Shown: piece after piece, positions 1 to 64,000 of the stretch
How the letters are laid out: the number at the start of each line of letters is the position of its first letter
Position numbering within the stretch: the first letter of the stretch is position 1
Assembly (NCBI GenBank): GCA_033344895.1
Contig: JAWPMN010000001.1
Span: 3,232,001 to 3,296,000, forward strand
Direction of reading: 5' to 3'
DNA: 64,000 bases
Origin: Alphaproteobacteria bacterium
GTDB taxonomy: Bacteria > Pseudomonadota > Alphaproteobacteria > UBA8366 > Aestuariispiraceae
Made by a program: the position numbers and the translations under genes
The notes under the pieces: generated by a model
Database searches by the model: none
What the model saw: the letters and a program-made list of their open reading frames with translations, nothing else
Told to the model about the DNA's origin: nothing

Positions 1-1
1 C

Positions 2-214
2 CAGCCGATCGTGAAGAAGATCGTCACCGCCGCCAACCGCAGCGCCGACTGGTATGAAGGCTTTGCCGCAAGAATGGACCTGCCTGTCTGGGATTTCGCG
101 GACAGCTATATTCGCCGCGCGGGACGGATCGACGATGACCGCTTGCGCAAACTGGCGCCGCAATTCATGGCCGGGCTGGACGCCCATCGCGCGACGGAGG
201 GGACGGGCGCATGA
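2..214 (+). CDS. C-terminal end of a flavin-dependent aryl-CoA hydroxylase-like protein (partial)
   Basis: The reading frame is open from the window edge to a TGA at 212-214, so only about the last 70 residues are present. The pattern AANRSADWYEGF, then FADSYIRRAGRIDDDRLR, then LAPQFMA, resembles from memory the end of the monooxygenase domain of salicylyl-CoA 5-hydroxylase / anthraniloyl-CoA monooxygenase flavoproteins (AA-NSTEWFE... LLTRS-RI... LR...FVA). An aryl-CoA ligase and gentisate dioxygenase lie directly downstream, which fits a hydroxylase making gentisyl-CoA. The stop overlaps the next start as ATGA, indicating translational coupling. The start and the flavin-binding part lie outside the window, so the family call is an inference. 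Confidence 0.55.
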   Translation, partial: QPIVKKIVTAANRSADWYEGFAARMDLPVWDFADSYIRRAGRIDDDRLRKLAPQFMAGLDAHRATEGTGA

Positions 215-1788
215 GTGAGTACACAGATCTGGTTGCCGATGACTGCCCCGGTGCACGGGAGGTCTCGTTCTCGGTGCCGGAACGCTACAACGCGGCGTCG
301 ATCCTGTTCGACAATCTTGCCGCGGGGCGCGGTGCCAGGCCGGCGATCCTGACCGAATCCGGCGCCCTGACCTATGCCGATCTGTGCGTACGGGCCTGCC
401 GCATCGGAAACGGCTTGTTGGGGCTGGGCTGTCAGCGCGGTGAGCGGGTCATGCTGGTTCTGAACGACAGTCCGGATTATGCGGCCGCAATCTTCGGGGC
501 GCTGCGCGCCGGCCTGGTTCCGGTCCTTGTCAACACGCTGTCACCGGCGGATCAGGTTGCCTATTTCGTTGCCGATTCCGGTGCCCGCGTGGCCCTAATC
601 CATTCGGAACATCAGGCCCTGTTCGATGGGGCGGACGTGGCGCATCTGATCGCCCTGGACGGGGATGCAGGGCGCACCTGGGTCGATGGGCAATCTGCCG
701 ATCTGGCCGTGGCCGACACCCATCGGGACGACATGGCGTTCTGGATGTATTCGTCCGGTTCCACCGGGCGGCCCAAGGGCGTCGTCCATCTGCATCACGA
801 CATGGCCTATACGGTCGAGAGCTATGCCCGGAATGTCCTGGGCATTCGGGAGGACGATGTCTGCTTCTCGATACCGAAAATCTTCTTCGCGTACGGCTTC
901 GGCAATTCGATCACCTTCCCCTTCGCGGTCGGCGCCGCCACGGCCCTTCTGCCCGATCGTCCGACCCCGTCGCGGATCTTCGATATGATCCGTGCTTGCC
1001 GCCCGACCCTGCTGTTCGCGCTGCCGACAGTCTATACGGCGCTGATCAAGAGCGCCGAAGCCGCGACCGCCGATCTGAGCTCTGTCCGGTTGTGCATTTC
1101 CGCGGCGGAGGTGCTGTCGGGCGACGTCTTCAATGCCTGGAAAGACCGGTTTGGTCATGAAATCGTTGAAGGTCTGGGGTCGACGGAGGTCCTGCATATC
1201 TATCTGTCAAACACGGTGGACAGGAAGCGTCTCGGCTCTGCCGGTTTGCGGGTTCCAGGCTATGAATTGAAGCTGACCGACCGCGAGGGCAGGGCAGTGC
1301 CCCCGGGGGAGGAGGGGATTCTCTGGGTTCGCGGCCAGTCCTCCGCACCGTGCTATTGGAACCGCCCGGACAAGACGGCGGAGACCATGCGGGGTGGATG
1401 GATCTGGACCGGGGATCGGTTCACGGTCGATGAGGACGGGTTCCATTTCTTCCGCGGCCGGGCCGATGATCTGATCAAGGTCAGCGGCCAGTGGGTCTAT
1501 CCGCTGGAGGTGGAGCTTTGCCTGATTGAGCACCCGAAGGTTCTGGAATGCGCCGTCATGGGCTTGCCCATGGCCGACGGACGAACCACCCTGGCGGCGG
1601 TGATTGCGCCGATGCCGGGAGTGGACGGCGGTGATGCGTTGGGCGAGGAACTGAAAGCCTATGTGAAGTCCGAGTTGTTGCCATACAAGTATCCGCGTCA
1701 GATCCGTTATCTGGACAGTCTGCCCAAGACCGGAACCGACAAGATCGACCGGCAGGCCTGCAAGCGTCTGTTGCTGGAAGATGCTTGA
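211..1788 (+). CDS. benzoate-CoA ligase family protein (aryl-CoA synthetase)
   Basis: This 525-residue protein belongs to the ANL adenylating enzymes and should activate a benzoate-type acid to its CoA thioester using ATP. The AMP-binding P-loop YSSGSTGRPKG is at about residues 180-190, the adenylation motif GLGSTE follows near 318, the hinge/ATP motif WTGDRF near 406, and the catalytic lysine lies in PKTGTDKIDR (K511). The length matches benzoate-CoA ligases. It starts at the ATGA overlap with the upstream hydroxylase-like gene. Its neighbours suggest that it activates salicylate or another hydroxybenzoate for hydroxylation to gentisate; the exact substrate cannot be read from the sequence. 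Confidence 0.88.
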   Translation: MSEYTDLVADDCPGAREVSFSVPERYNAASILFDNLAAGRGARPAILTESGALTYADLCVRACRIGNGLLGLGCQRGERVMLVLNDSPDYAAAIFGALRAGLVPVLVNTLSPADQVAYFVADSGARVALIHSEHQALFDGADVAHLIALDGDAGRTWVDGQSADLAVADTHRDDMAFWMYSSGSTGRPKGVVHLHHDMAYTVESYARNVLGIREDDVCFSIPKIFFAYGFGNSITFPFAVGAATALLPDRPTPSRIFDMIRACRPTLLFALPTVYTALIKSAEAATADLSSVRLCISAAEVLSGDVFNAWKDRFGHEIVEGLGSTEVLHIYLSNTVDRKRLGSAGLRVPGYELKLTDREGRAVPPGEEGILWVRGQSSAPCYWNRPDKTAETMRGGWIWTGDRFTVDEDGFHFFRGRADDLIKVSGQWVYPLEVELCLIEHPKVLECAVMGLPMADGRTTLAAVIAPMPGVDGGDALGEELKAYVKSELLPYKYPRQIRYLDSLPKTGTDKIDRQACKRLLLEDA

Positions 1789-1815
1789 CCATTTGTCGAT
1801 GAGAGGAACGTCATC

Positions 1816-2850
1816 ATGAGCGAAACCAAGCCGATCACCGCCGAACGCCAGGCCTTCTATGACGAGATCCGACCGCTGAACATGACGCCGCTCTGGGAGG
1901 TGCTGCACGCCCTGGTGCCGAAGCAGCCGGCGACCCGGGTTCAACCGGTTCGTTGGCGGTATGACGATGTCCGTCCCTTTCTGATGGAAAGCGGCAGCCT
2001 GATCACGGCCAAGGAGGCGGAGCGGCGCGTTCTGATCCTGGAGAATCCGGGCTGTCCGGGGGAAAGCGCCGCGACCGGCACGCTGTATGCCGGATTGCAG
2101 TTGATCCTGCCGGGTGAGATCGCGCCCTGCCATCGGCACACCCAGTCCGCGCTGCGTTTCGTGATGGAAGGAGACGGCGCCTATACCGCCGTCGATGGTG
2201 AGCGCGCGGTGATGCGGGAGTTCGATCTGATCCTGACACCCAGCTGGCAATGGCATGACCACGGCAATGACAGTGACGGGCCGATGGTCTGGCTGGACGG
2301 GCTGGATATTCCGACCCTGAGATTTTTCGACGCCGGCTTCGCCCAGCAGGGTAATGACGAATACCAGTTGGACCGGCGCCCGCCGGGGTTCAGCCGCGCG
2401 CAGTTCGGCCGCAACATGCTGCCCGTCGGGTTCGACGCGCCGAAGACCAGCCCTGTCTTCCACTATCCCTATGCCGAATACCGGCAGGCGCTGGAGGACA
2501 TGAAGGGGTCAACCGAATGGGACCCGCATCAGGGACTGAAGCTGGAATTCATCAATCCGTCGACCGGTGGCCCGATGATGCCGACGATTTCCGGGTTCGT
2601 CCAGTTGCTGCCGAAGGGGTTCTCCACCAAGACCTACCGGGCGACGGATGCCATGGTCTGCACTGTCGTCGAAGGCAGCGGCAGTGTTGTCGTCGGAGAG
2701 GCGGTCTATGACTTGAAGCCGCGTGACGTTTTCGTCGTGCCGCCCTGGCACAGGCAGGCCTTCGAGGCGCGAGAGGACCTCGTTCTGTTTGTCTTCTCGG
2801 ACAAGGGCATGCAGGACTCTCTCGGCATCTGGCGCGAAGAGCGCATCTGA
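1816..2850 (+). CDS. gentisate 1,2-dioxygenase (bicupin)
   Basis: This 344-residue bicupin cleaves gentisate with O2 and ferrous iron to maleylpyruvate. The N-terminal cupin carries the iron-ligand pattern PCHRHTQSALRFVMEG at about residues 105-120 and the third histidine in WQWHDHGN near 145. A second, less conserved cupin occupies the C-terminal half, with PPWHRQAFEA near 310. The N-terminal segment (LNMTPLWEVL, then RWRYDDVRP) is typical of gentisate dioxygenases and distinguishes them from 1-hydroxy-2-naphthoate dioxygenases, although those remain an alternative. AGAGGAAC precedes the ATG. It sits 27 bases after the CoA ligase, in the same operon. Confidence 0.9.
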   Translation: MSETKPITAERQAFYDEIRPLNMTPLWEVLHALVPKQPATRVQPVRWRYDDVRPFLMESGSLITAKEAERRVLILENPGCPGESAATGTLYAGLQLILPGEIAPCHRHTQSALRFVMEGDGAYTAVDGERAVMREFDLILTPSWQWHDHGNDSDGPMVWLDGLDIPTLRFFDAGFAQQGNDEYQLDRRPPGFSRAQFGRNMLPVGFDAPKTSPVFHYPYAEYRQALEDMKGSTEWDPHQGLKLEFINPSTGGPMMPTISGFVQLLPKGFSTKTYRATDAMVCTVVEGSGSVVVGEAVYDLKPRDVFVVPPWHRQAFEAREDLVLFVFSDKGMQDSLGIWREERI

Positions 2851-2870
2851 CGAAGGCGAGAGGAAAGACA

Positions 2871-3224
2871 GTGTCCGTCACGATCTACGGCATCAAGAAC
2901 TGCGATACGATGAAGAAGGCATTCGCCTGGCTGGACGGGCAGGGGGTCGGCTATGACTTCCACGACTACAAGAAAGCCGGCGTGACCCGTGAGGCGTTGA
3001 CGCGCTGGTGCGATGCGGCCGGATGGGAGAAGGTCCTGAACAAGGCTGGAACCACCTTCCGGAAGCTGCCGGATGAGGCAAAGGCGAATCTGGATCAGGA
3101 TAAGGCCATCGCCTTGATGGTCGACCAGCCGTCCATGATCAAACGCCCCGTTCTGGAAACCGGGGACCGCTCGGTCGAGGTCGGGTTCAAGCCGGACCGC
3201 TACGCCGAAATCTTCGGAAAGTGA
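2871..3224 (+). CDS. ArsC/Spx (YffB-like) family thioredoxin-fold protein
   Basis: This 117-residue protein has the ArsC/Spx fold, beginning TIYGIKNCDTMKKA with one N-terminal cysteine (C11), no CxxC pair, and the YffB-type RPVLETG segment near residue 99. YffB-like proteins are thought to bind glutathione, but their reaction is not well established. The start is a GTG preceded by GAGAGGAAAG. It lies 20 bases after the gentisate dioxygenase and 55 bases before the ring-fission hydrolase. That is where a glutathione-dependent maleylpyruvate isomerase might be expected, and none is visible. A role in the pathway is inference from position only; it may simply be a housekeeping thiol protein. Confidence 0.8.
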   Translation: MSVTIYGIKNCDTMKKAFAWLDGQGVGYDFHDYKKAGVTREALTRWCDAAGWEKVLNKAGTTFRKLPDEAKANLDQDKAIALMVDQPSMIKRPVLETGDRSVEVGFKPDRYAEIFGK

Positions 3225-3279
3225 CGGCGGTCAGCCGCCAAAAGGGAAACCGCGCCGAGAGGCCGCCACAGAGGATTGA

Positions 3280-3984
3280 ATGACCATGAGTTATGTTCTG
3301 CCGCCGCCGCCCGTGACTGCCGTGCCTGTTCAGGGGGGCGGCGATTTCCCGGTGCGCAACATCTATTGCGTCGGTCGAAACTACTGGGCGCATCGCGAGG
3401 AAATGGGCGTTTCGGATCGCGATCCGCCGTTTTTCTTCACGAAATGCCGGGATGCCATCGTCTACTGCCCGCCGGACGCGACGACGGATATCGCCTATCC
3501 GCCGGAAACATCGAATCTGCATCATGAGATCGAACTCGTCGTCGCGATCGGCAAGGAAGGGTTTCGGATCAGCCAGGCCGATGCCCCGGCACATATCTAT
3601 GGCTATGCCATCGGGCTGGACATGACGCGGCGCGACCTTCAGGGCGCCGCCAAGGAGAAGGGCCGTCCCTGGGACAACGGCAAGAGCTTCTTTCAGGCCG
3701 GTCCGGTCGGGGAAATCGTTCCGATGTCGAAGACGGGCGAGATTGCCAAGGGTCGCATCCGCCTGTCCGTGAACGGCGAGATGCGTCAGGATGCCGAAAT
3801 GGATGAGATGATCTGGGATGTTCGGGAGACCATCGAGGATCTGTCCCGGTTCCACACGCTTTATCCCGGCGACCTGATCTTCACCGGAACGCCCGCCGGC
3901 GTTGGCGCGGTCGTTCCAGGGGATGTGATGGAAGGATCGGCAGACGGTGTCGGTGCTCTCTCTGTCCGGATTGTGAAGCCGTAG
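3280..3984 (+). CDS. fumarylacetoacetate hydrolase family protein, probable fumarylpyruvate (or maleylpyruvate) hydrolase
   Basis: This 234-residue protein has the single-domain FAH fold. It shows the N-terminal IYCVGRNYWAHREEMG typical of fumarylpyruvate hydrolases, the metal-ligand segment HHEIELVVAIG at about residues 83-93, and TGTPAGVGAV near 205. It would hydrolyse the ring-cleavage product to pyruvate and fumarate. No separate maleylpyruvate isomerase is in view, so the enzyme may act on maleylpyruvate directly, or the isomerase is elsewhere. The ATG at 3280 is preceded by GAGGA; a second in-frame ATG at 3286 is possible. It is the last gene of the aromatic operon. Confidence 0.85.
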   Translation: MTMSYVLPPPPVTAVPVQGGGDFPVRNIYCVGRNYWAHREEMGVSDRDPPFFFTKCRDAIVYCPPDATTDIAYPPETSNLHHEIELVVAIGKEGFRISQADAPAHIYGYAIGLDMTRRDLQGAAKEKGRPWDNGKSFFQAGPVGEIVPMSKTGEIAKGRIRLSVNGEMRQDAEMDEMIWDVRETIEDLSRFHTLYPGDLIFTGTPAGVGAVVPGDVMEGSADGVGALSVRIVKP

Positions 3985-4100
3985 GCGGAGATGATGAATC
4001 GTTTCTCCTTGCGGCAAAGGGACGAAATGATTTAGGCTTAAAAAGTTGAAGCTTGAAATATAATGATGGGATTGCATGCAACATAGCGCAGAAATCCACA

Positions 4101-4131
4101 TTGCGGATTAGTGTGGGTGCACTATAGTGCA
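4101..4131 (+). promoter_or_regulatory. candidate liv-operon promoter with a 14-bp palindrome over the -10 box
   Basis: A TTGCGG box (4101-4106) and a TATAGT box (4123-4128) are spaced by 16 bases. The -10 box lies inside the perfect palindrome TGCACTATAGTGCA (4118-4131). A second palindrome, TTGCATGCAA, lies upstream at 4072-4081, and an isolated perfect TATAAT occurs at 4059-4064. An operator over the promoter of the transport operon is the simplest reading. The rest of the 3985-4278 gap is non-coding; a 9-bp hairpin with one bulged base (4235-4258) sits just before the ribosome binding site. Promoter and operator are inferred by eye. Confidence 0.5.
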
Positions 4132-4278
4132 GCAAGGCCGATGGGTGAGGATGGTAAGTCGGAAGTTGACCAAGCGGGCGCTTGACCCCGTATGCGCTTC
4201 CGCGTTCTCCTTGACCCATGGGTTTCGACGCGATGGGCATCCGCCCTTCGGATGTCCCAATATCAGGGAGGTATGGGT

Positions 4279-5472
4279 ATGAAGAAAACGTTGCTGGGTG
4301 CCGCACTGGGCGCCGTAATGATGGCGGCGCCGGCTTTCGGTGCCAGCCATGGGGAGCCGGTGAAGATCGGCTTCGTGACCACGCTGACGACACCGGCCGC
4401 GGTGATCGGCAACGACATGAAGAACGCCTTCGATCTCGCGCTGGAGCATATCGGCGGCGAGATGGGCGGCCGCAAGGTCGAAGTCATCTATGAAGATGAC
4501 GGTTTCAAGCCGGAAATCGGCAAGCAGGCTGCCGATAAGCTGGTGAAGCAGGACAAGGTCGACTTCGTCACCGGGTTCATCTGGTCGCACGTTCTGCTGG
4601 CGTCGTCCAAGTCTGTCCTGGACAGCGGCACGTTCCTGATCAGCGCCAATGCGGGCCCGTCCCAGCTGGCCGGCCGGGGCTGCCATGAGAATTTCTTCTC
4701 CGTTTCCTGGCAGAATGACCAGACGCCGATGGCGCTGGGTGAAGCCTTGAATGCCAATGGCGTCAATTCCGTCTACATCATGGCGCCGAACTATGCCGCC
4801 GGTAAGGACATGGTCGCCGGCGTTGAGCGCACCTTCAAAGGCGAAATCAAGGGCAAGGACCTGACGAAATGGGGTGCCGACGCGCAGCTCGATTTCTCGG
4901 CGGAACTGGCCAAGGCGAAGGCTTCGGGCGCCGAAGCGATCTGGGTCTTCTACCCGGGCAAGGCGGGTGGTGCCTTCATTCAGCAGTACACCCAGGCCGG
5001 TCTGCAGGACACCCTGCCGCTCTACTCGGTCTTCACGGTGGACGCCCTTTCGCTGCCGCGTCTGAAGGACGCCGGTCTGACGGGCGTGCTGGGCAGCCGC
5101 GCGACGCAGCATTGGTCGCCGGATCTGGACAATGACGCGAACAAGAAGTTCGTGGGCGATTTCCTGGCGAAGCACGGTACCTACCCGTCCTTCTACGCCC
5201 AGCAGGCCTACGATGCGATGATGCTGATCAAGTCGGCGGTTGATGCCGTTGGCGGCGATCTGTCCGACAAGGACGCGGTGCGTGCGGCGATGGCCAAGGC
5301 CGATTTCGCCTCGACCCGCGGCAGCTTCAAGTTCGGTAACAACCACTTCCCGATCCAGAACTTCTACCTGCGTGAAGCGGTTGAAGATTCGGAAGGGCGC
5401 TGGACGACGAAGGTCGTTTCGACGGTGTACGAGGATCACCAGGATCCGCACGCCGCCGATTGCGGTATGTAA
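4279..5472 (+). CDS. ABC transporter substrate-binding protein, LivJ type
   Basis: This 397-residue periplasmic binding protein belongs to the leucine/aromatic-acid binding family (peripla_BP_6). A Sec signal peptide, MKKTLLGAALGAVMMAAPAF, is followed by mature sequence VKIGFVTTLTTPAAVIGNDM. The ATG at 4279 is preferred over ATG 4273 because GGGAGG at 4266-4271 is correctly spaced for it, and the signal peptide begins there. It precedes two permeases and two ATPases, so it captures the substrate for the importer. The adjacent gentisate genes suggest an aromatic acid or a related carboxylate rather than branched-chain amino acids; this is contextual inference. Confidence 0.9.
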   Translation: MKKTLLGAALGAVMMAAPAFGASHGEPVKIGFVTTLTTPAAVIGNDMKNAFDLALEHIGGEMGGRKVEVIYEDDGFKPEIGKQAADKLVKQDKVDFVTGFIWSHVLLASSKSVLDSGTFLISANAGPSQLAGRGCHENFFSVSWQNDQTPMALGEALNANGVNSVYIMAPNYAAGKDMVAGVERTFKGEIKGKDLTKWGADAQLDFSAELAKAKASGAEAIWVFYPGKAGGAFIQQYTQAGLQDTLPLYSVFTVDALSLPRLKDAGLTGVLGSRATQHWSPDLDNDANKKFVGDFLAKHGTYPSFYAQQAYDAMMLIKSAVDAVGGDLSDKDAVRAAMAKADFASTRGSFKFGNNHFPIQNFYLREAVEDSEGRWTTKVVSTVYEDHQDPHAADCGM

Positions 5473-5489
5473 TCGCGCAGAAGTTTCCG

Positions 5490-5526
5490 GCGGGGCGGGC
5501 CATGGACGGTCCGCCCCGCTGTTTTT
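5490..5526 (+). terminator. intergenic hairpin with T-tract after the substrate-binding protein gene
   Basis: GCGGGGCGG (5490-5498) pairs perfectly with CCGCCCCGC (5511-5519) across a 12-base loop and is followed by TGTTTTT. It looks like a Rho-independent terminator. It lies between the binding-protein gene and the permease gene, which would let the binding protein be made in excess of the membrane components. Confidence 0.75.
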
Positions 5527-5636
5527 CCCCACAAGAAGTCGGGCACGATCCGTGGGGACGGTTTTTTTGGGATACGGGATAGTGCCTCGACCGGTCCGGC
5601 TCACGCGGGCCGGATCGATGGGGCGGGGATGAGTGA

Positions 5637-6560
5637 ATGGATACGGCGCTCCTCATCACGCAGTTGCTCAACGGTTTGCAACTCGGCGTGTTGTTGTTCC
5701 TGCTGGCGGCGGGACTGACCCTGATCTTCGGGATCATGGACTTCATCAATCTGGCGCATGGCTCCTTCTACATGGTCGGCGCCTATATCTGCGGGACCCT
5801 GGTCGCGTTGCTGGACAGCTTCGTTCTGGGGGTGCTTCTGGCGATTCCGCTGACCCTGGCAGTGGGCTACGTCGCGGAACTGATCGTCGCGCGAACGCTT
5901 TATGCTCGCGACCACCTCGACCATGTTCTGGCGACCTTCGGCCTGATCCTCATCTTCGACACGGTGGTGCATCTGTTCTGGGGCGCCGAGGGCATGGCGA
6001 TTCCGCTGCCCGACTGGCTGAACGGACAGATCGCCCTCAGCGAGACAATTCTGGTCCCGACCTACCGGGTTGCCATCATTCTTGTTGGCCTTGCGGTCGC
6101 CCTCGGCCTTTACGTTTTGGTGACCCGCACGCGGATCGGGATGCTGATCCGGGCAGGGGCATCCAACCGCACCATGGTTCAGGCGCTCGGCGTCGACATC
6201 AAGCGGCTGTTCTCGCTGGTCTTCGCGGCCGGCGCAGCCATCGCCGGCCTGGCCGGGATGATGGTCTCCCCAATCACCGAGGCATCGATCGGGATGGGCA
6301 ATGACATCATCATCGTCGCCTTCGTCGTGATCATCATCGGCGGCATCGGTTCCGTTAAAGGGGCCTTCGTCGGTGCGCTGATCGTCGGCATGATCGAAAC
6401 GATGGGCCGATCCTATCTGGACCAGCTGATGAAACTCTTCATGTCGGATCAGAATGCCGAAACCGCGGCACCTGCGGTTTCCGCCATGCTGATCTACATC
6501 CTGATGGCGGTGATTCTGGCGGTGCGCCCGCAGGGTCTGTTCCCGCCCCGCGTACGTTGA
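5637..6560 (+). CDS. livH: branched-chain-type ABC transporter permease, LivH family
   Basis: This 307-residue integral membrane protein has about eight hydrophobic segments. It carries the LivH hallmark sequences GLTLIFGIMDFINLAHGSFY at about residues 25-44 and IRAGASNRTMVQALGVDIKR near 170, the cytoplasmic loop that contacts the ATPases. It forms the inner-membrane channel with the LivM-like partner. The ATG at 5637 follows a G-rich stretch. Its stop overlaps the region just before the next permease, so the two are co-translated. Confidence 0.92.
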   Translation: MDTALLITQLLNGLQLGVLLFLLAAGLTLIFGIMDFINLAHGSFYMVGAYICGTLVALLDSFVLGVLLAIPLTLAVGYVAELIVARTLYARDHLDHVLATFGLILIFDTVVHLFWGAEGMAIPLPDWLNGQIALSETILVPTYRVAIILVGLAVALGLYVLVTRTRIGMLIRAGASNRTMVQALGVDIKRLFSLVFAAGAAIAGLAGMMVSPITEASIGMGNDIIIVAFVVIIIGGIGSVKGAFVGALIVGMIETMGRSYLDQLMKLFMSDQNAETAAPAVSAMLIYILMAVILAVRPQGLFPPRVR

Positions 6561-6583
6561 GCGGAAGCGAAAGGACGACAACG

Positions 6584-7558
6584 ATGAACGCTTCCGACAT
6601 TCTCACCCCCAAGGGTCTGATCGCGGTTCTGATCGTGGTGCTGCTGGGTGTCATGCCCATCCTCACGAACATCACGGACCAGGCCTTCTACCTTGATATC
6701 GCCACCCGAATTCTGATCCTCGCGATCGCCGCGGTCAGCCTGAACCTGATCCTCGGCTATGGCGGGATGGTCAGCTTCGGTCATGCGGCCTTCATCGGGA
6801 TCGGCGCCTATGCCGTCGGTATTCCGATCTACTACGATCTGTATTCGGGCTGGCTGCACTTCCCGCTGGCAATCGCCGTAAGCGCCCTCTATGCGCTGAT
6901 CACCGGCGCGATCAGCCTGCGCACGAAGGGCGTGCACTTCATCATGATCACCATGGCCTTCTCGCAGATGGTCTTCTTCCTGTTCATCTCTCTGGAGGAG
7001 TATGGCGGAGACGACGGTCTGCTGATCTGGTCCGACAGCGAATTCGTCGATGGCCTGGATGTCGACGATCCGACGACCTTCTATTACCTGTGCTTCATTT
7101 CGCTGATGGGGGTGCTCTACCTGGTGCATCGCATCGTCAATTCGCGCTTCGGCCGGGTCATTCGGGGCTCGATGTCGAACGACAAGCGGATGAAGGCGCT
7201 GGGCTATCCGACCTACGGCTACAAGCTGACGGCCTATGTCATCTCCGGTGCGATCTGCGGTTACGCGGGCGCGCTGATGGGGAACTTCACCAATTTCATC
7301 AGCCCGGAGATGATGGGATGGACCCGGTCCGGTGAGTTGATCTTCATGGTCGTTCTCGGCGGCTCTGGAAGCGTCATGGGCCCGATCTATGGCGTGCTGT
7401 CCTTCCTGCTTCTGGAGGAGTTCCTGCCCGACATCATGGATCTGTTCGCCGATGGCGCCGGTATCTACTGGCACCTGCCATTCGGCATTCTGCTTGTGCT
7501 GATCGTTCTGTTCGTGCGCGGCGGGATCAACGGGCTTCTCGACAGGTGGAACCGATAA
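6584..7558 (+). CDS. livM: branched-chain-type ABC transporter permease, LivM family
   Basis: This 324-residue permease has the LivM motifs LNLILGYGGMVSFGHAAFIG near residue 52 and a coupling-loop segment RGSMSNDKRMKALGYPTYGY near 196. The frame also opens at a TTG at 6557, but ATG 6584 is preceded by AAAGGAC at good spacing and is the better start. The stop TAA overlaps the next gene's ATG (TAATG at 7556-7560). It pairs with the LivH-like permease. Confidence 0.92.
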   Translation: MNASDILTPKGLIAVLIVVLLGVMPILTNITDQAFYLDIATRILILAIAAVSLNLILGYGGMVSFGHAAFIGIGAYAVGIPIYYDLYSGWLHFPLAIAVSALYALITGAISLRTKGVHFIMITMAFSQMVFFLFISLEEYGGDDGLLIWSDSEFVDGLDVDDPTTFYYLCFISLMGVLYLVHRIVNSRFGRVIRGSMSNDKRMKALGYPTYGYKLTAYVISGAICGYAGALMGNFTNFISPEMMGWTRSGELIFMVVLGGSGSVMGPIYGVLSFLLLEEFLPDIMDLFADGAGIYWHLPFGILLVLIVLFVRGGINGLLDRWNR

Positions 7559-8307
7559 TGACGACACTTCTCGAAGTACGCGACCTGCAGAAGAGCTTCG
7601 GCGGGGTACATGCAACCAAGAACGTGTCCCTCGATGTGCTGGAAGGTGAGGTTCATGCCGTCATCGGCCCGAACGGTGCCGGCAAGACGACCCTGATCTC
7701 CCAGCTCTGCGGCGAGCAGATGCCGGATTCCGGACGTGTCCGGTTCGCCGGCAAGGACATCACCCGTGCCTCCGGCCCGGCGCGTGCGCATATGGGCATC
7801 GCCCGGTCGTTTCAGATCACGACCGTTTTCCAGGACATGACCCTGCTGGAAAACGTCTCGGTCTCTGTTCAGGCGCATGACGGTCATTCCTTCCGGTTCT
7901 GGGCCAATGCCGGCCGCGACGAGGCCCTGAATGCCAAGGCGATGACCTACCTGAAGGAAGTCGGGCTGCAGGATAAGGCGCATGTTCTTTCGCGTGAGGT
8001 TTCACACGGCGAACACCGTCAGCTCGAAATCGCCATGGCGCTGGCGACCGAACCCAAGATGCTGCTGCTGGACGAGCCGATGGCCGGCATGGGAACGGAG
8101 GAAAGCCAGCGCATGATCGAGATCCTGAAGCGGTTCAAGGGACATAAGACGATGCTGCTGGTCGAACACGACATGGATGCGGTCTTTGCCCTGGCCGACC
8201 GGATTTCCGTTCTGGTTTATGGCGAAGTCATCGCCACCGATACGCCGGAAGCGATCCGCGACAATGAGGCCGTCCGCCAGGCCTATCTGGGCGAGGAGGC
8301 TGCCTGA
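7558..8307 (+). CDS. livG: ABC transporter ATP-binding protein, LivG family
   Basis: This 249-residue ATPase has Walker A GPNGAGKTT (residues 37-45), a signature region VSHGEHRQLEIAMAL that is a LivG-type variant of LSGGQ, Walker B MLLLDEPMAGM, and the switch histidine in LLVEHDMDAV. It drives the importer with the LivF-like ATPase. The ATG at 7558 overlaps the livM stop and is preceded by AGGTGGA, so an upstream in-frame GTG at 7546 is less likely. Confidence 0.93.
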   Translation: MTTLLEVRDLQKSFGGVHATKNVSLDVLEGEVHAVIGPNGAGKTTLISQLCGEQMPDSGRVRFAGKDITRASGPARAHMGIARSFQITTVFQDMTLLENVSVSVQAHDGHSFRFWANAGRDEALNAKAMTYLKEVGLQDKAHVLSREVSHGEHRQLEIAMALATEPKMLLLDEPMAGMGTEESQRMIEILKRFKGHKTMLLVEHDMDAVFALADRISVLVYGEVIATDTPEAIRDNEAVRQAYLGEEAA

Positions 8308-8309
8308 TC

Positions 8310-9011
8310 ATGTTGAGCGTTTCGGGACTGAAGACTTATTACGGCAACAGCCAGGCCCTGTTCGGCATGTCGCTGGAGGTGAAGGCTGGCGAGGTCGCCA
8401 CGCTGATGGGCCGCAACGGCATGGGCAAGACGACCACTGTCCATTCCATCATGGGGATCGTGCCGGCGAATTCCGGGGACATCCATTTTGAAGGGGAGGC
8501 CATTCGCGGGCTCGCCCCTTACGCCGTCGCGCGGCGGGGGATCGGCCTGGTTCCGGAAGGGCGCCAGATTTTCCCCAACCTGACGGCCCATGAAAACCTG
8601 ATCGCCACCGCCGCGAACTGGGGCGGCCGATCCGATCCGTGGACGGCGGAACGTGTCTACGACCTTTTCCCGGGCCTCGCGGAGCGGCGCGGCAGCATGG
8701 GGAACCTGCTGTCCGGCGGGGAACAGCAGATGCTGGCGGTCGGTCGGGCGCTGATGACCAATCCGAAAATGCTGATTCTCGACGAGGCGACGGAAGGACT
8801 TGCGCCGCTGATCCGTGACGAGATCTGGCGCAGCCTGGAAGCCTTGAAGTCGGAAGGCCTCTCCATTCTTGTGATCGACAAGAATGTGAAGGACCTCGCC
8901 CGGATCGCCGACCGGCATCACATCGTCGAAAAGGGCAAGGTTGTCTGGACCGGCAACAGCAACGCGCTGCTGGCCGACGAGGAACTGATGCATCGCTATA
9001 TGGGCGTGTAA
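8310..9011 (+). CDS. livF: ABC transporter ATP-binding protein, LivF family
   Basis: This 233-residue ATPase has Walker A GRNGMGKTT (residues 34-42), signature LLSGGEQQMLAVGRAL, Walker B MLILDEATEGL and a final switch region LVIDKNVKDLARI, where the usual histidine is replaced by lysine as in many LivF proteins. It is the last gene of the importer operon, two bases after livG, and is followed by a strong terminator. Confidence 0.93.
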   Translation: MLSVSGLKTYYGNSQALFGMSLEVKAGEVATLMGRNGMGKTTTVHSIMGIVPANSGDIHFEGEAIRGLAPYAVARRGIGLVPEGRQIFPNLTAHENLIATAANWGGRSDPWTAERVYDLFPGLAERRGSMGNLLSGGEQQMLAVGRALMTNPKMLILDEATEGLAPLIRDEIWRSLEALKSEGLSILVIDKNVKDLARIADRHHIVEKGKVVWTGNSNALLADEELMHRYMGV

Positions 9012-9051
9012 GCCCCAATCATTGAGTTGAGGGCGAAAGCCCTGCCGCCTC

Positions 9052-9092
9052 ACCAAGACCCCCTCTCCATCAGGAGAGGGGGCTTGGTCTTT
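9052..9092 (+). terminator. Rho-independent terminator of the liv-type operon
   Basis: A near-perfect hairpin follows livF by 40 bases. ACCAAG plus CCCCCTCTCC pairs with GGAGAGGGGG plus CTTGGT around an ATCA loop, with one bulged A, and is followed by CTTT. Confidence 0.75.
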
Positions 9093-9213
9093 ATGTATCG
9101 ATTCAGCGGGGTGCGAGAATCCCTCAGGACCGGCGTCTATGTCGTTGTTCCGGAATCAAAAGTTGCAATGACCGTTATTGCTCGTCGACCGGCGACGGGT
9201 GCGACAGGCGGCC

Positions 9214-9241
9214 TTGCCAGCGCTGCTGCGGCGGCTATAGT
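9214..9241 (+). promoter_or_regulatory. candidate promoter of the cysS-cimA leader transcript
   Basis: TTGCCA (9214-9219), a 16-base spacer and TATAGT (9236-9241) match the sigma70 pattern and have the same spacing as the candidate promoter at 4101-4128. Transcription would begin near 9248, about 35 bases before the leader-peptide ATG. The stretch 9093-9213 shows no gene that I can support. Confidence 0.5.
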
Positions 9242-9282
9242 GCGGGCAACGAACTCGGCATCAATCCGGCGGATCGGGCGGC

Positions 9283-9354
9283 ATGGCCTTTACGATCGAC
9301 ATCATCGGGATTATCTGCGGCTGTCGCGCGCGCGGCGGCCGTTGGCGGTGCTGA
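9283..9354 (+). CDS. 23-residue Ile/Cys-rich leader peptide before cysS-cimA
   Basis: An ATG at 9283 opens a 23-codon frame ending at TGA 9352-9354. Its product is MAFTIDIIGIICGC followed by an Arg/Gly-rich tail that ends in Cys. Five of the first eleven codons are Ile and three Cys codons follow (positions 12, 14 and 23). A promoter lies just upstream, and a terminator hairpin lies between the peptide and cysS. The downstream genes encode cysteinyl-tRNA synthetase and citramalate synthase, an isoleucine-pathway enzyme. This is the arrangement expected of ribosome-mediated attenuation sensing charged tRNA-Cys and/or tRNA-Ile. The ribosome binding site is weak (GGATCGGGCGG). The alternative fold that would prevent termination was not resolved by eye. 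Confidence 0.55.
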   Translation: MAFTIDIIGIICGCRARGGRWRC

Positions 9355-9391
9355 TCCGGAACCCCGGACATAGAACAGCGACACCATCGAC

Positions 9392-9424
9392 CCCGCGGCA
9401 GGCACGACCCTACCGCGGGTTTTC
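9392..9424 (+). terminator. attenuator-type terminator upstream of cysS
   Basis: CCCGCGG (9392-9398) and CCGCGGG (9413-9419) form a stem followed by TTTTC and a second T-rich run. It lies 37 bases after the leader-peptide stop and 34 bases before the cysS ATG, so it would end transcripts before cysS. A small hairpin, TCCGG-AACC-CCGGA (9355-9368), directly follows the leader stop codon. Confidence 0.55.
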
Positions 9425-9457
9425 AGTTTTGCAGCAGATTGAGAGCGGATACCGGCC

Positions 9458-10825
9458 ATGGACCTGATGATCTACGATACCAGCAGACGACAGAAGATTT
9501 CCTTCGAACCCCGTGTGCCGGGGAAGGTCGGTCTCTATGTCTGTGGCCCGACGGTCTATGACCGGATTCATATCGGCAATGCCCGTCCCATTGTCGTCTT
9601 CGATGTCTTTGCACGCCTGTTGCGGACGCTCTATGACGAGGTGACTTATGTCCGAAACATCACCGATATCGACGACAAGATTAACGCCCGCGCGAAGGAG
9701 CGCGGCATCGATATCCGCGACCTGACGGAAACGACGGTCGCGCGGTTCCGCGAAGACTGCGCGGAACTGAAATGCGCGCCGCCGGATGTTGAACCGCGCG
9801 CAACCGAGACAATTCCGGAAATGGTCGCCCATATCGAGCGTCTGATCGAAAACGGACATGCCTATGCGCTGGACGACGGTCATGTGCTGTTCCACGTTCC
9901 GTCCTGGCCGGATTACGGCAGGTTTGCCAACAAGGACCGCGACGAACAGATATCCGGCGCCCGGGTCGACGTCGCCAGTTACAAGAAGGATCCGGCGGAT
10001 TTCGTGCTGTGGAAACCATCCGATGCCGAGACCCCAGGCTGGCCAAGCCCCTGGTGTGAGAAGGGGCGTCCCGGCTGGCATATCGAATGTTCCGCCATGT
10101 CCGAGAAGTATCTCGGCCCGGATTTCGACATCCATGGCGGGGGGATCGATCTGGTCTTCCCGCACCATCAGAACGAAATCGCCCAGAGCTGCTGCGCCCA
10201 TCCGCATGATGCGCAGCAGGACCGCTTTGCCCGCCACTGGATGCATAACGGCTATCTGATGAGTGAAGGCGAGAAGATGTCGAAGAGTCTCGGCAACTTC
10301 TACACGGTCGCTGAACTTCTGGAGGAGTTTCCCGGCGAGGCGTTGCGCCTGGTGATTCTGCAGGCCCACTATCGTCAGCCGCTGGATTTCTCGAAGGACA
10401 AATGCCGGGAAGCCAAGGCGGCGCTGGACCGACTGTACCGCCTGAAGCAGACGGCGCTGGAAACCGGGGCACGTCCGGCGCGGGACGATGCCGTGCATGC
10501 GGCGCTGATGGACGACATGAATACACCGCTTGCCCTGGCAAAGCTGCATGAACTGACCGATACGGTCACGGATGCGTCGGGGGCGGCGCGTTTCCTGGGG
10601 GCGCTTGATCTGCTGGGCATCGCTGTGGGCGATCCGGAAACCTGGTTCAAGGGCGGGTCGGACGGTCCGTCGGCCGAGGAAGTCGAAGGCCTGATCGAAG
10701 CCAGAAAGGCCGCCAAGGCATCGAAGGACTTCGCCGAGGCGGACCGGATCCGTGACGATCTGAAGGAACGCGGCGTCGTGCTGGAAGACAAGCCCGGCGG
10801 CGTCACCGAATGGCGGCGAGCATGA
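9458..10825 (+). CDS. cysS: cysteinyl-tRNA synthetase
   Basis: This 455-residue class I aminoacyl-tRNA synthetase charges tRNA-Cys with cysteine in the cytoplasm. It has the zinc cysteine in [19 protein letters not shown] (C29), the HIGH motif as HIGN (38-41), ITDIDDKI near 68, the zinc-binding CSAMS and HH segments around 210-240, and KMSKS at 273-277. Length is normal for the family. The ATG at 9458 follows a leader peptide and terminator that probably control it. It is followed after 44 bases by cimA, an order common in Rhodospirillales-like genomes. Confidence 0.97.
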
Positions 10826-10869
10826 CCCCGCTTTCGAGTTAGTGGGGGAACTGGAATGAGGCGAGTTTT

Positions 10870-12459
10870 ATGAGCGAGCGCATCTATCTGTTCGACACGA
10901 CCCTGCGGGACGGGGCGCAGACCCAGGGGGTGGATTTTTCCGTCGCCGACAAGGTCGCGATCGCCCAGGCGCTGGATCGTATCGGCATCGACTATGTCGA
11001 AGGCGGTTGGCCGGGGGCCAATCCGACGGATGATGCCTTCTTCACCGACCCGCCGGATCTTCACACCGCCAAACTGGTCGCCTTCGGCATGACGCGACGG
11101 CCCGGACGGTCGGCGGAGAATGACCCCGGCCTCGCGCCCCTTCTGAATTCGAAGGCCCAGGCGATGTGCCTGGTCGGCAAGAGCTGGGATTTCCATGTCG
11201 ATGTCGCGCTGGAAATTCCGCATGAGGAAAACGTCGCGATGATCGCCGATTCGATCCGCCTTGCCGGACAGCGCAAGTCGGAGGCGATGTACGATGCCGA
11301 GCATTTCTTCGACGGCTGGAAGGCCAACAGGGACTTCACCCTGTCCTGTGTCATGGCGGCATATGAGGCCGGGGCACGCTGGATCGTGCTGTGTGACACC
11401 AATGGCGGAACCCTGCCGCATGAAGTCGACGCCATCGTGCGTGAGGTGGCCGAGCATATCCCCGGTGACCGCCTTGGCATTCACGCCCATAACGACACGG
11501 AAAACGCCGTCGCCAATTCCCTGGCTGCGATCCGCGCTGGAGTGCGTCAGGTTCAGGGCACGATCAACGGGTTGGGGGAGCGCTGCGGCAATGCCAATAT
11601 CTGCTCGTTGATCCCGTCCCTGATGTTGAAGATGGGGTTCGAGACCGGCGTTTCGCATGACGGATTGAAGGAACTGACCCATCTGTCGCGCCTGCTGGAC
11701 GAACGGCTGGAACGCCCGTCCAATCGTCATCAGGCCTATGTCGGGGAGGCGGCCTTTACCCACAAGGGCGGGCTTCATGTCTCTGCCGTCGCCAAGGATC
11801 CTAGAACCTACGAACACATCCCCCCGGAGACGGTTGGAAACCGCCGGCACATTGTGGTCTCCGATCAGGCCGGACGGTCCAACGTTCTGGCCCGGCTGGA
11901 GGAAAGCGGCATCGAGATGGAAGAAGCCGCGCTGCGCCGCCTGTTGGAGGATGTGAAGGACCGGGAGTTCCAGGGCTATGCCTATGACGGGGCCGAGGCC
12001 AGTTTCGAACTGCTGGCGCATCACGCCAAGGGCGATGTTCCGGACTATTTCGACATCAGCCGCTTCCGTGTCATGGACGAACGTCGCCACAACGCGGTCG
12101 GTAAGCTGATCACCGAATCCGAGGCGACGGTGCAGGTCGAAGTCCAGGGCCGCCAGGTCATGCGTGTCGCCATGGGCAACGGGCCGGTCAATGCGCTTGA
12201 TACGGCTCTGCGGGAAGCGGTGCTGGAAATCTATCCCGACCTGAAGGACATGCAGCTTGTCGACTACAAGGTCCGCATCTTGCCGCCGCCCAAAGGGTCG
12301 ACCGGGACGGATGCCGTGACGCGCGTGACCATCGAGAGCGAGGACGAACAGGGACACCGCTGGACCACGGTCGGCGTCTCGGCGAACATTATCGACGCCT
12401 CCGTCATCGCCCTCTACGATGCCTATGCCTACAAACTGATGCGGGACGGCATTCGATGA
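10870..12459 (+). CDS. cimA: (R)-citramalate synthase
   Basis: This 529-residue enzyme of the 2-isopropylmalate/citramalate synthase family condenses acetyl-CoA with pyruvate to citramalate, the threonine-independent entry to isoleucine. It has the catalytic FDTTLRDGAQTQG near the N-terminus, the metal site HAHNDTENAVANS near residue 206, GTINGLGERCGNANI near 230, HKGGLHVSAV near 297 and a C-terminal regulatory LeuA dimer domain. The arrangement and length fit the CimA branch rather than LeuA or homocitrate synthase, where a TINGIGERAGN-type motif is usual. It shares a transcript with cysS and overlaps the next gene by four bases. Confidence 0.9.
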   Translation: MSERIYLFDTTLRDGAQTQGVDFSVADKVAIAQALDRIGIDYVEGGWPGANPTDDAFFTDPPDLHTAKLVAFGMTRRPGRSAENDPGLAPLLNSKAQAMCLVGKSWDFHVDVALEIPHEENVAMIADSIRLAGQRKSEAMYDAEHFFDGWKANRDFTLSCVMAAYEAGARWIVLCDTNGGTLPHEVDAIVREVAEHIPGDRLGIHAHNDTENAVANSLAAIRAGVRQVQGTINGLGERCGNANICSLIPSLMLKMGFETGVSHDGLKELTHLSRLLDERLERPSNRHQAYVGEAAFTHKGGLHVSAVAKDPRTYEHIPPETVGNRRHIVVSDQAGRSNVLARLEESGIEMEEAALRRLLEDVKDREFQGYAYDGAEASFELLAHHAKGDVPDYFDISRFRVMDERRHNAVGKLITESEATVQVEVQGRQVMRVAMGNGPVNALDTALREAVLEIYPDLKDMQLVDYKVRILPPPKGSTGTDAVTRVTIESEDEQGHRWTTVGVSANIIDASVIALYDAYAYKLMRDGIR

Positions 12460-13127
12460 AGCTTCCGGGCCGGAACGAACGTCAGGCACTCGGCCGGCGC
12501 ATAGTCGACACCTGTCTGGCCATGAACGCTTCGGGCATCAACCAAGGCAAGTCCGGCAATGTCTCCGCGCGCTTCGGCGACGCGATGCTGGTGACGCCGT
12601 CCGGTGTTTCCTATGACGCGCTGAAGCCGATGGATGTTGTCCTGCTGGGGCTCGACGGCACACCGGTCGAGGACGGGCAGCTTCTGCCGTCCAGCGAATG
12701 GCGCATGCATGCCGACATCTACCGTGCCCGTCCGGAGGCGCAGGCTGTGGTCCATGCCCATCCGACCTTCTGCACGGCGCTGGCCTGCCAGCGGATCGGC
12801 ATCCCGGCCTTCCACTATATGGTCGCGGTTGCGGGCGGGACGGACATCCGCTGTTCCGACTATGCCACCTTCGGCACGCAGGCGCTTTCCGATACGATGG
12901 TCGCCGCACTGCGCGACCGGAAGGCCTGCATCCTGGCGAACCACGGCATGATCTGTTTCGAAACGACGCTTGAGAAGGCCCTGGGCCTTGCCATTGAGGT
13001 CGAAGGTCTGGCCCGCCAGTATCACCACGCACGGCAACTCGGCGAGCCGGTAATCCTGAGCGATGTCGAGATGGCCGAGGTGCTGGAGAAGTTCAAGACA
13101 TACGGCAAGCAGCCGGGGAAGGCATAG
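12456..13127 (+). CDS. class II aldolase/adducin family protein, probable 5-methylthioribulose-1-phosphate / 5-deoxyribulose-1-phosphate aldolase
   Basis: This 223-residue zinc aldolase of the fuculose-phosphate family carries SGNVSAR (33-39), SSEWRMH with the acid/base glutamate E81, the zinc histidines in HAHPTF (H100, H102) and a third in ANHGM (H163). It lies four bases before mtnA, which makes 5-methylthioribulose-1-phosphate. It is therefore probably the aldolase of the DHAP shunt, splitting the product to dihydroxyacetone phosphate and an aldehyde. That reaction is established for R. rubrum and some E. coli homologues. The MtnB dehydratase is in the same superfamily and remains the alternative; no mtnC/mtnD genes are visible to support it. 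Confidence 0.8.
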   Translation: MKLPGRNERQALGRRIVDTCLAMNASGINQGKSGNVSARFGDAMLVTPSGVSYDALKPMDVVLLGLDGTPVEDGQLLPSSEWRMHADIYRARPEAQAVVHAHPTFCTALACQRIGIPAFHYMVAVAGGTDIRCSDYATFGTQALSDTMVAALRDRKACILANHGMICFETTLEKALGLAIEVEGLARQYHHARQLGEPVILSDVEMAEVLEKFKTYGKQPGKA

Positions 13128-13130
13128 GCG

Positions 13131-14216
13131 ATGGAAATCGACGGCAAACCCTATCGCACCATCTGGGTCGAGGAACCGCGCAAATCGGTCGGGGTGATCG
13201 ACCAGACAAAGTTGCCGCATCGGTTCGAGACGCTGACCCTGACCTCTCTGGAAGAGGCGGCGGTGGCGATCGAGGACATGATCGTGCGCGGGGCGCCGCT
13301 GATCGGGGCGACGGCGGCCTATGGTTTCTGTCTGGGCCTGGAAGCGGATTCCAGCGATGCCGGTGTGCAGTCGATCTACGACCGGCTGTACCGGACGCGG
13401 CCGACGGCGGTCAATCTGCGCTGGGCCCTGGATGAGATGCGCGCCCTGCTGGACAACCGTGCGCCGGAAGAGCGCGCGGCCCTGGCCTGGGAGCGGGCGG
13501 CGGAGATCTGCGATTCCGACGTCGAGATCTGCAAGGCAATCGGCCGCAACGGGCTGGAAATCATTGAGAAGATCGCGGCTGAGAAAGCCGAGGGCGAGGC
13601 CGTCAACGTCCTGACCCACTGCAATGCCGGCTGGCTGGCGACCGTCGATTGGGGTACGGCGACCGCGCCGATCTATATGGCCTACGAGAAGGGAATCAAG
13701 GTTCATGTCTGGGTCGATGAGACGCGCCCCCGCAACCAGGGTGCCAGTCTGACCGCCTGGGAACTGGGGCGGCACGGCGTCGACCATACGCTGATCGCGG
13801 ACAATGTCGGCGGGCATCTGATGCAGCACGGGCTGGTCGATCTGTGCATCGTCGGCACCGACCGGACGACGGCCAGCGGCGATGTTTGCAACAAGATCGG
13901 CACCTATCTGAAAGCATTGGCGGCAAAGGACAACGGCGTGCCCTTCTATGTGGCGCTGCCGTCGACGACGATCGACTGGACCGTCCATGACGGCGTCCGT
14001 GAAATCCCGATTGAACAGCGCAAGGGCGAGGAACTGACCCGCATCGCCGGGCGGATGGAAAACGGTGATGTCGTCACCGTCGACATCGCGCCGGAGGGCG
14101 TCACCGCGCGTAACGATGCCTTCGATGTGACCCCGGCACGGCTGGTCACCGGCCTGATCACCGAGCGTGGTACCTGCGCGGCCAGCGAGGACGGTCTGAA
14201 GTCGCTGTTCGACTGA
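13131..14216 (+). CDS. mtnA: S-methyl-5-thioribose-1-phosphate isomerase
   Basis: This 361-residue member of the eIF2B-related family converts methylthioribose-1-phosphate (and often 5-deoxyribose-1-phosphate) to the ribulose form. Signature elements are [15 protein letters not shown] near residue 50, the catalytic cysteine in [10 protein letters not shown] (C164), [17 protein letters not shown] near 197 and the catalytic aspartate in VGTDR (D244). It is co-transcribed with the aldolase upstream. mtnP, which supplies its substrate, lies convergently 1.9 kb downstream. A short GACT tandem run marks its stop codon. Confidence 0.95.
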
Positions 14217-14343
14217 CTGACTGACAAGAAGTGAAATTCGGTGAAAGTGTCCGCCTTTGCAGGTACTTTCACGGGACACCGTTGCGGTCCGACCCTGAGA
14301 TGTGGAACCCTGTCGTGAAGGGGTAAAGCACGAAAGGACGATC

Positions 14344-16104
14344 ATGGCTGCCGGCGGGGAATTGGGATTTCTGGAAGACGCCGCAATCTATCTGACGGCC
14401 GCCGTCGTCGCCGTGCCGATCTTCAAGCGTCTGAAACTGGGATCCGTTCTGGGATATCTCGCGGCCGGGTCGATCATCGGGCCCCATGCGCTGGGCGCGG
14501 TCGGGGATACGGAAAGCGTCTTTGCCTTTGCCGAATTCGGCGTCGTGCTGCTGCTGTTCCTGATCGGGCTGGAGTTGAAGCCTTCCAGACTCTGGGCCCT
14601 GCGCGCCGACATTTTCGGCCTCGGCTCCGCCCAGGTCCTGCTTACGGGCGCCGCGGTCGCGGTGTTCGGGACATTTGCCCTGGGCGCGGTGTGGCAGGCG
14701 GCGGTTCTGGTTGGTATGGCCCTGGCCCTGTCGTCCACGGCGTTTGCGCTGCAATTGATGCAGGAACGCGGGGAATTCACGACGCCTCACGGGACCAGGG
14801 CGTTCTCTATCCTGCTGCTGCAGGATATCATGATCGTCCCGATCCTGGCCCTGGCGCCGCTCCTGACCCTGGGGGCAAGCATTGAAGAGGCAGGCGGGGA
14901 CTGGACCGATGCGCTGGAAAGCGTCGGGGCGGTCGTCGGACTGGTACTCGCCGGCCGGTTCCTGATGAATCCGATTTTCCGGATCATCGCGCAGACCCGT
15001 TCCCACGAGATATTCCTGGCGGCCGCCCTGTTGCTGGTGATCGGGTCGGCGTTGCTGATGCATCTGTTCAGCCTGTCCATGGCACTGGGCGCGTTCATCG
15101 CCGGTGTGATGCTGGCTGAAAGCGAATACCGCCATCAGCTGGAGGCGGATATCGAGCCGTTTCGTGGATTGCTGCTGGGACTGTTCTTCATCGCGGTCGG
15201 CATGTCCGTGGACTGGCCCGTGGTATTCCAGGAATGGGCCGTCGTGCTTGGCGGGGCATTGCTGCTGCTTCTGGCGAAGGGGGCAATCCTGTTCGGTCTT
15301 TGTCGGGCCTCGGGGTCGACGGGACCGGAGGCAGGGAGGATTGCTGCGACACTGCCGCAAGGGGGCGAGTTCGGCTTCGTGGTTGTGGCGGAAGGTGTGT
15401 CGCTCGGCCTGTTGAGTGCGACCGATTCCGGGATGTTGACCGCGCTGATTACCGTTTCCATGGCTCTCACCCCGCCGTTGCGCATGGCATTCGAGCGCCT
15501 TCGGCCGAGGCTGTGGCAGGATCCTGTGGAACATCTGCCGATCCCGGGAGAGGGCATCGAGGCCAATAATGTCATCGTGCTCGGTTTCGGGCGGGTCGGT
15601 CAGATCGTCAGTCAGATCTTCCGGCAGAAGGGGATTCCCGTCACCGCCATCGATGCGGACCCGAAACGGATCGAGGCCGCCAAACGGTTCGGCACGAAGG
15701 TTTATTTCGGGGATGCAACACGTGTCGATGTGTTGAGCGCCGCCGGCATGGCGCAGGCCGACCTCGTCTATGTCACAATCGACAATGCGGCCGCCTGCAC
15801 GAAATCGATCGACTTGATTTCACACAACTTCCCGGCGGTGCGGATCATGGCGCGCGCACATGACCGGCTGCACGCCCTCGACCTGATGGACAGCGGCGCC
15901 GACTTCCTGATCCGCGATACCCTGGAGAGTTCGATCAAGCTGGCCGAAGAAGGGCTGCGCCGACTGGAGGTGGATCAGGAGGAAATCTCGATCCTGATCG
16001 AGGAATTCCGGCGGGCCGACAGCGAAAGGCTGGCGCGCCAGAAGGCTGAGGGCATCTATGCCACCGCGGATGACGGCAACACCTTCCGTCTGGACAAATC
16101 CTGA
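14344..16104 (+). CDS. Kef-type monovalent cation:proton antiporter (CPA2 family) with TrkA-N domain
   Basis: This 586-residue protein has an N-terminal membrane domain of about twelve helices, including LGYLAAGSIIGPHALG near residue 36 and FAEFGVVLLLFLIGLELKP near 61. A cytosolic RCK/TrkA-N Rossmann domain starting VIVLGFGRVGQ near 408 follows. It probably exchanges K+ for H+ and is gated by a nucleotide or glutathione adduct. The ATG at 14344 is preceded by GAAAGGA, so the longer frame beginning at 14302 is unlikely. An 8-bp hairpin (14241-14248 with 14265-14272) lies in its upstream region. The stop directly abuts the convergent mtnP stop. Confidence 0.88.
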   Translation: MAAGGELGFLEDAAIYLTAAVVAVPIFKRLKLGSVLGYLAAGSIIGPHALGAVGDTESVFAFAEFGVVLLLFLIGLELKPSRLWALRADIFGLGSAQVLLTGAAVAVFGTFALGAVWQAAVLVGMALALSSTAFALQLMQERGEFTTPHGTRAFSILLLQDIMIVPILALAPLLTLGASIEEAGGDWTDALESVGAVVGLVLAGRFLMNPIFRIIAQTRSHEIFLAAALLLVIGSALLMHLFSLSMALGAFIAGVMLAESEYRHQLEADIEPFRGLLLGLFFIAVGMSVDWPVVFQEWAVVLGGALLLLLAKGAILFGLCRASGSTGPEAGRIAATLPQGGEFGFVVVAEGVSLGLLSATDSGMLTALITVSMALTPPLRMAFERLRPRLWQDPVEHLPIPGEGIEANNVIVLGFGRVGQIVSQIFRQKGIPVTAIDADPKRIEAAKRFGTKVYFGDATRVDVLSAAGMAQADLVYVTIDNAAACTKSIDLISHNFPAVRIMARAHDRLHALDLMDSGADFLIRDTLESSIKLAEEGLRRLEVDQEEISILIEEFRRADSERLARQKAEGIYATADDGNTFRLDKS

Positions 16105-16977
16105 TCAGCCCAGAACGCGGCCGGCAACGGCGTCCAGTTTCGCCACCATGTCCGGATCGCGCGCATCGGGCACGGTGATCAGGGCATTCTCCAGGGCGGT
16201 GTCGCAGCCACAATCCGGCGCGCTGGTCCAGCTGTTCAGGACCGATGCCACATGGCGCACCAGGTCCCTTCCATGATCGGCGTTTTCCAGCAATGTCTTG
16301 ATGACCATTTCGACGTCGACATGATCATGATCCGGATGCCAACAATCGTAGTCCGTGACCATGGCGACTGTGGCGTAGCGCAGCTCCGCCTCGCGGGCCA
16401 GCTTTGCCTCCGGCATGTTGGTCATCCCGATGACGGCACAGCCCCAACTGCGATACAGCTCGGATTCTGCCTGTGAGGAGAATTGCGGACCTTCCATTGC
16501 CAGATATGTACCGCCACGGGTATGGGGGATGCCCAGGGCCTTCAACCCATCCTCACACAGATCGCCGAGCCAGCTTGAAACCGGATGTGCGAGGGAGACA
16601 TGGGCGACGCAGCCCGGCCCGAAAAAGCTCTTCTCCCGCGCGAAGGTCCGGTCGATGAACTGGTCCACGATCACGAAATGGCCGGGCGGCAGTTCCTCTT
16701 TCAGGGAGCCGCAGGCGGAGACGGAAAGAATGTCCGTGCAGCCGAGCCGCTTCAGCGCATCGATATTGGCGCGGTAGTTGATGGAGGACGGTGTCTGGAT
16801 ATGGCCGCGCCCGTGACGGGGCAGGAACCGCACTTTCGTGCCCTGCAATGTCCCGCACAGCACCGCGTCTGAGGGCGCCCCCCAGGGCGTTTCCACCGTG
16901 GTCCAGTCCGCCCCCTCAATCCCGTCCATGGCGTACAGGCCGCTGCCGCCGATCACTCCCAGTATCCGTTCCGACAT
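16105..16977 (-). CDS. mtnP: S-methyl-5'-thioadenosine phosphorylase
   Basis: This 290-residue PNP-superfamily enzyme uses phosphate to cleave methylthioadenosine to adenine and methylthioribose-1-phosphate. It begins LGVIGGSGLYAMDG, has FLPRHGRGH near residue 51, SVSACGSLKEELPPGH near 85, EGPQFSSQAES near 157 and GMTNMPEAKLAREAEL near 177 (the NMPEA type distinguishes MTA phosphorylase from inosine/guanosine phosphorylases). It supplies the substrate of mtnA, encoded about 2 kb away on the other strand. The kefB-like stop abuts its stop codon. Confidence 0.95.
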   Translation of the reverse strand: MSERILGVIGGSGLYAMDGIEGADWTTVETPWGAPSDAVLCGTLQGTKVRFLPRHGRGHIQTPSSINYRANIDALKRLGCTDILSVSACGSLKEELPPGHFVIVDQFIDRTFAREKSFFGPGCVAHVSLAHPVSSWLGDLCEDGLKALGIPHTRGGTYLAMEGPQFSSQAESELYRSWGCAVIGMTNMPEAKLAREAELRYATVAMVTDYDCWHPDHDHVDVEMVIKTLLENADHGRDLVRHVASVLNSWTSAPDCGCDTALENALITVPDARDPDMVAKLDAVAGRVLG

Positions 16978-17002
16978 CCTGTACCCCCCGGTTTCCGACT
17001 GA

Positions 17003-17662
17003 CTATAGATCGGCCGCGCGTTTGGCGGTCCGGACCGCCGTCCGGAACATCTCCTCCGTCAGCCGACCGGTATTCGTGTTGTAGCGCGAACAGTGATAGC
17101 TGTTGACTACCTGAATATTCCTACCCCCGAGCGCCCCGACGTCGTGGACGGCATCATGGGCGAACTTGATGCCGGAGGGTTTCACGCCGAGGACACGCAG
17201 GGCGGCCTCATGGGCGATACGGCCCAGGGTGAAGATGGCTCTCAACTCCGTCATCGCGTCCAGTTCGGCGACCAGGAACTCCCGACAGGTGTTCATTTCC
17301 TGACCGATCGGCTTGTTCTGGGGCGGGACACAGCGCACGGCGTTCGCAATGCGGCATCGGGTGAGTTTCAGGCTGTCATCCGGGCGGCGATCGTATTCAC
17401 CGACCGCCAGGTCTTCCTCCACCAGGATCTTATAAAGAAGGTCACCGGCCCAATCGCCCGTGAAGGGACGTCCGGTCCGGTTCGCCCCGCCCATTCCGGG
17501 GGCCAGACCGAGGACCAGAAGCGGGGCATCGATCGGTCCCAGGCTGGGAACGGGGGAGTTCCACCAATCGGGGTTGGCCGCGCGAGCGTCCTCCCGAAAG
17601 GCGACGAGGCGCGGGCAGAGCGGGCAATCGCGCGGCGGGTTCTTGAAGGGCTGTACACTCAC
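17003..17662 (-). CDS. family 5 uracil-DNA glycosylase (UDGb type)
   Basis: This 219-residue DNA-repair enzyme removes uracil or hypoxanthine from DNA. It has the family 5 motif GLAPGMGGANRTGRPF (52-67), which lacks the catalytic Asp/Asn of families 1 and 4, and a terminal motif YHCSRYNTNTGR near 195. Cysteines C13, C16, C111 and C126 fit an iron-sulphur cluster. It precedes mtnP on the same strand and follows the NYN gene by 17 bases, probably in one transcript. Confidence 0.88.
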   Translation of the reverse strand: MSVQPFKNPPRDCPLCPRLVAFREDARAANPDWWNSPVPSLGPIDAPLLVLGLAPGMGGANRTGRPFTGDWAGDLLYKILVEEDLAVGEYDRRPDDSLKLTRCRIANAVRCVPPQNKPIGQEMNTCREFLVAELDAMTELRAIFTLGRIAHEAALRVLGVKPSGIKFAHDAVHDVGALGGRNIQVVNSYHCSRYNTNTGRLTEEMFRTAVRTAKRAADL

Positions 17663-17679
17663 GGTTCGTCAGACCGGGC

Positions 17680-18387
17680 TCAACGATTGCCCGAACGGTC
17701 CGTGCGCTCGACGATGGCTTCGACGCCGGCGTAATCGTCCTCGTCGTCGTATTCCTCGTCCTCGTCATAATCCTCCTCGCCCTCGAAATCCGCCGACGGG
17801 CCGCGAACGGAGCGGCGCGGCGCCGTCGGGGCCTGCGGACGCTGGGCGTCATGGAAGTTCCGCGCGATGGTCTCCGCCAGATCGGACAGTTCGATGAAAT
17901 TGTCGGCCTGACGGCGCAGTTCGTCTGCGATCATCGGCGGCTGAGACTTGATCGTGCTGACGACGCTGACCCGGACGCCGCGGCGCTGCACGGCTTCGAC
18001 CAGGCTGCGGAAATCGCCGTCACCGGAGAACAGGACGACGTGGTCGAGATACTGGGTCATGTCCAGCATATCGATCGCCAGTTCCATATCCATATTGCCC
18101 TTGATGCGCTGACGGCCCTGGGAGTCGGTGTAGGACTTCGCCGGCTTCGTCACCATCGTGTAGCCGTTGTAGTCCAGCCAGTCGACCAGCGGCCGGATCG
18201 GGCTGTAATCCTGATCCTCGAACAGGGCGGTATAGTAGAAGGCGCGCATCAGTCGGCCTTCGGATTTGAAGGAGTTCAGGAGCTTCTTGTAATCGATGTC
18301 GAAGCCCAGCGCCTTGGCCGCCGAGTAGAGGTTGGCTCCGTCGATGAAAATGGCAAACTTCTCTTCTCTGTAAATACCGAGCTTCAC
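17680..18387 (-). CDS. NYN domain protein (LabA/DUF88 family)
   Basis: This 235-residue protein has a PIN-like NYN domain: FIDGANLYSAAK with acidic D16, RAFYYTALFED near 50, and VVLFSGDGDFRSLVEAVQ near 117 with the conserved acidic pair. NYN domains are metal-dependent nucleases, usually of RNA. The last 50 residues form an acidic tail rich in Glu, Asp and Tyr (EGEEDYDEDEEYDDEDDY) that is probably disordered. It is a common neighbour of rpoZ in alphaproteobacteria. Its RNA target is not known. Confidence 0.88.
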   Translation of the reverse strand: MKLGIYREEKFAIFIDGANLYSAAKALGFDIDYKKLLNSFKSEGRLMRAFYYTALFEDQDYSPIRPLVDWLDYNGYTMVTKPAKSYTDSQGRQRIKGNMDMELAIDMLDMTQYLDHVVLFSGDGDFRSLVEAVQRRGVRVSVVSTIKSQPPMIADELRRQADNFIELSDLAETIARNFHDAQRPQAPTAPRRSVRGPSADFEGEEDYDEDEEYDDEDDYAGVEAIVERTDRSGNR

Positions 18388-18740
18388 GGCAGTATCCTCC
18401 GAATGAAATGACTTGGCGAAATTCCGTCAGGCGCCGAAAGGGCAACGAGAATTCGATGTTGCTCCCGGCGGCACCCCATTGGCGCAATTGGTAGCGAGGG
18501 TCCATGTCGCTTTCAAGCGCAATTGTATCGGATACCACCCATTTGGTAGGCCCTTTTGCGGCTCTGCGGACTTGATATCCGGGGGCAGGGAGCGTATATC
18601 GCACCTCCCGGCGCTATCCCGCGATAGCGCCTAGCGCTTTTTGTGCGTTCGGCAGGGCATGCCGGCTTCGGAAGTCAGAGGCTTCCACAGTCCCGTTTGC
18701 CGCCCGAAACGCCGCCACTGGATTGCGAGGACGAAGCGAT
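18388..18740. other. intergenic region between the divergent NYN and rpoZ genes
   Basis: This 353-base gap holds the promoters of two divergent genes. No open frame with a credible start was found. A perfect 9-bp hairpin with T-run (18610-18642) suggests a short transcript ending there. A stretch near 18479-18497 recalls a tRNA D-arm, but no acceptor stem or T-arm follows. Confidence 0.5.
18610..18642 (+). terminator. hairpin with T-run ahead of rpoZ
   Basis: GGCGCTATC (18610-18618), loop CCGC, GATAGCGCC (18623-18631), then TAGCGCTTTTT. It has the form of a Rho-independent terminator for plus-strand transcription, although no plus-strand gene precedes it within this gap. It could end a small RNA of up to about 200 bases or act on rpoZ leader transcripts. 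Confidence 0.55.
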
Positions 18741-19136
18741 ATGGCCCGCGTTACCGTAGAAGATTGCGTCGAGAAGGTTCCGAACCGGTTCGAACTGGTC
18801 ATGATGGCCGCCCAGCGCAGCCGCGACATCTCGAACGGCGTGCAGATTCAGGTCGATCGCGACAATGACAAGAATCCGGTCGTCAGCCTGCGCGAAATCG
18901 CGGAATCCAAGGTCGACGTCGAAGAACTGCAGGATGAGCTGATCCGCGGCATGCAGCGCTTCATCGACACGGACGAGCCGGAAGAAGACGATGACGTCCA
19001 GGTCTATGAGCAGGCCATGATCGGCGGCCAGGAAATGCCGTCCATGCCGGATCCGGGCCCGATCCCGGCTGCTCCCGGCGATGAGGACCGCCCGCTGAAC
19101 ATGCCGAAATTCGAGGATGTCGACGCCAACGACTGA
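18741..19136 (+). CDS. rpoZ: DNA-directed RNA polymerase omega subunit
   Basis: This 131-residue omega subunit aids assembly of RNA polymerase. The N-terminal [40 protein letters not shown] near 28-47 and [12 protein letters not shown] are diagnostic. The C-terminal half is the long acidic, proline-rich extension seen in alphaproteobacteria. ATG 18741 is preferred to an upstream in-frame TTG because the protein begins MARVTVED. It is followed by a terminator and then rsh. Confidence 0.97.
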
Positions 19137-19167
19137 TCCGGTGTCGGACTGACCGCGAGTTGACCCG

Positions 19168-19194
19168 GAGCCCGGCCACAGAGCCGGGCTCTTT
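19168..19194 (+). terminator. Rho-independent terminator after rpoZ
   Basis: GAGCCCGGC (19168-19176), loop CACAGA, GCCGGGCTC (19183-19191), then TTT. A weaker GACCC/GGGTC hairpin with TTGTTT (19204-19227) follows. rpoZ and rsh can therefore be transcribed separately. Confidence 0.75.
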
Positions 19195-19327
19195 GCGTTT
19201 CGGGACCCTGCCCGTTGGGTCTTGTTTATATGGCGAAAGATGCAAATTTTCTTTTCATCCGGCGCGGCATTCATACTGTGCCTATATTGACTGATTAACG
19301 TCCTTCGAAGAGGCATTTTTCCCGGCC

Positions 19328-21490
19328 ATGATGCGCCAGTACGAACTTGTTGAGAGGGTTAAGGCCTATGAGCCAGGCGCGGATGAAGACGCGCTGAACA
19401 AGGCTTATGTCTTTACCGTCAAGGCGCATGGCAATCAGAAACGGGCCAGCGGCGACCCGTATTTCTCTCATCCGGTCGAGGTTGCCGGCCTGTTGAGTGA
19501 CAAACGGCTGGACTGCGCGTCGATCATCACCGGCCTGCTGCACGACACCGTCGAAGACACCGAAGTCACCATCCCGGATATCAACGAGATCTTCGGTGAG
19601 GAAGTGGCAGCGCTGGTCGATGGCGTCACCAAGCTGTCGCAGCTGGAACTGCAGTCGGACCGGACGAAGCAGGCGGAAAACTTCCGCAAACTGGTGCTGG
19701 CCATGTCGCAGGACATCCGTGTCCTGATCGTCAAGCTGGCGGACCGGCTGCACAACATGCGCACGCTGCACTTCATCAAGGCCCCGGAAAAGCGTCGTCG
19801 CATTGCCCGGGAAACGATGGACATCTATGTGCCGCTGACCGAACGCATCGGCATACGCGACTGGCAGGAGGAACTGGAGGATATTGCCTTCCAGGAACTG
19901 AACCCCGATGCCCGTGCCTCCATCGTCGCACGGCTGGAATTCCTGGCGGAATCCGGTGGCGACGTGGTGGAACGCGTTCGCTCGGCCCTGATGACGAACC
20001 TGACCGAGGCCGGATTGAAGGCGGAGGTATCGGGCCGACAGAAGCGGCCCTATTCGATCTGGCGCAAGATGCAGCGTCAGAATATCGGCTTCGAGCAACT
20101 GTCGGACATCATGGCCTTCCGCGTCGTCGTGGACTCCCTGGAGGACTGCTACAAGGCGCTTGGCGCCCTGCACGGCAAGTATTCGATGGTGCCGGGGCGC
20201 TTCAAGGATTACGTCTCGCTGCCGAAACCGAACGGCTACCGGTCGATTCACACCGGGGTCATCGGGCCGGAAAACCGCCGCATCGAAATCCAGATCCGTA
20301 CCCGTGCCATGCACGAGATCGCGGAACTGGGGGTGGCCGCCCATTGGCGCTACAAGCAGACCGGCAAGCCGGACCAGGAAGGCAAGGGCTCTACCGAGGG
20401 ACGGCAGTATCGCTGGCTGCGCGAATTGCTGGAGATTCTGGAGAACGCCTCCGGACCCGAGGATTTTCTGGAACACACCAAGATGGAGATGTTCTCCGAT
20501 CAGGTGTTCATCTTCACGCCGAAAGGCGATCTTCACGCCCTGCCGCGCGGATCATGCCCCGTCGATTTTGCCTATGCCGTTCACACCGATATCGGCAATC
20601 GCTGTACGGCTGCCCGCGTGAATGGTCGTCTGGTGCCGCTGCGTACTGAGTTGCGCAACGGGGATCAGGTCGAAATCGTGACCTCCAAGGCACAGACGCC
20701 ATCGCCGGCCTGGGAGAACTTTGTCGTCACCGGGAAGGCACGGGCCTGCATCCGCAGGTTCGTTCGCTCCGTTCAGCGCGAGCAATATGTCCGGCTGGGG
20801 AAAGAGATTCTGGATCGGGCCTTCAAAGGGGCCGGCTACGAGGCTACGGAAAAGGCGCTGAAAGGCATCGTCCAGCGCTTCGATGCCGAGAATGCAGAGG
20901 ACATCCAGGCCGGTGTCGGCGAGGGGCGGATCAACGCACGGGACGTCCTGTACGCCGCTTATCCCGGCGCGAAGGAGAAAGAGAAAGAAAAGAAGGCGCC
21001 GCGCCCGAGGGCCGCCAAGGAACAGATCGATCCGACCTCCGGCGGGGCCATCCCGATCCGCGGCCTGATCCCGCATATGGCGATCCATTTCGCGAAGTGC
21101 TGTCACCCGCTCCCCGGGGACCGGATCATCGGGATCGTGACCACCGGCAAGGGCGTGACCATTCACAACATGGACTGCCCGACCCTCGAGAATTTCTCTG
21201 ACATGCCGGAGCGCTGGCTGGATGTTTCCTGGGATCAGGACGCCGTGGACGGATCGGCCTTTACCGGTCGTATTCGGGCGGTATTGTTGAACGAACCGGG
21301 TGCCTTGGCCGAGGTGACGGGGGTGATCGGCCGGGACGGCGGCAATATATCGAATTTGAAGTTCACGAGCAGAAGCGCGGATTTTTTTGAGATGCTGATC
21401 GACATAGAAGTCGTCGATGCCAAACAGTTGAACAACATTTTGGCTGCCCTGCGCGCGTCCAAACACGTCAATTCGGTGGAGCGCGCCTGA
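19328..21490 (+). CDS. bifunctional (p)ppGpp synthetase/hydrolase (RelA/SpoT homologue)
   Basis: This 720-residue Rsh protein makes and degrades the stringent-response alarmone. The order is an HD hydrolase domain with intact HDTVEDT (H72-D73), a synthetase domain (about 240-360, RFKDYVSLPKPNGYRSIH), TGS (about 390-450, VFIFTPKGDL), and zinc-finger/ACT regions at the C-terminus (HFAKCCHPLPGDRI near 583; ACT from about 650). Intact HD residues indicate hydrolase activity, as expected for the single Rsh of alphaproteobacteria. The start may be either of two adjacent ATGs at 19328 and 19331. It leads the acpS-lepB-rnc-era block. Confidence 0.95.
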   Translation: MMRQYELVERVKAYEPGADEDALNKAYVFTVKAHGNQKRASGDPYFSHPVEVAGLLSDKRLDCASIITGLLHDTVEDTEVTIPDINEIFGEEVAALVDGVTKLSQLELQSDRTKQAENFRKLVLAMSQDIRVLIVKLADRLHNMRTLHFIKAPEKRRRIARETMDIYVPLTERIGIRDWQEELEDIAFQELNPDARASIVARLEFLAESGGDVVERVRSALMTNLTEAGLKAEVSGRQKRPYSIWRKMQRQNIGFEQLSDIMAFRVVVDSLEDCYKALGALHGKYSMVPGRFKDYVSLPKPNGYRSIHTGVIGPENRRIEIQIRTRAMHEIAELGVAAHWRYKQTGKPDQEGKGSTEGRQYRWLRELLEILENASGPEDFLEHTKMEMFSDQVFIFTPKGDLHALPRGSCPVDFAYAVHTDIGNRCTAARVNGRLVPLRTELRNGDQVEIVTSKAQTPSPAWENFVVTGKARACIRRFVRSVQREQYVRLGKEILDRAFKGAGYEATEKALKGIVQRFDAENAEDIQAGVGEGRINARDVLYAAYPGAKEKEKEKKAPRPRAAKEQIDPTSGGAIPIRGLIPHMAIHFAKCCHPLPGDRIIGIVTTGKGVTIHNMDCPTLENFSDMPERWLDVSWDQDAVDGSAFTGRIRAVLLNEPGALAEVTGVIGRDGGNISNLKFTSRSADFFEMLIDIEVVDAKQLNNILAALRASKHVNSVERA

Positions 21491-21495
21491 CCGAC

Positions 21496-22074
21496 ATGCT
21501 TTTTCGCCGCCGAAATCCGCCGACCCGACTTTCCAGGTTCCGTGAACTGATTTGGCCCCGCATGAGCTTCAGGCGGGTGCTGGGCTATTACAAGAGCCGT
21601 ATGGCGCGTCTTCCGGGGACACCGCACAGCATCGCCGCCGGATTCGCGGCCGGCGCGGCGGTCAGCTTCACGCCATTCATGGGGTTTCATTTTCTGCTGG
21701 GCGCACTTGTCGCCTGGGCGCTGCGCGGCAACCTGATTGCATCGGCGCTCGGCACCCTTGTCGGCAATCCCTGGACCTTTCCCTTCATCTGGGTGGCGAT
21801 CTACAAGGTCGGCGCGGCCATCATGCTGGATTCGGAAAGCCGGGTTCCGCTCAACGACCTGTCGCTGACCTATCTCTGGAACCATATCGGCGATGTCCTG
21901 CTGCCGATGATGCTGGGGGGCGCGATCCTGTCGGTCATTGTCTGGCCGCTGTTCTATTTTCCGCTCGCCCGGGGCATCGAGCGGTTCCGCAAGATGCGCT
22001 TCGAGCGCCGCCTTCGGAAACGGTCGAAGGAAATGGCCGTACCCGGACAGGCGGTCGGGCAGGATCCGGCATGA
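21496..22074 (+). CDS. DUF2062 domain membrane protein
   Basis: This 192-residue protein has a DUF2062 domain with about three membrane segments and the family motif GTPHSIAAGFAAGAAVSFTP near residue 36, followed by FLLGALVAWALRGNLIASAL and LVGNPWTFPFIW. The N-terminus and the last 35 residues are basic. Its function is unknown. It lies five bases after rsh and overlaps acpS as ATGA, a conserved neighbourhood in alphaproteobacteria. Confidence 0.88.
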   Translation: MLFRRRNPPTRLSRFRELIWPRMSFRRVLGYYKSRMARLPGTPHSIAAGFAAGAAVSFTPFMGFHFLLGALVAWALRGNLIASALGTLVGNPWTFPFIWVAIYKVGAAIMLDSESRVPLNDLSLTYLWNHIGDVLLPMMLGGAILSVIVWPLFYFPLARGIERFRKMRFERRLRKRSKEMAVPGQAVGQDPA

Positions 22075-22508
22075 TCATCGGCACCGGCACTGATCTATGC
22101 GAGATTTCCCGGATTGCCGCGTCGCTGGAACGGTTCGGCGACCGCTTCACCGAGCGCTGCTTCACCGATCGGGAACGGGCCCGGGCGGAGCGGAAGAAGG
22201 CGAAGCGCGCCGACCGCTATGCCCAGATGTTTGCCGCCAAGGAGGCATGCTCCAAGGCACTGGGAACCGGACTGCGCGAAGGAGTCTTCTGGCGCGACAT
22301 GGAGGTTGTACCGCTGTCCAGCGGAAAGCCGCGCCTGATCCTGCATGGCGGGGCCAAGGCGCGGGCGGCGTATCTGATGCCGCCCGGATATGCACCCTTG
22401 CTGGACGTATCCCTGACCGATGAGGCGGGGCTGGCCCATGCGATGGTCATCCTGTCGGCGGTTGATGAGGCTTTGGCCGATCTGGCCACGACCTATCGGG
22501 AACGATGA
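22071..22508 (+). CDS. acpS: holo-[acyl-carrier-protein] synthase
   Basis: This 145-residue enzyme transfers 4'-phosphopantetheine from CoA to acyl carrier protein. It begins MIIGTGTDLCEISRI with the metal aspartate D8, and has FAAKEACSKALGTGL near residue 57 with the second metal ligand Glu. The ATG at 22071 overlaps the DUF2062 stop. An upstream extension of this frame runs antiparallel in sense to DUF2062 and is not coding. Confidence 0.95.
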   Translation: MIIGTGTDLCEISRIAASLERFGDRFTERCFTDRERARAERKKAKRADRYAQMFAAKEACSKALGTGLREGVFWRDMEVVPLSSGKPRLILHGGAKARAAYLMPPGYAPLLDVSLTDEAGLAHAMVILSAVDEALADLATTYRER

Positions 22509-22609
22509 CCGCATGAGGCCGTGTGCCGCCCCCGGGCAGGGTTGACACTTTATGGACCGCCGGGCCATATCCCGCGCAATGCAGAGCACGATCAGGACAA
22601 GCGCGCCGC

Positions 22610-23392
22610 ATGAGTAACAAGACCTCGCAGGATTCGGAGAGCGATATGCCCGCTGGCATGATGCCGCGCCTGAAAAAGTGGCTGAAGCATCCCTATGTCG
22701 CATCCTTCCTGGATACGACGCAGACCATCTTCTGGGCGGCGATCATCGCGGTCGGATGCCGGGTGTTCGCCTATGAGCCGTTCAATATCCCCTCGGGATC
22801 GATGCTGCCGACGCTGAAGATCGGCGACTATCTGTTCGTATCGAAATTTTCCTACGGCTACGGCCAGTATTCCTTCCCCTTCAGTCCGGTCAGTTTCTCG
22901 GGTCGGATCGCGGGTAGCCTGCCGGAGCGCGGCGATGTCGCAGTGTTCCGCAATCCGTCCGCACCCGACACCGATTTCATCAAGCGCGTGGTCGGCCTGC
23001 CCGGCGACACCATTCAGATGCGTCACGGAATCCTGCACATCAACGGAGAACCGGTGTCTCGTCGCCCGGTCGGCGATTACCGATCGGAGCCGTCCGAAGG
23101 CATGTCGCCCTGGGTGAAGCAGTACATCGAAACGCTGCCGAACGGCGTGGAGCATCCGATCATCGAAGAGAACGGCGATACCGGTCCGATGGACAACTCC
23201 GTGGAGTTCTCCGTGCCGTCCGGCCATTTCTTCATGATGGGCGACAATCGCGACAACTCGTCTGACAGCCGTGTGCTGCAGAATGTCGGTTTCGTTCCGC
23301 TTGAGAATTTCATCGGCGAGGCGACGATCATCTTCTTCTCGATCGGCGATCCCGGCATCCGGTTTGAGCGCTTCTTCAATGTCGTCGAGTGA
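22610..23392 (+). CDS. lepB: signal peptidase I
   Basis: This 260-residue inner-membrane serine/lysine protease cleaves Sec and Tat signal peptides. It has one N-terminal membrane segment (TIFWAAIIAVGCRVFAY, 39-55), the catalytic serine in PSGSM (S64), the catalytic lysine in DFIKRVVGLPGD (K125) and GHFFMMGDNRDNSSDSR near 206. The ATG at 22610 was chosen over earlier in-frame starts because the protein otherwise has an odd Arg/Pro-rich extension. It overlaps rnc by 14 bases. Confidence 0.94.
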   Translation: MSNKTSQDSESDMPAGMMPRLKKWLKHPYVASFLDTTQTIFWAAIIAVGCRVFAYEPFNIPSGSMLPTLKIGDYLFVSKFSYGYGQYSFPFSPVSFSGRIAGSLPERGDVAVFRNPSAPDTDFIKRVVGLPGDTIQMRHGILHINGEPVSRRPVGDYRSEPSEGMSPWVKQYIETLPNGVEHPIIEENGDTGPMDNSVEFSVPSGHFFMMGDNRDNSSDSRVLQNVGFVPLENFIGEATIIFFSIGDPGIRFERFFNVVE

Positions 23393-24074
23393 GCCGGATC
23401 GGGCCGCGCTGGAGGCCCGACTGGGACATAGCTTCGCAAACCGCCGTCTGCTGGAACTGGCCCTGACACACCGCAGCCTGTCTCAGGCCGGCAAGGGCAG
23501 TTATGAGCGGTTGGAATTTCTTGGCGACCGTGTCCTGGGCCTTCTGGTGGCAGACATGCTGCTGAAACGGTTTCCGAAGGAGCCGGAAGGGCACCTTTCG
23601 CGCCGCCTGAATGCCCTGGTGCGTCAGGAGACCCTGGCCCAGGTCGCCCGCAGCCTGGATCTGGGGGGCGAAATCCGTTTCGGCACGTCGGAGGAGGCGG
23701 AGGGCGGCGACAATCCGGCAATTCTGGCCGATGTCTGCGAAGCCCTGATCGCGGCGATCTATCGGGATGCCGGTCTGGATGCGGCATCCAGATTCGTTAC
23801 CGCGCAATGGGAACCGCTGCTGGATGCCAATCCGACGCCGCCGCGCGACGCCAAGTCGGGGCTGCAGGAATGGACCATGGCCCGCGGATTGGGGCTGCCG
23901 CATTATGAGGAGGTTTCCCGCAGCGGACCGGATCATGCGCCGGTCTTTACCGTGCGGGTTTCCGTGCCGGATTTCGGTGCGGAAGAGGCCGAAGGCCGCG
24001 CCAAACGGCAGGCGGAACAGACCGCCGCCGGTAATTTGCTGCGCCGTCTGCAGAAAGAACACGACAATGAATGA
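23379..24074 (+). CDS. rnc: ribonuclease III
   Basis: This 231-residue double-stranded-RNA endonuclease processes rRNA precursors and structured mRNAs. The family signature ERLEFLGDRVLGL is at about residues 38-50, the second acidic cluster ADVCEALIAAIY at about 113-124, and a C-terminal dsRNA-binding domain starts with DAKSGLQEW near 153. The ATG at 23379 lies inside the end of lepB. Its stop overlaps the era start by eight bases. Confidence 0.95.
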   Translation: MSSSEPDRAALEARLGHSFANRRLLELALTHRSLSQAGKGSYERLEFLGDRVLGLLVADMLLKRFPKEPEGHLSRRLNALVRQETLAQVARSLDLGGEIRFGTSEEAEGGDNPAILADVCEALIAAIYRDAGLDAASRFVTAQWEPLLDANPTPPRDAKSGLQEWTMARGLGLPHYEEVSRSGPDHAPVFTVRVSVPDFGAEEAEGRAKRQAEQTAAGNLLRRLQKEHDNE

Positions 24075-24981
24075 GAATGAAGGCAGCCAGGACAGCCGCT
24101 GCGGTTTCGCGGCCATCATCGGTGCGCCGAACGCCGGCAAATCGACCCTGGTCAATCAACTGGTCGGCGCGAAAGTGTCGATCGTCACACATAAGGTCCA
24201 GACAACCCGGACCCGGGTGCTGGGGATCGCGCTTCACGGTGAGGCCCAGATCGCCTTCATCGACACGCCCGGCATTTTCAAACCCAAACGCCGGCTGGAC
24301 CGGGCGATGGTATCGGCTGCGTGGCAGGGTGCGCAGGATGCCGATGCGACGATCCTCCTGATCGATGCCCAGACCGGCGTGACGGAGGAGGTCGACGGCA
24401 TTCTCAAAGGGCTCCAGGACAGTGGCGGTAAGGCTATCCTGGCCCTCAACAAGATCGATCTTGTGAAACGGGAATCGCTGCTGCAACTGGCGGACCGTCT
24501 GAATGCCACCGGCTTATTCAGCGACATTTTCATGATCTCCGCGACCCGGGCTGACGGGACCGACGACCTGATGGCGCATCTGGCGGGCCGGATGCCCAAG
24601 AGTGTCTGGCTGTTCCCGGAGGACCAGTTGTCGGACATGCCGCAGATGTTGCTGGCGGCCGAGGTCACGCGGGAAAAACTGTTCCTGAACGTGCACCAGG
24701 AACTCCCCTACGCGCTGACCGTCGAGACGGAGAGCTACGATGTGCGCAAGGATGGCTCGATCCGCATCGAACAGGTCATCTATGTGGAACGCGAGAGCCA
24801 GCGCGCCATCATTCTGGGCAAGAACGGCTCCAAGGTGAAGACCGTGGGGCAGCTGGCCCGCGAGGAACTGCAGGACATGTTCGAAACCAAGGTCCACCTT
24901 TTCCTCTATGTGAAGGTGCGGGACCGCTGGCAGGACGACCCGGAACGCTATCGAATCTGGAACCTCGATTTTCAGGCATGA
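24067..24981 (+). CDS. era: GTPase Era
   Basis: This 304-residue GTPase binds the 3' end of 16S rRNA during 30S assembly. It has G1 GAPNAGKST (19-27), G2 TTR, G3 DTPG, G4 NKID, and a C-terminal KH domain with IILGKNGSKVKTVGQLAREE near 247. The ATG at 24067 overlaps the rnc stop; the longer upstream frame duplicates rnc sequence out of frame. It overlaps the next gene by four bases. Confidence 0.96.
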   Translation: MNENEGSQDSRCGFAAIIGAPNAGKSTLVNQLVGAKVSIVTHKVQTTRTRVLGIALHGEAQIAFIDTPGIFKPKRRLDRAMVSAAWQGAQDADATILLIDAQTGVTEEVDGILKGLQDSGGKAILALNKIDLVKRESLLQLADRLNATGLFSDIFMISATRADGTDDLMAHLAGRMPKSVWLFPEDQLSDMPQMLLAAEVTREKLFLNVHQELPYALTVETESYDVRKDGSIRIEQVIYVERESQRAIILGKNGSKVKTVGQLAREELQDMFETKVHLFLYVKVRDRWQDDPERYRIWNLDFQA

Positions 24982-25736
24982 CGGAACAGAATTCCAACGA
25001 CACGTCACCGGTCATCGTACTGGTCGACCCCCAGCTGGGTGAGAATATCGGCATGTGCGCCCGCGCCATGCTGAATTGTGGCCTGACAAAGATGCGCATC
25101 GTGCGGCCGCGCGACGGCTGGCCGAACCAGAAGGCGCGTGATGCCTCGTCCGGTGCGCTGGAAGTAATCGACGGCGCGACACTGCACGACACGGTGGAGG
25201 ACGCGGTGGCCGATCTGACCCGTGTCTATGCCACAACCGGGCGCAAGCGCGAGATGGTGGAGACCGTCATGACCCCGCGTGCCGCAGCGGCAGACATGCG
25301 CGCGCGAGAGGCGACAGGGCTGGAACGATGCGGTGTCCTGTTCGGCGGGGAACGGTCCGGTCTGACGACGGAGGATGTCGCCAAGGCCGATGTCATTCTG
25401 CGCGTGCCCCTGAACCCCGAGTTCAAGTCACTGAATCTGGCACAGGCCGTCCTTCTGGTCGGATACGAATGGTTCATTGCAGGGGACGATACGCCGGATC
25501 GTGCCCTGGATATTGGCGAGTCGCGCCCCGCCACGCGTCAGGAAATCGATATCTATATCGAGCGGCTGGGGCGCGGTCTGGACAGCGGCGGTTTCTTCCG
25601 GTCGCCCGACATGCGTCCGACCGTGATGCGCAACATTCGCAACCTGTTTCAACGCGCGGATCTGAGCGATCAGGATATCCGGACCCTGCACGGGATCGTG
25701 GAATCCCTGCGCCGGGCCGGTCCCGAGCGCGGGTAA
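24978..25736 (+). CDS. SPOUT-class RNA 2'-O-methyltransferase, TrmJ-like
   Basis: This 252-residue knotted methyltransferase resembles TrmJ, which methylates the ribose at position 32 of tRNAs. It has VDPQLGENIGMCARAMLNCG near residue 16, GVLFGGERSGLT near 119 and the knot motif NPEFKSLNLAQAVLLVGYEW near 145. A C-terminal helical region follows. It overlaps era (ATGA), a position often held by recO in related genomes. Other TrmH-family specificities cannot be excluded. Confidence 0.87.
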   Translation: MTEQNSNDTSPVIVLVDPQLGENIGMCARAMLNCGLTKMRIVRPRDGWPNQKARDASSGALEVIDGATLHDTVEDAVADLTRVYATTGRKREMVETVMTPRAAAADMRAREATGLERCGVLFGGERSGLTTEDVAKADVILRVPLNPEFKSLNLAQAVLLVGYEWFIAGDDTPDRALDIGESRPATRQEIDIYIERLGRGLDSGGFFRSPDMRPTVMRNIRNLFQRADLSDQDIRTLHGIVESLRRAGPERG

Positions 25737-25740
25737 GTCC

Positions 25741-26028
25741 TCAACCGCCGCTGCCGACCTTTCCGAATCCACCGACAAGACCCGCGACGGCCGCGCGATA
25801 GGCGTGGCTGCGCAGACGGCGGGCAATGGCATCCGGCCCGCTGGCGCGCCTCTCATCGTCAGTCATGGCTTCTGTCAGACGATCCATTTCCTCTGCGATC
25901 CCGACGACCGGGTTGCGGGGCCGGTGAAGATGCCGGGCAACCGGTGCGACCGCCATGCGCAGAGAGTCAAGAATTCCGGGGAGAGCCGGCCCCGAGGGCA
26001 GGGGGAAGGCGTTTCGATACGTGTGCAT
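25741..26028 (-). CDS. hypothetical protein, 95 residues, divergent from an HxlR regulator
   Basis: The family is not recognised. The protein has a hydrophobic/helical first third, a central acidic helix (GIAEEMDRLTEAMTDDERR) and a Gly-rich end. The ATG at 26028 is preceded on its strand by GGAGACC. It is divergent from an HxlR-type repressor, and the palindromic operators between them suggest co-regulation. The stop faces the trmJ-like stop, four bases away. It could be a small helical protein; no membrane segment is convincing. Confidence 0.6.
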   Translation of the reverse strand: MHTYRNAFPLPSGPALPGILDSLRMAVAPVARHLHRPRNPVVGIAEEMDRLTEAMTDDERRASGPDAIARRLRSHAYRAAVAGLVGGFGKVGSGG

Positions 26029-26052
26029 TTCGTTGGTCTCCAGAATAGGTAG

Positions 26053-26102
26053 CTTGCATTATGCAAGTGGTTAATTGGTGATATGACTTGCACATTGCAA
26101 GT
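26053..26102. promoter_or_regulatory. twin palindromic operators between the HxlR gene and its divergent neighbour
   Basis: CTTGCATTATGCAAG (26053-26067) and ACTTGCACATTGCAAGT (26086-26102) share the inverted repeat TTGCA-N3-TGCAA, with centres 34 bases apart. They lie in the 94-base divergent intergenic region immediately before the HxlR start, so they are probable binding sites of that regulator. Confidence 0.7.
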
Positions 26103-26122
26103 TAAAAATTCATATTGGGAAC

Positions 26123-26545
26123 ATGGTAACGACAGCAACGTCCGGGACCGGCTGTCCCGTCTTTCTGGGCGCCAACATCTTCGGGGATCGTTGGACCCTG
26201 CTGGTCCTGCGGGACATGATGCTCCATGGGCGAAAGACCTTTGGAGAGTTCATGGAATCCGGGGAGGGGATCTCCACCAACATTCTGGCGAGCCGTCTTC
26301 GGACTCTGGAGGAGGAGGGGATCATCTGGCGGCGTCAGGATCCCCAGAACCGGCGCAGTTTCCATTACGGGCTGACGGATAAGGGGCTCGACCTCGCGCC
26401 GCTGATGCTGGAGATCATTCGCTGGAGCGGGCGGCATTTCGCAATGAACGAGTCGCGGACGGCGCTCGCCGAACGGATCGAGACGGATCGTGAAGGCTTG
26501 CTGAGGGAGATCCGCGAAAGGGCCCTTTCCATCGCTGCCGGGTAA
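26123..26545 (+). CDS. HxlR family winged-helix transcriptional regulator
   Basis: This 140-residue regulator has the HxlR hallmark run CPVFLGANIFGDRWTLLVL from residue 11, GRKTFGEFMES near 36, ILASRLRTLEEEGI (recognition helix) near 54 and YGLTDKGLDLAPL near 82. The cysteine at the start of the domain is typical of redox- or electrophile-sensing members. Twin palindromes upstream are likely its operators. The divergent 95-residue protein and the downstream agmatinase-like gene are its likely targets. Confidence 0.92.
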   Translation: MVTTATSGTGCPVFLGANIFGDRWTLLVLRDMMLHGRKTFGEFMESGEGISTNILASRLRTLEEEGIIWRRQDPQNRRSFHYGLTDKGLDLAPLMLEIIRWSGRHFAMNESRTALAERIETDREGLLREIRERALSIAAG

Positions 26546-26595
26546 ATCTAGGCTCCGGGCTTAAGTCATACTTCGCATTACCGGGGGCATTCGCC

Positions 26596-27561
26596 ATGGC
26601 GAAACACGGCTATGAAGGCGGGCGGCTGAATCTGCCCTTCGTCGGACATTGTACATTCGGCAAGCAGCCTGCCTGTCTGGACTGGGACGCGATCGATGCC
26701 GATATTGCCGTGTTGGGGGCGCCCTTCGACATGGGAACACAGTATCGGGCCGGGGCCCGGTTCGGCCCGCGATCAATTCGTGAGGCGTCGACGCTGTTTT
26801 CCTTCGGTCATGACGGTGCGTATGACTTTGAGGACGATGTGACCTATCTGCCGGTCGATCAGGTTCGAATGGTCGATATCGGGGATGCCGACATCATTCA
26901 TACCGATACGATCCGCAGCCACGACAACATCGAATTCGGGGTGCGGAAGATCCTGAAGGCCGGTGCACTGCCCGTAGTTCTGGGGGGCGACCATTCGGTT
27001 CACATTCCGTGTATCCGCGCATTCGACGACCAGGAGCCGGTGCACATCGTCCATATCGATGCGCATCTGGACTTTGTCGATGAGCGGCATGGCGTGCGAT
27101 ACGGCCATGGAAATCCGCTGCGGCGGGCGTCGGAGCTGAGCCATGTCACCGGTTTCACGCAGCTGGGCATTCGCAATGTATCATCCTCCAACCGCGAGGA
27201 TTACGAGGCGGCTCGGCGGGCGGGATCGACAATTCTGTCGGTCCGGCATTGCCGCGACCTGGGGCGCGACGGCGTTCTGGCGAAGGTGCCGGACGGCGTG
27301 CGCTACTACCTGACCATCGACATCGACGGCTTCGACCCGTCCATTGCGCCCGGCACCGGCACACCGAGCCATGGTGGTTTCCTTTACTACGAAGTGCTGG
27401 AGATCCTGCAGGGGCTGACGGAGAAGGGCGAGATCGTAGGAATCGACCTGGTCGAGGTGGCGCCGGATTATGATCAGTCCGGATCGACCGCTTTCCTGGC
27501 GGCACAGCTTCTGATGAACGTATTGGGTTTCATCTTCCATGCTCAGGGGAAATCCGCCTGA
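26596..27561 (+). CDS. agmatinase-like ureohydrolase
   Basis: This 321-residue binuclear manganese enzyme of the arginase/agmatinase family has GAPFDMGTQYRAGARFGPR near residue 41, metal ligands in GGDHS (H133), HIDAHLDF (D155, H157, D159) and DIDGFDP (D242, D244). All six ligand positions appear intact. It would hydrolyse agmatine or another guanidino compound to urea plus an amine. The precise substrate is uncertain, because guanidinobutyrase and guanidinopropionase share these motifs. It lies 50 bases after the HxlR gene. Confidence 0.87.
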   Translation: MAKHGYEGGRLNLPFVGHCTFGKQPACLDWDAIDADIAVLGAPFDMGTQYRAGARFGPRSIREASTLFSFGHDGAYDFEDDVTYLPVDQVRMVDIGDADIIHTDTIRSHDNIEFGVRKILKAGALPVVLGGDHSVHIPCIRAFDDQEPVHIVHIDAHLDFVDERHGVRYGHGNPLRRASELSHVTGFTQLGIRNVSSSNREDYEAARRAGSTILSVRHCRDLGRDGVLAKVPDGVRYYLTIDIDGFDPSIAPGTGTPSHGGFLYYEVLEILQGLTEKGEIVGIDLVEVAPDYDQSGSTAFLAAQLLMNVLGFIFHAQGKSA

Positions 27562-27584
27562 ACCGGACGGTGCCGACCGCGGCT

Positions 27585-28331
27585 TCAGGTCAGGGCGGCT
27601 CCGTTCCGCAGGATCGCGGAGGCGGCGTCGGTGTAGCGCGTATCGCCGTCTCCATGCAGGACGAGGCCGGGATGCAGGATCGCGCCGCCGCGGACGCCCT
27701 TCCGCGCGCGGACAATGACCCTCTTGGCGGGGGCCCCGATACGGGGCCACAACGGAATCACAGTGATGTCCCCTGCCTTTCCGTGCAGCCGGGACAGGAT
27801 TTCGTCGACCCGGTCGGCGCGGTGAATCAGGGCGATACCGCCCTTGGGACGGGCACATTTCAGCAGGGCCCAGATCCAGTCCTTCAGGCGGGCCGCCCCT
27901 TCGACATTTGACCGGGCACGCCCTTCGACAGGGGATGCATCGCCGGCCCCGGCGGTCATGTAGGGCGGATTGGCAAAGACCTGATGATAGGTGCCCGGTG
28001 CGATGCCATTGGGCAGGGCGAGAATATCGCCGGTTTGAAGGCTGGTACGCGGGGACAGGCCGTTTGCCGCCGCATTGGATCGGGCCAGATCGGCCGTATC
28101 GGCGTCGATTTCCAGACCGGTCAAATGCGCGTCCGGTACCCGCGTGCCATAGCAGAACAGCGCCGTTCCCACCCCGCAGCCCAATTCCAGGACTTTCTCC
28201 GACGGACGCACTGCGGGGACCGCAGCAGCCAGCAGAACCGGGTCCATGGCCGCACGATAGCCGTGCCGGGGCTGCGCCAGTATCAGGCGGCCGTCCAGAA
28301 ACTTGTCGCTGACGATATCGGGGGCCGTCAT
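27585..28331 (-). CDS. class I SAM-dependent methyltransferase, TrmN6/HemK-like
   Basis: This 248-residue methyltransferase has the SAM motif LELGCGVGTALF near residue 48, acidic loop GLEIDADTADLARSNAAANG near 72 and the catalytic NPPY of N6-adenine or glutamine methylases near 119. The N-terminal FLDGRLILAQPRHGYRAAMD matches the TrmN6 type, which methylates A37 of tRNA1(Val). It is the last gene of a three-gene minus-strand operon and overlaps the DUF2007 stop by four bases. Confidence 0.85.
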   Translation of the reverse strand: MTAPDIVSDKFLDGRLILAQPRHGYRAAMDPVLLAAAVPAVRPSEKVLELGCGVGTALFCYGTRVPDAHLTGLEIDADTADLARSNAAANGLSPRTSLQTGDILALPNGIAPGTYHQVFANPPYMTAGAGDASPVEGRARSNVEGAARLKDWIWALLKCARPKGGIALIHRADRVDEILSRLHGKAGDITVIPLWPRIGAPAKRVIVRARKGVRGGAILHPGLVLHGDGDTRYTDAASAILRNGAALT

Positions 28332-28540
28332 TCGTCTTCCTGGCCGGTCTCACGAAGCAGCCGACGGGCCGCATCGTAATCCTCGTCAAGGACCATCAGC
28401 CGGCGCGGCAGGATCCCGATGGACCCTTCCAGCACACTGGTATGCTCGTCGAAGACGACGCTCTCGATGCCGGAATCCCTCAATACGGACCCGATAAAGG
28501 ATAGCCGGACCGGGTCGTTGGTACGCAGCAGTTCTTTCAT
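28328..28540 (-). CDS. DUF2007 domain protein
   Basis: This 70-residue protein has the DUF2007 pattern: LLRTNDPVRLSFIGSVLRDS, then SVVFDEHTSV, and RRLMVLDEDYDAARRLL at the end. The fold is a small alpha/beta domain related to the regulatory PII/ACT-like folds; its ligand is unknown. It overlaps the cyclase upstream and the methyltransferase downstream by four bases each, so all three are translationally coupled. Confidence 0.85.
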   Translation of the reverse strand: MKELLRTNDPVRLSFIGSVLRDSGIESVVFDEHTSVLEGSIGILPRRLMVLDEDYDAARRLLRETGQEDE

Positions 28541-30354
28541 GACTTCGATTCCAGAGGGGCGTAGACCTCGATGGGGTTGTCCAGGCCGCGAACAGAGCGC
28601 TCTCCGAGGGAGAGCAGGGTTCCCTTGCGGACGCGGGCGGCGGTAGAGGCGGCGACCAGGACGGTCGTGCCCAGTTCCTTGTTCAACTGCTCCAGTCGCG
28701 CGGCCAGGTTCACCGTATCGCCATGGACAGTGTAGTTCATCCGCGACTTGGCGCCGACATTGGCGGCAATCAGGGGGCCGGTGGCGATGCCGATGCGGCA
28801 GGAAAGCTGCCGTCCCTCGAAATGGCGGCTGGCCAGGTGCGCCTGAATTTCCCGCGCGGCGGACACGGCCTTTTCCGCATGGGCCGGGTCTGCGATGGGC
28901 AGGTTGAAGACGGACAGAATGGCGTCGCCCTGAAACTGCGTGACAATTCCACCATGGCTGTGGACCACATCCACGATATCCGTGAAATAGGCGTTCAGTA
29001 CCGCGACGACCTTGGCCGGCCCCAACTCTTCCGTCATATGGGTGAAACCGGCCAAATCGCAGAACAGGACGGTAGCCTCGACGGTTTGCGGCGCCAGTTC
29101 GTCCGGGACGCTCAGCATGCGTTCGGCAACCTTTTCCGGTACCACCCGACCGAACAGGTCCAGGATACGGGCGCGTTCCTTCAACCCGCGCACCATTTCT
29201 TCGAAGGCCCGGGAGGCATCGCGCAATTCGCGCATCCGGCTTTTCGGCAGAACGGGCAAATCGTCATACTCTCCAGCAGCGATTTTGGCGGAGGCCTCCG
29301 ACAGGGCCAGGATGGGGCGCACGGTCGCCTTGGCCATCAGCAGCGCGACGATGCCGGACAGGATCAGAACTCCGATTCCGACCAGGATCATGCTGCGCAA
29401 CCGGTCCCGAAAATCCTGATAGCGTTCCTCGTCGACATACAATCCGACGACAATGGGAAGATCGGCGGCGATGCCGTTCACCTCAATGTAGGAAAACAGA
29501 TACGACCGGTTTGCGAATTCGGTGCGCCCCATTCTCAGGTCATCCGCCTCGGCATATTTTTCGAAGATGACCTCTTCGAGCTGCGGGAACTCGGCGAGAA
29601 TGGCGTCCTGAAAATTCGCCACCGTCGGCAATGGATCGTCCGGCGTGACGTCCAGAGCCAGATCGGCGAGACCGGGATGTGCAAGGACCAGGCCCTCGCC
29701 ATAGAGGAGGAACGGGATCTTTCCGTCGTCATCCGCAAGATCGCGCAACCGGCCGGACAGATCTGCAATTGCCTTCCCCTGGATCAGCAGGCCGATATAT
29801 TCCCCGTCGTGATACAAGGGCGTGTGCAGGTTGATCACGGTCTGCTGGATTTCCGGAACCCAGACAGGTCGGCGCCAGACCGGGCGGTTGGCATGACGCG
29901 CCAGATCGATGGCCCGCGCCAGACCCGGCTCGTTCTGGAAGTTCCCGACGGTGACGGCCGGCAGTTTTCCGCCTCGGCGCTCGCCCAGGATTCTGAAGCC
30001 GACCCCTTTCGTGTCCAGAACCAGCATGCCGGCCAGATCGGGCAGGGCGGCCATGGAAGATTCCAGCGCAATGGTCAGGCGGTTCGGGTGGTTGAACCGA
30101 AGGCGCCCCTGGGCGAACTGATCGGCGATATAGGCGGATTGGTTCTCGATCGGTGCCAGTTCCGTTTCCAGATTGCGGCGGGCCTCCTCAACCATCTGGG
30201 TTGAATCGCGGGCCATCAGGGTCAGGGTGTTGCCCAGGGCCCCGGCCACGCCGGTAATGATCACGGCCGCGACCGAAATTGCCAGCAGCCCGCAGAACCC
30301 GAAAATCATGACAAAGCGGATAGATACGCTCACGGAATGCCCATTTCCCCGCAC
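28537..30354 (-). CDS. membrane-bound class III adenylate/guanylate cyclase with periplasmic sensor and HAMP domain
   Basis: This 605-residue receptor has an N-terminal membrane helix (about 10-35), a periplasmic Cache-like sensor of about 270 residues, a second membrane helix near 325-345, a HAMP linker (ATVRPILALSEASAKIAAGE) and a C-terminal cyclase domain with LFCDLAGFTHMTEELG near 425, GDAILSVFN near 470, GIATGPLIAANVG near 510 and NLAARLEQLN near 535. Both metal aspartates and the transition-state Asn/Arg positions look intact. It should make cAMP or cGMP in response to a periplasmic ligand. It leads the operon with DUF2007 and the methyltransferase. Confidence 0.9.
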   Translation of the reverse strand: MRGNGHSVSVSIRFVMIFGFCGLLAISVAAVIITGVAGALGNTLTLMARDSTQMVEEARRNLETELAPIENQSAYIADQFAQGRLRFNHPNRLTIALESSMAALPDLAGMLVLDTKGVGFRILGERRGGKLPAVTVGNFQNEPGLARAIDLARHANRPVWRRPVWVPEIQQTVINLHTPLYHDGEYIGLLIQGKAIADLSGRLRDLADDDGKIPFLLYGEGLVLAHPGLADLALDVTPDDPLPTVANFQDAILAEFPQLEEVIFEKYAEADDLRMGRTEFANRSYLFSYIEVNGIAADLPIVVGLYVDEERYQDFRDRLRSMILVGIGVLILSGIVALLMAKATVRPILALSEASAKIAAGEYDDLPVLPKSRMRELRDASRAFEEMVRGLKERARILDLFGRVVPEKVAERMLSVPDELAPQTVEATVLFCDLAGFTHMTEELGPAKVVAVLNAYFTDIVDVVHSHGGIVTQFQGDAILSVFNLPIADPAHAEKAVSAAREIQAHLASRHFEGRQLSCRIGIATGPLIAANVGAKSRMNYTVHGDTVNLAARLEQLNKELGTTVLVAASTAARVRKGTLLSLGERSVRGLDNPIEVYAPLESKS

Positions 30355-30449
30355 TTTTCGAAATGCCGAGCATACTGCCGGAGGCCTCCGTCCGGTGAAA
30401 GAGAAATGGCGGCTTGGCGACCGGCAAGTTCGCCGTTACGCTCCCGGCC

Positions 30450-31244
30450 ATGCATCTATCAGACGCTCAGATCGAAGAATTCGACCGTACCGGCTACCTC
30501 CTGTTTCCGGGACTGCTGGACGAAGAAGAAGCCCGTGTGCTGAAGGCGGCAAGCCCCGCGCTTTACGGCCGTGACGGACCCGAAGTGGTGCGGGAGGCCG
30601 ACGGGGGCGGCATTCGTCTTGTTTACGGCGGCCATGCCTTCAGCGACCCGTTCGCAAAACTGTCCGTCATGCCGCGCCTGTTGAATCCGGTGCAGCAGTT
30701 GCTGCGCGGAGACGCCTACATTCATCAGAGCCGCCTGAATCCCAAGCAGGGATTTTCGGGCGGTGCGTGGAACTGGCATCAGGATTTCGGTACCTGGCAC
30801 CGCGAAGACGGCATGCCCGAACCACGCTGCGTCATGACCGCGATCTTCCTGGACGATGCGTCACCGGTGAATTCGCCGCTGATGGTACTGCCCGGAACCC
30901 AGCGCCACGGCATTGTCGACGCGGTGTCGAAGGAGGACTCGACCGGCTACACCGTTATGCAGATCGACCATGATGTAGTGCGGGGCTATGCCGATCAGAA
31001 CGGCATCGTGCCGCTGATGGGGCCGGCTGGAACCGTCGCCTTCATTCACTGCAATCTGGTGCACGGTTCGGCCAACAATGTCAGTCCTTGGCCCCGCGGG
31101 ATCATGTATTTCAACTATAACGCCGTCGACAACCAACCGACGGGCGGGAACAATCGGGCATGGTATCACAATAACCCGGACCGTTCTCCGCTATTGCCGG
31201 GCGACGACGACGCCTTGCATGCCCTGGCACGGGCGGCGGAGTAG
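30450..31244 (+). CDS. phytanoyl-CoA dioxygenase family (PhyH) Fe(II)/2-oxoglutarate oxygenase
   Basis: This 264-residue jelly-roll oxygenase has the iron triad in WHQDFG (H110, D112) and LVHGS (H205), with the 2-oxoglutarate arginine in PRGIMYFNYN (R216). The start ATG at 30450 gives the usual FDRTGYLLFPGLLD N-terminus; the frame is open further upstream from a TTG, which is less likely. Related proteins include ectoine hydroxylase, but the ectoine-specific pattern is not clear. The gene is followed after 30 bases by a class II aldolase. The substrate is unknown. Confidence 0.85.
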   Translation: MHLSDAQIEEFDRTGYLLFPGLLDEEEARVLKAASPALYGRDGPEVVREADGGGIRLVYGGHAFSDPFAKLSVMPRLLNPVQQLLRGDAYIHQSRLNPKQGFSGGAWNWHQDFGTWHREDGMPEPRCVMTAIFLDDASPVNSPLMVLPGTQRHGIVDAVSKEDSTGYTVMQIDHDVVRGYADQNGIVPLMGPAGTVAFIHCNLVHGSANNVSPWPRGIMYFNYNAVDNQPTGGNNRAWYHNNPDRSPLLPGDDDALHALARAAE

Positions 31245-31274
31245 ACCGGGCAGGAAAATCCGGAGGAGTCCGTC

Positions 31275-32057
31275 ATGTCGAATGTCGCATCAAAGCTTCC
31301 GATCCGCCGTAGCCTGGACTGTTCGGAGGCCGAATGGGCGATGCGTGTCGATCTGGCGGCCTGTTACCGCCTGATCCATGCCCATGGCTGGTGCGATCAG
31401 ATCTACAATCACATCACCGCCCGCGTTCCGGACGAGCCGGAGCACTTTCTGATCAACCCGTTCGGTCTGGCCTATGACGAGGTCTGTGCTTCGAATCTGG
31501 TGAAGATCGATCTGGACGGCAATGTCGTCGACGGGTCCAGCTATGGCATCAACGCGGCGGGCTATACCATTCACAGCGCCATTCACGGCGCACGGCACGA
31601 TGCGGTCTGCGTGCTGCATACCCATTCCGACGCGGGCACTGCCGTGTCCTGTCTGGAGGACGGGTTCCTGCCGATGACGCAGGGCGGCTTTCAGTTCTAC
31701 AACCGGCTTGCCTATCACGATTATGAAGGCATTGCGCTGGACCTGTCAGAGCGGGACCGGCTGGTCGCCGATCTGGGAGATTCCTGGGCGATGATCCTGC
31801 GCAACCACGGGCTGCTCACGCTGGGGCAGACCGTCAGCCACGCCTTCACGCGGCTCTACTATCTGGAGCAGGCCTGTCGTGTCCAATTGCAGGTCATGCA
31901 GTCCGGCGGCAAGATCAACATGCCGCCGCATGAAGTCTGTGAGCACACCGCCAAGCAATGGGACGACGGGATCGAGGGCATGCGGGCCAGGGAATTGCCG
32001 GAATGGCCGGCCTATCTGCGTATGCTGGACCGCAAGGACCCCAGCTTCCGCGATTGA
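31275..32057 (+). CDS. class II aldolase/adducin family protein
   Basis: This 260-residue zinc aldolase-fold protein has the pattern WCDQIYNHITARVP near residue 37, zinc histidines in VLHTHSDAGTA near 113 and a third in LRNHGLLTLG near 178. This subfamily is often annotated as a class II aldolase with unknown substrate. The EHFLINPFGLAYDEV and YEGIALDLSERDRL segments differ from the mtn-linked aldolase at 12.5 kb. GGAGGAGTC precedes the ATG. It is co-directional with the PhyH gene. Confidence 0.87.
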   Translation: MSNVASKLPIRRSLDCSEAEWAMRVDLAACYRLIHAHGWCDQIYNHITARVPDEPEHFLINPFGLAYDEVCASNLVKIDLDGNVVDGSSYGINAAGYTIHSAIHGARHDAVCVLHTHSDAGTAVSCLEDGFLPMTQGGFQFYNRLAYHDYEGIALDLSERDRLVADLGDSWAMILRNHGLLTLGQTVSHAFTRLYYLEQACRVQLQVMQSGGKINMPPHEVCEHTAKQWDDGIEGMRARELPEWPAYLRMLDRKDPSFRD

Positions 32058-32576
32058 TTATCGGTCCAGGGCGTCGCGCAGGCTTTCGACGCAACGTCGG
32101 AACACGGACAGATCTGTGAACGCATCCTCGGCCTGTCCGGCGACCGGCCGGGAACCGCTGTCCACCACAGCGCCGTCCAGCATCAGATTGTCGGTCATGT
32201 CGAAGCGCTCGACCGTGTACCCGTCCAGGCCGGTTGATCGTTCGGTAAAGGTTGCCGCGACGTTGCTGTAGGCGAAGACGGGGCGGCCCAGCGCCCGCAT
32301 ATAGCCGATCTCGAAGGCGGTCCCGGCATCGCAGGACGGTCCGCGGAAAGGGGTCATGTTGGCGATCGCGGCGTCGCATCCCTGCATCAGTGCGATATTG
32401 GCATGATAGATAGCCATGCCCTGCGCATGCGGCGGAAGGCCGTCCAATGGCAGTTCGTTGTCGAGCGGATAGACCCCGGTCAGGCCAAACTCGGCGCAGA
32501 TCGCCTTCTTGCGGCGACCCAGAGCGACGGCGTCGGGGTGGAAAACGTCGGGTCCGGCCAGATAGACGCGGGTCAT
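32058..32576 (-). CDS. nucleoside 2-deoxyribosyltransferase family protein
   Basis: This 172-residue protein has the Rossmann-like deoxyribosyltransferase fold: VYLAGPDVFHPDA at the N-terminus, ANIALMQGCDAAIANMTPFR near 60 and RGPSCDAGTAFEIGYMRALG near 79 with the catalytic glutamate. It should exchange or hydrolyse bases of nucleosides or nucleotides. It abuts the convergent aldolase stop. Its upstream spacer contains a large inverted repeat, so it may form its own transcript. Confidence 0.85.
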   Translation of the reverse strand: MTRVYLAGPDVFHPDAVALGRRKKAICAEFGLTGVYPLDNELPLDGLPPHAQGMAIYHANIALMQGCDAAIANMTPFRGPSCDAGTAFEIGYMRALGRPVFAYSNVAATFTERSTGLDGYTVERFDMTDNLMLDGAVVDSGSRPVAGQAEDAFTDLSVFRRCVESLRDALDR

Positions 32577-32646
32577 CGCTTTATCTCACACCGTGTGCCA
32601 ATGAAAACAGAAACACTTGATAGGTCACCCAGCGAGCCGGCGTTAC

Positions 32647-32720
32647 GAAGGCTCCAGCTTTCGCAGGAGCACGCAACTGGCTTTATCCGCCACCGTGTTC
32701 CTGCGAAAGCAGGAACCTTC
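32647..32720. repeat. 27-bp inverted repeat of palindromic units (REP/BIME-like)
   Basis: Arms 32647-32673 and 32694-32720 are inverted copies matching at 24 of 27 positions and separated by 20 bases. The right arm itself holds the perfect hairpin GTTCCTGC-GAAA-GCAGGAAC (32697-32716); the left arm has a similar, less perfect one. Two head-to-head palindromic units in an intergenic space are typical of REP or BIME elements. The element lies between cysQ and the deoxyribosyltransferase gene, both on the minus strand, and may also stabilise or end the cysQ transcript. Confidence 0.75.
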
Positions 32721-32787
32721 TCAACTCCCCGCTCTACCGCCGACACCCGATGAGTGTTGCTGTCGCCGGCGCGCGGGGCGGTCCGCA

Positions 32788-33588
32788 TCACGGCCGGGCG
32801 CCGCCCCATGCCACGAAATGCGGGTTCTCGAAAATCGCGTTCTTGGCATAGCCGAAGGGCGTGCCGTCGGTCAGGGTGACGATGCCGCCGGCGGCGGCCA
32901 GCACGGCATGACCTGCCGCGACGTCCCACTCCATGGTACGGCCCAGACGTGGATAGACATCCGCCTTCCCTTCCGCGACGAGGCAGAATTTCAGCGAACT
33001 GCCGGCGGACAGGGTTTCGGCGACGGTTCGGCCCTTGAGGAAAGCTTCCATCTCCGCCGGGTCGCCATGGCTGCGACTGCCGATGACCGTCAGCCCTTCC
33101 TCGGGCGGCTGCCGCACCGCAATCGCGCTGCGGGCGCCGTCTTCCAGCGTCCGCCAGGCGCCTTCACCGCGAATGCCGGAATACATCACGCCCTTCGCCG
33201 GCAGGAACACCACGCCGACCAGAGGTTCGCGGTCCTGGATCAGAGCGATGTTGACCGTGAATTCGCCATTCCGTTTCAGGAACTCCTTGGTCCCGTCCAG
33301 CGGGTCTACCAGCCAAAACGGGCCGTCGCCGACATCGGGGACATCGCCTGCCGCAGCCGCTTCCTCCGCGACGATCGGGATGTCCGGCGTCAAAGCCTTC
33401 AACATCGGCAGGATCAGGGCTTCCGCCGCCTCGTCGGCCTCCGTCACGGGGGAGGCATCGTCCTTTGTCCGTGCCTCGAAATCGGTGGCATAGATCTGCA
33501 TGATCCGGGCCCCGGCGTCGCGCGCGGCCTTTTCGATGGCGGGCAGAAGTTGGGCGGGATCGGAAATCAGGGTCACGGGATGGATCAC
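32788..33588 (-). CDS. cysQ: 3'(2'),5'-bisphosphate nucleotidase CysQ
   Basis: This 266-residue lithium-sensitive phosphatase of the inositol monophosphatase fold removes the 3'-phosphate of PAP, a by-product of sulphate assimilation. It has the metal motif IVAEEAAAAG near residue 71, FWLVDPLDGTKEFLKRNGEF near 90 and MEWDVAAGHAVLAAAGG near 219. TKEF after DPLDG distinguishes CysQ from inositol monophosphatases. The start is a GTG whose last bases overlap the stop of the upstream oxidase (GTGA). Confidence 0.93.
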   Translation of the reverse strand: MIHPVTLISDPAQLLPAIEKAARDAGARIMQIYATDFEARTKDDASPVTEADEAAEALILPMLKALTPDIPIVAEEAAAAGDVPDVGDGPFWLVDPLDGTKEFLKRNGEFTVNIALIQDREPLVGVVFLPAKGVMYSGIRGEGAWRTLEDGARSAIAVRQPPEEGLTVIGSRSHGDPAEMEAFLKGRTVAETLSAGSSLKFCLVAEGKADVYPRLGRTMEWDVAAGHAVLAAAGGIVTLTDGTPFGYAKNAIFENPHFVAWGGARP

Positions 33589-35939
33589 TCCGCAGCTTGC
33601 TGTTGCCGGGCTGCCTGGATGGCGGCCCAGATCTTGTGCCTCGTTGCGGGCATGTCGATATGATGAATGCCGAACTTTTTCAATGCATCGACGATGGCAT
33701 TGATGGATGCGGGCGGCGCACCGATGGCTCCGGCCTCACCGGCGCCCTTGATTCCCAGCGGATTCGTCGTGCAGGGGATGTCGTCGACATAGCTGAAATC
33801 GATGGTCGGGATGTCGTCCGCGCGCGGCATGCAATAATCCATGAAGGACCCGGACAGAAGCTGACCGGATTCCTTGTCGTAGACGGTTTCCTCAAGCAGC
33901 GACTGTCCCAGCCCTTGGGCGATTCCGCCATGGACCTGTCCGGCCAGCATGAGCGGGTTCACCACGGTGCCGAAATCATCGACCACGACATAATTCACGA
34001 TCTCCAGATCGCCGGTATCCGGATCGATTTCCAATTCGCAGACATGGCAGCCGTTGGGATAGGTCTGGACTTCCGCCTTGTGGCGGACCTTCACATCCAG
34101 GCCGGGTTCGATATCCGGTGGCAGGCGTGACGGATCGTGGGCGGCGCGGGCGACGTCCTCGAAACCGACCTGCCGGTCCGTGCCGACAATGGTGAAGTGC
34201 CCGTCGGCGAATTCGATATCGCCCGGCGCGGCTTCCAGAATGCCGGCGGCGATGACCTTGCCCTTGTCGACGACACCGTCCGCGGCATTGCGCACCGCCA
34301 CGCCCCCTTCAGGGATGGAGCGGGATCCGCCGGTGCCACCGCCACGTTCCACCAGATCCGTATCGCCCTGGACCACGGTGATCCGGTCGAGATCGAGCCC
34401 GAGGCGGTCCGACACGATCTGCTTGTAGGCGGTCTGGTGGCCCTGACCGTTATCCTGCGTGCCGATATAGAGGGTGACCCGGCCGGCATCGTCGACGCGG
34501 ATATCCGCCTGCTCACCCGGTCCGGCACCGCAGCATTCGATGTAATAGGCCATGCCCATGCCGCGCAGTTTGCCGCGCGCTTCCGCTTCGGCGCGGCGGG
34601 CTTCGAACCCGCCGCGGTCGGCGCGATCCAGCGCAATGTTTGTCAGGCGCGGAAAGTCCCCGGAATCATAGGTCGGGCCGGTCGCGGTCGGGAAGGGCAT
34701 GGCATCCGGCTGAATGTAATTGCGCATGCGCAGGTCGACCGGGTTGAGACCCAGATCCAGCGCCGCCTTGTCCATCAGGCGTTCCAGCAGATAGGCCGCC
34801 TCCGGCCGTCCGGCACCGCGATAGGCGTCGACCGGCGTCGTGTTGGTGAACAGGCCGTGGACACGCAGATGCACCGCCGGGATGGCATAGACGCCGGAAT
34901 ACATCTTGGCGCTGGCCATGGTCGGAATGAAGGCCTGGAACCCGGAGATATAGGCCCCCATCGCTGCCTTCAGCGTGATCTTCAGACCGGTGATCCTGTA
35001 ATCCGCGTCCAGCCCCAGTTCGATGTCGCTGACATGGTCGCGGCCCTGTTTGTCGGTCGTGAACCCGTCATAGGACCGCTCGGCGACCCATTTTACCGGG
35101 CGGCCGATCTTGCGCGCGGCATAGAGGGCGCAGACCTGTTCCGGATACAGGAAGATCTTCATGCCGAATCCGCCGCCGACATGGCCGGTCAGGATGCGCA
35201 TACGGGACTTTTCGACGCCGAACACGTCCTGGGCCAGCTGGCGCTGCACAGAATGGACACCCTGAGTCGGGGTGTGCAGGACATAGCGCCCGGTCTCCGC
35301 GTCGCCCTCATAGGCGGCCAAGGCGGCGCGCGGCTCCATGGAATTCACGACGATGCGGTTGTTGATCAGCTTCAGCCGGACCGTGTGCGCGGCCCTGGCC
35401 ATGCCGTCATCGGCCTTGGCCTCGTCACCGAACTCCCAGGTGAAGCAGCGGTTGTTCGGTGCCTCGTCATAGACCAGCGGCGCGCCATCGGCGTCGGCCA
35501 GGTCGGTATCCGTGACGGCGGGAAGGTCTTCGTAATCGACCATCACCAGTTCGGCCGCGTCGCGCGCCTTGTCCAGGGTTTCCGCTACGACGAAGGCGAC
35601 CGGGTCGCCGACATGGCGCACCTTGCCTTCCGCCAGGGCATAGCGCGGCGGGTCGACCATCTGCGATCCGTCGGGCTGGGTCACGACGATGTTGCTGGCC
35701 ATCGGTCCAACGCCGTCGGCGCGCATCTGCGCCCCGGTGATCACCGCCAGAACGCCCGGCGCCGCCTCGGCGTCCGCCGTATCCATCGAAAGAATACGGG
35801 CATGGGCATATGGAGAGCGCACGGCCACCGCATAGGTCTGTTGCGGCCAGTCGACATCCGCCGTGTACTGGCCGGCGCCGGTCAATAGCTGCAAATCTTC
35901 CGTGCGTCGTACGGCCTGTCCGATACCGAACTTCGTCAT
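33585..35939 (-). CDS. xanthine dehydrogenase family molybdopterin-binding large subunit (form II CoxL-like)
   Basis: This 784-residue protein is the molybdenum-binding large subunit of a molybdenum hydroxylase. It begins GIGQAVRRTEDLQLLTGAGQ, has GGGFGMKIFLYPEQ near residue 265, the active-site loop AYRGAGR near 371 (the form II signature; true CO dehydrogenases have AYxCSFR), GQGHQTAYKQI near 500 and GIKGAGEAGAIGAPP near 730 with the catalytic glutamate. The start ATG at 35939 follows GAGGG. No FAD-binding or 2Fe-2S subunit gene is adjacent, so the complex partners are encoded elsewhere or missing. The substrate is unknown; it is not a CO oxidase by this motif. Confidence 0.9.
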   Translation of the reverse strand: MTKFGIGQAVRRTEDLQLLTGAGQYTADVDWPQQTYAVAVRSPYAHARILSMDTADAEAAPGVLAVITGAQMRADGVGPMASNIVVTQPDGSQMVDPPRYALAEGKVRHVGDPVAFVVAETLDKARDAAELVMVDYEDLPAVTDTDLADADGAPLVYDEAPNNRCFTWEFGDEAKADDGMARAAHTVRLKLINNRIVVNSMEPRAALAAYEGDAETGRYVLHTPTQGVHSVQRQLAQDVFGVEKSRMRILTGHVGGGFGMKIFLYPEQVCALYAARKIGRPVKWVAERSYDGFTTDKQGRDHVSDIELGLDADYRITGLKITLKAAMGAYISGFQAFIPTMASAKMYSGVYAIPAVHLRVHGLFTNTTPVDAYRGAGRPEAAYLLERLMDKAALDLGLNPVDLRMRNYIQPDAMPFPTATGPTYDSGDFPRLTNIALDRADRGGFEARRAEAEARGKLRGMGMAYYIECCGAGPGEQADIRVDDAGRVTLYIGTQDNGQGHQTAYKQIVSDRLGLDLDRITVVQGDTDLVERGGGTGGSRSIPEGGVAVRNAADGVVDKGKVIAAGILEAAPGDIEFADGHFTIVGTDRQVGFEDVARAAHDPSRLPPDIEPGLDVKVRHKAEVQTYPNGCHVCELEIDPDTGDLEIVNYVVVDDFGTVVNPLMLAGQVHGGIAQGLGQSLLEETVYDKESGQLLSGSFMDYCMPRADDIPTIDFSYVDDIPCTTNPLGIKGAGEAGAIGAPPASINAIVDALKKFGIHHIDMPATRHKIWAAIQAARQQQAAE

Positions 35940-36032
35940 AAATAGCCCTCGTTTACGGGATGGGTACGGTGGGTTGCACCAGATCATAGTGCCCGCTGCG
36001 CAGGGGTCAATTCACGCCCCGGCGCAGGTGCT

Positions 36033-36599
36033 TTAACCGACCTTCACGACCCGGTAGCGCGATGCGGTGAAGTCCGGCGACCAATGGTCCGGCGGCAGAC
36101 CCGCCTTGCGTTTCAGGTGGGACAGGAATGTCACGGGATCAGGCAACTGATCCCAGACCTGGGGCAGGAAGGTCGCCCGCCGTCCCTTGTCGGCGATGAT
36201 CAGCCCGTCGACCTTCGGCACCAGTTGGCGCAGCAGGTCCGCCTCGTCCCGGATCAGCATCTGCTCCGGCTCGCTCAACAGGGAGATCGACCAACTGATC
36301 TGGCCCATCTCCTCGCGGGTCAGGGGCGGGAAGCGGGGGTCCTTGAACCCGGCCTTGAAGGCGTTTTCCACCAGATCGGCGACCAGCGGGCGGTGCGCCT
36401 GCAGCGACCCGATACAGCCGCGCAACTTGCCGCGCTTCTCAATGGTGATGAAGGTCGCCCCCGGGTCCCGCAACTCTTCGGGAAAGCTGTCGACCGTCAC
36501 ATCAGGCGGTTTCCCCTGGGTCACGCCATGGGCCAGGGTTCGCTTCACGAAATCCAGCAGCAGCGGCCCGTGCTTCTCCGCAATCTCCGCCGTGTTCAT
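36033..36599 (-). CDS. AmmeMemoRadiSam system protein A (AMMECR1 domain)
   Basis: This 188-residue protein is a complete AMMECR1 domain: VTVDSFPEELRDPGATFITI, then KRGKLRGCIGSLQAHRPL with the invariant RGCIGS, FKDPRFPPLTREEM, ISLLSEPEQM, and GLIIADKGRRATFLPQVW. The start at 36599 overlaps the stop of the MEMO1-like gene as ATGA. AMMECR1, MEMO1 and radical SAM proteins recur together in bacteria and archaea, with no established reaction. Nothing indicates a membrane location. Confidence 0.92.
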   Translation of the reverse strand: MNTAEIAEKHGPLLLDFVKRTLAHGVTQGKPPDVTVDSFPEELRDPGATFITIEKRGKLRGCIGSLQAHRPLVADLVENAFKAGFKDPRFPPLTREEMGQISWSISLLSEPEQMLIRDEADLLRQLVPKVDGLIIADKGRRATFLPQVWDQLPDPVTFLSHLKRKAGLPPDHWSPDFTASRYRVVKVG

Positions 36600-37402
36600 C
36601 AGCGCAGCACCCAACTGCCATAGCCGACGACCCGGGATTTGTCGCCCGCCGTGTCGCCGGAATTGCACAGGCCGACACGCTCAATGCTCATGTCACGTTC
36701 CTTCGCAAGATGCAGCAGGCCCGACATCGGGATGCGGCCGCAGGCCTGGTCGCGGCCGATCGCGGCGTGGTCGAAGCGCTCCACCGCCTCGGCGGTCTGC
36801 GCGTCCAGTGCATTGCAGGCATCGTAATCCAGGAAATGGCTGAGATCGGTGGAGATCACGATCCGCGTCTCGTCCCCGCCCCACAGCCGCGCCAGCACTT
36901 CCGCGACATCCTCCGCCGATGCCTGTCCGACCGCGAAGGGAACCAGTTTCATATGCGGGAAGCAGATCTGCAGGAAGGGCACATGGACTTCCAGGCTGTG
37001 TTCCTGCTGGTGGGCGCCGTCATGGGCCAGGACCTGTGGCAGGTCGGACAGACCGTCCAGGGCCGCCCGGTCGATCTCCACCGCGCCGATCGGTGTCTTC
37101 CAGTAATCCGCCGTCGTGGTCGCCAGTCCGCGCACAGCAACCCGGTGGCATGGCCCCATGAGAATGATGCGGGATATCCGACTGCGGTCCGGCATCAGGC
37201 GGGCATAGGCCTCGCCCGCGCAGGCCCCGGAATACTTGTAGCCCGCATGCGGCGCGATGATGGCCTTCGGCGCCGGCGTATCCTTGCCGATCCCCGCCGC
37301 GTTGACGGCGGCATTCACGAATTCCGCCACCGCCCCGGTGAGTCCGCGCGGATCGTTGGGATAGAACATGCCCGCCACGGCGGGCGGTCGGATCAGGGCC
37401 AT
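36599..37402 (-). CDS. AmmeMemoRadiSam system protein B (MEMO1 family)
   Basis: This 267-residue protein has the MEMO1 fold, related to class III extradiol dioxygenases. Landmarks are RPPAVAGMFYPNDPRGL, IIAPHAGYKYSGACAGEAYA near residue 48, ILMGPCHRVAVRG near 79, EHSLEVHVPFLQ near 133 and VISTDLSHFLDYDACNALD near 181. The histidines that bind metal in the dioxygenase relatives (in PHAGY, EHSLEVH and SHF) are present. It leads the two-gene operon with AMMECR1 and is divergent from the radical SAM gene, 78 bases away. Confidence 0.92.
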   Translation of the reverse strand: MALIRPPAVAGMFYPNDPRGLTGAVAEFVNAAVNAAGIGKDTPAPKAIIAPHAGYKYSGACAGEAYARLMPDRSRISRIILMGPCHRVAVRGLATTTADYWKTPIGAVEIDRAALDGLSDLPQVLAHDGAHQQEHSLEVHVPFLQICFPHMKLVPFAVGQASAEDVAEVLARLWGGDETRIVISTDLSHFLDYDACNALDAQTAEAVERFDHAAIGRDQACGRIPMSGLLHLAKERDMSIERVGLCNSGDTAGDKSRVVGYGSWVLR

Positions 37403-37480
37403 GAATCCTTCGTCCCTTCAAACCATATCTTCTGCTAGTGTAACGCAGTCGTCCTACGGATAGAAGGAGCCCGCGTTCCC

Positions 37481-38623
37481 ATGACCGAAGGCGTCACACT
37501 GGAACAGGATGTCATTGAAGGCGTGCCGGCCCGGCATTGGGCGGTGCTGGAGGACGGGCGTATCCGCTGCGAAGTGTGCCCGCGCGAATGCAAGTTGCAT
37601 GAGGGGCAGCGCGGCCTGTGTTTCGTCCGGGCTCGGCGCGGGGATGCACTGGTCCTGACGACCTATGGCCGGGCGTCCGGATACTGTATTGACCCTATCG
37701 AAAAGAAGCCGCTGAACCATTTCCTGCCGGGCACGCCTGTCCTCAGTTTCGGGACGGCGGGGTGCAATCTGACCTGCAAGTTCTGTCAGAACTGGGACAT
37801 TTCCAAGAGTCGAAAGATGGACCGGCTGATGGACCAGTCGCCGCCCGGCGCGATTGCGGAGGCGGCGCGGCAGACCGGCTGCCGGTCCGTTGCCTATACC
37901 TATAACGACCCGGTGATCTTTCTGGAATATGCGACCGATGTCGCGGAGGCCTGCCATGCGGCGGGTATCGCCAATGTCGCGGTGACTGCGGGCTATGTGA
38001 AGGAAGGGGCGCGGGAGGACTTCTTCCGGCGGATGGACGCGGTCAATCTGGACCTGAAGGCCTTTACCGAGGAATTCTATCGCAAGCTCTGCACCGCGTC
38101 GCTGGAATCGGTGAAGGAAACGGCGGTCTATCTGGTGAAGGAACGCGACGCCTGGGTCGAACTGACGACCCTGCTGATCCCCGGCGAGAACGATGGGGAC
38201 GAGGAACTGGAGGCGTTGACGCAATGGGTTTACGAGGCGCTGGGACCGGATGTGCCGCTGCATTTCACGGCTTTCCACCCCGACTACAAGATGACGGACA
38301 AACCGCGCACGCCGCCGGAGACGCTGCTGCGGGCCCATCGCATCGGACGGCAGGCCGGGCTGAACTATGTCTATACCGGCAACATCCATCATGAGCCGAC
38401 CGGGTCGACCTATTGTCCCGGCTGCGGCACCAAGGTGATCGGCCGGGACTGGCATCAATTGACGGATTGGAAGGTGGGGCAGGGCGGCCATTGCACGTCC
38501 TGCAGCACGCCCATCGCCGGACGGTTCGAACCGAAGCCGGGCAGCTGGGGGCGGCAGCGCAAGCCGGTTCGCCTCGCCGAATTCGCCCGGAAATGGCAGG
38601 CGGCCCGGACGCAGCAGCAATGA
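37481..38623 (+). CDS. AmmeMemoRadiSam system radical SAM enzyme
   Basis: This 380-residue radical SAM protein resembles pyruvate formate-lyase activases. The cluster motif CNLTCKFC (C95, C99, C102) follows FGTAG. An N-terminal cysteine-rich segment (C30, C33, C37, C47) is characteristic of this subfamily, and a C-terminal CPGCG...CTSC pair could form a zinc ribbon. FTAFHPDYKMTDKP near residue 264 is also typical. It is divergent from the MEMO1/AMMECR1 genes and almost certainly acts with them. The substrate is not known; there is no neighbouring glycyl-radical enzyme, so PflA-type activation is unlikely. Confidence 0.93.
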   Translation: MTEGVTLEQDVIEGVPARHWAVLEDGRIRCEVCPRECKLHEGQRGLCFVRARRGDALVLTTYGRASGYCIDPIEKKPLNHFLPGTPVLSFGTAGCNLTCKFCQNWDISKSRKMDRLMDQSPPGAIAEAARQTGCRSVAYTYNDPVIFLEYATDVAEACHAAGIANVAVTAGYVKEGAREDFFRRMDAVNLDLKAFTEEFYRKLCTASLESVKETAVYLVKERDAWVELTTLLIPGENDGDEELEALTQWVYEALGPDVPLHFTAFHPDYKMTDKPRTPPETLLRAHRIGRQAGLNYVYTGNIHHEPTGSTYCPGCGTKVIGRDWHQLTDWKVGQGGHCTSCSTPIAGRFEPKPGSWGRQRKPVRLAEFARKWQAARTQQQ

Positions 38624-38633
38624 CGTGGAGCCG

Positions 38634-39653
38634 TCAGGCGCTCTCGATCCCGCGGATCGCGTGATAGCGGTAATAGCGCAGCTTGCCGGATTCCAGGGCC
38701 CGGATCAGCATCAGCCAGTATTCCGCCTCGCGCATCATGTCGTTGATGAAGTCGCGGGTCAGGTCCTGCTTGGACAGGCCGGCGACGAAGCGGGACCAGG
38801 CCTGCAGCAGCATGGCACGGTACTGCTCCGTCTCATCCTCGGTGATGCGCATGTCCATGCCCAGATTGACCATGAACTTGCGGTAGTCCTCGGCGGTCCA
38901 GAGGTTGAACTCACCCGGCTCCCGGGACATCCAAGCCCCGATGGTAGGATGGTCCGCGTCCGACTCGTTGACCACCACGTAATCCGTCAGGATGAAGTGG
39001 CCGCGCGGTCGCAGGCTGTTGAAGGCGGTCTGCAGGAACAGATCCTTGCGGCGGAACCGATAGGCACGTTCGCGGCACAGGACGCCGCTGAACCGCCGTT
39101 CGGGCAAATCCAGTTGTTCGGGATCGTACAGTCTGACCGGTGCCCGCCGCTCCATGCCGTGCTGAACCGACAGGGCCTGCGCCAGGTCGGCGAGTTCCGG
39201 ATCGGCCTCATAGCCATCGATATAGGTGCTGAGGTTTTTCGCGGTCTTGCGCGTGCCGCCGCCCAGCCCGGCCGAAAGGTCGATGCTGCTCATCTCATGG
39301 TTCAGATTCATCGGCTTCATCAGCCAGGACGTATAATCAGCGCCGCCCGGATGAACGACTTCGTCCTTTTCGTCCAGTTCCCAGAGGCGCCTACAGAAGC
39401 TGACGCGTCCCTTTGGCCAGGTTCGGCCGGACTCGTCTTCCTCCGCTTCGTCATCCACCTGAATGGCTAAAGGATTGTCGGGCGTGTTGCCGTATTTCCG
39501 TATGAGCAGCGCATTCGGGTCCTCACCCTCCCACCAGGCCTGAAACCGAATGTGAAAGGGTATGTAGCCGTCTTCCGTACGCTTCTTTGTCAAGATCGCA
39601 TTCACCGCGAGGGTTCCCCACCATGCCCAACCCGCATAACCATGCAGTGACAT
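38634..39653 (-). CDS. putative SAM-dependent methyltransferase, 339 residues
   Basis: A central Rossmann-type segment (SSIDLSAGLGGGTRKTAKNL near residue 130, followed by IDGYEADPELADLAQAL) looks like SAM motif I and the acidic loop II. FNSLRPRGHFILTDYVVV near 220 is a typical post-motif strand of class I methyltransferases. The first 45 residues are Trp/Gly-rich with a short hydrophobic patch. The ATG at 39653 was chosen because upstream codons (LHVRVNVT) look non-coding. The substrate is unknown. Its stop faces the radical SAM gene stop, ten bases away. Confidence 0.75.
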   Translation of the reverse strand: MSLHGYAGWAWWGTLAVNAILTKKRTEDGYIPFHIRFQAWWEGEDPNALLIRKYGNTPDNPLAIQVDDEAEEDESGRTWPKGRVSFCRRLWELDEKDEVVHPGGADYTSWLMKPMNLNHEMSSIDLSAGLGGGTRKTAKNLSTYIDGYEADPELADLAQALSVQHGMERRAPVRLYDPEQLDLPERRFSGVLCRERAYRFRRKDLFLQTAFNSLRPRGHFILTDYVVVNESDADHPTIGAWMSREPGEFNLWTAEDYRKFMVNLGMDMRITEDETEQYRAMLLQAWSRFVAGLSKQDLTRDFINDMMREAEYWLMLIRALESGKLRYYRYHAIRGIESA

Positions 39654-39839
39654 GGTTAATGTGACGTTAACGCGAACATGTAGCAAACGTCCAGATATCG
39701 TTCATCTTGAATAATAAAATTTCTTTGAAACCGTGACCGCCGTCACAGATTTTTGCCCCATTGCGGCCCATTTCTGTTGTCAGAAGGGATGACAGGGATC
39801 GCAGGAGCGGACCTTGGGAACCGTAAGAGGATTAAGACA

Positions 39840-39974
39840 ATGACCGACCTGTCATTCGCGCCGCAGCGTAACCGCCGTGTATATCAGCCGCGCCGCCCGG
39901 TCATGCGCTTCGCGTTCAGCATCGCATTCTGCTTCGTCCTGATCGGCACGGTCGCCGTCGCTACGGTGATCTAG
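39840..39974 (+). CDS. 44-residue single-span membrane protein
   Basis: An ATG at 39840 preceded by AAGAGG at ideal spacing opens a 44-codon frame. The first 21 residues are basic and Pro/Arg-rich (NRRVYQPRRP); residues 22-44 form one hydrophobic helix ending at the C-terminus. The positive-inside rule predicts an N-in, C-out or tail-anchored topology. The family is not recognised. It stands alone between two minus-strand genes; a small GTGAC/GTCAC hairpin followed by ATTTTT (39734-39753) lies upstream. Confidence 0.6.
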   Translation: MTDLSFAPQRNRRVYQPRRPVMRFAFSIAFCFVLIGTVAVATVI

Positions 39975-39986
39975 CGCTGCGGTGAA

Positions 39987-40706
39987 CTAGGCGGGCGTTC
40001 CCGGCCTTTCGACAGTCAGGTCGGGGCGGGCGGCATCCGCGATCTGCCAGGAGACCTGCGCGCCGCATTGGTCCTGCCAAAGCGCCGCCAGTTCCTGCGC
40101 CGCCGCGTCGACATCGACGCTTCCCAGGCTCTGTATCGTGACGACGGCCCGCTGCGTTGCGGCGGTGATGCAGGACCGTCCGTCCTGATACCAGTTCCAG
40201 CGCCGGCAGAGCACCTTCGTTTCGTCTGCGTATACGACTTCACCCGGCTTGGGTGGGTCTTCGCCCTGATCTTCCTTTCCCAGCGGCAGGAAGCTCTCTT
40301 CGCCGGTGGCGAAGCGGAACCCGAAATTGCCACGAACATTGTCCAGATCGTCCGCACCGATTGGTGTCAGGTGCCGGATCGAAATGAGATTGTAGGCGTC
40401 GACGGGGCGGCTGATCCGCGGCAGGCCACGTCCCTTGACGGCGGAACGCAGCAGCCGCTCGACCGACGACCGATACTTGGTCTGCTTGATCCCGAAATCC
40501 CGGTAGGCGCGGCGCCAATCCGATATCGCGGCCAACGTCCCCAGGTCTTCCGGGTCGTATCGTTCCGCGGCCGACGCTTCCTCTTCCGCGATCAGGGCCT
40601 GTAGGGCTGCACCGCGATCCATTTCCACCGACAGGTCTCGGGCGACCAGAACCGCAACCCGGTAGCTTGGAAAGGTGTCAAGAATGGGGGCAATCGTGAA
40701 GCGCAT
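39987..40706 (-). CDS. B3/4 domain protein (PheRS editing-domain-like)
   Basis: This 239-residue protein is a free-standing B3/4 domain, related to the editing module of the phenylalanyl-tRNA synthetase beta subunit. SDWRRAYRDFGIKQTKYRSS near residue 62, RISRPVDAYNLISIRHLTPI near 97 and GADDLDNVRGNFGFRFATGE near 117 are the conserved stretch. Free B3/4 proteins are believed to clear or bind misacylated tRNAs or amino acids, but few are tested. It is ten bases upstream of dtd (both minus strand, dtd first), so it shares that transcript. Confidence 0.87.
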   Translation of the reverse strand: MRFTIAPILDTFPSYRVAVLVARDLSVEMDRGAALQALIAEEEASAAERYDPEDLGTLAAISDWRRAYRDFGIKQTKYRSSVERLLRSAVKGRGLPRISRPVDAYNLISIRHLTPIGADDLDNVRGNFGFRFATGEESFLPLGKEDQGEDPPKPGEVVYADETKVLCRRWNWYQDGRSCITAATQRAVVTIQSLGSVDVDAAAQELAALWQDQCGAQVSWQIADAARPDLTVERPGTPA

Positions 40707-40715
40707 GGCCGCTCC

Positions 40716-41165
40716 TCAGGTCGGGTTCCGCCCGTCGAGCCAGAGCGTGACGGGGCCGTCATTGATGAGATTTACCTGCATGTCCGCGCCGAAACGGCCG
40801 GTTGCCACCGTCACGCATTCGCTGCGCAGGATGTCTACAAAGTGATTGAAGAGCCTCAGGCCCTCATCCGGCGGCGCGGCATCGGAAAAGCCCGGCCGGT
40901 TGCCCTTTCGCCAGCGCGCGGCCAGCGTGAACTGACTGATGGCCAGCACCTCACCGCCGACATCGCCCAGGGCCAGGTTCATCTTTCCCTGCGCATCTGA
41001 AAAGACCCTCAATGCCGTGGCCTTACGGGCCAGGAAGGCCACATCGTCGTTGCTGTCACCGGGTTCCGCGCAGACGAAGATCACCAGGCCCCGCTCGATC
41101 GATCCGATGGTTTCGCCCTCGACAGAGACCGATGCCCTGCCGGATCGCTGAACAAGCAGTTTCAC
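40716..41165 (-). CDS. dtd: D-aminoacyl-tRNA deacylase
   Basis: This 149-residue homodimeric enzyme hydrolyses D-aminoacyl-tRNA (and Gly-tRNA-Ala), protecting translation from D-amino acids. It has the motifs ISQFTLAA near residue 78 and NDGPVTLWLD near 135, the cross-subunit SQxT and GPVT elements of the active site. The start is a GTG (41165) preceded by GGGAAGGG; extension upstream gives an Arg/Gly-rich non-homologous stretch. It lies between chaC and the B3/4 gene. Confidence 0.94.
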   Translation of the reverse strand: MKLLVQRSGRASVSVEGETIGSIERGLVIFVCAEPGDSNDDVAFLARKATALRVFSDAQGKMNLALGDVGGEVLAISQFTLAARWRKGNRPGFSDAAPPDEGLRLFNHFVDILRSECVTVATGRFGADMQVNLINDGPVTLWLDGRNPT

Positions 41166-41179
41166 GAGCAATCCCTTCC

Positions 41180-41761
41180 CTAGATTCCGGCGCCGGCATC
41201 CAGTTCGCCGGTCATCTCCAGCACCCGCGCCAGCAGCGCGTGCAGATGCGGCTCCCGATAGCCATGCTCTTCCAGCGACTTGACGGTGTTGATCAGGTAA
41301 TCGCGGTTGAGGCCGGCCTCGCCGCGCGCCTGAAGGATGACGCGGGCCGCCTGATCCAGCGGGACGAGCCCGGCAAAATGAGGATGTGAGGGGTCGGCGA
41401 CGAAGCAATGCGCCGGGACACGCCGACCGTCCGGCAGGTCGACCGGCAGGTGGGCCGGACGATAGGCGTAGCCGCGCAGTTCCCGCTCCTCCAGATAGGC
41501 GGCGGTTTCCGGCCAGTCATTGGGGGCCACACGAAACACCATGCCGTCGCAGGCCGCACCGTCGCTCAATGCAAGGCCCAGGACGAGGCCGCGGCATTCC
41601 GGTGTCCCCCGATGGTGTTCCGACCAGATACAGAAGCTTCGTGAATAGCCGTGCAGGGTTGCCGGCGCCGATTCAAGATGCGGGAAGCCCGGCCGCCACA
41701 TCAGCGACCCATATCCGAATACCCAGATCTCACCGTCCTTTGCGGCGGTTTCCGACCACAT
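41180..41761 (-). CDS. ChaC-family gamma-glutamylcyclotransferase
   Basis: This 193-residue protein has the ChaC signature WVFGYGSLMWRPGF from residue 13, which binds the gamma-glutamyl moiety, then RSFCIWSEHHRGTPECRGLV near 41 and the catalytic glutamate in YLEERELRGYAY near 89. ChaC enzymes cleave glutathione to 5-oxoproline and Cys-Gly. It is the first gene of the chaC-dtd-B3/4 group on the minus strand. Confidence 0.92.
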   Translation of the reverse strand: MWSETAAKDGEIWVFGYGSLMWRPGFPHLESAPATLHGYSRSFCIWSEHHRGTPECRGLVLGLALSDGAACDGMVFRVAPNDWPETAAYLEERELRGYAYRPAHLPVDLPDGRRVPAHCFVADPSHPHFAGLVPLDQAARVILQARGEAGLNRDYLINTVKSLEEHGYREPHLHALLARVLEMTGELDAGAGI

Positions 41762-41905
41762 TTCGACCCCGATGCCTAATCAATCGGTCCGATCAGAAAG
41801 AGACGAGCCGCCGGCGTCAACCCGCTTCATGGCGCGAAAGATTGCGTATGCCGGTGAACAGCGATAGACAGTCGTCGGGGCAGGGACATTGGAGCAAGGG
41901 TGGCG

Positions 41906-42280
41906 ATGTCTCGCATACTTCTGATTGATGATGACGCACGCACGCGCGATCTGGTGACCGCAATCCTTCAAGGGGACGGTCATGACGTGGACGTGGCGTC
42001 GGACGGCGAGTCCGGAATTCAGGCGGCGTTGGCTGGGCCGGCACCGGACATGATCGTGACCGACCTGAACATGCGGGGGACCACGGGGTGGGACGTCGTG
42101 CGCCGACTGCGTGCGGAGGCACAGTGCCGATCGGTCCCGATACTGGCGCTTTCAGCCTTCACGACCGCCCAGGATCGGGACGAGGCCTTCGATGCCGGTG
42201 TCACTGCCTACCAGAACAAGCCCGTCGACCGCGAGCGACTGCTTGCCAAGGTCACCGAACTGCTGAACGGAAACCGCTAG
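41906..42280 (+). CDS. stand-alone response regulator receiver protein
   Basis: This 124-residue CheY-like receiver has the acidic pocket LIDDD (D8-D10), the phosphorylatable aspartate in IVTDLNM (D52), the switch threonine/serine region LALSAF near 83 and the lysine in QNKPVD (K104). There is no output domain, so it passes phosphate to or interacts with another protein. The start is ATG 41906 or an in-frame GTG at 41900; both have AAGGG or GGAG nearby. It overlaps the convergent Lrp gene by four bases. Confidence 0.88.
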   Translation: MSRILLIDDDARTRDLVTAILQGDGHDVDVASDGESGIQAALAGPAPDMIVTDLNMRGTTGWDVVRRLRAEAQCRSVPILALSAFTTAQDRDEAFDAGVTAYQNKPVDRERLLAKVTELLNGNR

Positions 42281-42741
42281 TCCAGCGGAACGTCGAGGCC
42301 CGTTTTCACCGTATCCATCGCAATCGTCGTCTTGAAATGGGCAACGTTGGCGTCGTCGAACAGGGCGCGGCGCGTGAAGGCCTCATAGTCGGTTACGCTC
42401 TTCGCGGTGACGATCAGGACAAAGTCGGATTCGCCCATCGTATAGAAACACTGCTGCACCTCCGGCAGCTTGCGCATTCTGGCCTTGAAGCCGTCCACCG
42501 CCTGCCCCCGTCCCTTGGTCAGGGTGACGTGAACGATCAAGGTGATCCGGTTTCCGGTAACCGCACCGTCCAGCACTGCAATCTCGCGCCGGATCGCCCC
42601 TGCGGCGCGCAGCCTTTTCAGGCGACGTTGAACCGCCGTTGGCGACAGGCCGACTTCGGCACCAATGGCCTCGGTTGTCTGGCGGCAATCCGCCTGAACC
42701 AGGGCGAGGATCTTTCGGTCGAATGCATCAATTTCCAGCAT
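42277..42741 (-). CDS. Lrp/AsnC family transcriptional regulator
   Basis: This 154-residue regulator has an N-terminal helix-turn-helix (LDAFDRKILALVQADCRQTT, then IGAEVGLSPTAVQRRLKRLR) and a C-terminal RAM ligand-binding domain ending with FVLIVTAKSVTDYEAFTRRAL. It is divergent from an EamA-type exporter gene, the common arrangement in which an Lrp protein controls amino-acid export. A perfect inverted repeat in the intergenic region is a possible site. Confidence 0.93.
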   Translation of the reverse strand: MLEIDAFDRKILALVQADCRQTTEAIGAEVGLSPTAVQRRLKRLRAAGAIRREIAVLDGAVTGNRITLIVHVTLTKGRGQAVDGFKARMRKLPEVQQCFYTMGESDFVLIVTAKSVTDYEAFTRRALFDDANVAHFKTTIAMDTVKTGLDVPLD

Positions 42742-42853
42742 GGGAGCAGAATTTCACCATCGTTGTGAGAGATAAAGCCGAAAATCACCGCCGCCGGGGC
42801 ATGCTTCGCCGCCCTGCGGTTCCGGCCCTGACGTATCAAATGATGTGACGGAT

Positions 42854-42882
42854 CCGGGATCGCGCTTGTGTCGCGATCCCGG
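42854..42882. promoter_or_regulatory. perfect 11-bp inverted repeat between the lrp-like and eamA-like genes
   Basis: CCGGGATCGCG (42854-42864) and CGCGATCCCGG (42872-42882) flank a 7-base spacer CTTGTGT. No T-run follows, so it is more likely an operator or a 5' leader hairpin than a terminator. It lies 34 bases before the chosen EamA start and about 110 bases from the Lrp start. Confidence 0.55.
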
Positions 42883-42915
42883 TATCACGGGACCGAAATC
42901 AGCGTGGCGGATGAG

Positions 42916-43848
42916 ATGACACAAGGCGCAGCACCCATTGCCCCATCGGCGGCTATCGCGGCGGGCATTCCCTGGTCAGGTATTCTGGCCGGTCTGGCCG
43001 CGGCTGCAATCTGGGGCGCCTGGCCGGTTGCCTCCCGCTTCGGCGTTCAGCAGACATTGACCCCGATGGACCTGACCATGGTCCGGTTCCTGGTGGCGGG
43101 GCTGATTCTTCTGCCCATCGTGCTGCGTCTGGGCCATGGCGGCCTTGGATGGGGACGGGCGATTGTGCTGGCGATCGGTGCGGGGGCGCCCTACATGCTG
43201 GTCACCTCCAGCGGTTTCACCTTTGCCCCTGCCGGACACGGTGGATTGATCATTCCAGGCTTCATGCTGACGACGTCGACCCTTGTGGGCTGGCTCATCC
43301 TGAAGGATGCGCCCGATCGCAAGCGATGGATCGGTCTGGCCATCGTCCTGTCGGGCGTTGCGACCATGGCCAGCGCGGCCGTCATGGATAGCACGGGTTT
43401 CGATGCGTTGTGGAAAGGGCATCTGCTTTTCGCCGGCGGCGGGCTGCTATGGGCCAGCTATACGGTGGCCAGTCGCAAATGGACGGTTGCGCCGTTGCAC
43501 GCGACGGCACTCGTGTCGGTGATCTCGCTTGTCCTGTTTGCGCCGGTTTATCTGGTTCAGCGCGGAACGGCCTTCCTTCAGGCGCCGCTTGGAGAACTTC
43601 TGTTCCAGGGGCTTGCCCAGGGTGTGTTCTCCGCCGTTCTGGCGCTCCTGTTCTATACAAAGGCCGTGGCGGTACTGGGCGCAGGGCGTGCCGCCGTCTT
43701 TGGGGCGCTTGTCCCCGGGCTGGCGGCCCTCTTCGCCTATCCGGCGCTGGGAGAGATCCCATCGATGCGGCATCTGGTCGGTCTTGGTCTCGTCGCTTCC
43801 GGCACCGTCCTTGCGCTGGGTCTTTTGACGCGCCGCCGCAAAACCTAG
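42916..43848 (+). CDS. EamA/DMT-superfamily transporter
   Basis: This protein of about 310 residues has ten hydrophobic segments in two EamA repeats; AAAIWGAWPVASRFGVQQTL opens the first and GGLLWASYTVASRKW the second. It is probably an exporter of amino acids or related metabolites controlled by the divergent Lrp protein. The frame extends to a GTG at 42868, but that codon lies in the loop of a perfect hairpin. ATG 42916 (or GTG 42904) is therefore preferred; the ribosome binding site is weak. Confidence 0.85.
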   Translation: MTQGAAPIAPSAAIAAGIPWSGILAGLAAAAIWGAWPVASRFGVQQTLTPMDLTMVRFLVAGLILLPIVLRLGHGGLGWGRAIVLAIGAGAPYMLVTSSGFTFAPAGHGGLIIPGFMLTTSTLVGWLILKDAPDRKRWIGLAIVLSGVATMASAAVMDSTGFDALWKGHLLFAGGGLLWASYTVASRKWTVAPLHATALVSVISLVLFAPVYLVQRGTAFLQAPLGELLFQGLAQGVFSAVLALLFYTKAVAVLGAGRAAVFGALVPGLAALFAYPALGEIPSMRHLVGLGLVASGTVLALGLLTRRRKT

Positions 43849-43964
43849 ACTGCGACAAGACTTCCTTTTTTCGGGGCTTGGAAACCGTTCCATCTGTCGG
43901 TAACGTCAGTGGAATGCTGCACTGCAGAAATTTTCGACAAAGCCAGCCCCGGGGAGTTGAAACC

Positions 43965-45581
43965 ATGACCGATACCGACCTTGCCGCCGCTGCCGACGGC
44001 GTCCGCCTGACCGGCGAAATGAAGCCGGGTTACGCCGACATTCTGACCGACGAGGCCGTCGGCTTTGTCGCGACCCTGGAACGCAAGTTCGGCGCACGCA
44101 GGCGGGAGCTTCTGGCCCTGCGCGAGCAGCGACAGGCCCGGATCGATGCCGGTGAACTGCCCGATTTCCTGTCGGAGACGGCCGAAATCCGGAATGGGGA
44201 CTGGAAGATTGCACCCCTGCCGGAAGATCTGAAGGATCGCCGCGTCGAAATTACCGGTCCGACAGACCGGAAGATGGTGATCAACGCCCTGAACTCCGGG
44301 GCTTATGTCTTCATGGCGGATCTGGAAGACTCCAATTGCCCGACCTGGGACAATATGATCGGCGGTCAGATCAACCTGCGCGACGCAATGGCTCGCACCA
44401 TTGCCTTCGAGGATCCGAAATCCGGTAAGTCCTATGCGTTGAAGGACAAGACGGCGGTCCTCCTGGTACGGCCCCGCGGCTGGCATCTGGAGGAGAAGCA
44501 CATTCTGGTCGACGGGCAGCCGGCGTCCGGCGGCATCGTCGACTTTGCCCTGTATTTCTTCCACAATCATGCGGAGGCGAAGGCGCAGGGCACCGGCCCG
44601 TATTACTATCTGCCGAAGATGGAAAGCCACCTTGAGGCTCGATTGTGGAACGACATTTTCGTCGAGTCGCAGCGGCTTCTGGGGGTTCCACAGGGCACGA
44701 TCCGCGCAACCGTCCTGATCGAGACCATACTCGCGGCCTTCGAAATGGACGAGATCCTGTATGAACTGCGTGACCATTCGGCCGGGCTGAACTGCGGGCG
44801 CTGGGACTACATTTTCTCCATCATCAAGAAATTCCGTCGCAATGCCGATTTCGTCATGCCGGACCGGTCGCTGGTGACGATGACGGTCCCCAACATGCGG
44901 GCCTACTCGTTGCTGGCGGTCAAAACGTGCCACAAGCGGGGCGCGCCCTGCATCGGCGGCATGGCCGCCCAGATCCCGGTGAAGGGCGATGAAAAGAAGA
45001 ATGCGGAAGCCTTCGCCAAGGTGAAGGCGGACAAGGAGCGCGAGGCGAATGACGGCCATGACGGCAGCTGGGTCGCGCATCCGGGCCTCGTTCCGGTCGC
45101 GCTGGAAGCATTCAATGCGGTCATGAAGCAGCCCAACCAGATCGACCGTCAGCGCGACGATGTCACGGTCAGTGCCGCCGATCTGCTGGCCGTGCCGGAA
45201 GGCGCAATCACCGAAGCCGGCGTACGCATGAACATCCAGGTCGGCGTGCGCTACACCGAGGCTTGGCTTGGCGGCAATGGCTGTGTGCCGCTGTTCGACC
45301 TGATGGAGGATGCGGCAACGGCGGAGATTTCCCGGGCGCAGCTCTGGCAGTGGGCGCAGCATGGCGCAAAGACCGCGGAGGGCACCGTGTTGACCCGCGA
45401 GTCCGTGTCTCGAATGATCGCCGAGGAAATGGACAAGATTCGTGCGGAAGCCGGCGGTGATCTGTCCGGTACCCGTTTTGAACAGGCGGGGAGCCTGTTC
45501 GAGGAAATGGCGCTGGCGGAAGACTTCCCGACCTTCCTGACCCTGCCGGCCTATGAAATGGTCCTCGGATCGGGTGGCTGA
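43965..45581 (+). CDS. malate synthase (A-type)
   Basis: This 538-residue enzyme condenses glyoxylate with acetyl-CoA to malate. Conserved stretches include VFMADLEDSNCPTWDNMIGG near residue 118, LVRPRGWHLEEKHILVDG near 166, YYYLPKMESHLEARLWND near 212, IRATVLIETILAAFEMDEIL near 245, NCGRWDYIFSIIKKFR near 275 and the catalytic aspartate region GCVPLFDLMEDAATAEIS near 440. The length and motifs are those of malate synthase A, not the longer G-type. ATG 43965 is preceded by GGGGAG; the long in-frame extension upstream overlaps the EamA gene and is not coding. Isocitrate lyase is not in the window. Confidence 0.93.
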   Translation: MTDTDLAAAADGVRLTGEMKPGYADILTDEAVGFVATLERKFGARRRELLALREQRQARIDAGELPDFLSETAEIRNGDWKIAPLPEDLKDRRVEITGPTDRKMVINALNSGAYVFMADLEDSNCPTWDNMIGGQINLRDAMARTIAFEDPKSGKSYALKDKTAVLLVRPRGWHLEEKHILVDGQPASGGIVDFALYFFHNHAEAKAQGTGPYYYLPKMESHLEARLWNDIFVESQRLLGVPQGTIRATVLIETILAAFEMDEILYELRDHSAGLNCGRWDYIFSIIKKFRRNADFVMPDRSLVTMTVPNMRAYSLLAVKTCHKRGAPCIGGMAAQIPVKGDEKKNAEAFAKVKADKEREANDGHDGSWVAHPGLVPVALEAFNAVMKQPNQIDRQRDDVTVSAADLLAVPEGAITEAGVRMNIQVGVRYTEAWLGGNGCVPLFDLMEDAATAEISRAQLWQWAQHGAKTAEGTVLTRESVSRMIAEEMDKIRAEAGGDLSGTRFEQAGSLFEEMALAEDFPTFLTLPAYEMVLGSGG

Positions 45582-45590
45582 GTGACATGG

Positions 45591-45628
45591 CGGGGCGGCG
45601 TCGGATCCTGACACGTCGCCCCGTTTCC
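45591..45628. terminator. shared terminator between malate synthase and the convergent glycosyltransferase
   Basis: CGGGGCGGCG (45591-45600) and CGTCGCCCCG (45614-45623) form a 10-bp stem with one G-U pair, followed by TTTCCTT. It lies in the 48-base gap between two converging genes. Confidence 0.65.
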
Positions 45629-45629
45629 T

Positions 45630-46460
45630 TCAGCCTTCGGGGGCGGTCGGGGAGAGTTCCCTGGACGCCGCCTCCTTCAGGCGCTCCGCCGCAATCCACT
45701 TTAATCGGTGGACATGGGCGTCATTGTCCGGATTCAGACGGTAATAGGCGGTCGCCTTGCGGGCTTCGCCGGCGCGGAAATGACGCTTCAGAGCATCGAA
45801 GACCAGCCGGTCCGGCGGCAGATAAACGCCGTCCTTCTTGCCTGAGATGGACCAAAGCCGCAGGATCGGTTCGCAGGCAACCTTGTCGATCATCAGACAG
45901 TTCGGATCTACGAACCCGCCCAGCGCCTTTGCATAGACGCCGCGATCCGGCCCGACGGATTCCCAACGGTCGATGCAGCCGGGCTTGTCGGTTTCGGGAT
46001 CGACATACCAGCGAAAGCCGTATGCCCAGTCCTTCCCCTTGATCGCGTTGCGCAGATGAAAGAGATGCTGATTGTGCAGCCAGTTGTCGTCATCCAGATA
46101 GGCGACATGGCGGCTGTGCGCCAGATAGCTCATGACGGTACGCATGGCGCCGCAATCCATCGCCGCGTGCAGGCCACCGTTCCGGTTGGATGTTGAATAG
46201 CCCGGATCCACGATGGTGATCGCCACATTGTCCGGACACTGACGATGAAGGCCCGTCAGCATCTCCCGGTCTCCGTCGACGTCGCCGTCAACCCCGATCA
46301 GGATCTGGATGCGGCCTGCATCGCGCTGGGAGAAGACGGAATGTACCGCCTGGGGTAGGGTTTCCCGAAGCCGTGTCGGGATAACAACCGCGGCATCGAA
46401 GCGGGTGCCATTTTTCGCCAGACCGTGCGACCGCACCGCCGATTCCTGAACGTCCATCAT
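45630..46460 (-). CDS. family 2-like glycosyltransferase
   Basis: This 276-residue protein has a GT-A fold. The N-terminal AAVVIPTRLRETLPQAVHSV near residue 23, GVDGDVDGDREML near 56, the DxD-type metal motif VAYLDDDNWLHNQH near 118 and a C-terminal helical region are visible. The acceptor sugar is unknown. No membrane segment is present, so it is cytoplasmic or peripheral. It stands alone between malate synthase and the kinase of the TerY triad, on the same strand as the triad. Confidence 0.8.
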   Translation of the reverse strand: MMDVQESAVRSHGLAKNGTRFDAAVVIPTRLRETLPQAVHSVFSQRDAGRIQILIGVDGDVDGDREMLTGLHRQCPDNVAITIVDPGYSTSNRNGGLHAAMDCGAMRTVMSYLAHSRHVAYLDDDNWLHNQHLFHLRNAIKGKDWAYGFRWYVDPETDKPGCIDRWESVGPDRGVYAKALGGFVDPNCLMIDKVACEPILRLWSISGKKDGVYLPPDRLVFDALKRHFRAGEARKATAYYRLNPDNDAHVHRLKWIAAERLKEAASRELSPTAPEG

Positions 46461-46521
46461 CAGGCATTACCGATTTCTTGTCGTAACAGCCCGGATGTTA
46501 ACAGGAATGATGTGCAAAGGG

Positions 46522-48336
46522 CTATCCGACTTGCGGGGCGGGCGTCAGGAAGCCTCCAGCGGCGGAACCGATGGTCCGTGTCCGCTTCGGCGCGGGTTTG
46601 ATCCGAACGCCCGATCCATCTGATGCACGTAGGCTGACAACGACACGGTGGTCCGGTTGATCGAAGGGAAAGGTGGTGGTGCCGCGCAGGCGCTGGGCGG
46701 GCAGGGAAAGTAGGATCGTGCCGGTCAGGTCATCCACCAATGTCAGGGCCGGAACACGGCCCGGCTTCTCCACTGTGACCTGCAGCCTGGCAGCGCGAAG
46801 GCCGTGCCAGCCACCCTCGACGCGGTAGGCGATGGCGATTGGTGAAGCGGTTGCCGCGGCGGATGGTTTTGGGACGCTGGCGGTCTCGGTCGGCGCAGCA
46901 ATCGGCGGGGTGGGAAGTTCGGGGACAGGACAAGCAGGGGCAGGGGGGATCGCCAGCGCCGCCTCCGCGATCCGCCGAACGAAGTCCGGAACAGCCTCGC
47001 CTTCCACGCTTTCGTGCAGGAACAGCTTGCCATTGAGGAGTTGCGGCAGGTCATCCGCCAGGGCCGCCAGTCCACGAATGTCATCCGGCGTCCGCGACAA
47101 CGCCGCCTGCCACTGATCCAGGGCGTCGATCGCGCCGCGAAGTTCCTTCATCCGATCGTGGAGATGGGTCAGGTCCGCTACGCGCGACAGGATGCTGTTT
47201 TCGACCCACAGGTCGACCGCCATCCTGGTGTCGCCGCGGGCAAGGGCCCTTTCGAAGGCGAGGATCAGCGGCGCGAACGGATCGCGCGGGGTGGGAGAGG
47301 CCGGAAAGGGGTCCGGCAGCCCGGCGTCAACCCTGGCGCACCAGGGACAGGATGACAGCGCCGCATCCCGGTGGTGATGCGGCTTCTTCTCACAGGTTTC
47401 CAGGTCGGCGAGTGCGTGGCACAGGGCTTCCTGCCATTCGGAGGCGCTGGGCCGGGCATCCGGATCGGCATGACCCGCGATGAACGCGCGCCGGAACAGC
47501 GATGCCAGGCCCGGGGCCAGTTCGTCCGGCGCCACCATGCCCGGGACCGGGCGCAGTTTCGATCCGGGCCGGAAGGGCCAGTCACCGCTGCGGATCAGAT
47601 GATCGCGGGGCGGTGGATCGCCGGCCCCCATCCACTCGCCGGTCCAGGGATGCGCGCCGGTCAGCAACTGATGGATCAGGACGGCCAGTCCGAACCGGTC
47701 CGAACGCCGATCGCGTGGTCGATCCGAAAAGCGGCGACCGATCCATTCCGGCGGGGTATAGCCCTCGCTGCCGACGGGGCAGAGAAAGGGCACTCCGTCG
47801 CGTCCCGAGATCTGGACGGAATCGCAATCGATCATCGTTGCCAGGGCGCGATCGCCGACCAGGATGTTCTCCGGACGGACATCGCCTATGACGATGTCCC
47901 TGTCATGCAGGTAGTCGAACAGGAACGCCACATTGGCGGCGACGGCATGCAGGAAATGCCAGTCCATCTCCGCCGCGCGCCGGGCACGCAGCTTCGGATT
48001 GCTCAGGGCCGTCAGGCTGCGCGCATTGGCCACGGCCGGCATGATCGTCCCGGCAGCCTCACCAGCCGCATTCCAGACTGTCGAGACGGGCCAGGCAAAG
48101 TTTACATGGCGGCTGTCCAGCGACGGATCGTCCGGTGCGAGCCCTGGCAGAACCGACAGCTTTGCGCGCAGTCGGTCATTCGGTGCGTGGTGCAGCTTGA
48201 CCAGGCGCCGCTCGTCGTTGGCATCCCGGAAGACGGTGGCTTCACCACTGTCGCCGATCCGGTCGCCCAGTGACAGGCGTTGTCCGTCATCGTCGAACAG
48301 GTCGGGCCTTCCGCGGGAAGTGAGGAGGGTAGCCAT
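46522..48336 (-). CDS. protein kinase-like protein of the TerY-P triad
   Basis: This 604-residue protein has an N-terminal kinase fold: a degenerate glycine loop IGDSGEATVF, lysine in RLVKLHH (K47), catalytic loop DIVIGDVRPENIL with D152 and N157, the DFG-equivalent DCDS (D170-D172), and a GSEGYTPPEW activation segment. Around residues 314-335 a CEKKPHHH...CPWC cluster suggests a zinc knuckle. A helical middle and a C-terminal beta-rich domain follow. Kinases of this kind occur with a PP2C phosphatase and a TerY-type vWA protein, both of which lie directly upstream here. It is the last gene of the triad. Confidence 0.87.
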   Translation of the reverse strand: MATLLTSRGRPDLFDDDGQRLSLGDRIGDSGEATVFRDANDERRLVKLHHAPNDRLRAKLSVLPGLAPDDPSLDSRHVNFAWPVSTVWNAAGEAAGTIMPAVANARSLTALSNPKLRARRAAEMDWHFLHAVAANVAFLFDYLHDRDIVIGDVRPENILVGDRALATMIDCDSVQISGRDGVPFLCPVGSEGYTPPEWIGRRFSDRPRDRRSDRFGLAVLIHQLLTGAHPWTGEWMGAGDPPPRDHLIRSGDWPFRPGSKLRPVPGMVAPDELAPGLASLFRRAFIAGHADPDARPSASEWQEALCHALADLETCEKKPHHHRDAALSSCPWCARVDAGLPDPFPASPTPRDPFAPLILAFERALARGDTRMAVDLWVENSILSRVADLTHLHDRMKELRGAIDALDQWQAALSRTPDDIRGLAALADDLPQLLNGKLFLHESVEGEAVPDFVRRIAEAALAIPPAPACPVPELPTPPIAAPTETASVPKPSAAATASPIAIAYRVEGGWHGLRAARLQVTVEKPGRVPALTLVDDLTGTILLSLPAQRLRGTTTFPFDQPDHRVVVSLRASDGSGVRIKPAPKRTRTIGSAAGGFLTPAPQVG

Positions 48337-48345
48337 CGCGCCGCC

Positions 48346-49122
48346 TCAGCCGTCCAGCCCGCGCCAGCCGCAGACCATCAGCATCAGATCGTCCTCGACC
48401 TTTGCCGACAGTCGTTCGGACCCCAGGAATTCGCGAATGCCCTCATGGACCTCCATCGGGCTGTCCGACTGGCAGGTAAATCGGTCGATGGGTGAGAAAA
48501 ACGGCGCGTGCGGTGTTCGGGCACGATTGTCGACGGATACGGCTGCCAAGCCGTCGGTGGCGGCGCTGACGAAGCGAACGGGACCTTCGAGCGACCGTAT
48601 CCGCAGCCGGTCGGCGGCGTCGCCATCCGTCACGAAACTGGTCTCGTTCACATATTCGCCGCGATCCGGCTCGATCAGCAGAGTGTAGTCCTGCCGGGAC
48701 AGACGGGCGACGACAATGCCGTCGCCGATCTGGCCGACGGTCACACCGTTCGGCGCCATTGCAACCACGGTCAGGGTGCAGGCCAGGTCTTCGTAACTCA
48801 GCCGGTTGTCGTTTGCGGTGGCGCGTACCGCCGATTGAACCGCCTCAAGCAGCCCATCAAACAGCCGTTCCGACGGGAGGCTGCTGACGGCGCCATGCAG
48901 TCCCGGTGCCTCCGCAATGCGGCTTCGAATCCAGGGCAAGGCTGCATCCACGGCGGCGCGTGCGCCAAGATGGCTGTGCCTGGCGGAGCCGGCCCCATCC
49001 GCGAAGGCGGCGATCACGGTGTTCTCGTCCGGTAATGTCAGACGGCCGAAATCCTGGCACGGAATGCCTGCGCGGCGGTGCGAGGCACCTTGCCGGTAAT
49101 CCAGGGCCGCCATCCAGGACAT
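48346..49122 (-). CDS. PP2C-family serine/threonine phosphatase of the TerY-P triad
   Basis: This 258-residue PP2C phosphatase has AGIPCQDFG near residue 18, the metal aspartate in AAFADGAGSARHS (D42), VGQIGDGIVVARL near 135 and the ATDGL of a later metal site near 195. The ATG at 49122 was chosen because the longer frame adds an Arg/Gly-rich leader. It lies nine bases before the kinase gene and 19 bases after the vWA gene, so phosphorylation and dephosphorylation of a shared target are coupled. Confidence 0.9.
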   Translation of the reverse strand: MSWMAALDYRQGASHRRAGIPCQDFGRLTLPDENTVIAAFADGAGSARHSHLGARAAVDAALPWIRSRIAEAPGLHGAVSSLPSERLFDGLLEAVQSAVRATANDNRLSYEDLACTLTVVAMAPNGVTVGQIGDGIVVARLSRQDYTLLIEPDRGEYVNETSFVTDGDAADRLRIRSLEGPVRFVSAATDGLAAVSVDNRARTPHAPFFSPIDRFTCQSDSPMEVHEGIREFLGSERLSAKVEDDLMLMVCGWRGLDG

Positions 49123-49141
49123 CTCCGTCGTTCCTCCGCCG

Positions 49142-49813
49142 TCAGGGGTGAATTTCCGCCCAGCCGTGAACCGGCGGCAGCGCAAGGGTTTCGCCGCCGA
49201 CGCGGCTCATGGAAACGCGCCGCACACTGGCAGAAAGCCACCGGAACAAGTCCCGGAACTTGAGGCCCTGAAGCATCAGCGGCGGGCGGTTCGGGGAGGC
49301 GATTTCCCGCAGGATATCCATATCGGCCCCCTGCACACCGACGGTAAAGAAGGTCGCGCGGCCCATCAGGTCAGCTTCCTGCATGCGCATGGCGGCGTGC
49401 TGCCAGGATTCGCCGTCCGTCGGCGCGCCGTCGGTGATCAGGAAGATCCAGGGCCTGTAGTAGTGGATCCCGTTTGACCGGTAGACCGCCTTGCGGGCCT
49501 CGACCATTCGTAACCCGAGGTCCAGCGCCGCCCCCATCGGGGTGTTGCCGGACGCTTCCAGCAGGGGGGGACCCAATTCGTCGACCGTCACGAAATCCTG
49601 CACCATCCGGACCTCGCCTCCGAAGGCGACGATGGACAGTTCCACGCGCAGACTAGCCAGTTCGTCACACAGAATGTGGTGCTGGAAGGCCCGAAGGCCG
49701 GCATTCAGTTCCGCGATCGGTTCGCCGCGCATGGACGCAGATGTGTCCAGCAGCAACGCTACCGGACAACGGTTCTCCGGATTATGAACGAACTCGGGAA
49801 GGCCAAGTCCCAT
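49142..49813 (-). CDS. vWA domain protein, TerY type
   Basis: This 223-residue von Willebrand factor A domain protein has a complete metal-ion-dependent adhesion site: LLLDTSASM (DxSxS, D23), the threonine in SGNTPMGAAL near 92 and the aspartate in FLITDGAPTDG near 128. TerY-type vWA proteins are the recognition component of stress and defence modules and are substrates of the partner kinase. The start at 49813 gives MGLGLPEFVHNPENRCPV, typical of TerY proteins. It leads the triad. No terC, terD or other ter gene is in view. Confidence 0.9.
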   Translation of the reverse strand: MGLGLPEFVHNPENRCPVALLLDTSASMRGEPIAELNAGLRAFQHHILCDELASLRVELSIVAFGGEVRMVQDFVTVDELGPPLLEASGNTPMGAALDLGLRMVEARKAVYRSNGIHYYRPWIFLITDGAPTDGESWQHAAMRMQEADLMGRATFFTVGVQGADMDILREIASPNRPPLMLQGLKFRDLFRWLSASVRRVSMSRVGGETLALPPVHGWAEIHP

Positions 49814-50074
49814 GTCGTCTTGTCCCGTCTTTCGATATTCGCCAGATACGCAACGGATTCGCCTGCCAGGGTGAGGTTGCGCCATTATCGACTCGCCGAT
49901 TCTCTCAGCAAGTTTTGTGCCAGCATAACAAGTTATTTTAGATATTGAACAGGTAATGTTGGAAAAACAAAGTCAGCGAATCCCTATCGATACATCGGAG
50001 ACCTTTGGTCTATCCGAAGTCGCCAGGGATTCGTCATGACTTGATTTTCGTCCGCCGCGGAGGGGCGGCGGGAA
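49814..50074. other. A+T-richer spacer upstream of the TerY triad
   Basis: This 261-base gap separates the triad start from the end of the sterol-desaturase-like gene. The part from about 49910 to 49975 is noticeably A+T-rich and should contain the minus-strand promoter of the triad; no clear -35/-10 pair could be assigned. No coding frame is supported. Confidence 0.4.
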
Positions 50075-50977
50075 TCACGCGGAACCGGCCGTGCTTGCGT
50101 CCGAGGTGGCCACCGGGGTCTTGCGCTCGCTGCGGAACGGTTGCGCCAACTGGCCCAGGAAGTTCTTCGGCATCGGTCCGTCGATGCCGATATCGACCGG
50201 CGGACGGTAGGACGCGTTGTAGTAGGTCCCGAACATCAGATCGAACAGGACAATGTTCTCGCCGTAGTTCTTGTTGCCCTCACGCAGATCTTTCGAATGG
50301 TGGAACCGGTGCAGGGCGGGCGTGTTGAACACGTAGGACAGCCAGCCGAAACGCATGTCGACATTGCAATGGGTCAGCATGCCGATGAAGGCGGTGGTCG
50401 CACTTGTCAGCTTGAAGACCTCGATCGGGGCCCCGGCCAGGAACAGCAGCGGCTGGCTCAGCACGATCGACACAGCCGTGTCGACGAAATGGAATCGTCC
50501 GGTGTTGATGAAGCTGAGCCGGGTCGCACTGTGGTGAACCGCATGAAAGCGCCAGAAGAACGGCACTTCGTGTGACAGACGGTGCGCCGTATACAGACCG
50601 GCCTCAATGATGACCAAGCCGAGCGCGACCTGCAGCAATAGCGGCCATTCGGTCGGCCAGATGTTCAGGCCGGATTCCGCGAAATTCTCGGCAAGCCCGA
50701 AGACGGCGCCGACCACGATGAGAACCTGCGCGACGCCTTTGCTGAGCGCCGTATGCGCGAGGTCGACCATGATCTGGCCATCGTTCTTCAACCAGCTCCG
50801 CTCGTAGGGCAGCGCGCGCTCCGCAAAGAAAAGCACCACGGCGAGTCCCAAATAAGCGATGTTGAACAGCAGAAACCCACTGTCGTTCCGAACGCCGTAA
50901 ATCGTCGTGCCGAGGCAAAGTGCGAGGAGGCCGGGCCAAAGTCCGTACCGAACCAACATAGTCATTTTCTGTCGCAT
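50075..50977 (-). CDS. sterol desaturase (fatty acid hydroxylase superfamily) membrane protein
   Basis: This protein of about 300 residues has four or more membrane segments and the di-iron histidine boxes HRLSHE, HAVHHS and HRFHHS typical of the fatty acid hydroxylase/sterol desaturase superfamily. These enzymes hydroxylate or desaturate lipids using O2. The start is uncertain: ATG 50977 (MRQKMTMLVRYG) or the ATGs at 50965 and 50959. It is encoded next to the hopanoid transporter hpnN on the same strand, so a hopanoid or membrane-lipid substrate is plausible but not shown. Confidence 0.85.
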   Translation of the reverse strand: MRQKMTMLVRYGLWPGLLALCLGTTIYGVRNDSGFLLFNIAYLGLAVVLFFAERALPYERSWLKNDGQIMVDLAHTALSKGVAQVLIVVGAVFGLAENFAESGLNIWPTEWPLLLQVALGLVIIEAGLYTAHRLSHEVPFFWRFHAVHHSATRLSFINTGRFHFVDTAVSIVLSQPLLFLAGAPIEVFKLTSATTAFIGMLTHCNVDMRFGWLSYVFNTPALHRFHHSKDLREGNKNYGENIVLFDLMFGTYYNASYRPPVDIGIDGPMPKNFLGQLAQPFRSERKTPVATSDASTAGSA

Positions 50978-51115
50978 CCGGGATCCGTCGCCGACTGAGC
51001 GTGAGTGAAACCGACAACGGGTAATGCCGGTCAAACAGTTAAGGCCGCCCACGATGACGTGTGCGGTGCAGCGAGGTATGTGTTACGAATCGACGTAGAT
51101 TTCAAGTCAGTAAGT

Positions 51116-53707
51116 TTAAATTTGTCGCATATCCCCGCTTGTTTTGCCGAACCAGGCAAGGAGCGCAGGCAGGACGATCATGGTCGAAATCATGATCGCG
51201 ATCATGGCGGCGGCAAGCAGAAGTCCCATTCCGGAAATCCCTGAATTGTTTACGATTGCCAGGGTTGCGAAAGAGACAAGGGTGGTGCCGCCGCTCAGCA
51301 AGACCGCGCGCGGCGTTGAGGATCGCAGCACCGCCGCAAGATCCCGCTCTTCACGCCATCGTGCCACAAAATGAACACCGTTATCGACGCCGAGGCCCAG
51401 AATTAGCGGCAGAACGATCACATTGGCGACATTGAACGGGATTCCCGCCAGGACCCCGAACGCCGTGGTGGCGGCCCCTGCCAAGATCAGGGGTATCAGG
51501 ACCAGAACCGCATCGCGAACGCTGCGCAGCCGCCAGAACAGGACGATGAAGATAACCCCCAAAGCTATGGCGACGGCCTGCTGAAAGGCGGCAACGACAA
51601 TTCGACCTGTCCCGGCCTCCAGGACCGGCCGGCCAGTGGCATCCGGATAGATGGTGGTGACGCTTTCGACAAAACGTCCCAGGGCCTCATAGTCCCGAAG
51701 GTCATCCCCGGGCAGGACAGCGATGCGCACACCGCCATCCGCCGCGACATAGCGGTCGACCATGTCCTGCGGGATGTCGTCCATCCCGAAAATCTGGGCA
51801 CCAAGGGCATCCTTCAGGCGCGCCAGGGTGATGGTGAGAGGCGCGGCCAGTCGATCGTTCAGCGCCTGTGCATCCGAAGCGTCCAGCGCGGAAAGGGCGG
51901 ATTTCAGCCGGGATGCGGCCTCCTGCGGCAGGTCATCCCATGCCATGGTCTTCAGCTTCTGCAGGGCATCGGCGGTCTGATCCGCGTCCGGCGGGTCGGC
52001 GCGGTCGGCGGGATTGAGGGCGGGCCACAGGAAAACAGCCGCCTCCTCGATCATCGCCTGCTTCAACTCGATGTCGGCTGGGACGAGGTCTTCCAGCGTC
52101 CGGACGCCTGCAACTTCCGGCAGGCCCTGCAGACGGTTTGCCGCTTCCCGCGCCGCGTCACGGGTCTCGAACGGGATCGAGAGTGTATAGGGGGTGATGG
52201 CCCCATCCTGCTGCAAATCCAGAAGAGTCTGAACGGATTCGGAATGCGGGTCCTTGAGCGCAAGCGTATTGAAATCGAACTCCGCGCGAAGGGAAATGGC
52301 AAGACTGGCGACCGCCAGGACAAGTGCAGCGGCGGTGATCCACCGGAAGCGCCGATTGATCCAGGCGCCGATAGCAGCGCCGCCCGGCATGCGGGCATGG
52401 GCGCCGCCCGGCGTTTTCAGCAGACTCATCAGGGCAGGCAGGACGGTCAGACTTGCGACCAGCGCCAGCACCATTCCTGCCGCGGCAATCTGGCCGAGTT
52501 CCGCAAGGCCCCGATATTCGGTCGGCCAGAAGGACAGGAAGCCGACGGCGGATGTCACAGCGCACAGGCCCAGCGACCCGCTGCAACTCGCCGCCGCGCG
52601 CGCCGCGGCCAGCGGCCCGACCCGGCTCTCGCCGGCCTCCTCGCGGAAGCGCATCGCGAAATGGATGGCAAAGTCGATCCCCAAGCCGATGAACAGAACG
52701 GAAAACACAATCGACAGCAGGGTCAGCGAACCGACCGCGAGGGTGGCGAAGCCGAAGGTCCAGGCCAGGCCGCAGAGCAACGCCCCGAAGCAGGCCAGAA
52801 TGGCCCGCCAGGACCGAAACCCTAGGGTCAGGACGATCGCAAGCAGCAGTAGGGACAAGGCACCGGCCGTCTGGATGTCCGACACCGCATGCGTCATTTC
52901 CTCCTTCGATAGTGGTCCGCGGCCGGTCAGCCGCAGATCGATGCCGCGCTCGTCGAATTGCAGCGTCTCGGCAGCGGCGCGGATCAGGGCGGTACCGTCG
53001 CCGCCGACGTCGCTTTCCTCTCCATCGAGCCTGCCTTGCAGCAGCACCACGCGGCGGTTGGATGCCAGGTCCGGTCCCAGGGCGAAGCGCGCCCAGGAAA
53101 CCGTGTTTGGTGCATCCTCGACGGTCTCCTGCGCTGCTGTTGCGATCATATCCGCCAGCGCCGTGCGTGCCTGCAGCACGTCCGGCTGGCCGTCGGAGAA
53201 TGCGCGACTGCGTTCCGCCAGGTCCGCAATGCCGCGCAGACTGGGGTCGCCCGCCAGAATGGCAATCGCGGCCTCGGCCCGGGCGAGGCGATCAATCGCT
53301 TGTTCCAGCGCATCCGGCGTGAGATAGAGCAATCCGTTGCGGCGGTGAAACGGCTCCGCGCCGGGCGTACGGATTGCATGAAAGACACCGTCGCCGGTTT
53401 CGCGCAGCCTTTCGGCCAGCGCGGATTGCGCCGTTTCTGCGATTTCGGGACTTGGCGCGTCGATTACGGCGATATTGGTGCGCCGATCATAGGTAAAGCG
53501 CTGCTTGTAGGCGTTGTAATTCTGCAGGAAAGGCACATCTTCCGGCAGGAGAGCGTAAGCGTCCGGGTTGAGAGCCAGAAAGCGCCCCGCGCCCAGTACG
53601 GACAGCACAGCGATCAAGGCCGCCGCTGCCAGCACAGGCCAGGGTCGTCGCGCCGAGAACTCCGACAGCGACGTCATCCAGCGGCGAATTGGACTGTTGG
53701 AGGCCAT
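51116..53707 (-). CDS. hpnN: hopanoid biosynthesis-associated RND/MMPL transporter HpnN
   Basis: This 863-residue RND-family transporter has an N-terminal membrane helix, a large periplasmic loop (about 45-270), a block of membrane helices (about 275-435, with FIGLGIDFAIHFAMRFREEA), a second periplasmic loop and a final helix block (LILGLGVDNGVHFVARWREE near 780). The two parallel (L)G(L/I)GxDxxxHF motifs are the RND-4 membrane signature found in HpnN, which moves hopanoids to the outer membrane. ATG 53707 was chosen. Divergent hpnM, the usual partner, starts 94 bases away. Confidence 0.9.
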   Translation of the reverse strand: MASNSPIRRWMTSLSEFSARRPWPVLAAAALIAVLSVLGAGRFLALNPDAYALLPEDVPFLQNYNAYKQRFTYDRRTNIAVIDAPSPEIAETAQSALAERLRETGDGVFHAIRTPGAEPFHRRNGLLYLTPDALEQAIDRLARAEAAIAILAGDPSLRGIADLAERSRAFSDGQPDVLQARTALADMIATAAQETVEDAPNTVSWARFALGPDLASNRRVVLLQGRLDGEESDVGGDGTALIRAAAETLQFDERGIDLRLTGRGPLSKEEMTHAVSDIQTAGALSLLLLAIVLTLGFRSWRAILACFGALLCGLAWTFGFATLAVGSLTLLSIVFSVLFIGLGIDFAIHFAMRFREEAGESRVGPLAAARAAASCSGSLGLCAVTSAVGFLSFWPTEYRGLAELGQIAAAGMVLALVASLTVLPALMSLLKTPGGAHARMPGGAAIGAWINRRFRWITAAALVLAVASLAISLRAEFDFNTLALKDPHSESVQTLLDLQQDGAITPYTLSIPFETRDAAREAANRLQGLPEVAGVRTLEDLVPADIELKQAMIEEAAVFLWPALNPADRADPPDADQTADALQKLKTMAWDDLPQEAASRLKSALSALDASDAQALNDRLAAPLTITLARLKDALGAQIFGMDDIPQDMVDRYVAADGGVRIAVLPGDDLRDYEALGRFVESVTTIYPDATGRPVLEAGTGRIVVAAFQQAVAIALGVIFIVLFWRLRSVRDAVLVLIPLILAGAATTAFGVLAGIPFNVANVIVLPLILGLGVDNGVHFVARWREERDLAAVLRSSTPRAVLLSGGTTLVSFATLAIVNNSGISGMGLLLAAAMIAIMISTMIVLPALLAWFGKTSGDMRQI

Positions 53708-53801
53708 TATCTGGGGTTTCCGCAGGTTCGGACGTTTGGTTTCATTCGCGAGGCACGATACAGGAATAAGCCCGCGAACCAACATCTAGGAGTTATGGTT
53801 C

Positions 53802-54443
53802 ATGTCAGTTGCTTTCGGTACCCTGTCCCGCCGCCTTTTCCTGTTGGCCGCAGCCGGCGCCGTTGCTGCGATCGCCGCAGGACCGCTTCGGGCCGCGAAC
53901 TCGACATCAGAGCCGGCTGAGATCGTTGCCGCTCTGGGCCAGGATCTGGGCGATCTGGCGAGCAATTCCGGGACGATGACCGGGGCAGAGCGGCTGGACG
54001 CGGTGTCCGGTTTGCTGAACCGGTATTTCGATCTGCCGAAAATTGCGGCCAACACGATCGGTGCTCGCCGGTTTCGGGGCCTCAGCGAGACGCAGCAGGC
54101 CGACTTCATCGACGCCTATACCCGTTTCACGGTTGCCAGCTACATTCGGCGACTGCCGCAGTTCGACGCGTCCGGCTTCTCGGTGGGCTCGATCAGCGAG
54201 GGACCGGCTGGACTTTCGGCCGTACGGGCGACCTATAGCGGTGCGGATTCGCGGGATGCGGTGCTGGATTTCGTGCTTTCCGAAACGCCGGCCGGGTATC
54301 GCATCGTCGACCTGCGCATCGACGGCGATATCAGCGAACTGGCCGTGCGCCGGTCGGAAGTATCGAAGGTCCTTGACGAAAAGGGGTTTGACGGTCTGAT
54401 CCTGTTGCTGCGGGAACGCACAGCAGCGCTGTCGGAAGGGTAA
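53802..54443 (+). CDS. hpnM: MlaC/Ttg2D-family periplasmic protein HpnM
   Basis: This 213-residue protein has a signal peptide with a twin-arginine start (SRRLFLLAAAGAVAAIAAG) and a MlaC-like phospholipid-binding domain: LGQDLGDLASNSGTM, then LNRYFDLPKIAANTIGARRF near residue 72 and FIDAYTRFTVASYIRRLPQF near 100. The divergent hpnN gene supports the hopanoid-associated assignment over general Mla lipid transport. It probably carries lipids across the periplasm. An unknown membrane protein follows after seven bases. Confidence 0.88.
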   Translation: MSVAFGTLSRRLFLLAAAGAVAAIAAGPLRAANSTSEPAEIVAALGQDLGDLASNSGTMTGAERLDAVSGLLNRYFDLPKIAANTIGARRFRGLSETQQADFIDAYTRFTVASYIRRLPQFDASGFSVGSISEGPAGLSAVRATYSGADSRDAVLDFVLSETPAGYRIVDLRIDGDISELAVRRSEVSKVLDEKGFDGLILLLRERTAALSEG

Positions 54444-54450
54444 TCCGGCC

Positions 54451-55281
54451 ATGATCGGCTGGCGCAGTCTTCAGGTAACGGGGCTTCTACTGGCCGTTGT
54501 CGCCGTCGCAGGCCTTGTCGGCGACTGGGATGACGGCGCAATGGCGCGTGCGATCGAGGCGCTGCGGCAGACGAACGCGTTTTACGATGCCTTTCGCGTC
54601 TGGCTTTCGCTGCTTGTCCTGTCCGGCTTCCTGATCTGGTCCGGTTGGTATCTGGCACGACATCACGGTCCGGACCAGCCATTGCCGGTCGTGTGGTCGC
54701 CAGTCCTGTTCTGGGCCTGTATTGCCGTCAGCCCAATCTTTCTGCTGTCGCATCACGGGGTTCTGCCCGGGGTTCTATTCGCAGAAGACGGTGTGATGGA
54801 GTATCTGACCGTCGTGCTGCTTCTCGTGTCGGCATTGTTCGGTGGACTGGCCGCCCGGAAACGGACCTTTCCCAAACCGGACCGCGTTCTGCTCTGGGTC
54901 TTTGCCGGCGGGCTGGTATTCCTTGCCATGGAGGAGATCAGCTGGGGGCAGAGGATTTTCGGGATCGAAACACCGGCTGCGCTGAAGGAAACCAACGTTC
55001 AGGGTGAAATCAACCTGCACAATCTGACGGTCGGCTGGAACGAAGTCGTCCGGATGGTTCTCGCCTGCATCCTGTCCGGAATCCTGCTGCTGCTGCCGCG
55101 CGACGCGATTCCGGGTCTGAAGGGACGTTTCATGGCATTGAAGCCGGATGGGCGGTTTTTGCCGTTGATCCCGATCCTGATCGCATCGCATCTCTACGAT
55201 GAATGGTTCGAACAGATCGTATCCTACGCCATCGTCGCGTACGGATATCTCGTCTATCGGCGCGCGACCCAGTCCGATTAG
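54451..55281 (+). CDS. integral membrane protein of unknown function with an EEISWGQ motif
   Basis: This 276-residue protein has about seven hydrophobic segments. Its most striking part is a polar stretch in and after the fifth segment, AMEEISWGQRIFGIETP then VQGEINLHNLTVGWNE (about residues 156-196), with conserved-looking Glu, Trp, Gln, His and Asn residues that could form an active or metal site. The family is not one I can name. It follows hpnM by seven bases, suggesting a role in membrane lipid handling. A terminator follows. Confidence 0.75.
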   Translation: MIGWRSLQVTGLLLAVVAVAGLVGDWDDGAMARAIEALRQTNAFYDAFRVWLSLLVLSGFLIWSGWYLARHHGPDQPLPVVWSPVLFWACIAVSPIFLLSHHGVLPGVLFAEDGVMEYLTVVLLLVSALFGGLAARKRTFPKPDRVLLWVFAGGLVFLAMEEISWGQRIFGIETPAALKETNVQGEINLHNLTVGWNEVVRMVLACILSGILLLLPRDAIPGLKGRFMALKPDGRFLPLIPILIASHLYDEWFEQIVSYAIVAYGYLVYRRATQSD

Positions 55282-55299
55282 CGACCCGGAACAGGAAAG

Positions 55300-55338
55300 C
55301 GCCGGCGTCGCCCTTCGTCAGGCCACGCCGGCGTCTTT
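55300..55338. terminator. shared terminator between the membrane protein gene and grxD
   Basis: CGCCGGCGT (55300-55308) and ACGCCGGCG (55325-55333) form a perfect 9-bp stem, followed by TCTTTC on the plus strand and CTTTCCTGTT on the minus strand. It lies between convergent genes. Confidence 0.65.
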
Positions 55339-55357
55339 CAAACCCGGTCGCGTCAAA

Positions 55358-55696
55358 TCAGGCGTCGACTTCGGTCTCGATACCGCGTTCGCTCAGCAGT
55401 TCCGTCAGCTCGCCGGTTTCGAACATTTCCCGGACGATATCGCAGCCGCCGACGAATTCACCCTTCACATAGAGCTGCGGGATGGTCGGCCAGTTGGAAA
55501 ATTCCTTGATGCCTTCGCGGACCGACATGTCTTCCAGGACATTCACGCCCTTGAACGGCACCCCGATATGGTTGAGCACCTGCACCACAGCGGCGGAAAA
55601 CCCGCACTGCGGAAAAACCGGCGTACCCTTCATGAACAGAACCACATCGGTTCCGTCGATTTCGCCCTGAATGCGGCTTTGTGTCTGATCGTCCAT
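55358..55696 (-). CDS. grxD: monothiol glutaredoxin Grx4
   Basis: This 112-residue CGFS-type glutaredoxin has the active-site motif [10 protein letters not shown] with C31, FMKGTPVFP before it, [18 protein letters not shown] near residue 73 and the glutathione-binding TVP/CD equivalents. It binds a bridging 2Fe-2S cluster with glutathione and delivers it, usually together with a BolA protein. The bolA gene lies 44 bases upstream on the same strand. Confidence 0.95.
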
Positions 55697-55740
55697 TTCG
55701 AATTCCTTCCTGCGGGGCTGATTTCAGATCGCCCTGAATG

Positions 55741-55980
55741 TCATGCGTCTTCCGGCACGGCCGTCTGAAGCGCCAGCGCGTGCAATTCTCCGCCCATGCG
55801 GCCCTTCAGGGCGGCATAGACCATCTGGTGCTGTTGAACGCGGGACTTGCCGGCAAAGGCGGCCGACTTCACGAAGGCGGCATAGTGGTCGCCGTCGCCG
55901 CGCAGGTCATTGATGATGACCTCGGCATCCGGCAGAGCCTCCTTGATGAAGCGTTCAATGTCGCCTGCACTCATTGGCAT
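55741..55980 (-). CDS. bolA: BolA family protein
   Basis: This 79-residue protein has the BolA fold: IERFIKEALPDAEVIINDLRGDGDHYAAFVK and a C-terminal helix with VQQHQMVYAALKGRMGGELHALAL. The histidine and Arg/His positions that coordinate the shared cluster with Grx4 are present. The start is ATG 55980 or ATG 55974. It lies between purL and grxD, the usual alphaproteobacterial order, and is probably co-transcribed with both. Confidence 0.93.
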   Translation of the reverse strand: MPMSAGDIERFIKEALPDAEVIINDLRGDGDHYAAFVKSAAFAGKSRVQQHQMVYAALKGRMGGELHALALQTAVPEDA

Positions 55981-56015
55981 GGTCGTTGCCCCCTTCGGAT
56001 CTCAGAAACTTAGGA

Positions 56016-58223
56016 TCACGTCCAATCGGCGCCCGCCATATAGCCAGGCAGACGCGTCTCGTTGATATTCGCCAGTTCTTCCAGCGATATGGTATCGCCC
56101 CCGGGCAGCGTCAACGAGCGCCCGATGGCGATTCCGATACGCTGGGCCGGGACCCCTGCCGCCTCGCAGGCGGACAGGACGGCCTTCTCATCGTCCACAG
56201 CCACAAGGTAGCGGGCCTGATCTTCGCCGTACAGCCATGCGTGAATGCTGAAGCCGGGAGGGGCGGCGTCAAGCGTCACACCGACTCCGCCGGCCAGCGC
56301 CATCTCCGCCACTGCAACGGCAAGGCCGCCGTCGGAGAGGTCGTGACAGGCCTGAACGACGCCCTTCTGGATCAGATCCCGCACGCAGTCGCCATTTCGG
56401 CGTTCGACGGTGAGGTCGACCTTGGGGGCCGGACCTTCATCGCGACCGACAACGTCGCGCAGATAGATCGACCGGTCTAGATGGCCTTTCGATTCGCCGA
56501 TCAGAATCAGGATCTGGCCGACCTTCTTCAACCCCATGCCGACGGCTTTCGCGGCATCGTCGATCAGGCCGACGCCGCCGATGACCGGGGTCGGCAGGAT
56601 GGCCTCGCCATTGGTCTCGTTGTACAGCGACACGTTGCCGGATACGACCGGGAAGTCCAGCGTCTTCGCGGCGGCGCTCATGCCCTTCACGGCGCCGACG
56701 AACTGCCCCATGATCCGCGGGCGTTCCGGGTTGCCGAAATTCATGTTGTTGGTGATGGCCAGAGGCTTGGCGCCGGTTGCCGTGATGTTGCGCCAGGCCT
56801 CGGCCACCGCCTGCGCGCCCCCGGAAATCGGATCGGCCAGGCAGTAACGCGGCGTGCAGTCTGTCGTGACCGCAACGGCCTTCTTCTGGCCGGGCAGGCG
56901 TACGATCGCCGCATCCGCCGCTCCGGGCGTCTGCACCGTCTCGCCGCCGATCAGATGGTCGTACTGCTCCCAGATCCAGCGACGGGAGCACAGGTCCGGC
57001 GTGCCGATCAGCTTCTTCAGGGCCTCACCGGGGCTCAGCGGATGGTCGATTTCCCCCACGGGCGCGGAGGCCGGGGTCGGTTCCCACGGACGTTCATACA
57101 TCGGGGAGGCGTCGACCAGCGGCGCGACAGGGATGTCGCCGGCTGTCTCACCAAACCATTTCAGGGTCAGGTTGCCGGTATCGGTGACCGTCCCGATTAC
57201 CGCGAAATCCAGCTCCCACTTGTCGAAGATCGCCTTCGCCTCGTCCTCTCGGCCGGGCTTCAGGACCATCAGCATGCGCTCCTGGCTTTCCGAAAGCATC
57301 AGCTCATAGGGCGTCATGCCTTCTTCGCGCATCGGCACGCGGTCGAGTTCCAGCTCGATGCCGACGCCGCCCTTGTCCGCCATCTCGACGGAGGAGGAGG
57401 TGAGACCCGCCGCGCCCATGTCCTGGATGGAGACGATGGCATCGGTCGCCATCAGTTCCAGGCACGCTTCCAGCAGAAGTTTCTCGGTGAAGGGGTCGCC
57501 GACCTGAACGGTGGGGCGCTTCTCTTCGGAATCCTCCGTGAACTCCGCCGAAGCCATGGTCGCGCCGTGGATGCCGTCGCGGCCTGTCTTGGAGCCGACA
57601 TAGACCACCGGATTCCCGATGCCCGAGGCCTTGGAGTAGAAGATCTTGTCGGTCCGGGCGAGGCCGACCGTCATGGCGTTGACCAGGATGTTGCCGTTAT
57701 AGGCCTTGTCGAAATTGACTTCCCCGCCGACCGTCGGAATGCCCATGCAGTTGCCGTAGCCGCCGATGCCCGCCACGACGCCGGAGACCAGATGCCGGGT
57801 CTTGGGATGGCTAGGGTCACCGAAGCGCAGGGCGTTCAGATTGGCGATCGGCCTTGCCCCCATGGTGAACACGTCGCGCATGATGCCGCCGACGCCGGTC
57901 GCCGCCCCCTGATAGGGTTCGATGAAGCTGGGGTGATTGTGGCTTTCGATCTTGAAGACCGCCGCATCGCCGTCGCCGATGTCGATCACGCCGGCATTCT
58001 CGCCGGGACCCTGGATGACCTGGGGGCCTTCCGTCGGCAGTGTCTTCAACCAGAAGCGCGAGGATTTGTAGGAGCAATGCTCCGACCACATCACCGAGAA
58101 AATTCCCAGTTCCGTGATGTTGGGCGCGCGCCCCATGATGTTGAGAACGGTATCGTATTCGTCCTTGGTCAGACCGTGTTCGGCGACGACCTCGGGCGTG
58201 ATGTCCACTTGGGGCAGCGACAT
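56016..58223 (-). CDS. purL: phosphoribosylformylglycinamidine synthase, large subunit
   Basis: This 735-residue small-type PurL is the ATP-dependent synthetase of the fourth step of purine biosynthesis; it forms the complex with PurQ and PurS. Landmarks are [10 protein letters not shown] near residue 44, [11 protein letters not shown] near 93 with the catalytic histidine, [11 protein letters not shown] near 108, and the repeated AIRS-like halves ([11 protein letters not shown] near 265; [13 protein letters not shown] near 634). ATG 58223 was chosen over an upstream in-frame start because the protein begins [13 protein letters not shown]. The purQ and purS genes lie 3-4 kb away on the same strand, separated by DUF genes and an insert. 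Confidence 0.96.
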
Positions 58224-58335
58224 GGAGTCCCTTCCGGCTGGCATGTTCGGAAATCGCGCGTTTCCTAGCCCGACTCAGACGCAAATGCAAAGGTTCCGAA
58301 AGGAATAGATGGCGCAGCCCGCCATTGCGGGCAAC

Positions 58336-58863
58336 TCAGCGCATGCAGCGCCAGTCGGAGGTCATCTTGCGGACCTCCTCTTCCGACATTTTCGCCTGCA
58401 TCCTGGTCGGGATGTAGTTCTGCTCAACGCGCAGCACGCCGATCGCGCTGCCGTCGTCCGGTACATGCCAAAGCAGATAGCCGCAATACAGTTCGGACCG
58501 TTCCATGGTGCCGAGGAAATCGACGGCGGCAAAGCTGGTCATCACGCCGTTCGGGTCCGGCTGCCGGTACCAGGAGACACGGCCGCGGCGACGGGCGGTC
58601 ACCATGCCGCCCTGATCGGTGATGGAGGCCATCAGTTCGGTGAACTGCTCCAGCGAGAGCTGTGCCTGCAGCCCGGGCGCCAGCCGGCCATAAGCCTCGG
58701 CATATCGGCGCCCGTCCAGCAGCGACCAGAACTGGGATGATGCCGTCGCGACCTGTTCGTTCAACTGCTGTGTCGGCTGCCAACTGTCCTGAGCGTGCGC
58801 CGTGGTCCCCACGGCCCACAGCGCCAGGCATGCCAGAAAGGAAAGGGCGGCACGGCGCAGCAT
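58336..58863 (-). CDS. DUF4019-like exported protein
   Basis: This 175-residue protein has a Sec signal peptide (MLRRAALSFLACLALWAVGTTAHA) and a domain resembling DUF4019: ASSQFWSLLDGRRYAEAYGR near residue 41, FTELMASITDQGG and ARRRGRVSWYRQPDPNG near 90. Its function is unknown. It would act in the periplasm. It sits between purL and a DUF2237 gene on the minus strand. A GCCCGC/GCGGGC hairpin (58317-58332) lies just downstream of its stop codon. Confidence 0.7.
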   Translation of the reverse strand: MLRRAALSFLACLALWAVGTTAHAQDSWQPTQQLNEQVATASSQFWSLLDGRRYAEAYGRLAPGLQAQLSLEQFTELMASITDQGGMVTARRRGRVSWYRQPDPNGVMTSFAAVDFLGTMERSELYCGYLLWHVPDDGSAIGVLRVEQNYIPTRMQAKMSEEEVRKMTSDWRCMR

Positions 58864-58892
58864 GGCTGTCTTCCTCTCGCGCGTCTTTCGGG

Positions 58893-59285
58893 TCAGCTCA
58901 AATCGACCGCGTGATCCTTCAGCGCGGCCAGGTCGCAGACTTCCAGCGCCCGTTCATGCGTGGACAGCAGCGCAACCCGCGGCGCGCAGCCGGCATCGTA
59001 GGCTTCACGCCAGCGCGCCGCACACAGGCACCAGCGGTCGCCCGGATTGAGCCCGGGGAAGCCGTAATCCGGCATCGGTGCCGACAGGTCGTTGCCGCGC
59101 CGTCGGCTGAACGCCAGAAACTCGGCCGTCATCACGGCACAGACCGTGTGCGAGCCGACATCCTCCGGGCCGGTATTGCAGCAGCCGTCGCGATAGAACC
59201 CGGTGACCGGATCGACGGAGCAGGGCATCAGCGCCTGGCCGATGACATTGCGCTGAGCGGGCTCGGTATCGTTGGCGGCAAACAC
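58893..59285 (-). CDS. DUF2237 family protein
   Basis: This 130-residue protein shows the DUF2237 pattern: NVIGQALMPCSVDPVTGFYRDGCC, CNTGPEDVGSHTVCAVMTAEFL and GDRWCLCAARWREAYDAG, with many conserved cysteines. The function of the family is not established. It is cytoplasmic, without signal or membrane segment. It is the gene immediately before the low-GC insert and is on the same strand as purL. Confidence 0.9.
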   Translation of the reverse strand: MFAANDTEPAQRNVIGQALMPCSVDPVTGFYRDGCCNTGPEDVGSHTVCAVMTAEFLAFSRRRGNDLSAPMPDYGFPGLNPGDRWCLCAARWREAYDAGCAPRVALLSTHERALEVCDLAALKDHAVDLS

Positions 59286-59630
59286 GGAATGAACCTCAAT
59301 CTGGTGTGGGCGAACACTATCGCCGCCACTTAATCAGGTTTGGCCGGCCGGTTAAAGTCGGCACGACGGACGGGAGCCGAGATCTAACAGGTCTCCCATT
59401 TCCGGTCGCAATAGATCTGATCTTGGAAACAAAATGCGCGTATATGCCGTGTACTTTTGATTCCTCGTTTGGGTACCGCCAAGCGCTTGTGGGGCGCAAC
59501 GCCAAAGAAGACATCGGCCTCGGGAGCAACGCAGTCAAGCGCCAAGGAATAGGTCATTGCAATTGAAAGTCGTGTTGATAAAATTACTCTAACTTATGGG
59601 GTTTTTGTTTGTTTGATCGCGGGGGCAATT
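59286..59630 (+). promoter_or_regulatory. upstream region and candidate promoter of the subtilase gene
   Basis: This 345-base gap becomes A+T-richer toward its end. TTGCAA (59557-59562), 16 bases, then TAAAAT (59579-59584) forms a plausible promoter about 45 bases before the subtilase start; a G-rich ribosome site (GCGGGGG) precedes the ATG. No other gene is supported in the gap. The left boundary of the compositional shift is roughly 59400-59560, judged by eye. Confidence 0.45.
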
Positions 59631-61181
59631 ATGACTGCAGTTAGAAAGGAAACATGTGATTCCGTGCCGCCGCCGCACGTTATCGCGCATCTTGATGATG
59701 ATGCTTTTAATACTAAATTCAACGAGGTACGGCGCCGGAAAATGAGAATGGCGCCATCTTTGAGCGAGAATCCGAAAGGATACTTTGGGTTCAAGCGTCG
59801 CATCAAAGTCGAAATGCGCCGCTATACAATTGCATTCAAGGAGGCCCATGGCGGTCGGGCGCGTCACATTCAAGGCTCTGGTGGATCGGGCCCATCCAAA
59901 CACGTCCGACGTCGGCCAGTCAGGGGTAAAGGACAGTTACATGACTCCGGCCCAAATGAAAGGGGGCCGTCGACTGACGCTTCGGCCCTAGTCAAGCGGT
60001 TCAAAGTTCGTTTTCCCGATGAGAAGACCTTTAAAGTCGCGGGACGAAGCGAAGATATTTCTGACCCGAGCGTCCTTACCAATATGACGCGTCGTTATTT
60101 CAGTTTCCGCTCATTTGGAAAGGATGGCGAGGACAGGCTTCTGGAGAAACTGGATAAGCTGGGTCGCGTTTACGACGCTACGGTAACGGAATCCTATCGC
60201 TTCTCATTGGATTCGGAGTTGCCGGAGACGTTTAAATCGGTTGAGGAGATGCCGCCAGCGGCCGATTTAGATGATGTGCTCAACAAGATCAGAGCCAAAG
60301 ACGCCTGGGCACGATCAAAAGGCGCAGGAGTGTCCATTGCAATCGTGGATACCGGAATTGATGGGGCGCGACCTGAATTTCCTGATTGGAAGAGAGGTTC
60401 CATCCCGGCCTTACAATACGAACAACCGAAATGGCGCGATGACCTGGGCCATGGCACGATGTGCGCTTGCATAGCTGCCGCAGCGGGCGGGGAAGGTGTT
60501 GAGTTCACTGGTGTTGCGCCAGAAGCGATGCTGATCGACTGCAAAACCCGATTCTTCGAAGAAGAAATCGAGGCGATTTTCATGGATTTGGCGAAACTTG
60601 CCGGAAACGGAACGCCGGTCGTTGCGTCCAACAGTTGGGGATATAAGCCTGACGATATTCCGCCGCGTGAAACTTTGGAAGACGTGGAGGCAGCCATTGC
60701 CGCAGCCTATTCCAGCGGCGTGGTTTCCGTTTTCAGTGCAGGAAATAATCATATTCTTGCTGGAGGAGATAAAGAATCTGACACACCGAACTCAATCTAT
60801 ACGTTTAAGAGCCGCAGCGATTTGTTGGCGGTAGGTGGTTGTGATCTGCGTGACAAAATTTGGCATTATTCCAGCCGTGGTCCTGGAGAGCGGCACGGTG
60901 AGGATGGAATGTCGGCAAAGCCGGACGTCGTCGCGCCCACTCCGGAACGCGGCAAGGTATTGTATGGCGGAAAAGCCATGGTGGGCCCCGTTGGCTGGGG
61001 CACCAGCGGTGCCGCTCCGCAAGTCAGCGGTTTGGCGGCTCTACTTCTAACGACCCGGCCGGACTTACCGCCATCGGAGCTCTTTGACATAATCCGGGAA
61101 TCGGCTCTAATGTTGCCGTATCCTGCCGTTACGGTTGGGCATGGTGTTATCGATTGTAATGCTGCTGTTTCCAGTATCTGA
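59631..61181 (+). CDS. cytoplasmic S8 family (subtilisin-like) serine protease with an N-terminal pro-region
   Basis: This 516-residue protein has a C-terminal subtilase domain (about 232-512) with the full catalytic triad: D240 in IVDTGIDG, H274 in LGHGTMCA, and S459 in GTSGAAPQVSG; the oxyanion asparagine is in SAGNN (N372). The first 230 residues are unusual: a basic, Arg/Gly-rich stretch (about 60-115), then an I9-propeptide-like segment ending ESYRFS (187-192). There is no signal peptide, so it should act in the cytoplasm. Codon use is visibly more A/T-rich than in neighbouring pur genes, suggesting transfer. The next gene encodes a small protein resembling this pro-region. ATG 59631 is preceded by a G-rich site. 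Confidence 0.9.
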   Translation: MTAVRKETCDSVPPPHVIAHLDDDAFNTKFNEVRRRKMRMAPSLSENPKGYFGFKRRIKVEMRRYTIAFKEAHGGRARHIQGSGGSGPSKHVRRRPVRGKGQLHDSGPNERGPSTDASALVKRFKVRFPDEKTFKVAGRSEDISDPSVLTNMTRRYFSFRSFGKDGEDRLLEKLDKLGRVYDATVTESYRFSLDSELPETFKSVEEMPPAADLDDVLNKIRAKDAWARSKGAGVSIAIVDTGIDGARPEFPDWKRGSIPALQYEQPKWRDDLGHGTMCACIAAAAGGEGVEFTGVAPEAMLIDCKTRFFEEEIEAIFMDLAKLAGNGTPVVASNSWGYKPDDIPPRETLEDVEAAIAAAYSSGVVSVFSAGNNHILAGGDKESDTPNSIYTFKSRSDLLAVGGCDLRDKIWHYSSRGPGERHGEDGMSAKPDVVAPTPERGKVLYGGKAMVGPVGWGTSGAAPQVSGLAALLLTTRPDLPPSELFDIIRESALMLPYPAVTVGHGVIDCNAAVSSI

Positions 61182-61218
61182 CCGGACAAGCGACGGCTAG
61201 GGCGAAGAGCGACGAACG

Positions 61219-61440
61219 ATGCGCTATAAAATTAAGGCTAAGAACACCTCGATGTTTGATCGCTTGCTTGATCTGCTTCGAGGCAACCCTGCCGTCTGTA
61301 TGGCGCGGCGTGACTTGCTCTCTATCTCGGTCGAAGATCCATCCTCGGATCTACTCGAAGAAATCGAAGACACTGGCGCTGTCGTTCGGGAGTCCTATAG
61401 ATTTTCGCACGACAAATCGGCTGCCCGCTATTTGGCTTAG
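61219..61440 (+). CDS. 73-residue stand-alone I9/propeptide-like protein, candidate subtilase inhibitor
   Basis: The ATG at 61219 lies 37 bases after the subtilase stop. The predicted order beta (RYKIKAK), helix (SMFDRLLDLL), beta (DLLSISVED), helix (SSDLLEEIEDTG), beta (VVRESYRFS) is that of the ferredoxin-like I9 propeptide fold. Residues 44-66 match the subtilase pro-region at 169-195: LLEEIEDTGAVVRESYRFS against LLEKLDKLGRV...TESYRFS, with ESYRFS identical. Propeptides inhibit their subtilases and help them fold, so this could be an immunity-type inhibitor or chaperone for the adjacent protease. The homology is visible but short, and the function is inferred. Confidence 0.7.
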   Translation: MRYKIKAKNTSMFDRLLDLLRGNPAVCMARRDLLSISVEDPSSDLLEEIEDTGAVVRESYRFSHDKSAARYLA

Positions 61441-61497
61441 TGGCATCCGGGCTGTGCCGAGTATCAAAACTCGGCCGGAAACGTTCCGCTTATCGTC

Positions 61498-62202
61498 TCA
61501 GGCTCGTTCCATCACCGACTTCGCGAGGCTTTCGAAGAGTGGTAGGCCGGCGACCCCGCCGGCCAGCGGATCAATCGCGTTTTCCGGGTGGGGCATCATG
61601 CCCAGGACGTTGCCGGCTTCGTTGACGATGCCGGCGATGTTGCGTTGGGAGCCGTTGAGGTTGGTGGCGTCGGAGACGGTGCCGCGGGCGTCGCAGTAGC
61701 GGAAGGCGACGCGGCCTTCGCCTTCCAGGCGGTCCAGCGTGTCCTCGTCGGCGAAATAATTGCCTTCGTTATGGGCGACGGCGACCTTCAGCACCTCGCC
61801 CTTGGGCAGGCCGGCGGTGAAGGGGGCGGCGCTGCGCTCGCAGCGGATATGGGTCATCTTGCAGATGAATTTCAGCCCGGCATTGTGCATCAGCACACCG
61901 GGCAGCAGCCCGGTCTCGGTCAGGATCTGGAAGCCGTTGCAGACGCCCAGGACGGCGACGCCGCGTTCGGCCTCCTGCTTGATCGCGCGCAGGATCGGGG
62001 AGTTGCCGGCCATGGCGCCGCAGCGCAGATAATCGCCGTAGGAGAACCCGCCGGGCACGACGATCAGGTCGTAGCCCTTGAGTTCGGTCTCGCCGTGCCA
62101 GATCAGGTCCGGCTTGCTGTTATGCCCGGCGGCCTTTTCCAGAGCGACGGCCATGTCGCGCTCGCGGTTGGTGCCGGGGAAAACGACGATGGCGGCTTTC
62201 AT
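61498..62202 (-). CDS. purQ: phosphoribosylformylglycinamidine synthase, glutaminase subunit
   Basis: This 234-residue class I glutamine amidotransferase supplies ammonia to PurL. It has the N-terminal [11 protein letters not shown], oxyanion loop [17 protein letters not shown] near residue 48, nucleophile in LGVCNGFQ (C88) and the triad His/Glu in MPHPENAID near 212. PurS and PurC are encoded upstream on the same strand. The spacer to purS is filled by a palindromic repeat. Downstream (3' side) lies the subtilase insert instead of purL. Confidence 0.96.
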
Positions 62203-62217
62203 ATTTGTGTGCTCCCG

Positions 62218-62323
62218 ATGGTCGCGTTGGCGGCGGCGGCCCGCTCCCCCACCCGGCGCCCCATAGCATACCCTGTCGTTGGGCGGCCGGGTGGGGGAGC
62301 GGGCTGGTGCCGTAATCCAAAAG
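62218..62323. repeat. palindromic repeat element, copy 1, filling the purQ-purS spacer
   Basis: A perfect 18-bp stem, GCCCGCTCCCCCACCCGG (62239-62256) with its complement at 62287-62304, encloses a 30-base loop. The right half holds a 28-base run (62264-62291) that is identical in copy 2 at 62627-62654. The flanks (ATGGTCGC... on the left and GGTGCCG on the right) also match copy 2. The element occupies nearly the entire 121-base spacer. Confidence 0.8.
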
Positions 62324-62566
62324 CTAGGCTACGATCTCGATCCGGTAGTCTTCGATGACGGTGTTGGCCAGCAGCTTGCGGCACATCTCGTCCAGTTTCT
62401 TCTCGGCCGCGGCGCGGTCGGTATCGGCCAGTTCCACCTCGATCAGCTTGCCCTGGCGGACCTCACCGACGCCGTCGAAGCCGAGGCCTTCCAGCGCGTG
62501 ACCGATGGCCTTGCCCTGAGGGTCCAGCACGCCGCGCTTCAGGGTAACGGTAACATTGGCTTTCAT
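62324..62566 (-). CDS. purS: phosphoribosylformylglycinamidine synthase subunit PurS
   Basis: This 80-residue protein bridges PurL and PurQ in the small-type FGAM synthase. It begins [20 protein letters not shown], has [20 protein letters not shown] in the middle and ends with [14 protein letters not shown], all diagnostic. ATG 62566 was chosen; the longer frame runs into the repeat in the purS-purC spacer. It is flanked on both sides by copies of the same palindromic repeat. Confidence 0.95.
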
Positions 62567-62581
62567 GGTCTTCGCTTCCTT

Positions 62582-62685
62582 ATGGTCGCTTGGCGGCGCC
62601 GGCCCGCTCCCCCTCTCTGCCACCCGTAGCATACCCTGTCGTTGGGCGGCCGGGACGGGGAGAGGGCCGGTGCCGGAGCCAGAAG
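62582..62685. repeat. palindromic repeat element, copy 2, filling the purS-purC spacer
   Basis: This is a second copy of the element at 62218-62323, in the same orientation. It has the same 28-base core (62627-62654), left flank and GGTGCCGG right flank. The outer stem differs in sequence (left arm CCGGCCCGCTCCCC, right arm GGGGAGAGGGCCGG) but remains largely complementary. Selection or a structure-preserving mechanism may therefore maintain the hairpin. It occupies nearly the whole 122-base spacer. Confidence 0.8.
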
Positions 62686-62688
62686 TTC

Positions 62689-63453
62689 CTAATTCGATTC
62701 GCCGTCGATGGATTCGATATTCGCACCTTCCGGCAGGACGCCCAGGCGCCGGGCGACTTCGCGATAGGCGTCTTCGACATTGCCCAGGTCGCGGCGAAAG
62801 CGGTCCTTGTCCATCTTCTCGCCGGTCTGCGTGTCCCAGAGGCGCATGTTGTCCGGGCTCAGCTCGTCGGCCAGGACGATGCGGACATCGCCGTTTTCAT
62901 CGTAGATACGGCCGAATTCCAGTTTGAAATCGACCAGCTTGATGCCGATGCCCAGGAAGACGCCGGACAGGAAGTCGTTGATGCGCAGGGACATCGCCAG
63001 GAAATCGTCGATGTCCTGCGGACTGGCCCAGCCGAAGGCGGTGATGTGTTCTTCGGAGATCAGCGGATCGCCCAGTTCGTCGGACTTGTAGCAGTATTCG
63101 ACGATGGAACGGGGCAGGGGGGTACCTTCCGGAATGCCCAGGCGCTTGGCCATGGAGCCGGCGGCGACATTGCGGATCACCACCTCGACCGGAATGATCT
63201 CGACTTCGCGGATCAACTGTTCCCGCATGTTCAGCCGGCGCAGGAAGTGCGTCGGAATGCCCAGATCCTGCAGGCGCAGCATCAGGAATTCGGAAATCCG
63301 GTTGTTCAGGACGCCCTTGCCGGTGATCGTGCCCTTCTTCTGATTGTTGAAGGCCGTGGCATCGTCCTTGAAATAGGCCACCAGGGTACCGGGTTCCGGC
63401 CCTTCGAAAATAACCTTGGCCTTGCCCTCGTAAAGCTGTCTGCGTCGCGCCAT
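62689..63453 (-). CDS. purC: phosphoribosylaminoimidazole-succinocarboxamide synthase
   Basis: This 254-residue SAICAR synthetase joins CAIR and aspartate using ATP. It begins [20 protein letters not shown] and has [16 protein letters not shown] near residue 28, [20 protein letters not shown] near 89, LVDFKLEFG near 172 and [11 protein letters not shown] near 194. ATG 63453 was chosen; the frame continues upstream without homology. It leads the purC-purS-purQ group. Confidence 0.96.
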
Positions 63454-63719
63454 CGGTTTGGACCCGCCCTTGCCGCCTGTATGGTGAGAATTGGGAGCGT
63501 ATAGCAATGCGTCCCGCCCGTTACAATCTTCCTGAGCGGCCGCCGGGCCGAAAAGCACATGGGAAATCCTGTCGCGGGGGCGGTTCCGTCGTTGATCGGC
63601 GGAGCAGGACGGATTACATACAGGGCACCGCCGGAAGGAGCCCGCGCCCCGACCGGTCACCGCGGGCATGGCGCCGCGCGGATTGTGACAGGACAGACTA
63701 TGCCGGGGGGACCGCAGGT
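63454..63719. other. divergent intergenic region between purC and the DUF1476 gene
   Basis: This 266-base gap must contain the promoters of both divergent genes. No gene or strong hairpin with a T-run is evident. The frame extending purC upstream through this gap has no recognisable homology and is probably not translated. Confidence 0.4.
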
Positions 63720-64000
63720 ATGAACAAGTTCGACGATCGCGAAAAGAGCTTTGAAGCCAAGGAAAGCCACGACCGTGAGCAGGAGTTCAAGGCCGTCGCG
63801 CGCCGCAACAAACTGCTGGGCCTTTGGGCCGCCGAACAGATGGGCATCACCGGTGCCGACGCCGAAGCCTATGCCAAGGATGTCGTGATCGTCGATTTCG
63901 ACGAGCCGGGCGACGACGATGTGCTGCGCAAGGTCCTGGGCGACCTGCAAGCGAAGGGTATCGATACGTCCGAGCATCTCGTCCGAAAGGAAATGGACGA
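63720..64000 (+). CDS. DUF1476 / ATPase inhibitor zeta-subunit family protein (partial at window end)
   Basis: Translation from ATG 63720 gives [18 protein letters not shown]..., then [22 protein letters not shown] and [20 protein letters not shown], open to the window end (93 complete codons). This is the DUF1476 pattern. The family includes the zeta subunit that inhibits the F1FO-ATPase of Paracoccus and other alphaproteobacteria. Full-length members are about 105-110 residues, so only the last residues are missing. It is divergent from purC, a common alphaproteobacterial arrangement. Confidence 0.9.

Follow-up and report, generated by a model that had tools for sequence, protein, structure and literature searches.

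The closest described relative of the element analyzed here was uORFC-8-2, which Brewer et al. (2021, PMC8632094) reported in 145 examples upstream of the cysS gene in Rhodobacterales. The motif was described there as an AUG-initiated frame with tandem Cys codons, alternative stems and a 3' U run, and attenuation in response to cysteine was proposed for it (PMC8632094). It was also reported to be exclusive to Rhodobacterales, and the words isoleucine and citramalate did not occur in the main text of that paper (PMC8632094). Similar to uORFC-8-2, the window (the whole 64,000-nucleotide stretch of alphaproteobacterial DNA that was analyzed) had a short frame in front of cysS. However, its Cys codons formed a Cys-Gly-Cys arrangement rather than a tandem, and its family lay outside the Rhodobacterales-only range published for the motif. 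The Rhodobacterales-type leaders that we found in other genomes were very probably uORFC-8-2 itself, as judged from its description.

The layout of the leader region is given in Table 1. A sequence-only reading of this DNA had claimed a promoter, a 23-codon frame rich in Ile and Cys codons, a hairpin at its stop codon and a terminator 34 bases before cysS, and all of these elements were found where it had placed them. The encoded peptide, MAFTIDIIGIICGCRARGGRWRC, consisted of 23 amino acids, five of which were Ile and three Cys. The terminator hairpin (CCCGCGGCAGG/CCTACCGCGGG) occupied 9392-9419 and was followed by TTTTCAGTTTT (TTTT run at 9420-9423), with 34 nt from this run to the ATG of cysS (9458). 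One promoter-like site was found in the range 8900-9700, compared to 0.3 expected in shuffles, and a terminator-like site at 9059-9082 lay between the upstream ATPase gene and the promoter. The fold of the whole leader was unexceptional (z -1.51; 11 of 200 shuffles folded equally well or better). The Rfam scan of the window produced no matches at or above the gathering threshold; the single match at the leader was weak (15.1 bits, with the threshold at 70), and a scan over the leaders of 15 loci produced no match. A known Rfam element was therefore rejected, and the absence of Rfam matches also gave no sign of a T-box or a riboswitch. The same reading had named the two genes behind the leader as those for cysteinyl-tRNA synthetase and citramalate synthase, and these identities held, with both products scoring above curated cut-offs (TIGR00435 and TIGR00977). 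The pathway that makes isoleucine from pyruvate begins with citramalate synthase. The aldolase and mtnA genes behind cimA probably belonged to the same operon, and the gene order cimA-aldolase-mtnA recurred in L293, L294 and L295.

Table 1. Features of the leader region and the neighboring genes (positions in the window).
Feature	Position	Strand	Details
ABC-transporter ATPase gene, LivF/UrtE kind	8310-9011		Upstream of the leader region
Sigma-70-type promoter TTGCCA-N16-TATAGT	9214..9241	+	TTGCCA 9214-9219, 16-nt spacer, TATAGT 9236-9241
Region 1, leader ribosome-binding stretch and start codon	9274..9288	+	Minimum-energy fold without ribosome
Leader peptide frame MAFTIDIIGIICGCRARGGRWRC, stop included	9283..9354	+	ATG 9283, TGA 9352-9354
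Control zone Ile10 Ile11 Cys12 Gly13 Cys14	9310..9324	+	Ribosome-position folding; stalled ribosome predicted to favor antiterminator
Region 2, antiterminator 5' arm (CGCGG, GG, CG, TGG, GCTG blocks)	9331..9353	+	Folding
Small post-stop hairpin TCCGGAACCCCGGA, TCCGG-AACC-CCGGA	9355..9368	+	Apical part of the antiterminator in folding
Region 3, antiterminator 3' arm; CCCGCGG common to terminator	9376..9398	+	Folding
Intrinsic terminator, region 3:4 hairpin CCCGCGGCAGG/CCTACCGCGGG and TTTT run	9392..9423	+	Sequence, folding, terminator scan
cysS, cysteinyl-tRNA synthetase	9458..10825	+	TIGR00435, above curated cut-off
cimA, citramalate synthase	10870..12459	+	TIGR00977, above curated cut-off
Class II aldolase gene and mtnA	12456..14216	+	Aldolase gene overlaps cimA; mtnA close downstream

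We consider it likely that this region is a ribosome-mediated attenuator of the cysS-cimA operon, which senses how well tRNA-Ile and tRNA-Cys are each charged. Its computed basis consisted of the conservation of the frame and its codons, the match between the codons and the operon, and alternative pairings with a predicted dependence on ribosome position. Beyond this basis, we infer translation of the leader, ribosome stalling, termination in the cell and a response to each of the two amino acids. When both amino acids are ample, the ribosome would pass the Ile and Cys codons and reach the stop codon, thereby covering or reshaping region 2. Region 3 would then be free, and the CCCGCGG/CCGCGGG terminator would form upstream of cysS. 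If either charged tRNA were short, the ribosome would pause at Ile10-Ile11-Cys12 (or at Cys14) and region 2 would pair with region 3. The terminator would be pre-empted in this case, and RNA polymerase would continue into cysS and cimA. Such logic would correspond to an OR gate for the shortage of Ile or Cys.

The antiterminator, which the sequence-only reading had left open, could be drawn for the window. In the predicted structure, CGCGG (9331-9335) paired with CCGCG (9393-9397), GG (9337-9338) with CC, CG with CG, TGG (9343-9345) with CCA (9384-9386) and GCTG (9350-9353) with CAGC (9376-9379), and the helix was capped by the post-stop hairpin. The predicted 2:3 and 3:4 helices were mutually exclusive since CCCGCGG was common to both. 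Without a ribosome, the start of the leader (9274-9288) was predicted to pair with the end of the frame (9344-9359). In equilibrium folds of the window's leader that ended with the hairpin, the terminator won at all ribosome positions (0.81-0.99). Therefore, the switch would have to be kinetic, and the analysis moved to a snapshot preceding region 4, for which a ribosome was placed at each codon in turn and the RNA past it was folded as far as region 3 extends. In this snapshot, the predicted pairing of region 3 with upstream sequence was 1.00, 0.99, 0.87, 0.62 and 0.79 for codons 10 to 14, compared to 0.32 in the absence of a ribosome and 0.22-0.61 for the positions between codon 15 and the stop. 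Values were also high for the start codon (0.92) and Gly9 (0.90), and Ile5, Ile7 and Ile8 were outside the sensitive zone (0.37-0.46). The sensitive zone in this model included Ile as well as Cys codons. Thus, the predicted antiterminator responded to a ribosome at the Ile and Cys codons in the snapshot but not at equilibrium.

The snapshot was compared with leaders randomized by synonymous codons and a shuffled spacer (150 per locus). The contrast between codons 10-12 and the late codons was matched by 4 of 150 randomized leaders for L001 and by 2 of 150 for L004. In L001 this contrast was 0.63 against a randomized mean of 0.28, and the randomized leaders already averaged 0.79 pairing at codons 10-12. 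Other members of the genus differed in their predicted behavior. At equilibrium, the hairpin of L004-L006 was lost mainly when the ribosome stood at Ile12 or one codon further, and that of L003 was predicted to be lost without a ribosome as well as for all ribosome positions through codon 12. In the snapshot without a ribosome, the antiterminator was favored in L003-L006 (0.77-1.00), unlike in classical attenuators.

An Ile/Cys-rich frame upstream of cysS was found in 11 of the 14 genomes of the window's family (f1), namely in all six of its genus (L001-L006) and in L009, L010, L012, L013 and L015; no such leader was found in L007, L008 and L011. The leader of L004 contained six Ile and one Cys. 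We also applied a strict rule that accepted an ATG frame of 8-40 codons, at most 350 nt upstream of cysS, with at least five Ile and Cys residues in a stretch of 10 and at least two of each in the frame. Nine of the 14 family loci passed compared to 0.16 expected from dinucleotide shuffles, and L004 and L010 failed. A frame produced by chance in GC-rich DNA would agree with the fact that short frames are common and that the fold of this leader alone is unexceptional. However, this explanation was refuted by the shuffles and by the conservation, including recurrence across the class, and we give it practically no weight. Ahead of the leader, the promoter was conserved as TTGC(C/A)A...TATAGTGC in L001-L006, L009 and L013. 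The terminator hairpin was kept in L002 (with TTTT) and L003 (with TTT), and it was also kept in L004-L006 but lacked a good T run there. Terminator-like sites were found in 8 of the 11 family leaders (1.2 expected), some of them weak, with shuffle frequencies of 0.40 in L012 and 0.23 in L013. Conservation therefore favored the element proposed from the sequence alone: the type of peptide, the promoter and the hairpin were kept in the genus, and Ile+Cys leaders recurred throughout the class before cysS-cimA.

Ile/Cys-rich leaders upstream of cysS were also found in Rhodobacterales, Rhizobium, Ensifer and Bradyrhizobium. Among 80 named loci, the examples came from Roseovarius (MTGTAIIICCCIIR), Marivivens (MKSNAIIICCIITC), Rhizobium and Ensifer (MKTVICIICRKIIR), Bradyrhizobium (MNGHLEICSICREIIS), Cohaesibacter (MKTVFAHLCCIIGQIIIH) and others. 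The amino-acid type of these peptides was constant and their sequence was variable, as illustrated by MAFTIDIIGIICGC, MTVFCIIIDIIICGC, MSPTAIIIISPCRIICGCRCC, MKSICIICCIIPC and MKTVICIICRKIIR. In Rhizobium and Ensifer, cysS and cimA shared a strand and a contig, with cimA 2.5-3.1 kb downstream, and the DNA between the two genes in L093 contained same-strand frames. Under a loose rule (at least four Ile and Cys residues in a stretch of 10), a leader was present in 28 of the 30 loci of family f26, these being the best 30 from 58 genomes with a match. The two leaderless loci were L162, where cimA was present, and L170, where cimA was elsewhere in the genome. From the resemblance of its leaders to those of named records, f26 (including G064) appeared to belong to Rhodobacterales. 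The window's family and f26 of G064 had no taxon in common below the class.

The codons of the leaders were then compared with the content of the operons. Under the strict rule, Ile+Cys leaders preceded cysS with cimA downstream in 33 of 41 Rhodobacterales-type loci (0.14 expected) and in 4 of 30 loci from other groups (0.10 expected), the other 26 of these 30 failing the rule. None of the 82 cysS loci without cimA, meaning none within the 1.4-6 kb examined, had such a leader under this rule (0.67 expected); a looser rule passed six no-cimA loci (L028, L069, L128, L130, L144 and L145). Stand-alone cimA genes of family f13 had an Ile leader without Cys at 26 of 30 loci under the strict rule (0.05 expected) and at 30 of 30 under a looser one, for example MNPAHSIIQGLIISG and MALAWIIIKGIIIRG. 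The genome of the Parvibaculaceae record L037 matched G207 (f13) in the place of cimA and had an identical cysS. An Ile leader was not general for cimA, since among 18 cimA loci (L196-L198 being located behind cysS) an Ile-rich, Cys-free short frame was found solely in L190 and L191, both from f13; L190 was assigned to this family because its place was identical to that of L212.

In the Hyphomonas family, where cysS had no cimA in the stretch examined, a Cys leader without Ile was found under the strict rule at 5 of 30 loci (e.g., MFVRAFSPCCCACCCR), and most of these 30 cysS loci had no such leader. One locus of this family, L238, had a mixed leader with two Ile and four Cys, and CimA was not found there. 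Of ten Hyphomonas-family genomes searched with CimA, nine gave only a distant match (29-31% identity), which was probably LeuA, and the tenth gave no match at E 1e-40. Cys-only leaders before stand-alone cysS were a minority in f13 as well (4/28, strict rule).

The strict counts excluded L147, which duplicated L152, as well as loci whose upstream DNA was shorter than 150 nt and no-cimA loci with less than 1400 nt behind cysS (L052, L086 and L166). Of the last three, L052 had a frame rich in Cys, and an Ile+Cys leader was present in L086 and L166, whose contigs stopped 586 and 423 nt past cysS. Two further loci, L101 and L108, were moved from the no-cimA group because cimA was found about 3.0-3.1 kb behind their cysS, and they were counted as cysS-cimA in the one-sided picking described below; otherwise the no-cimA group would be 2/84. 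Since the genomes are related and f13 is a single clade, all these counts are not independent trials and show a pattern over few lineages rather than that many independent events.

Selection on both amino acids together was avoided by one-sided picking, where frames were chosen on one amino acid and the other was counted. Frames picked on Ile were obtained at 51 of 87 cysS-cimA loci and at 28 of 30 stand-alone cimA loci of f13, and Cys was present in 51/51 of the former and in 0/28 of the latter. Frames picked on Cys were obtained at 36 of 87 loci with cimA and at 29 of 137 loci without it, and two or more Ile were present in 32 of the former 36 versus 5 of the latter 29. Of all the evidence, this natural comparison gave the most support to the dual-signal reading. 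These comparisons suggest that the codons of the leader track the content of the operon, with Ile+Cys before cysS-cimA and Ile before cimA of f13. The Cys leaders without Ile before stand-alone cysS in some Hyphomonas relatives would fit such tracking.

The same counts bear on a cysteine-only attenuator, as proposed for uORFC-8-2, where the Ile codons would be incidental or serve as spacing. It is the published reading of the Rhodobacterales motif (PMC8632094), and the first gene downstream is indeed cysS. However, Ile was at least as frequent as Cys, with 157 versus 115 codons in 39 Rhodobacterales-type leaders and 57 versus 40 in the 11 leaders of the window's family. The excess of Ile in Cys-picked frames with cimA and the Ile leaders without Cys before stand-alone cimA in f13 also argue against it, and we regard it as improbable. 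Another possibility is that the peptide itself is functional, its Cys residues binding a metal or acting in redox chemistry, or that the leader RNA acts in trans like rnTrpL. Dual function of attenuator RNA and peptide has a precedent in the trp attenuator of Sinorhizobium meliloti (PMC10117765). Against a functional peptide, the leaders kept the type of amino acid but not the sequence, and the 28 Ile-picked leaders before cimA in f13 had no Cys at all; we find this explanation very improbable. The sensing of both Ile and Cys by an attenuator remained our preferred reading.

Pairing was analyzed further in the 39 Rhodobacterales-type leaders, which were those where a leader had been found beforehand; their regions were set by an anchor, GCGGG followed by CCCGC/TCCGC/CCCGG, that was chosen after viewing the sequences. 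Region 1 (the start of the frame) paired with region 2b (behind the stop) at -8.1 kcal/mol for cognate partners versus about -6.0 kcal/mol for swapped ones, and none of 20000 permutations matched the cognate mean. The frame-middle control of this pairing was null (z +0.85), and the reversed control was weaker but not null (z -2.3, 73/5000). Region 3:4 was also cognate-specific (0/5000 permutations; reversed control z +0.28), and in 30 of the 39 leaders region 4 ended no more than 8 nt from the start assigned to cysS, where it spanned the Shine-Dalgarno stretch. The 2a:3 pairing (GCGGGC/GCCCGC) was not distinct from its control (2/5000 permutations versus 26/5000 for the reversed control). Covarying stems, which the sequence-only reading had proposed to test for, were thus found for two helices of Rhodobacterales (1:2b and 3:4) but not for the 2:3 arms of the window's genus, where cognate-specific pairing was absent save in L003.

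Terminator-like sites in the 39 leaders were at the chance level (5/39 against 4.7 expected). With a ribosome stalled 3-5 codons before the stop, predicted 2a:3 pairing was 0.58-0.63, compared to 0.18 at the stop and 0.28 without a ribosome, and the same stall lowered the predicted pairing between region 3 and the Shine-Dalgarno stretch to 0.12-0.15 from 0.30-0.31. Predicted Shine-Dalgarno exposure barely shifted with ribosome position (0.35-0.41), and we rely neither on an opening of this stretch upon stalling nor on the 2a:3 pairing. The Ile codons of these leaders favored ATT (87 of 157, versus 149 of 690 in cysS of the 39 loci). By eye, many Rhodobacterales-type leaders had a TA-rich -10-like site just before the ATG.

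Because the covarying last helix spanned the cysS ribosome-binding stretch, a translational output was possible, and the output in Rhodobacterales may be of this kind. With moderate confidence, we consider the Rhodobacterales leaders to be the same sensor with a translational output. A broader alternative keeps the sensing and takes cysS translation as the output, with the last helix hiding the ribosome-binding site. The cognate specificity of region 3:4, the position of region 4 near the cysS start and the chance-level terminators of the Rhodobacterales-type leaders are all in line with it. However, the hairpin of the window had a U run and ended at least 34 nt before the cysS start, clear of it, and predicted Shine-Dalgarno exposure in Rhodobacterales was nearly constant. 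A 3' U run was also reported for the Rhodobacterales motif (Brewer et al., PMC8632094). We therefore view the broader alternative as unlikely and retain the terminator-based attenuator for the window.

Together, these results make it fairly probable that a modular, rewirable attenuator exists across alphaproteobacteria, with a codon vocabulary that follows the genes behind it. Where cysS and cimA are joined, the leader would be an Ile+Cys OR gate over two pathways; where they are apart, an Ile leader could remain with cimA and a Cys leader with cysS. Between lineages the output would change, from a terminator in the window's genus to a helix covering the ribosome-binding stretch of cysS in Rhodobacterales. 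The class would then offer a natural experiment on leader versus operon content, with three gene arrangements and three codon vocabularies. Such a system would widen the published cysteine-only reading of the Rhodobacterales element and offer isoleucine as a testable signal in the citramalate-dependent synthesis of this amino acid. It would also be a case where attenuation links the tRNA synthetase of one amino acid with a biosynthetic enzyme of another.

The principle of such control is classical. The thr (Thr and Ile) and ilvGMEDA (Leu, Val and Ile) attenuators of E. coli have multi-amino-acid leaders with OR logic. The cysS-cimA leader was similar to them in having several amino acids per leader, each tied to the operon. 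However, the amino acids of the E. coli leaders belong to connected pathways, whereas Ile and Cys belong to different ones and were joined in one leader because cysS and cimA share an operon. The trpL/rnTrpL system of S. meliloti is likewise an alphaproteobacterial leader-peptide attenuator, with a small frame that is leaderless, but unlike the cysS-cimA leader it senses Trp alone and precedes a biosynthetic gene without a synthetase (PMC10117765). The leaders of actinobacterial cys operons are likewise peptides with Cys codons, located before sulfur genes (PMC1262725). They differ in having only Cys runs and no conserved terminator hairpin, as well as in phylum and in genes (PMC1262725). A literature search that covered openly accessible papers found no Ile/Cys leader, cimA leader or operon correspondence. 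Part of this system was already in print, and the new parts were its isoleucine half, the link to cimA, the reach beyond Rhodobacterales and the correspondence between codons and operon. In comparison to uORFC-8-2 as published (PMC8632094), the leaders analyzed here contained Ile codons in addition, had cimA as a partner, extended to further groups of alphaproteobacteria, and had helices at the start codon of the leader and over the cysS ribosome-binding stretch.

In the window, the stop codon of cimA was overlapped by the start codon of a class II aldolase gene (ATGA), and mtnA started 4 nt beyond the aldolase gene. The attenuated operon may therefore be cysS-cimA-aldolase-mtnA. Such an arrangement would tie methylthioadenosine salvage, a sulphur pathway, to the attenuated unit. 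Among 12 stretches of the window's family, the cimA-aldolase-mtnA order was also found in L293-L295 and, with gaps, in L296, L298, and L301; L297 had the aldolase without mtnA, and neither gene was present in the remaining five.

Positions of features in the window and in fetched alphaproteobacterial loci
Feature	Location	Positions	Strand	Context
Class II aldolase + mtnA	window	12456-14216	+	3' of cimA
CCR-type Cys-cluster frames	L121, L259-L265, L275-L276, L279-L281			upstream of cysS, family f13
Small frames	L093 (Rhizobium)	about 4358-6750		cysS-cimA gap
PYLIS_3 match	L063 (Roseovarius)	1435-1534	-	

In family f13, an alphaproteobacterial clade with stand-alone cimA, this gene had an upstream Ile leader that frequently ended in LIISG or IIRG (L191, L200-L228), and in many cases a hairpin-like pair, GCCGCCGCCG...CGG(T/C)GGC, followed. 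Stand-alone cysS of f13 often had short upstream frames in which Cys formed CCR-type clusters and Ile was scarce, such as MTCRCCRKNTTESPA and MTRRTTCCRTS...; these were possible Cys leaders.

Three of the small proteins encoded in the Rhizobium gap were related and carried the motif GGCQCGA, whereas the fourth frame there was hydrolase-like. All four lay on one strand. The Roseovarius locus matched the Rfam family PYLIS_3, which denotes pyrrolysine insertion (mttB), with 44.3 bits vs a threshold of 38.

Among the leaders compared from L061-L181, many loci of the Rhodobacterales type had, by eye, a TA-rich -10-like site shortly 5' of the leader ATG. The closeness of this site to the start codon suggests that their leader mRNAs would be leaderless.
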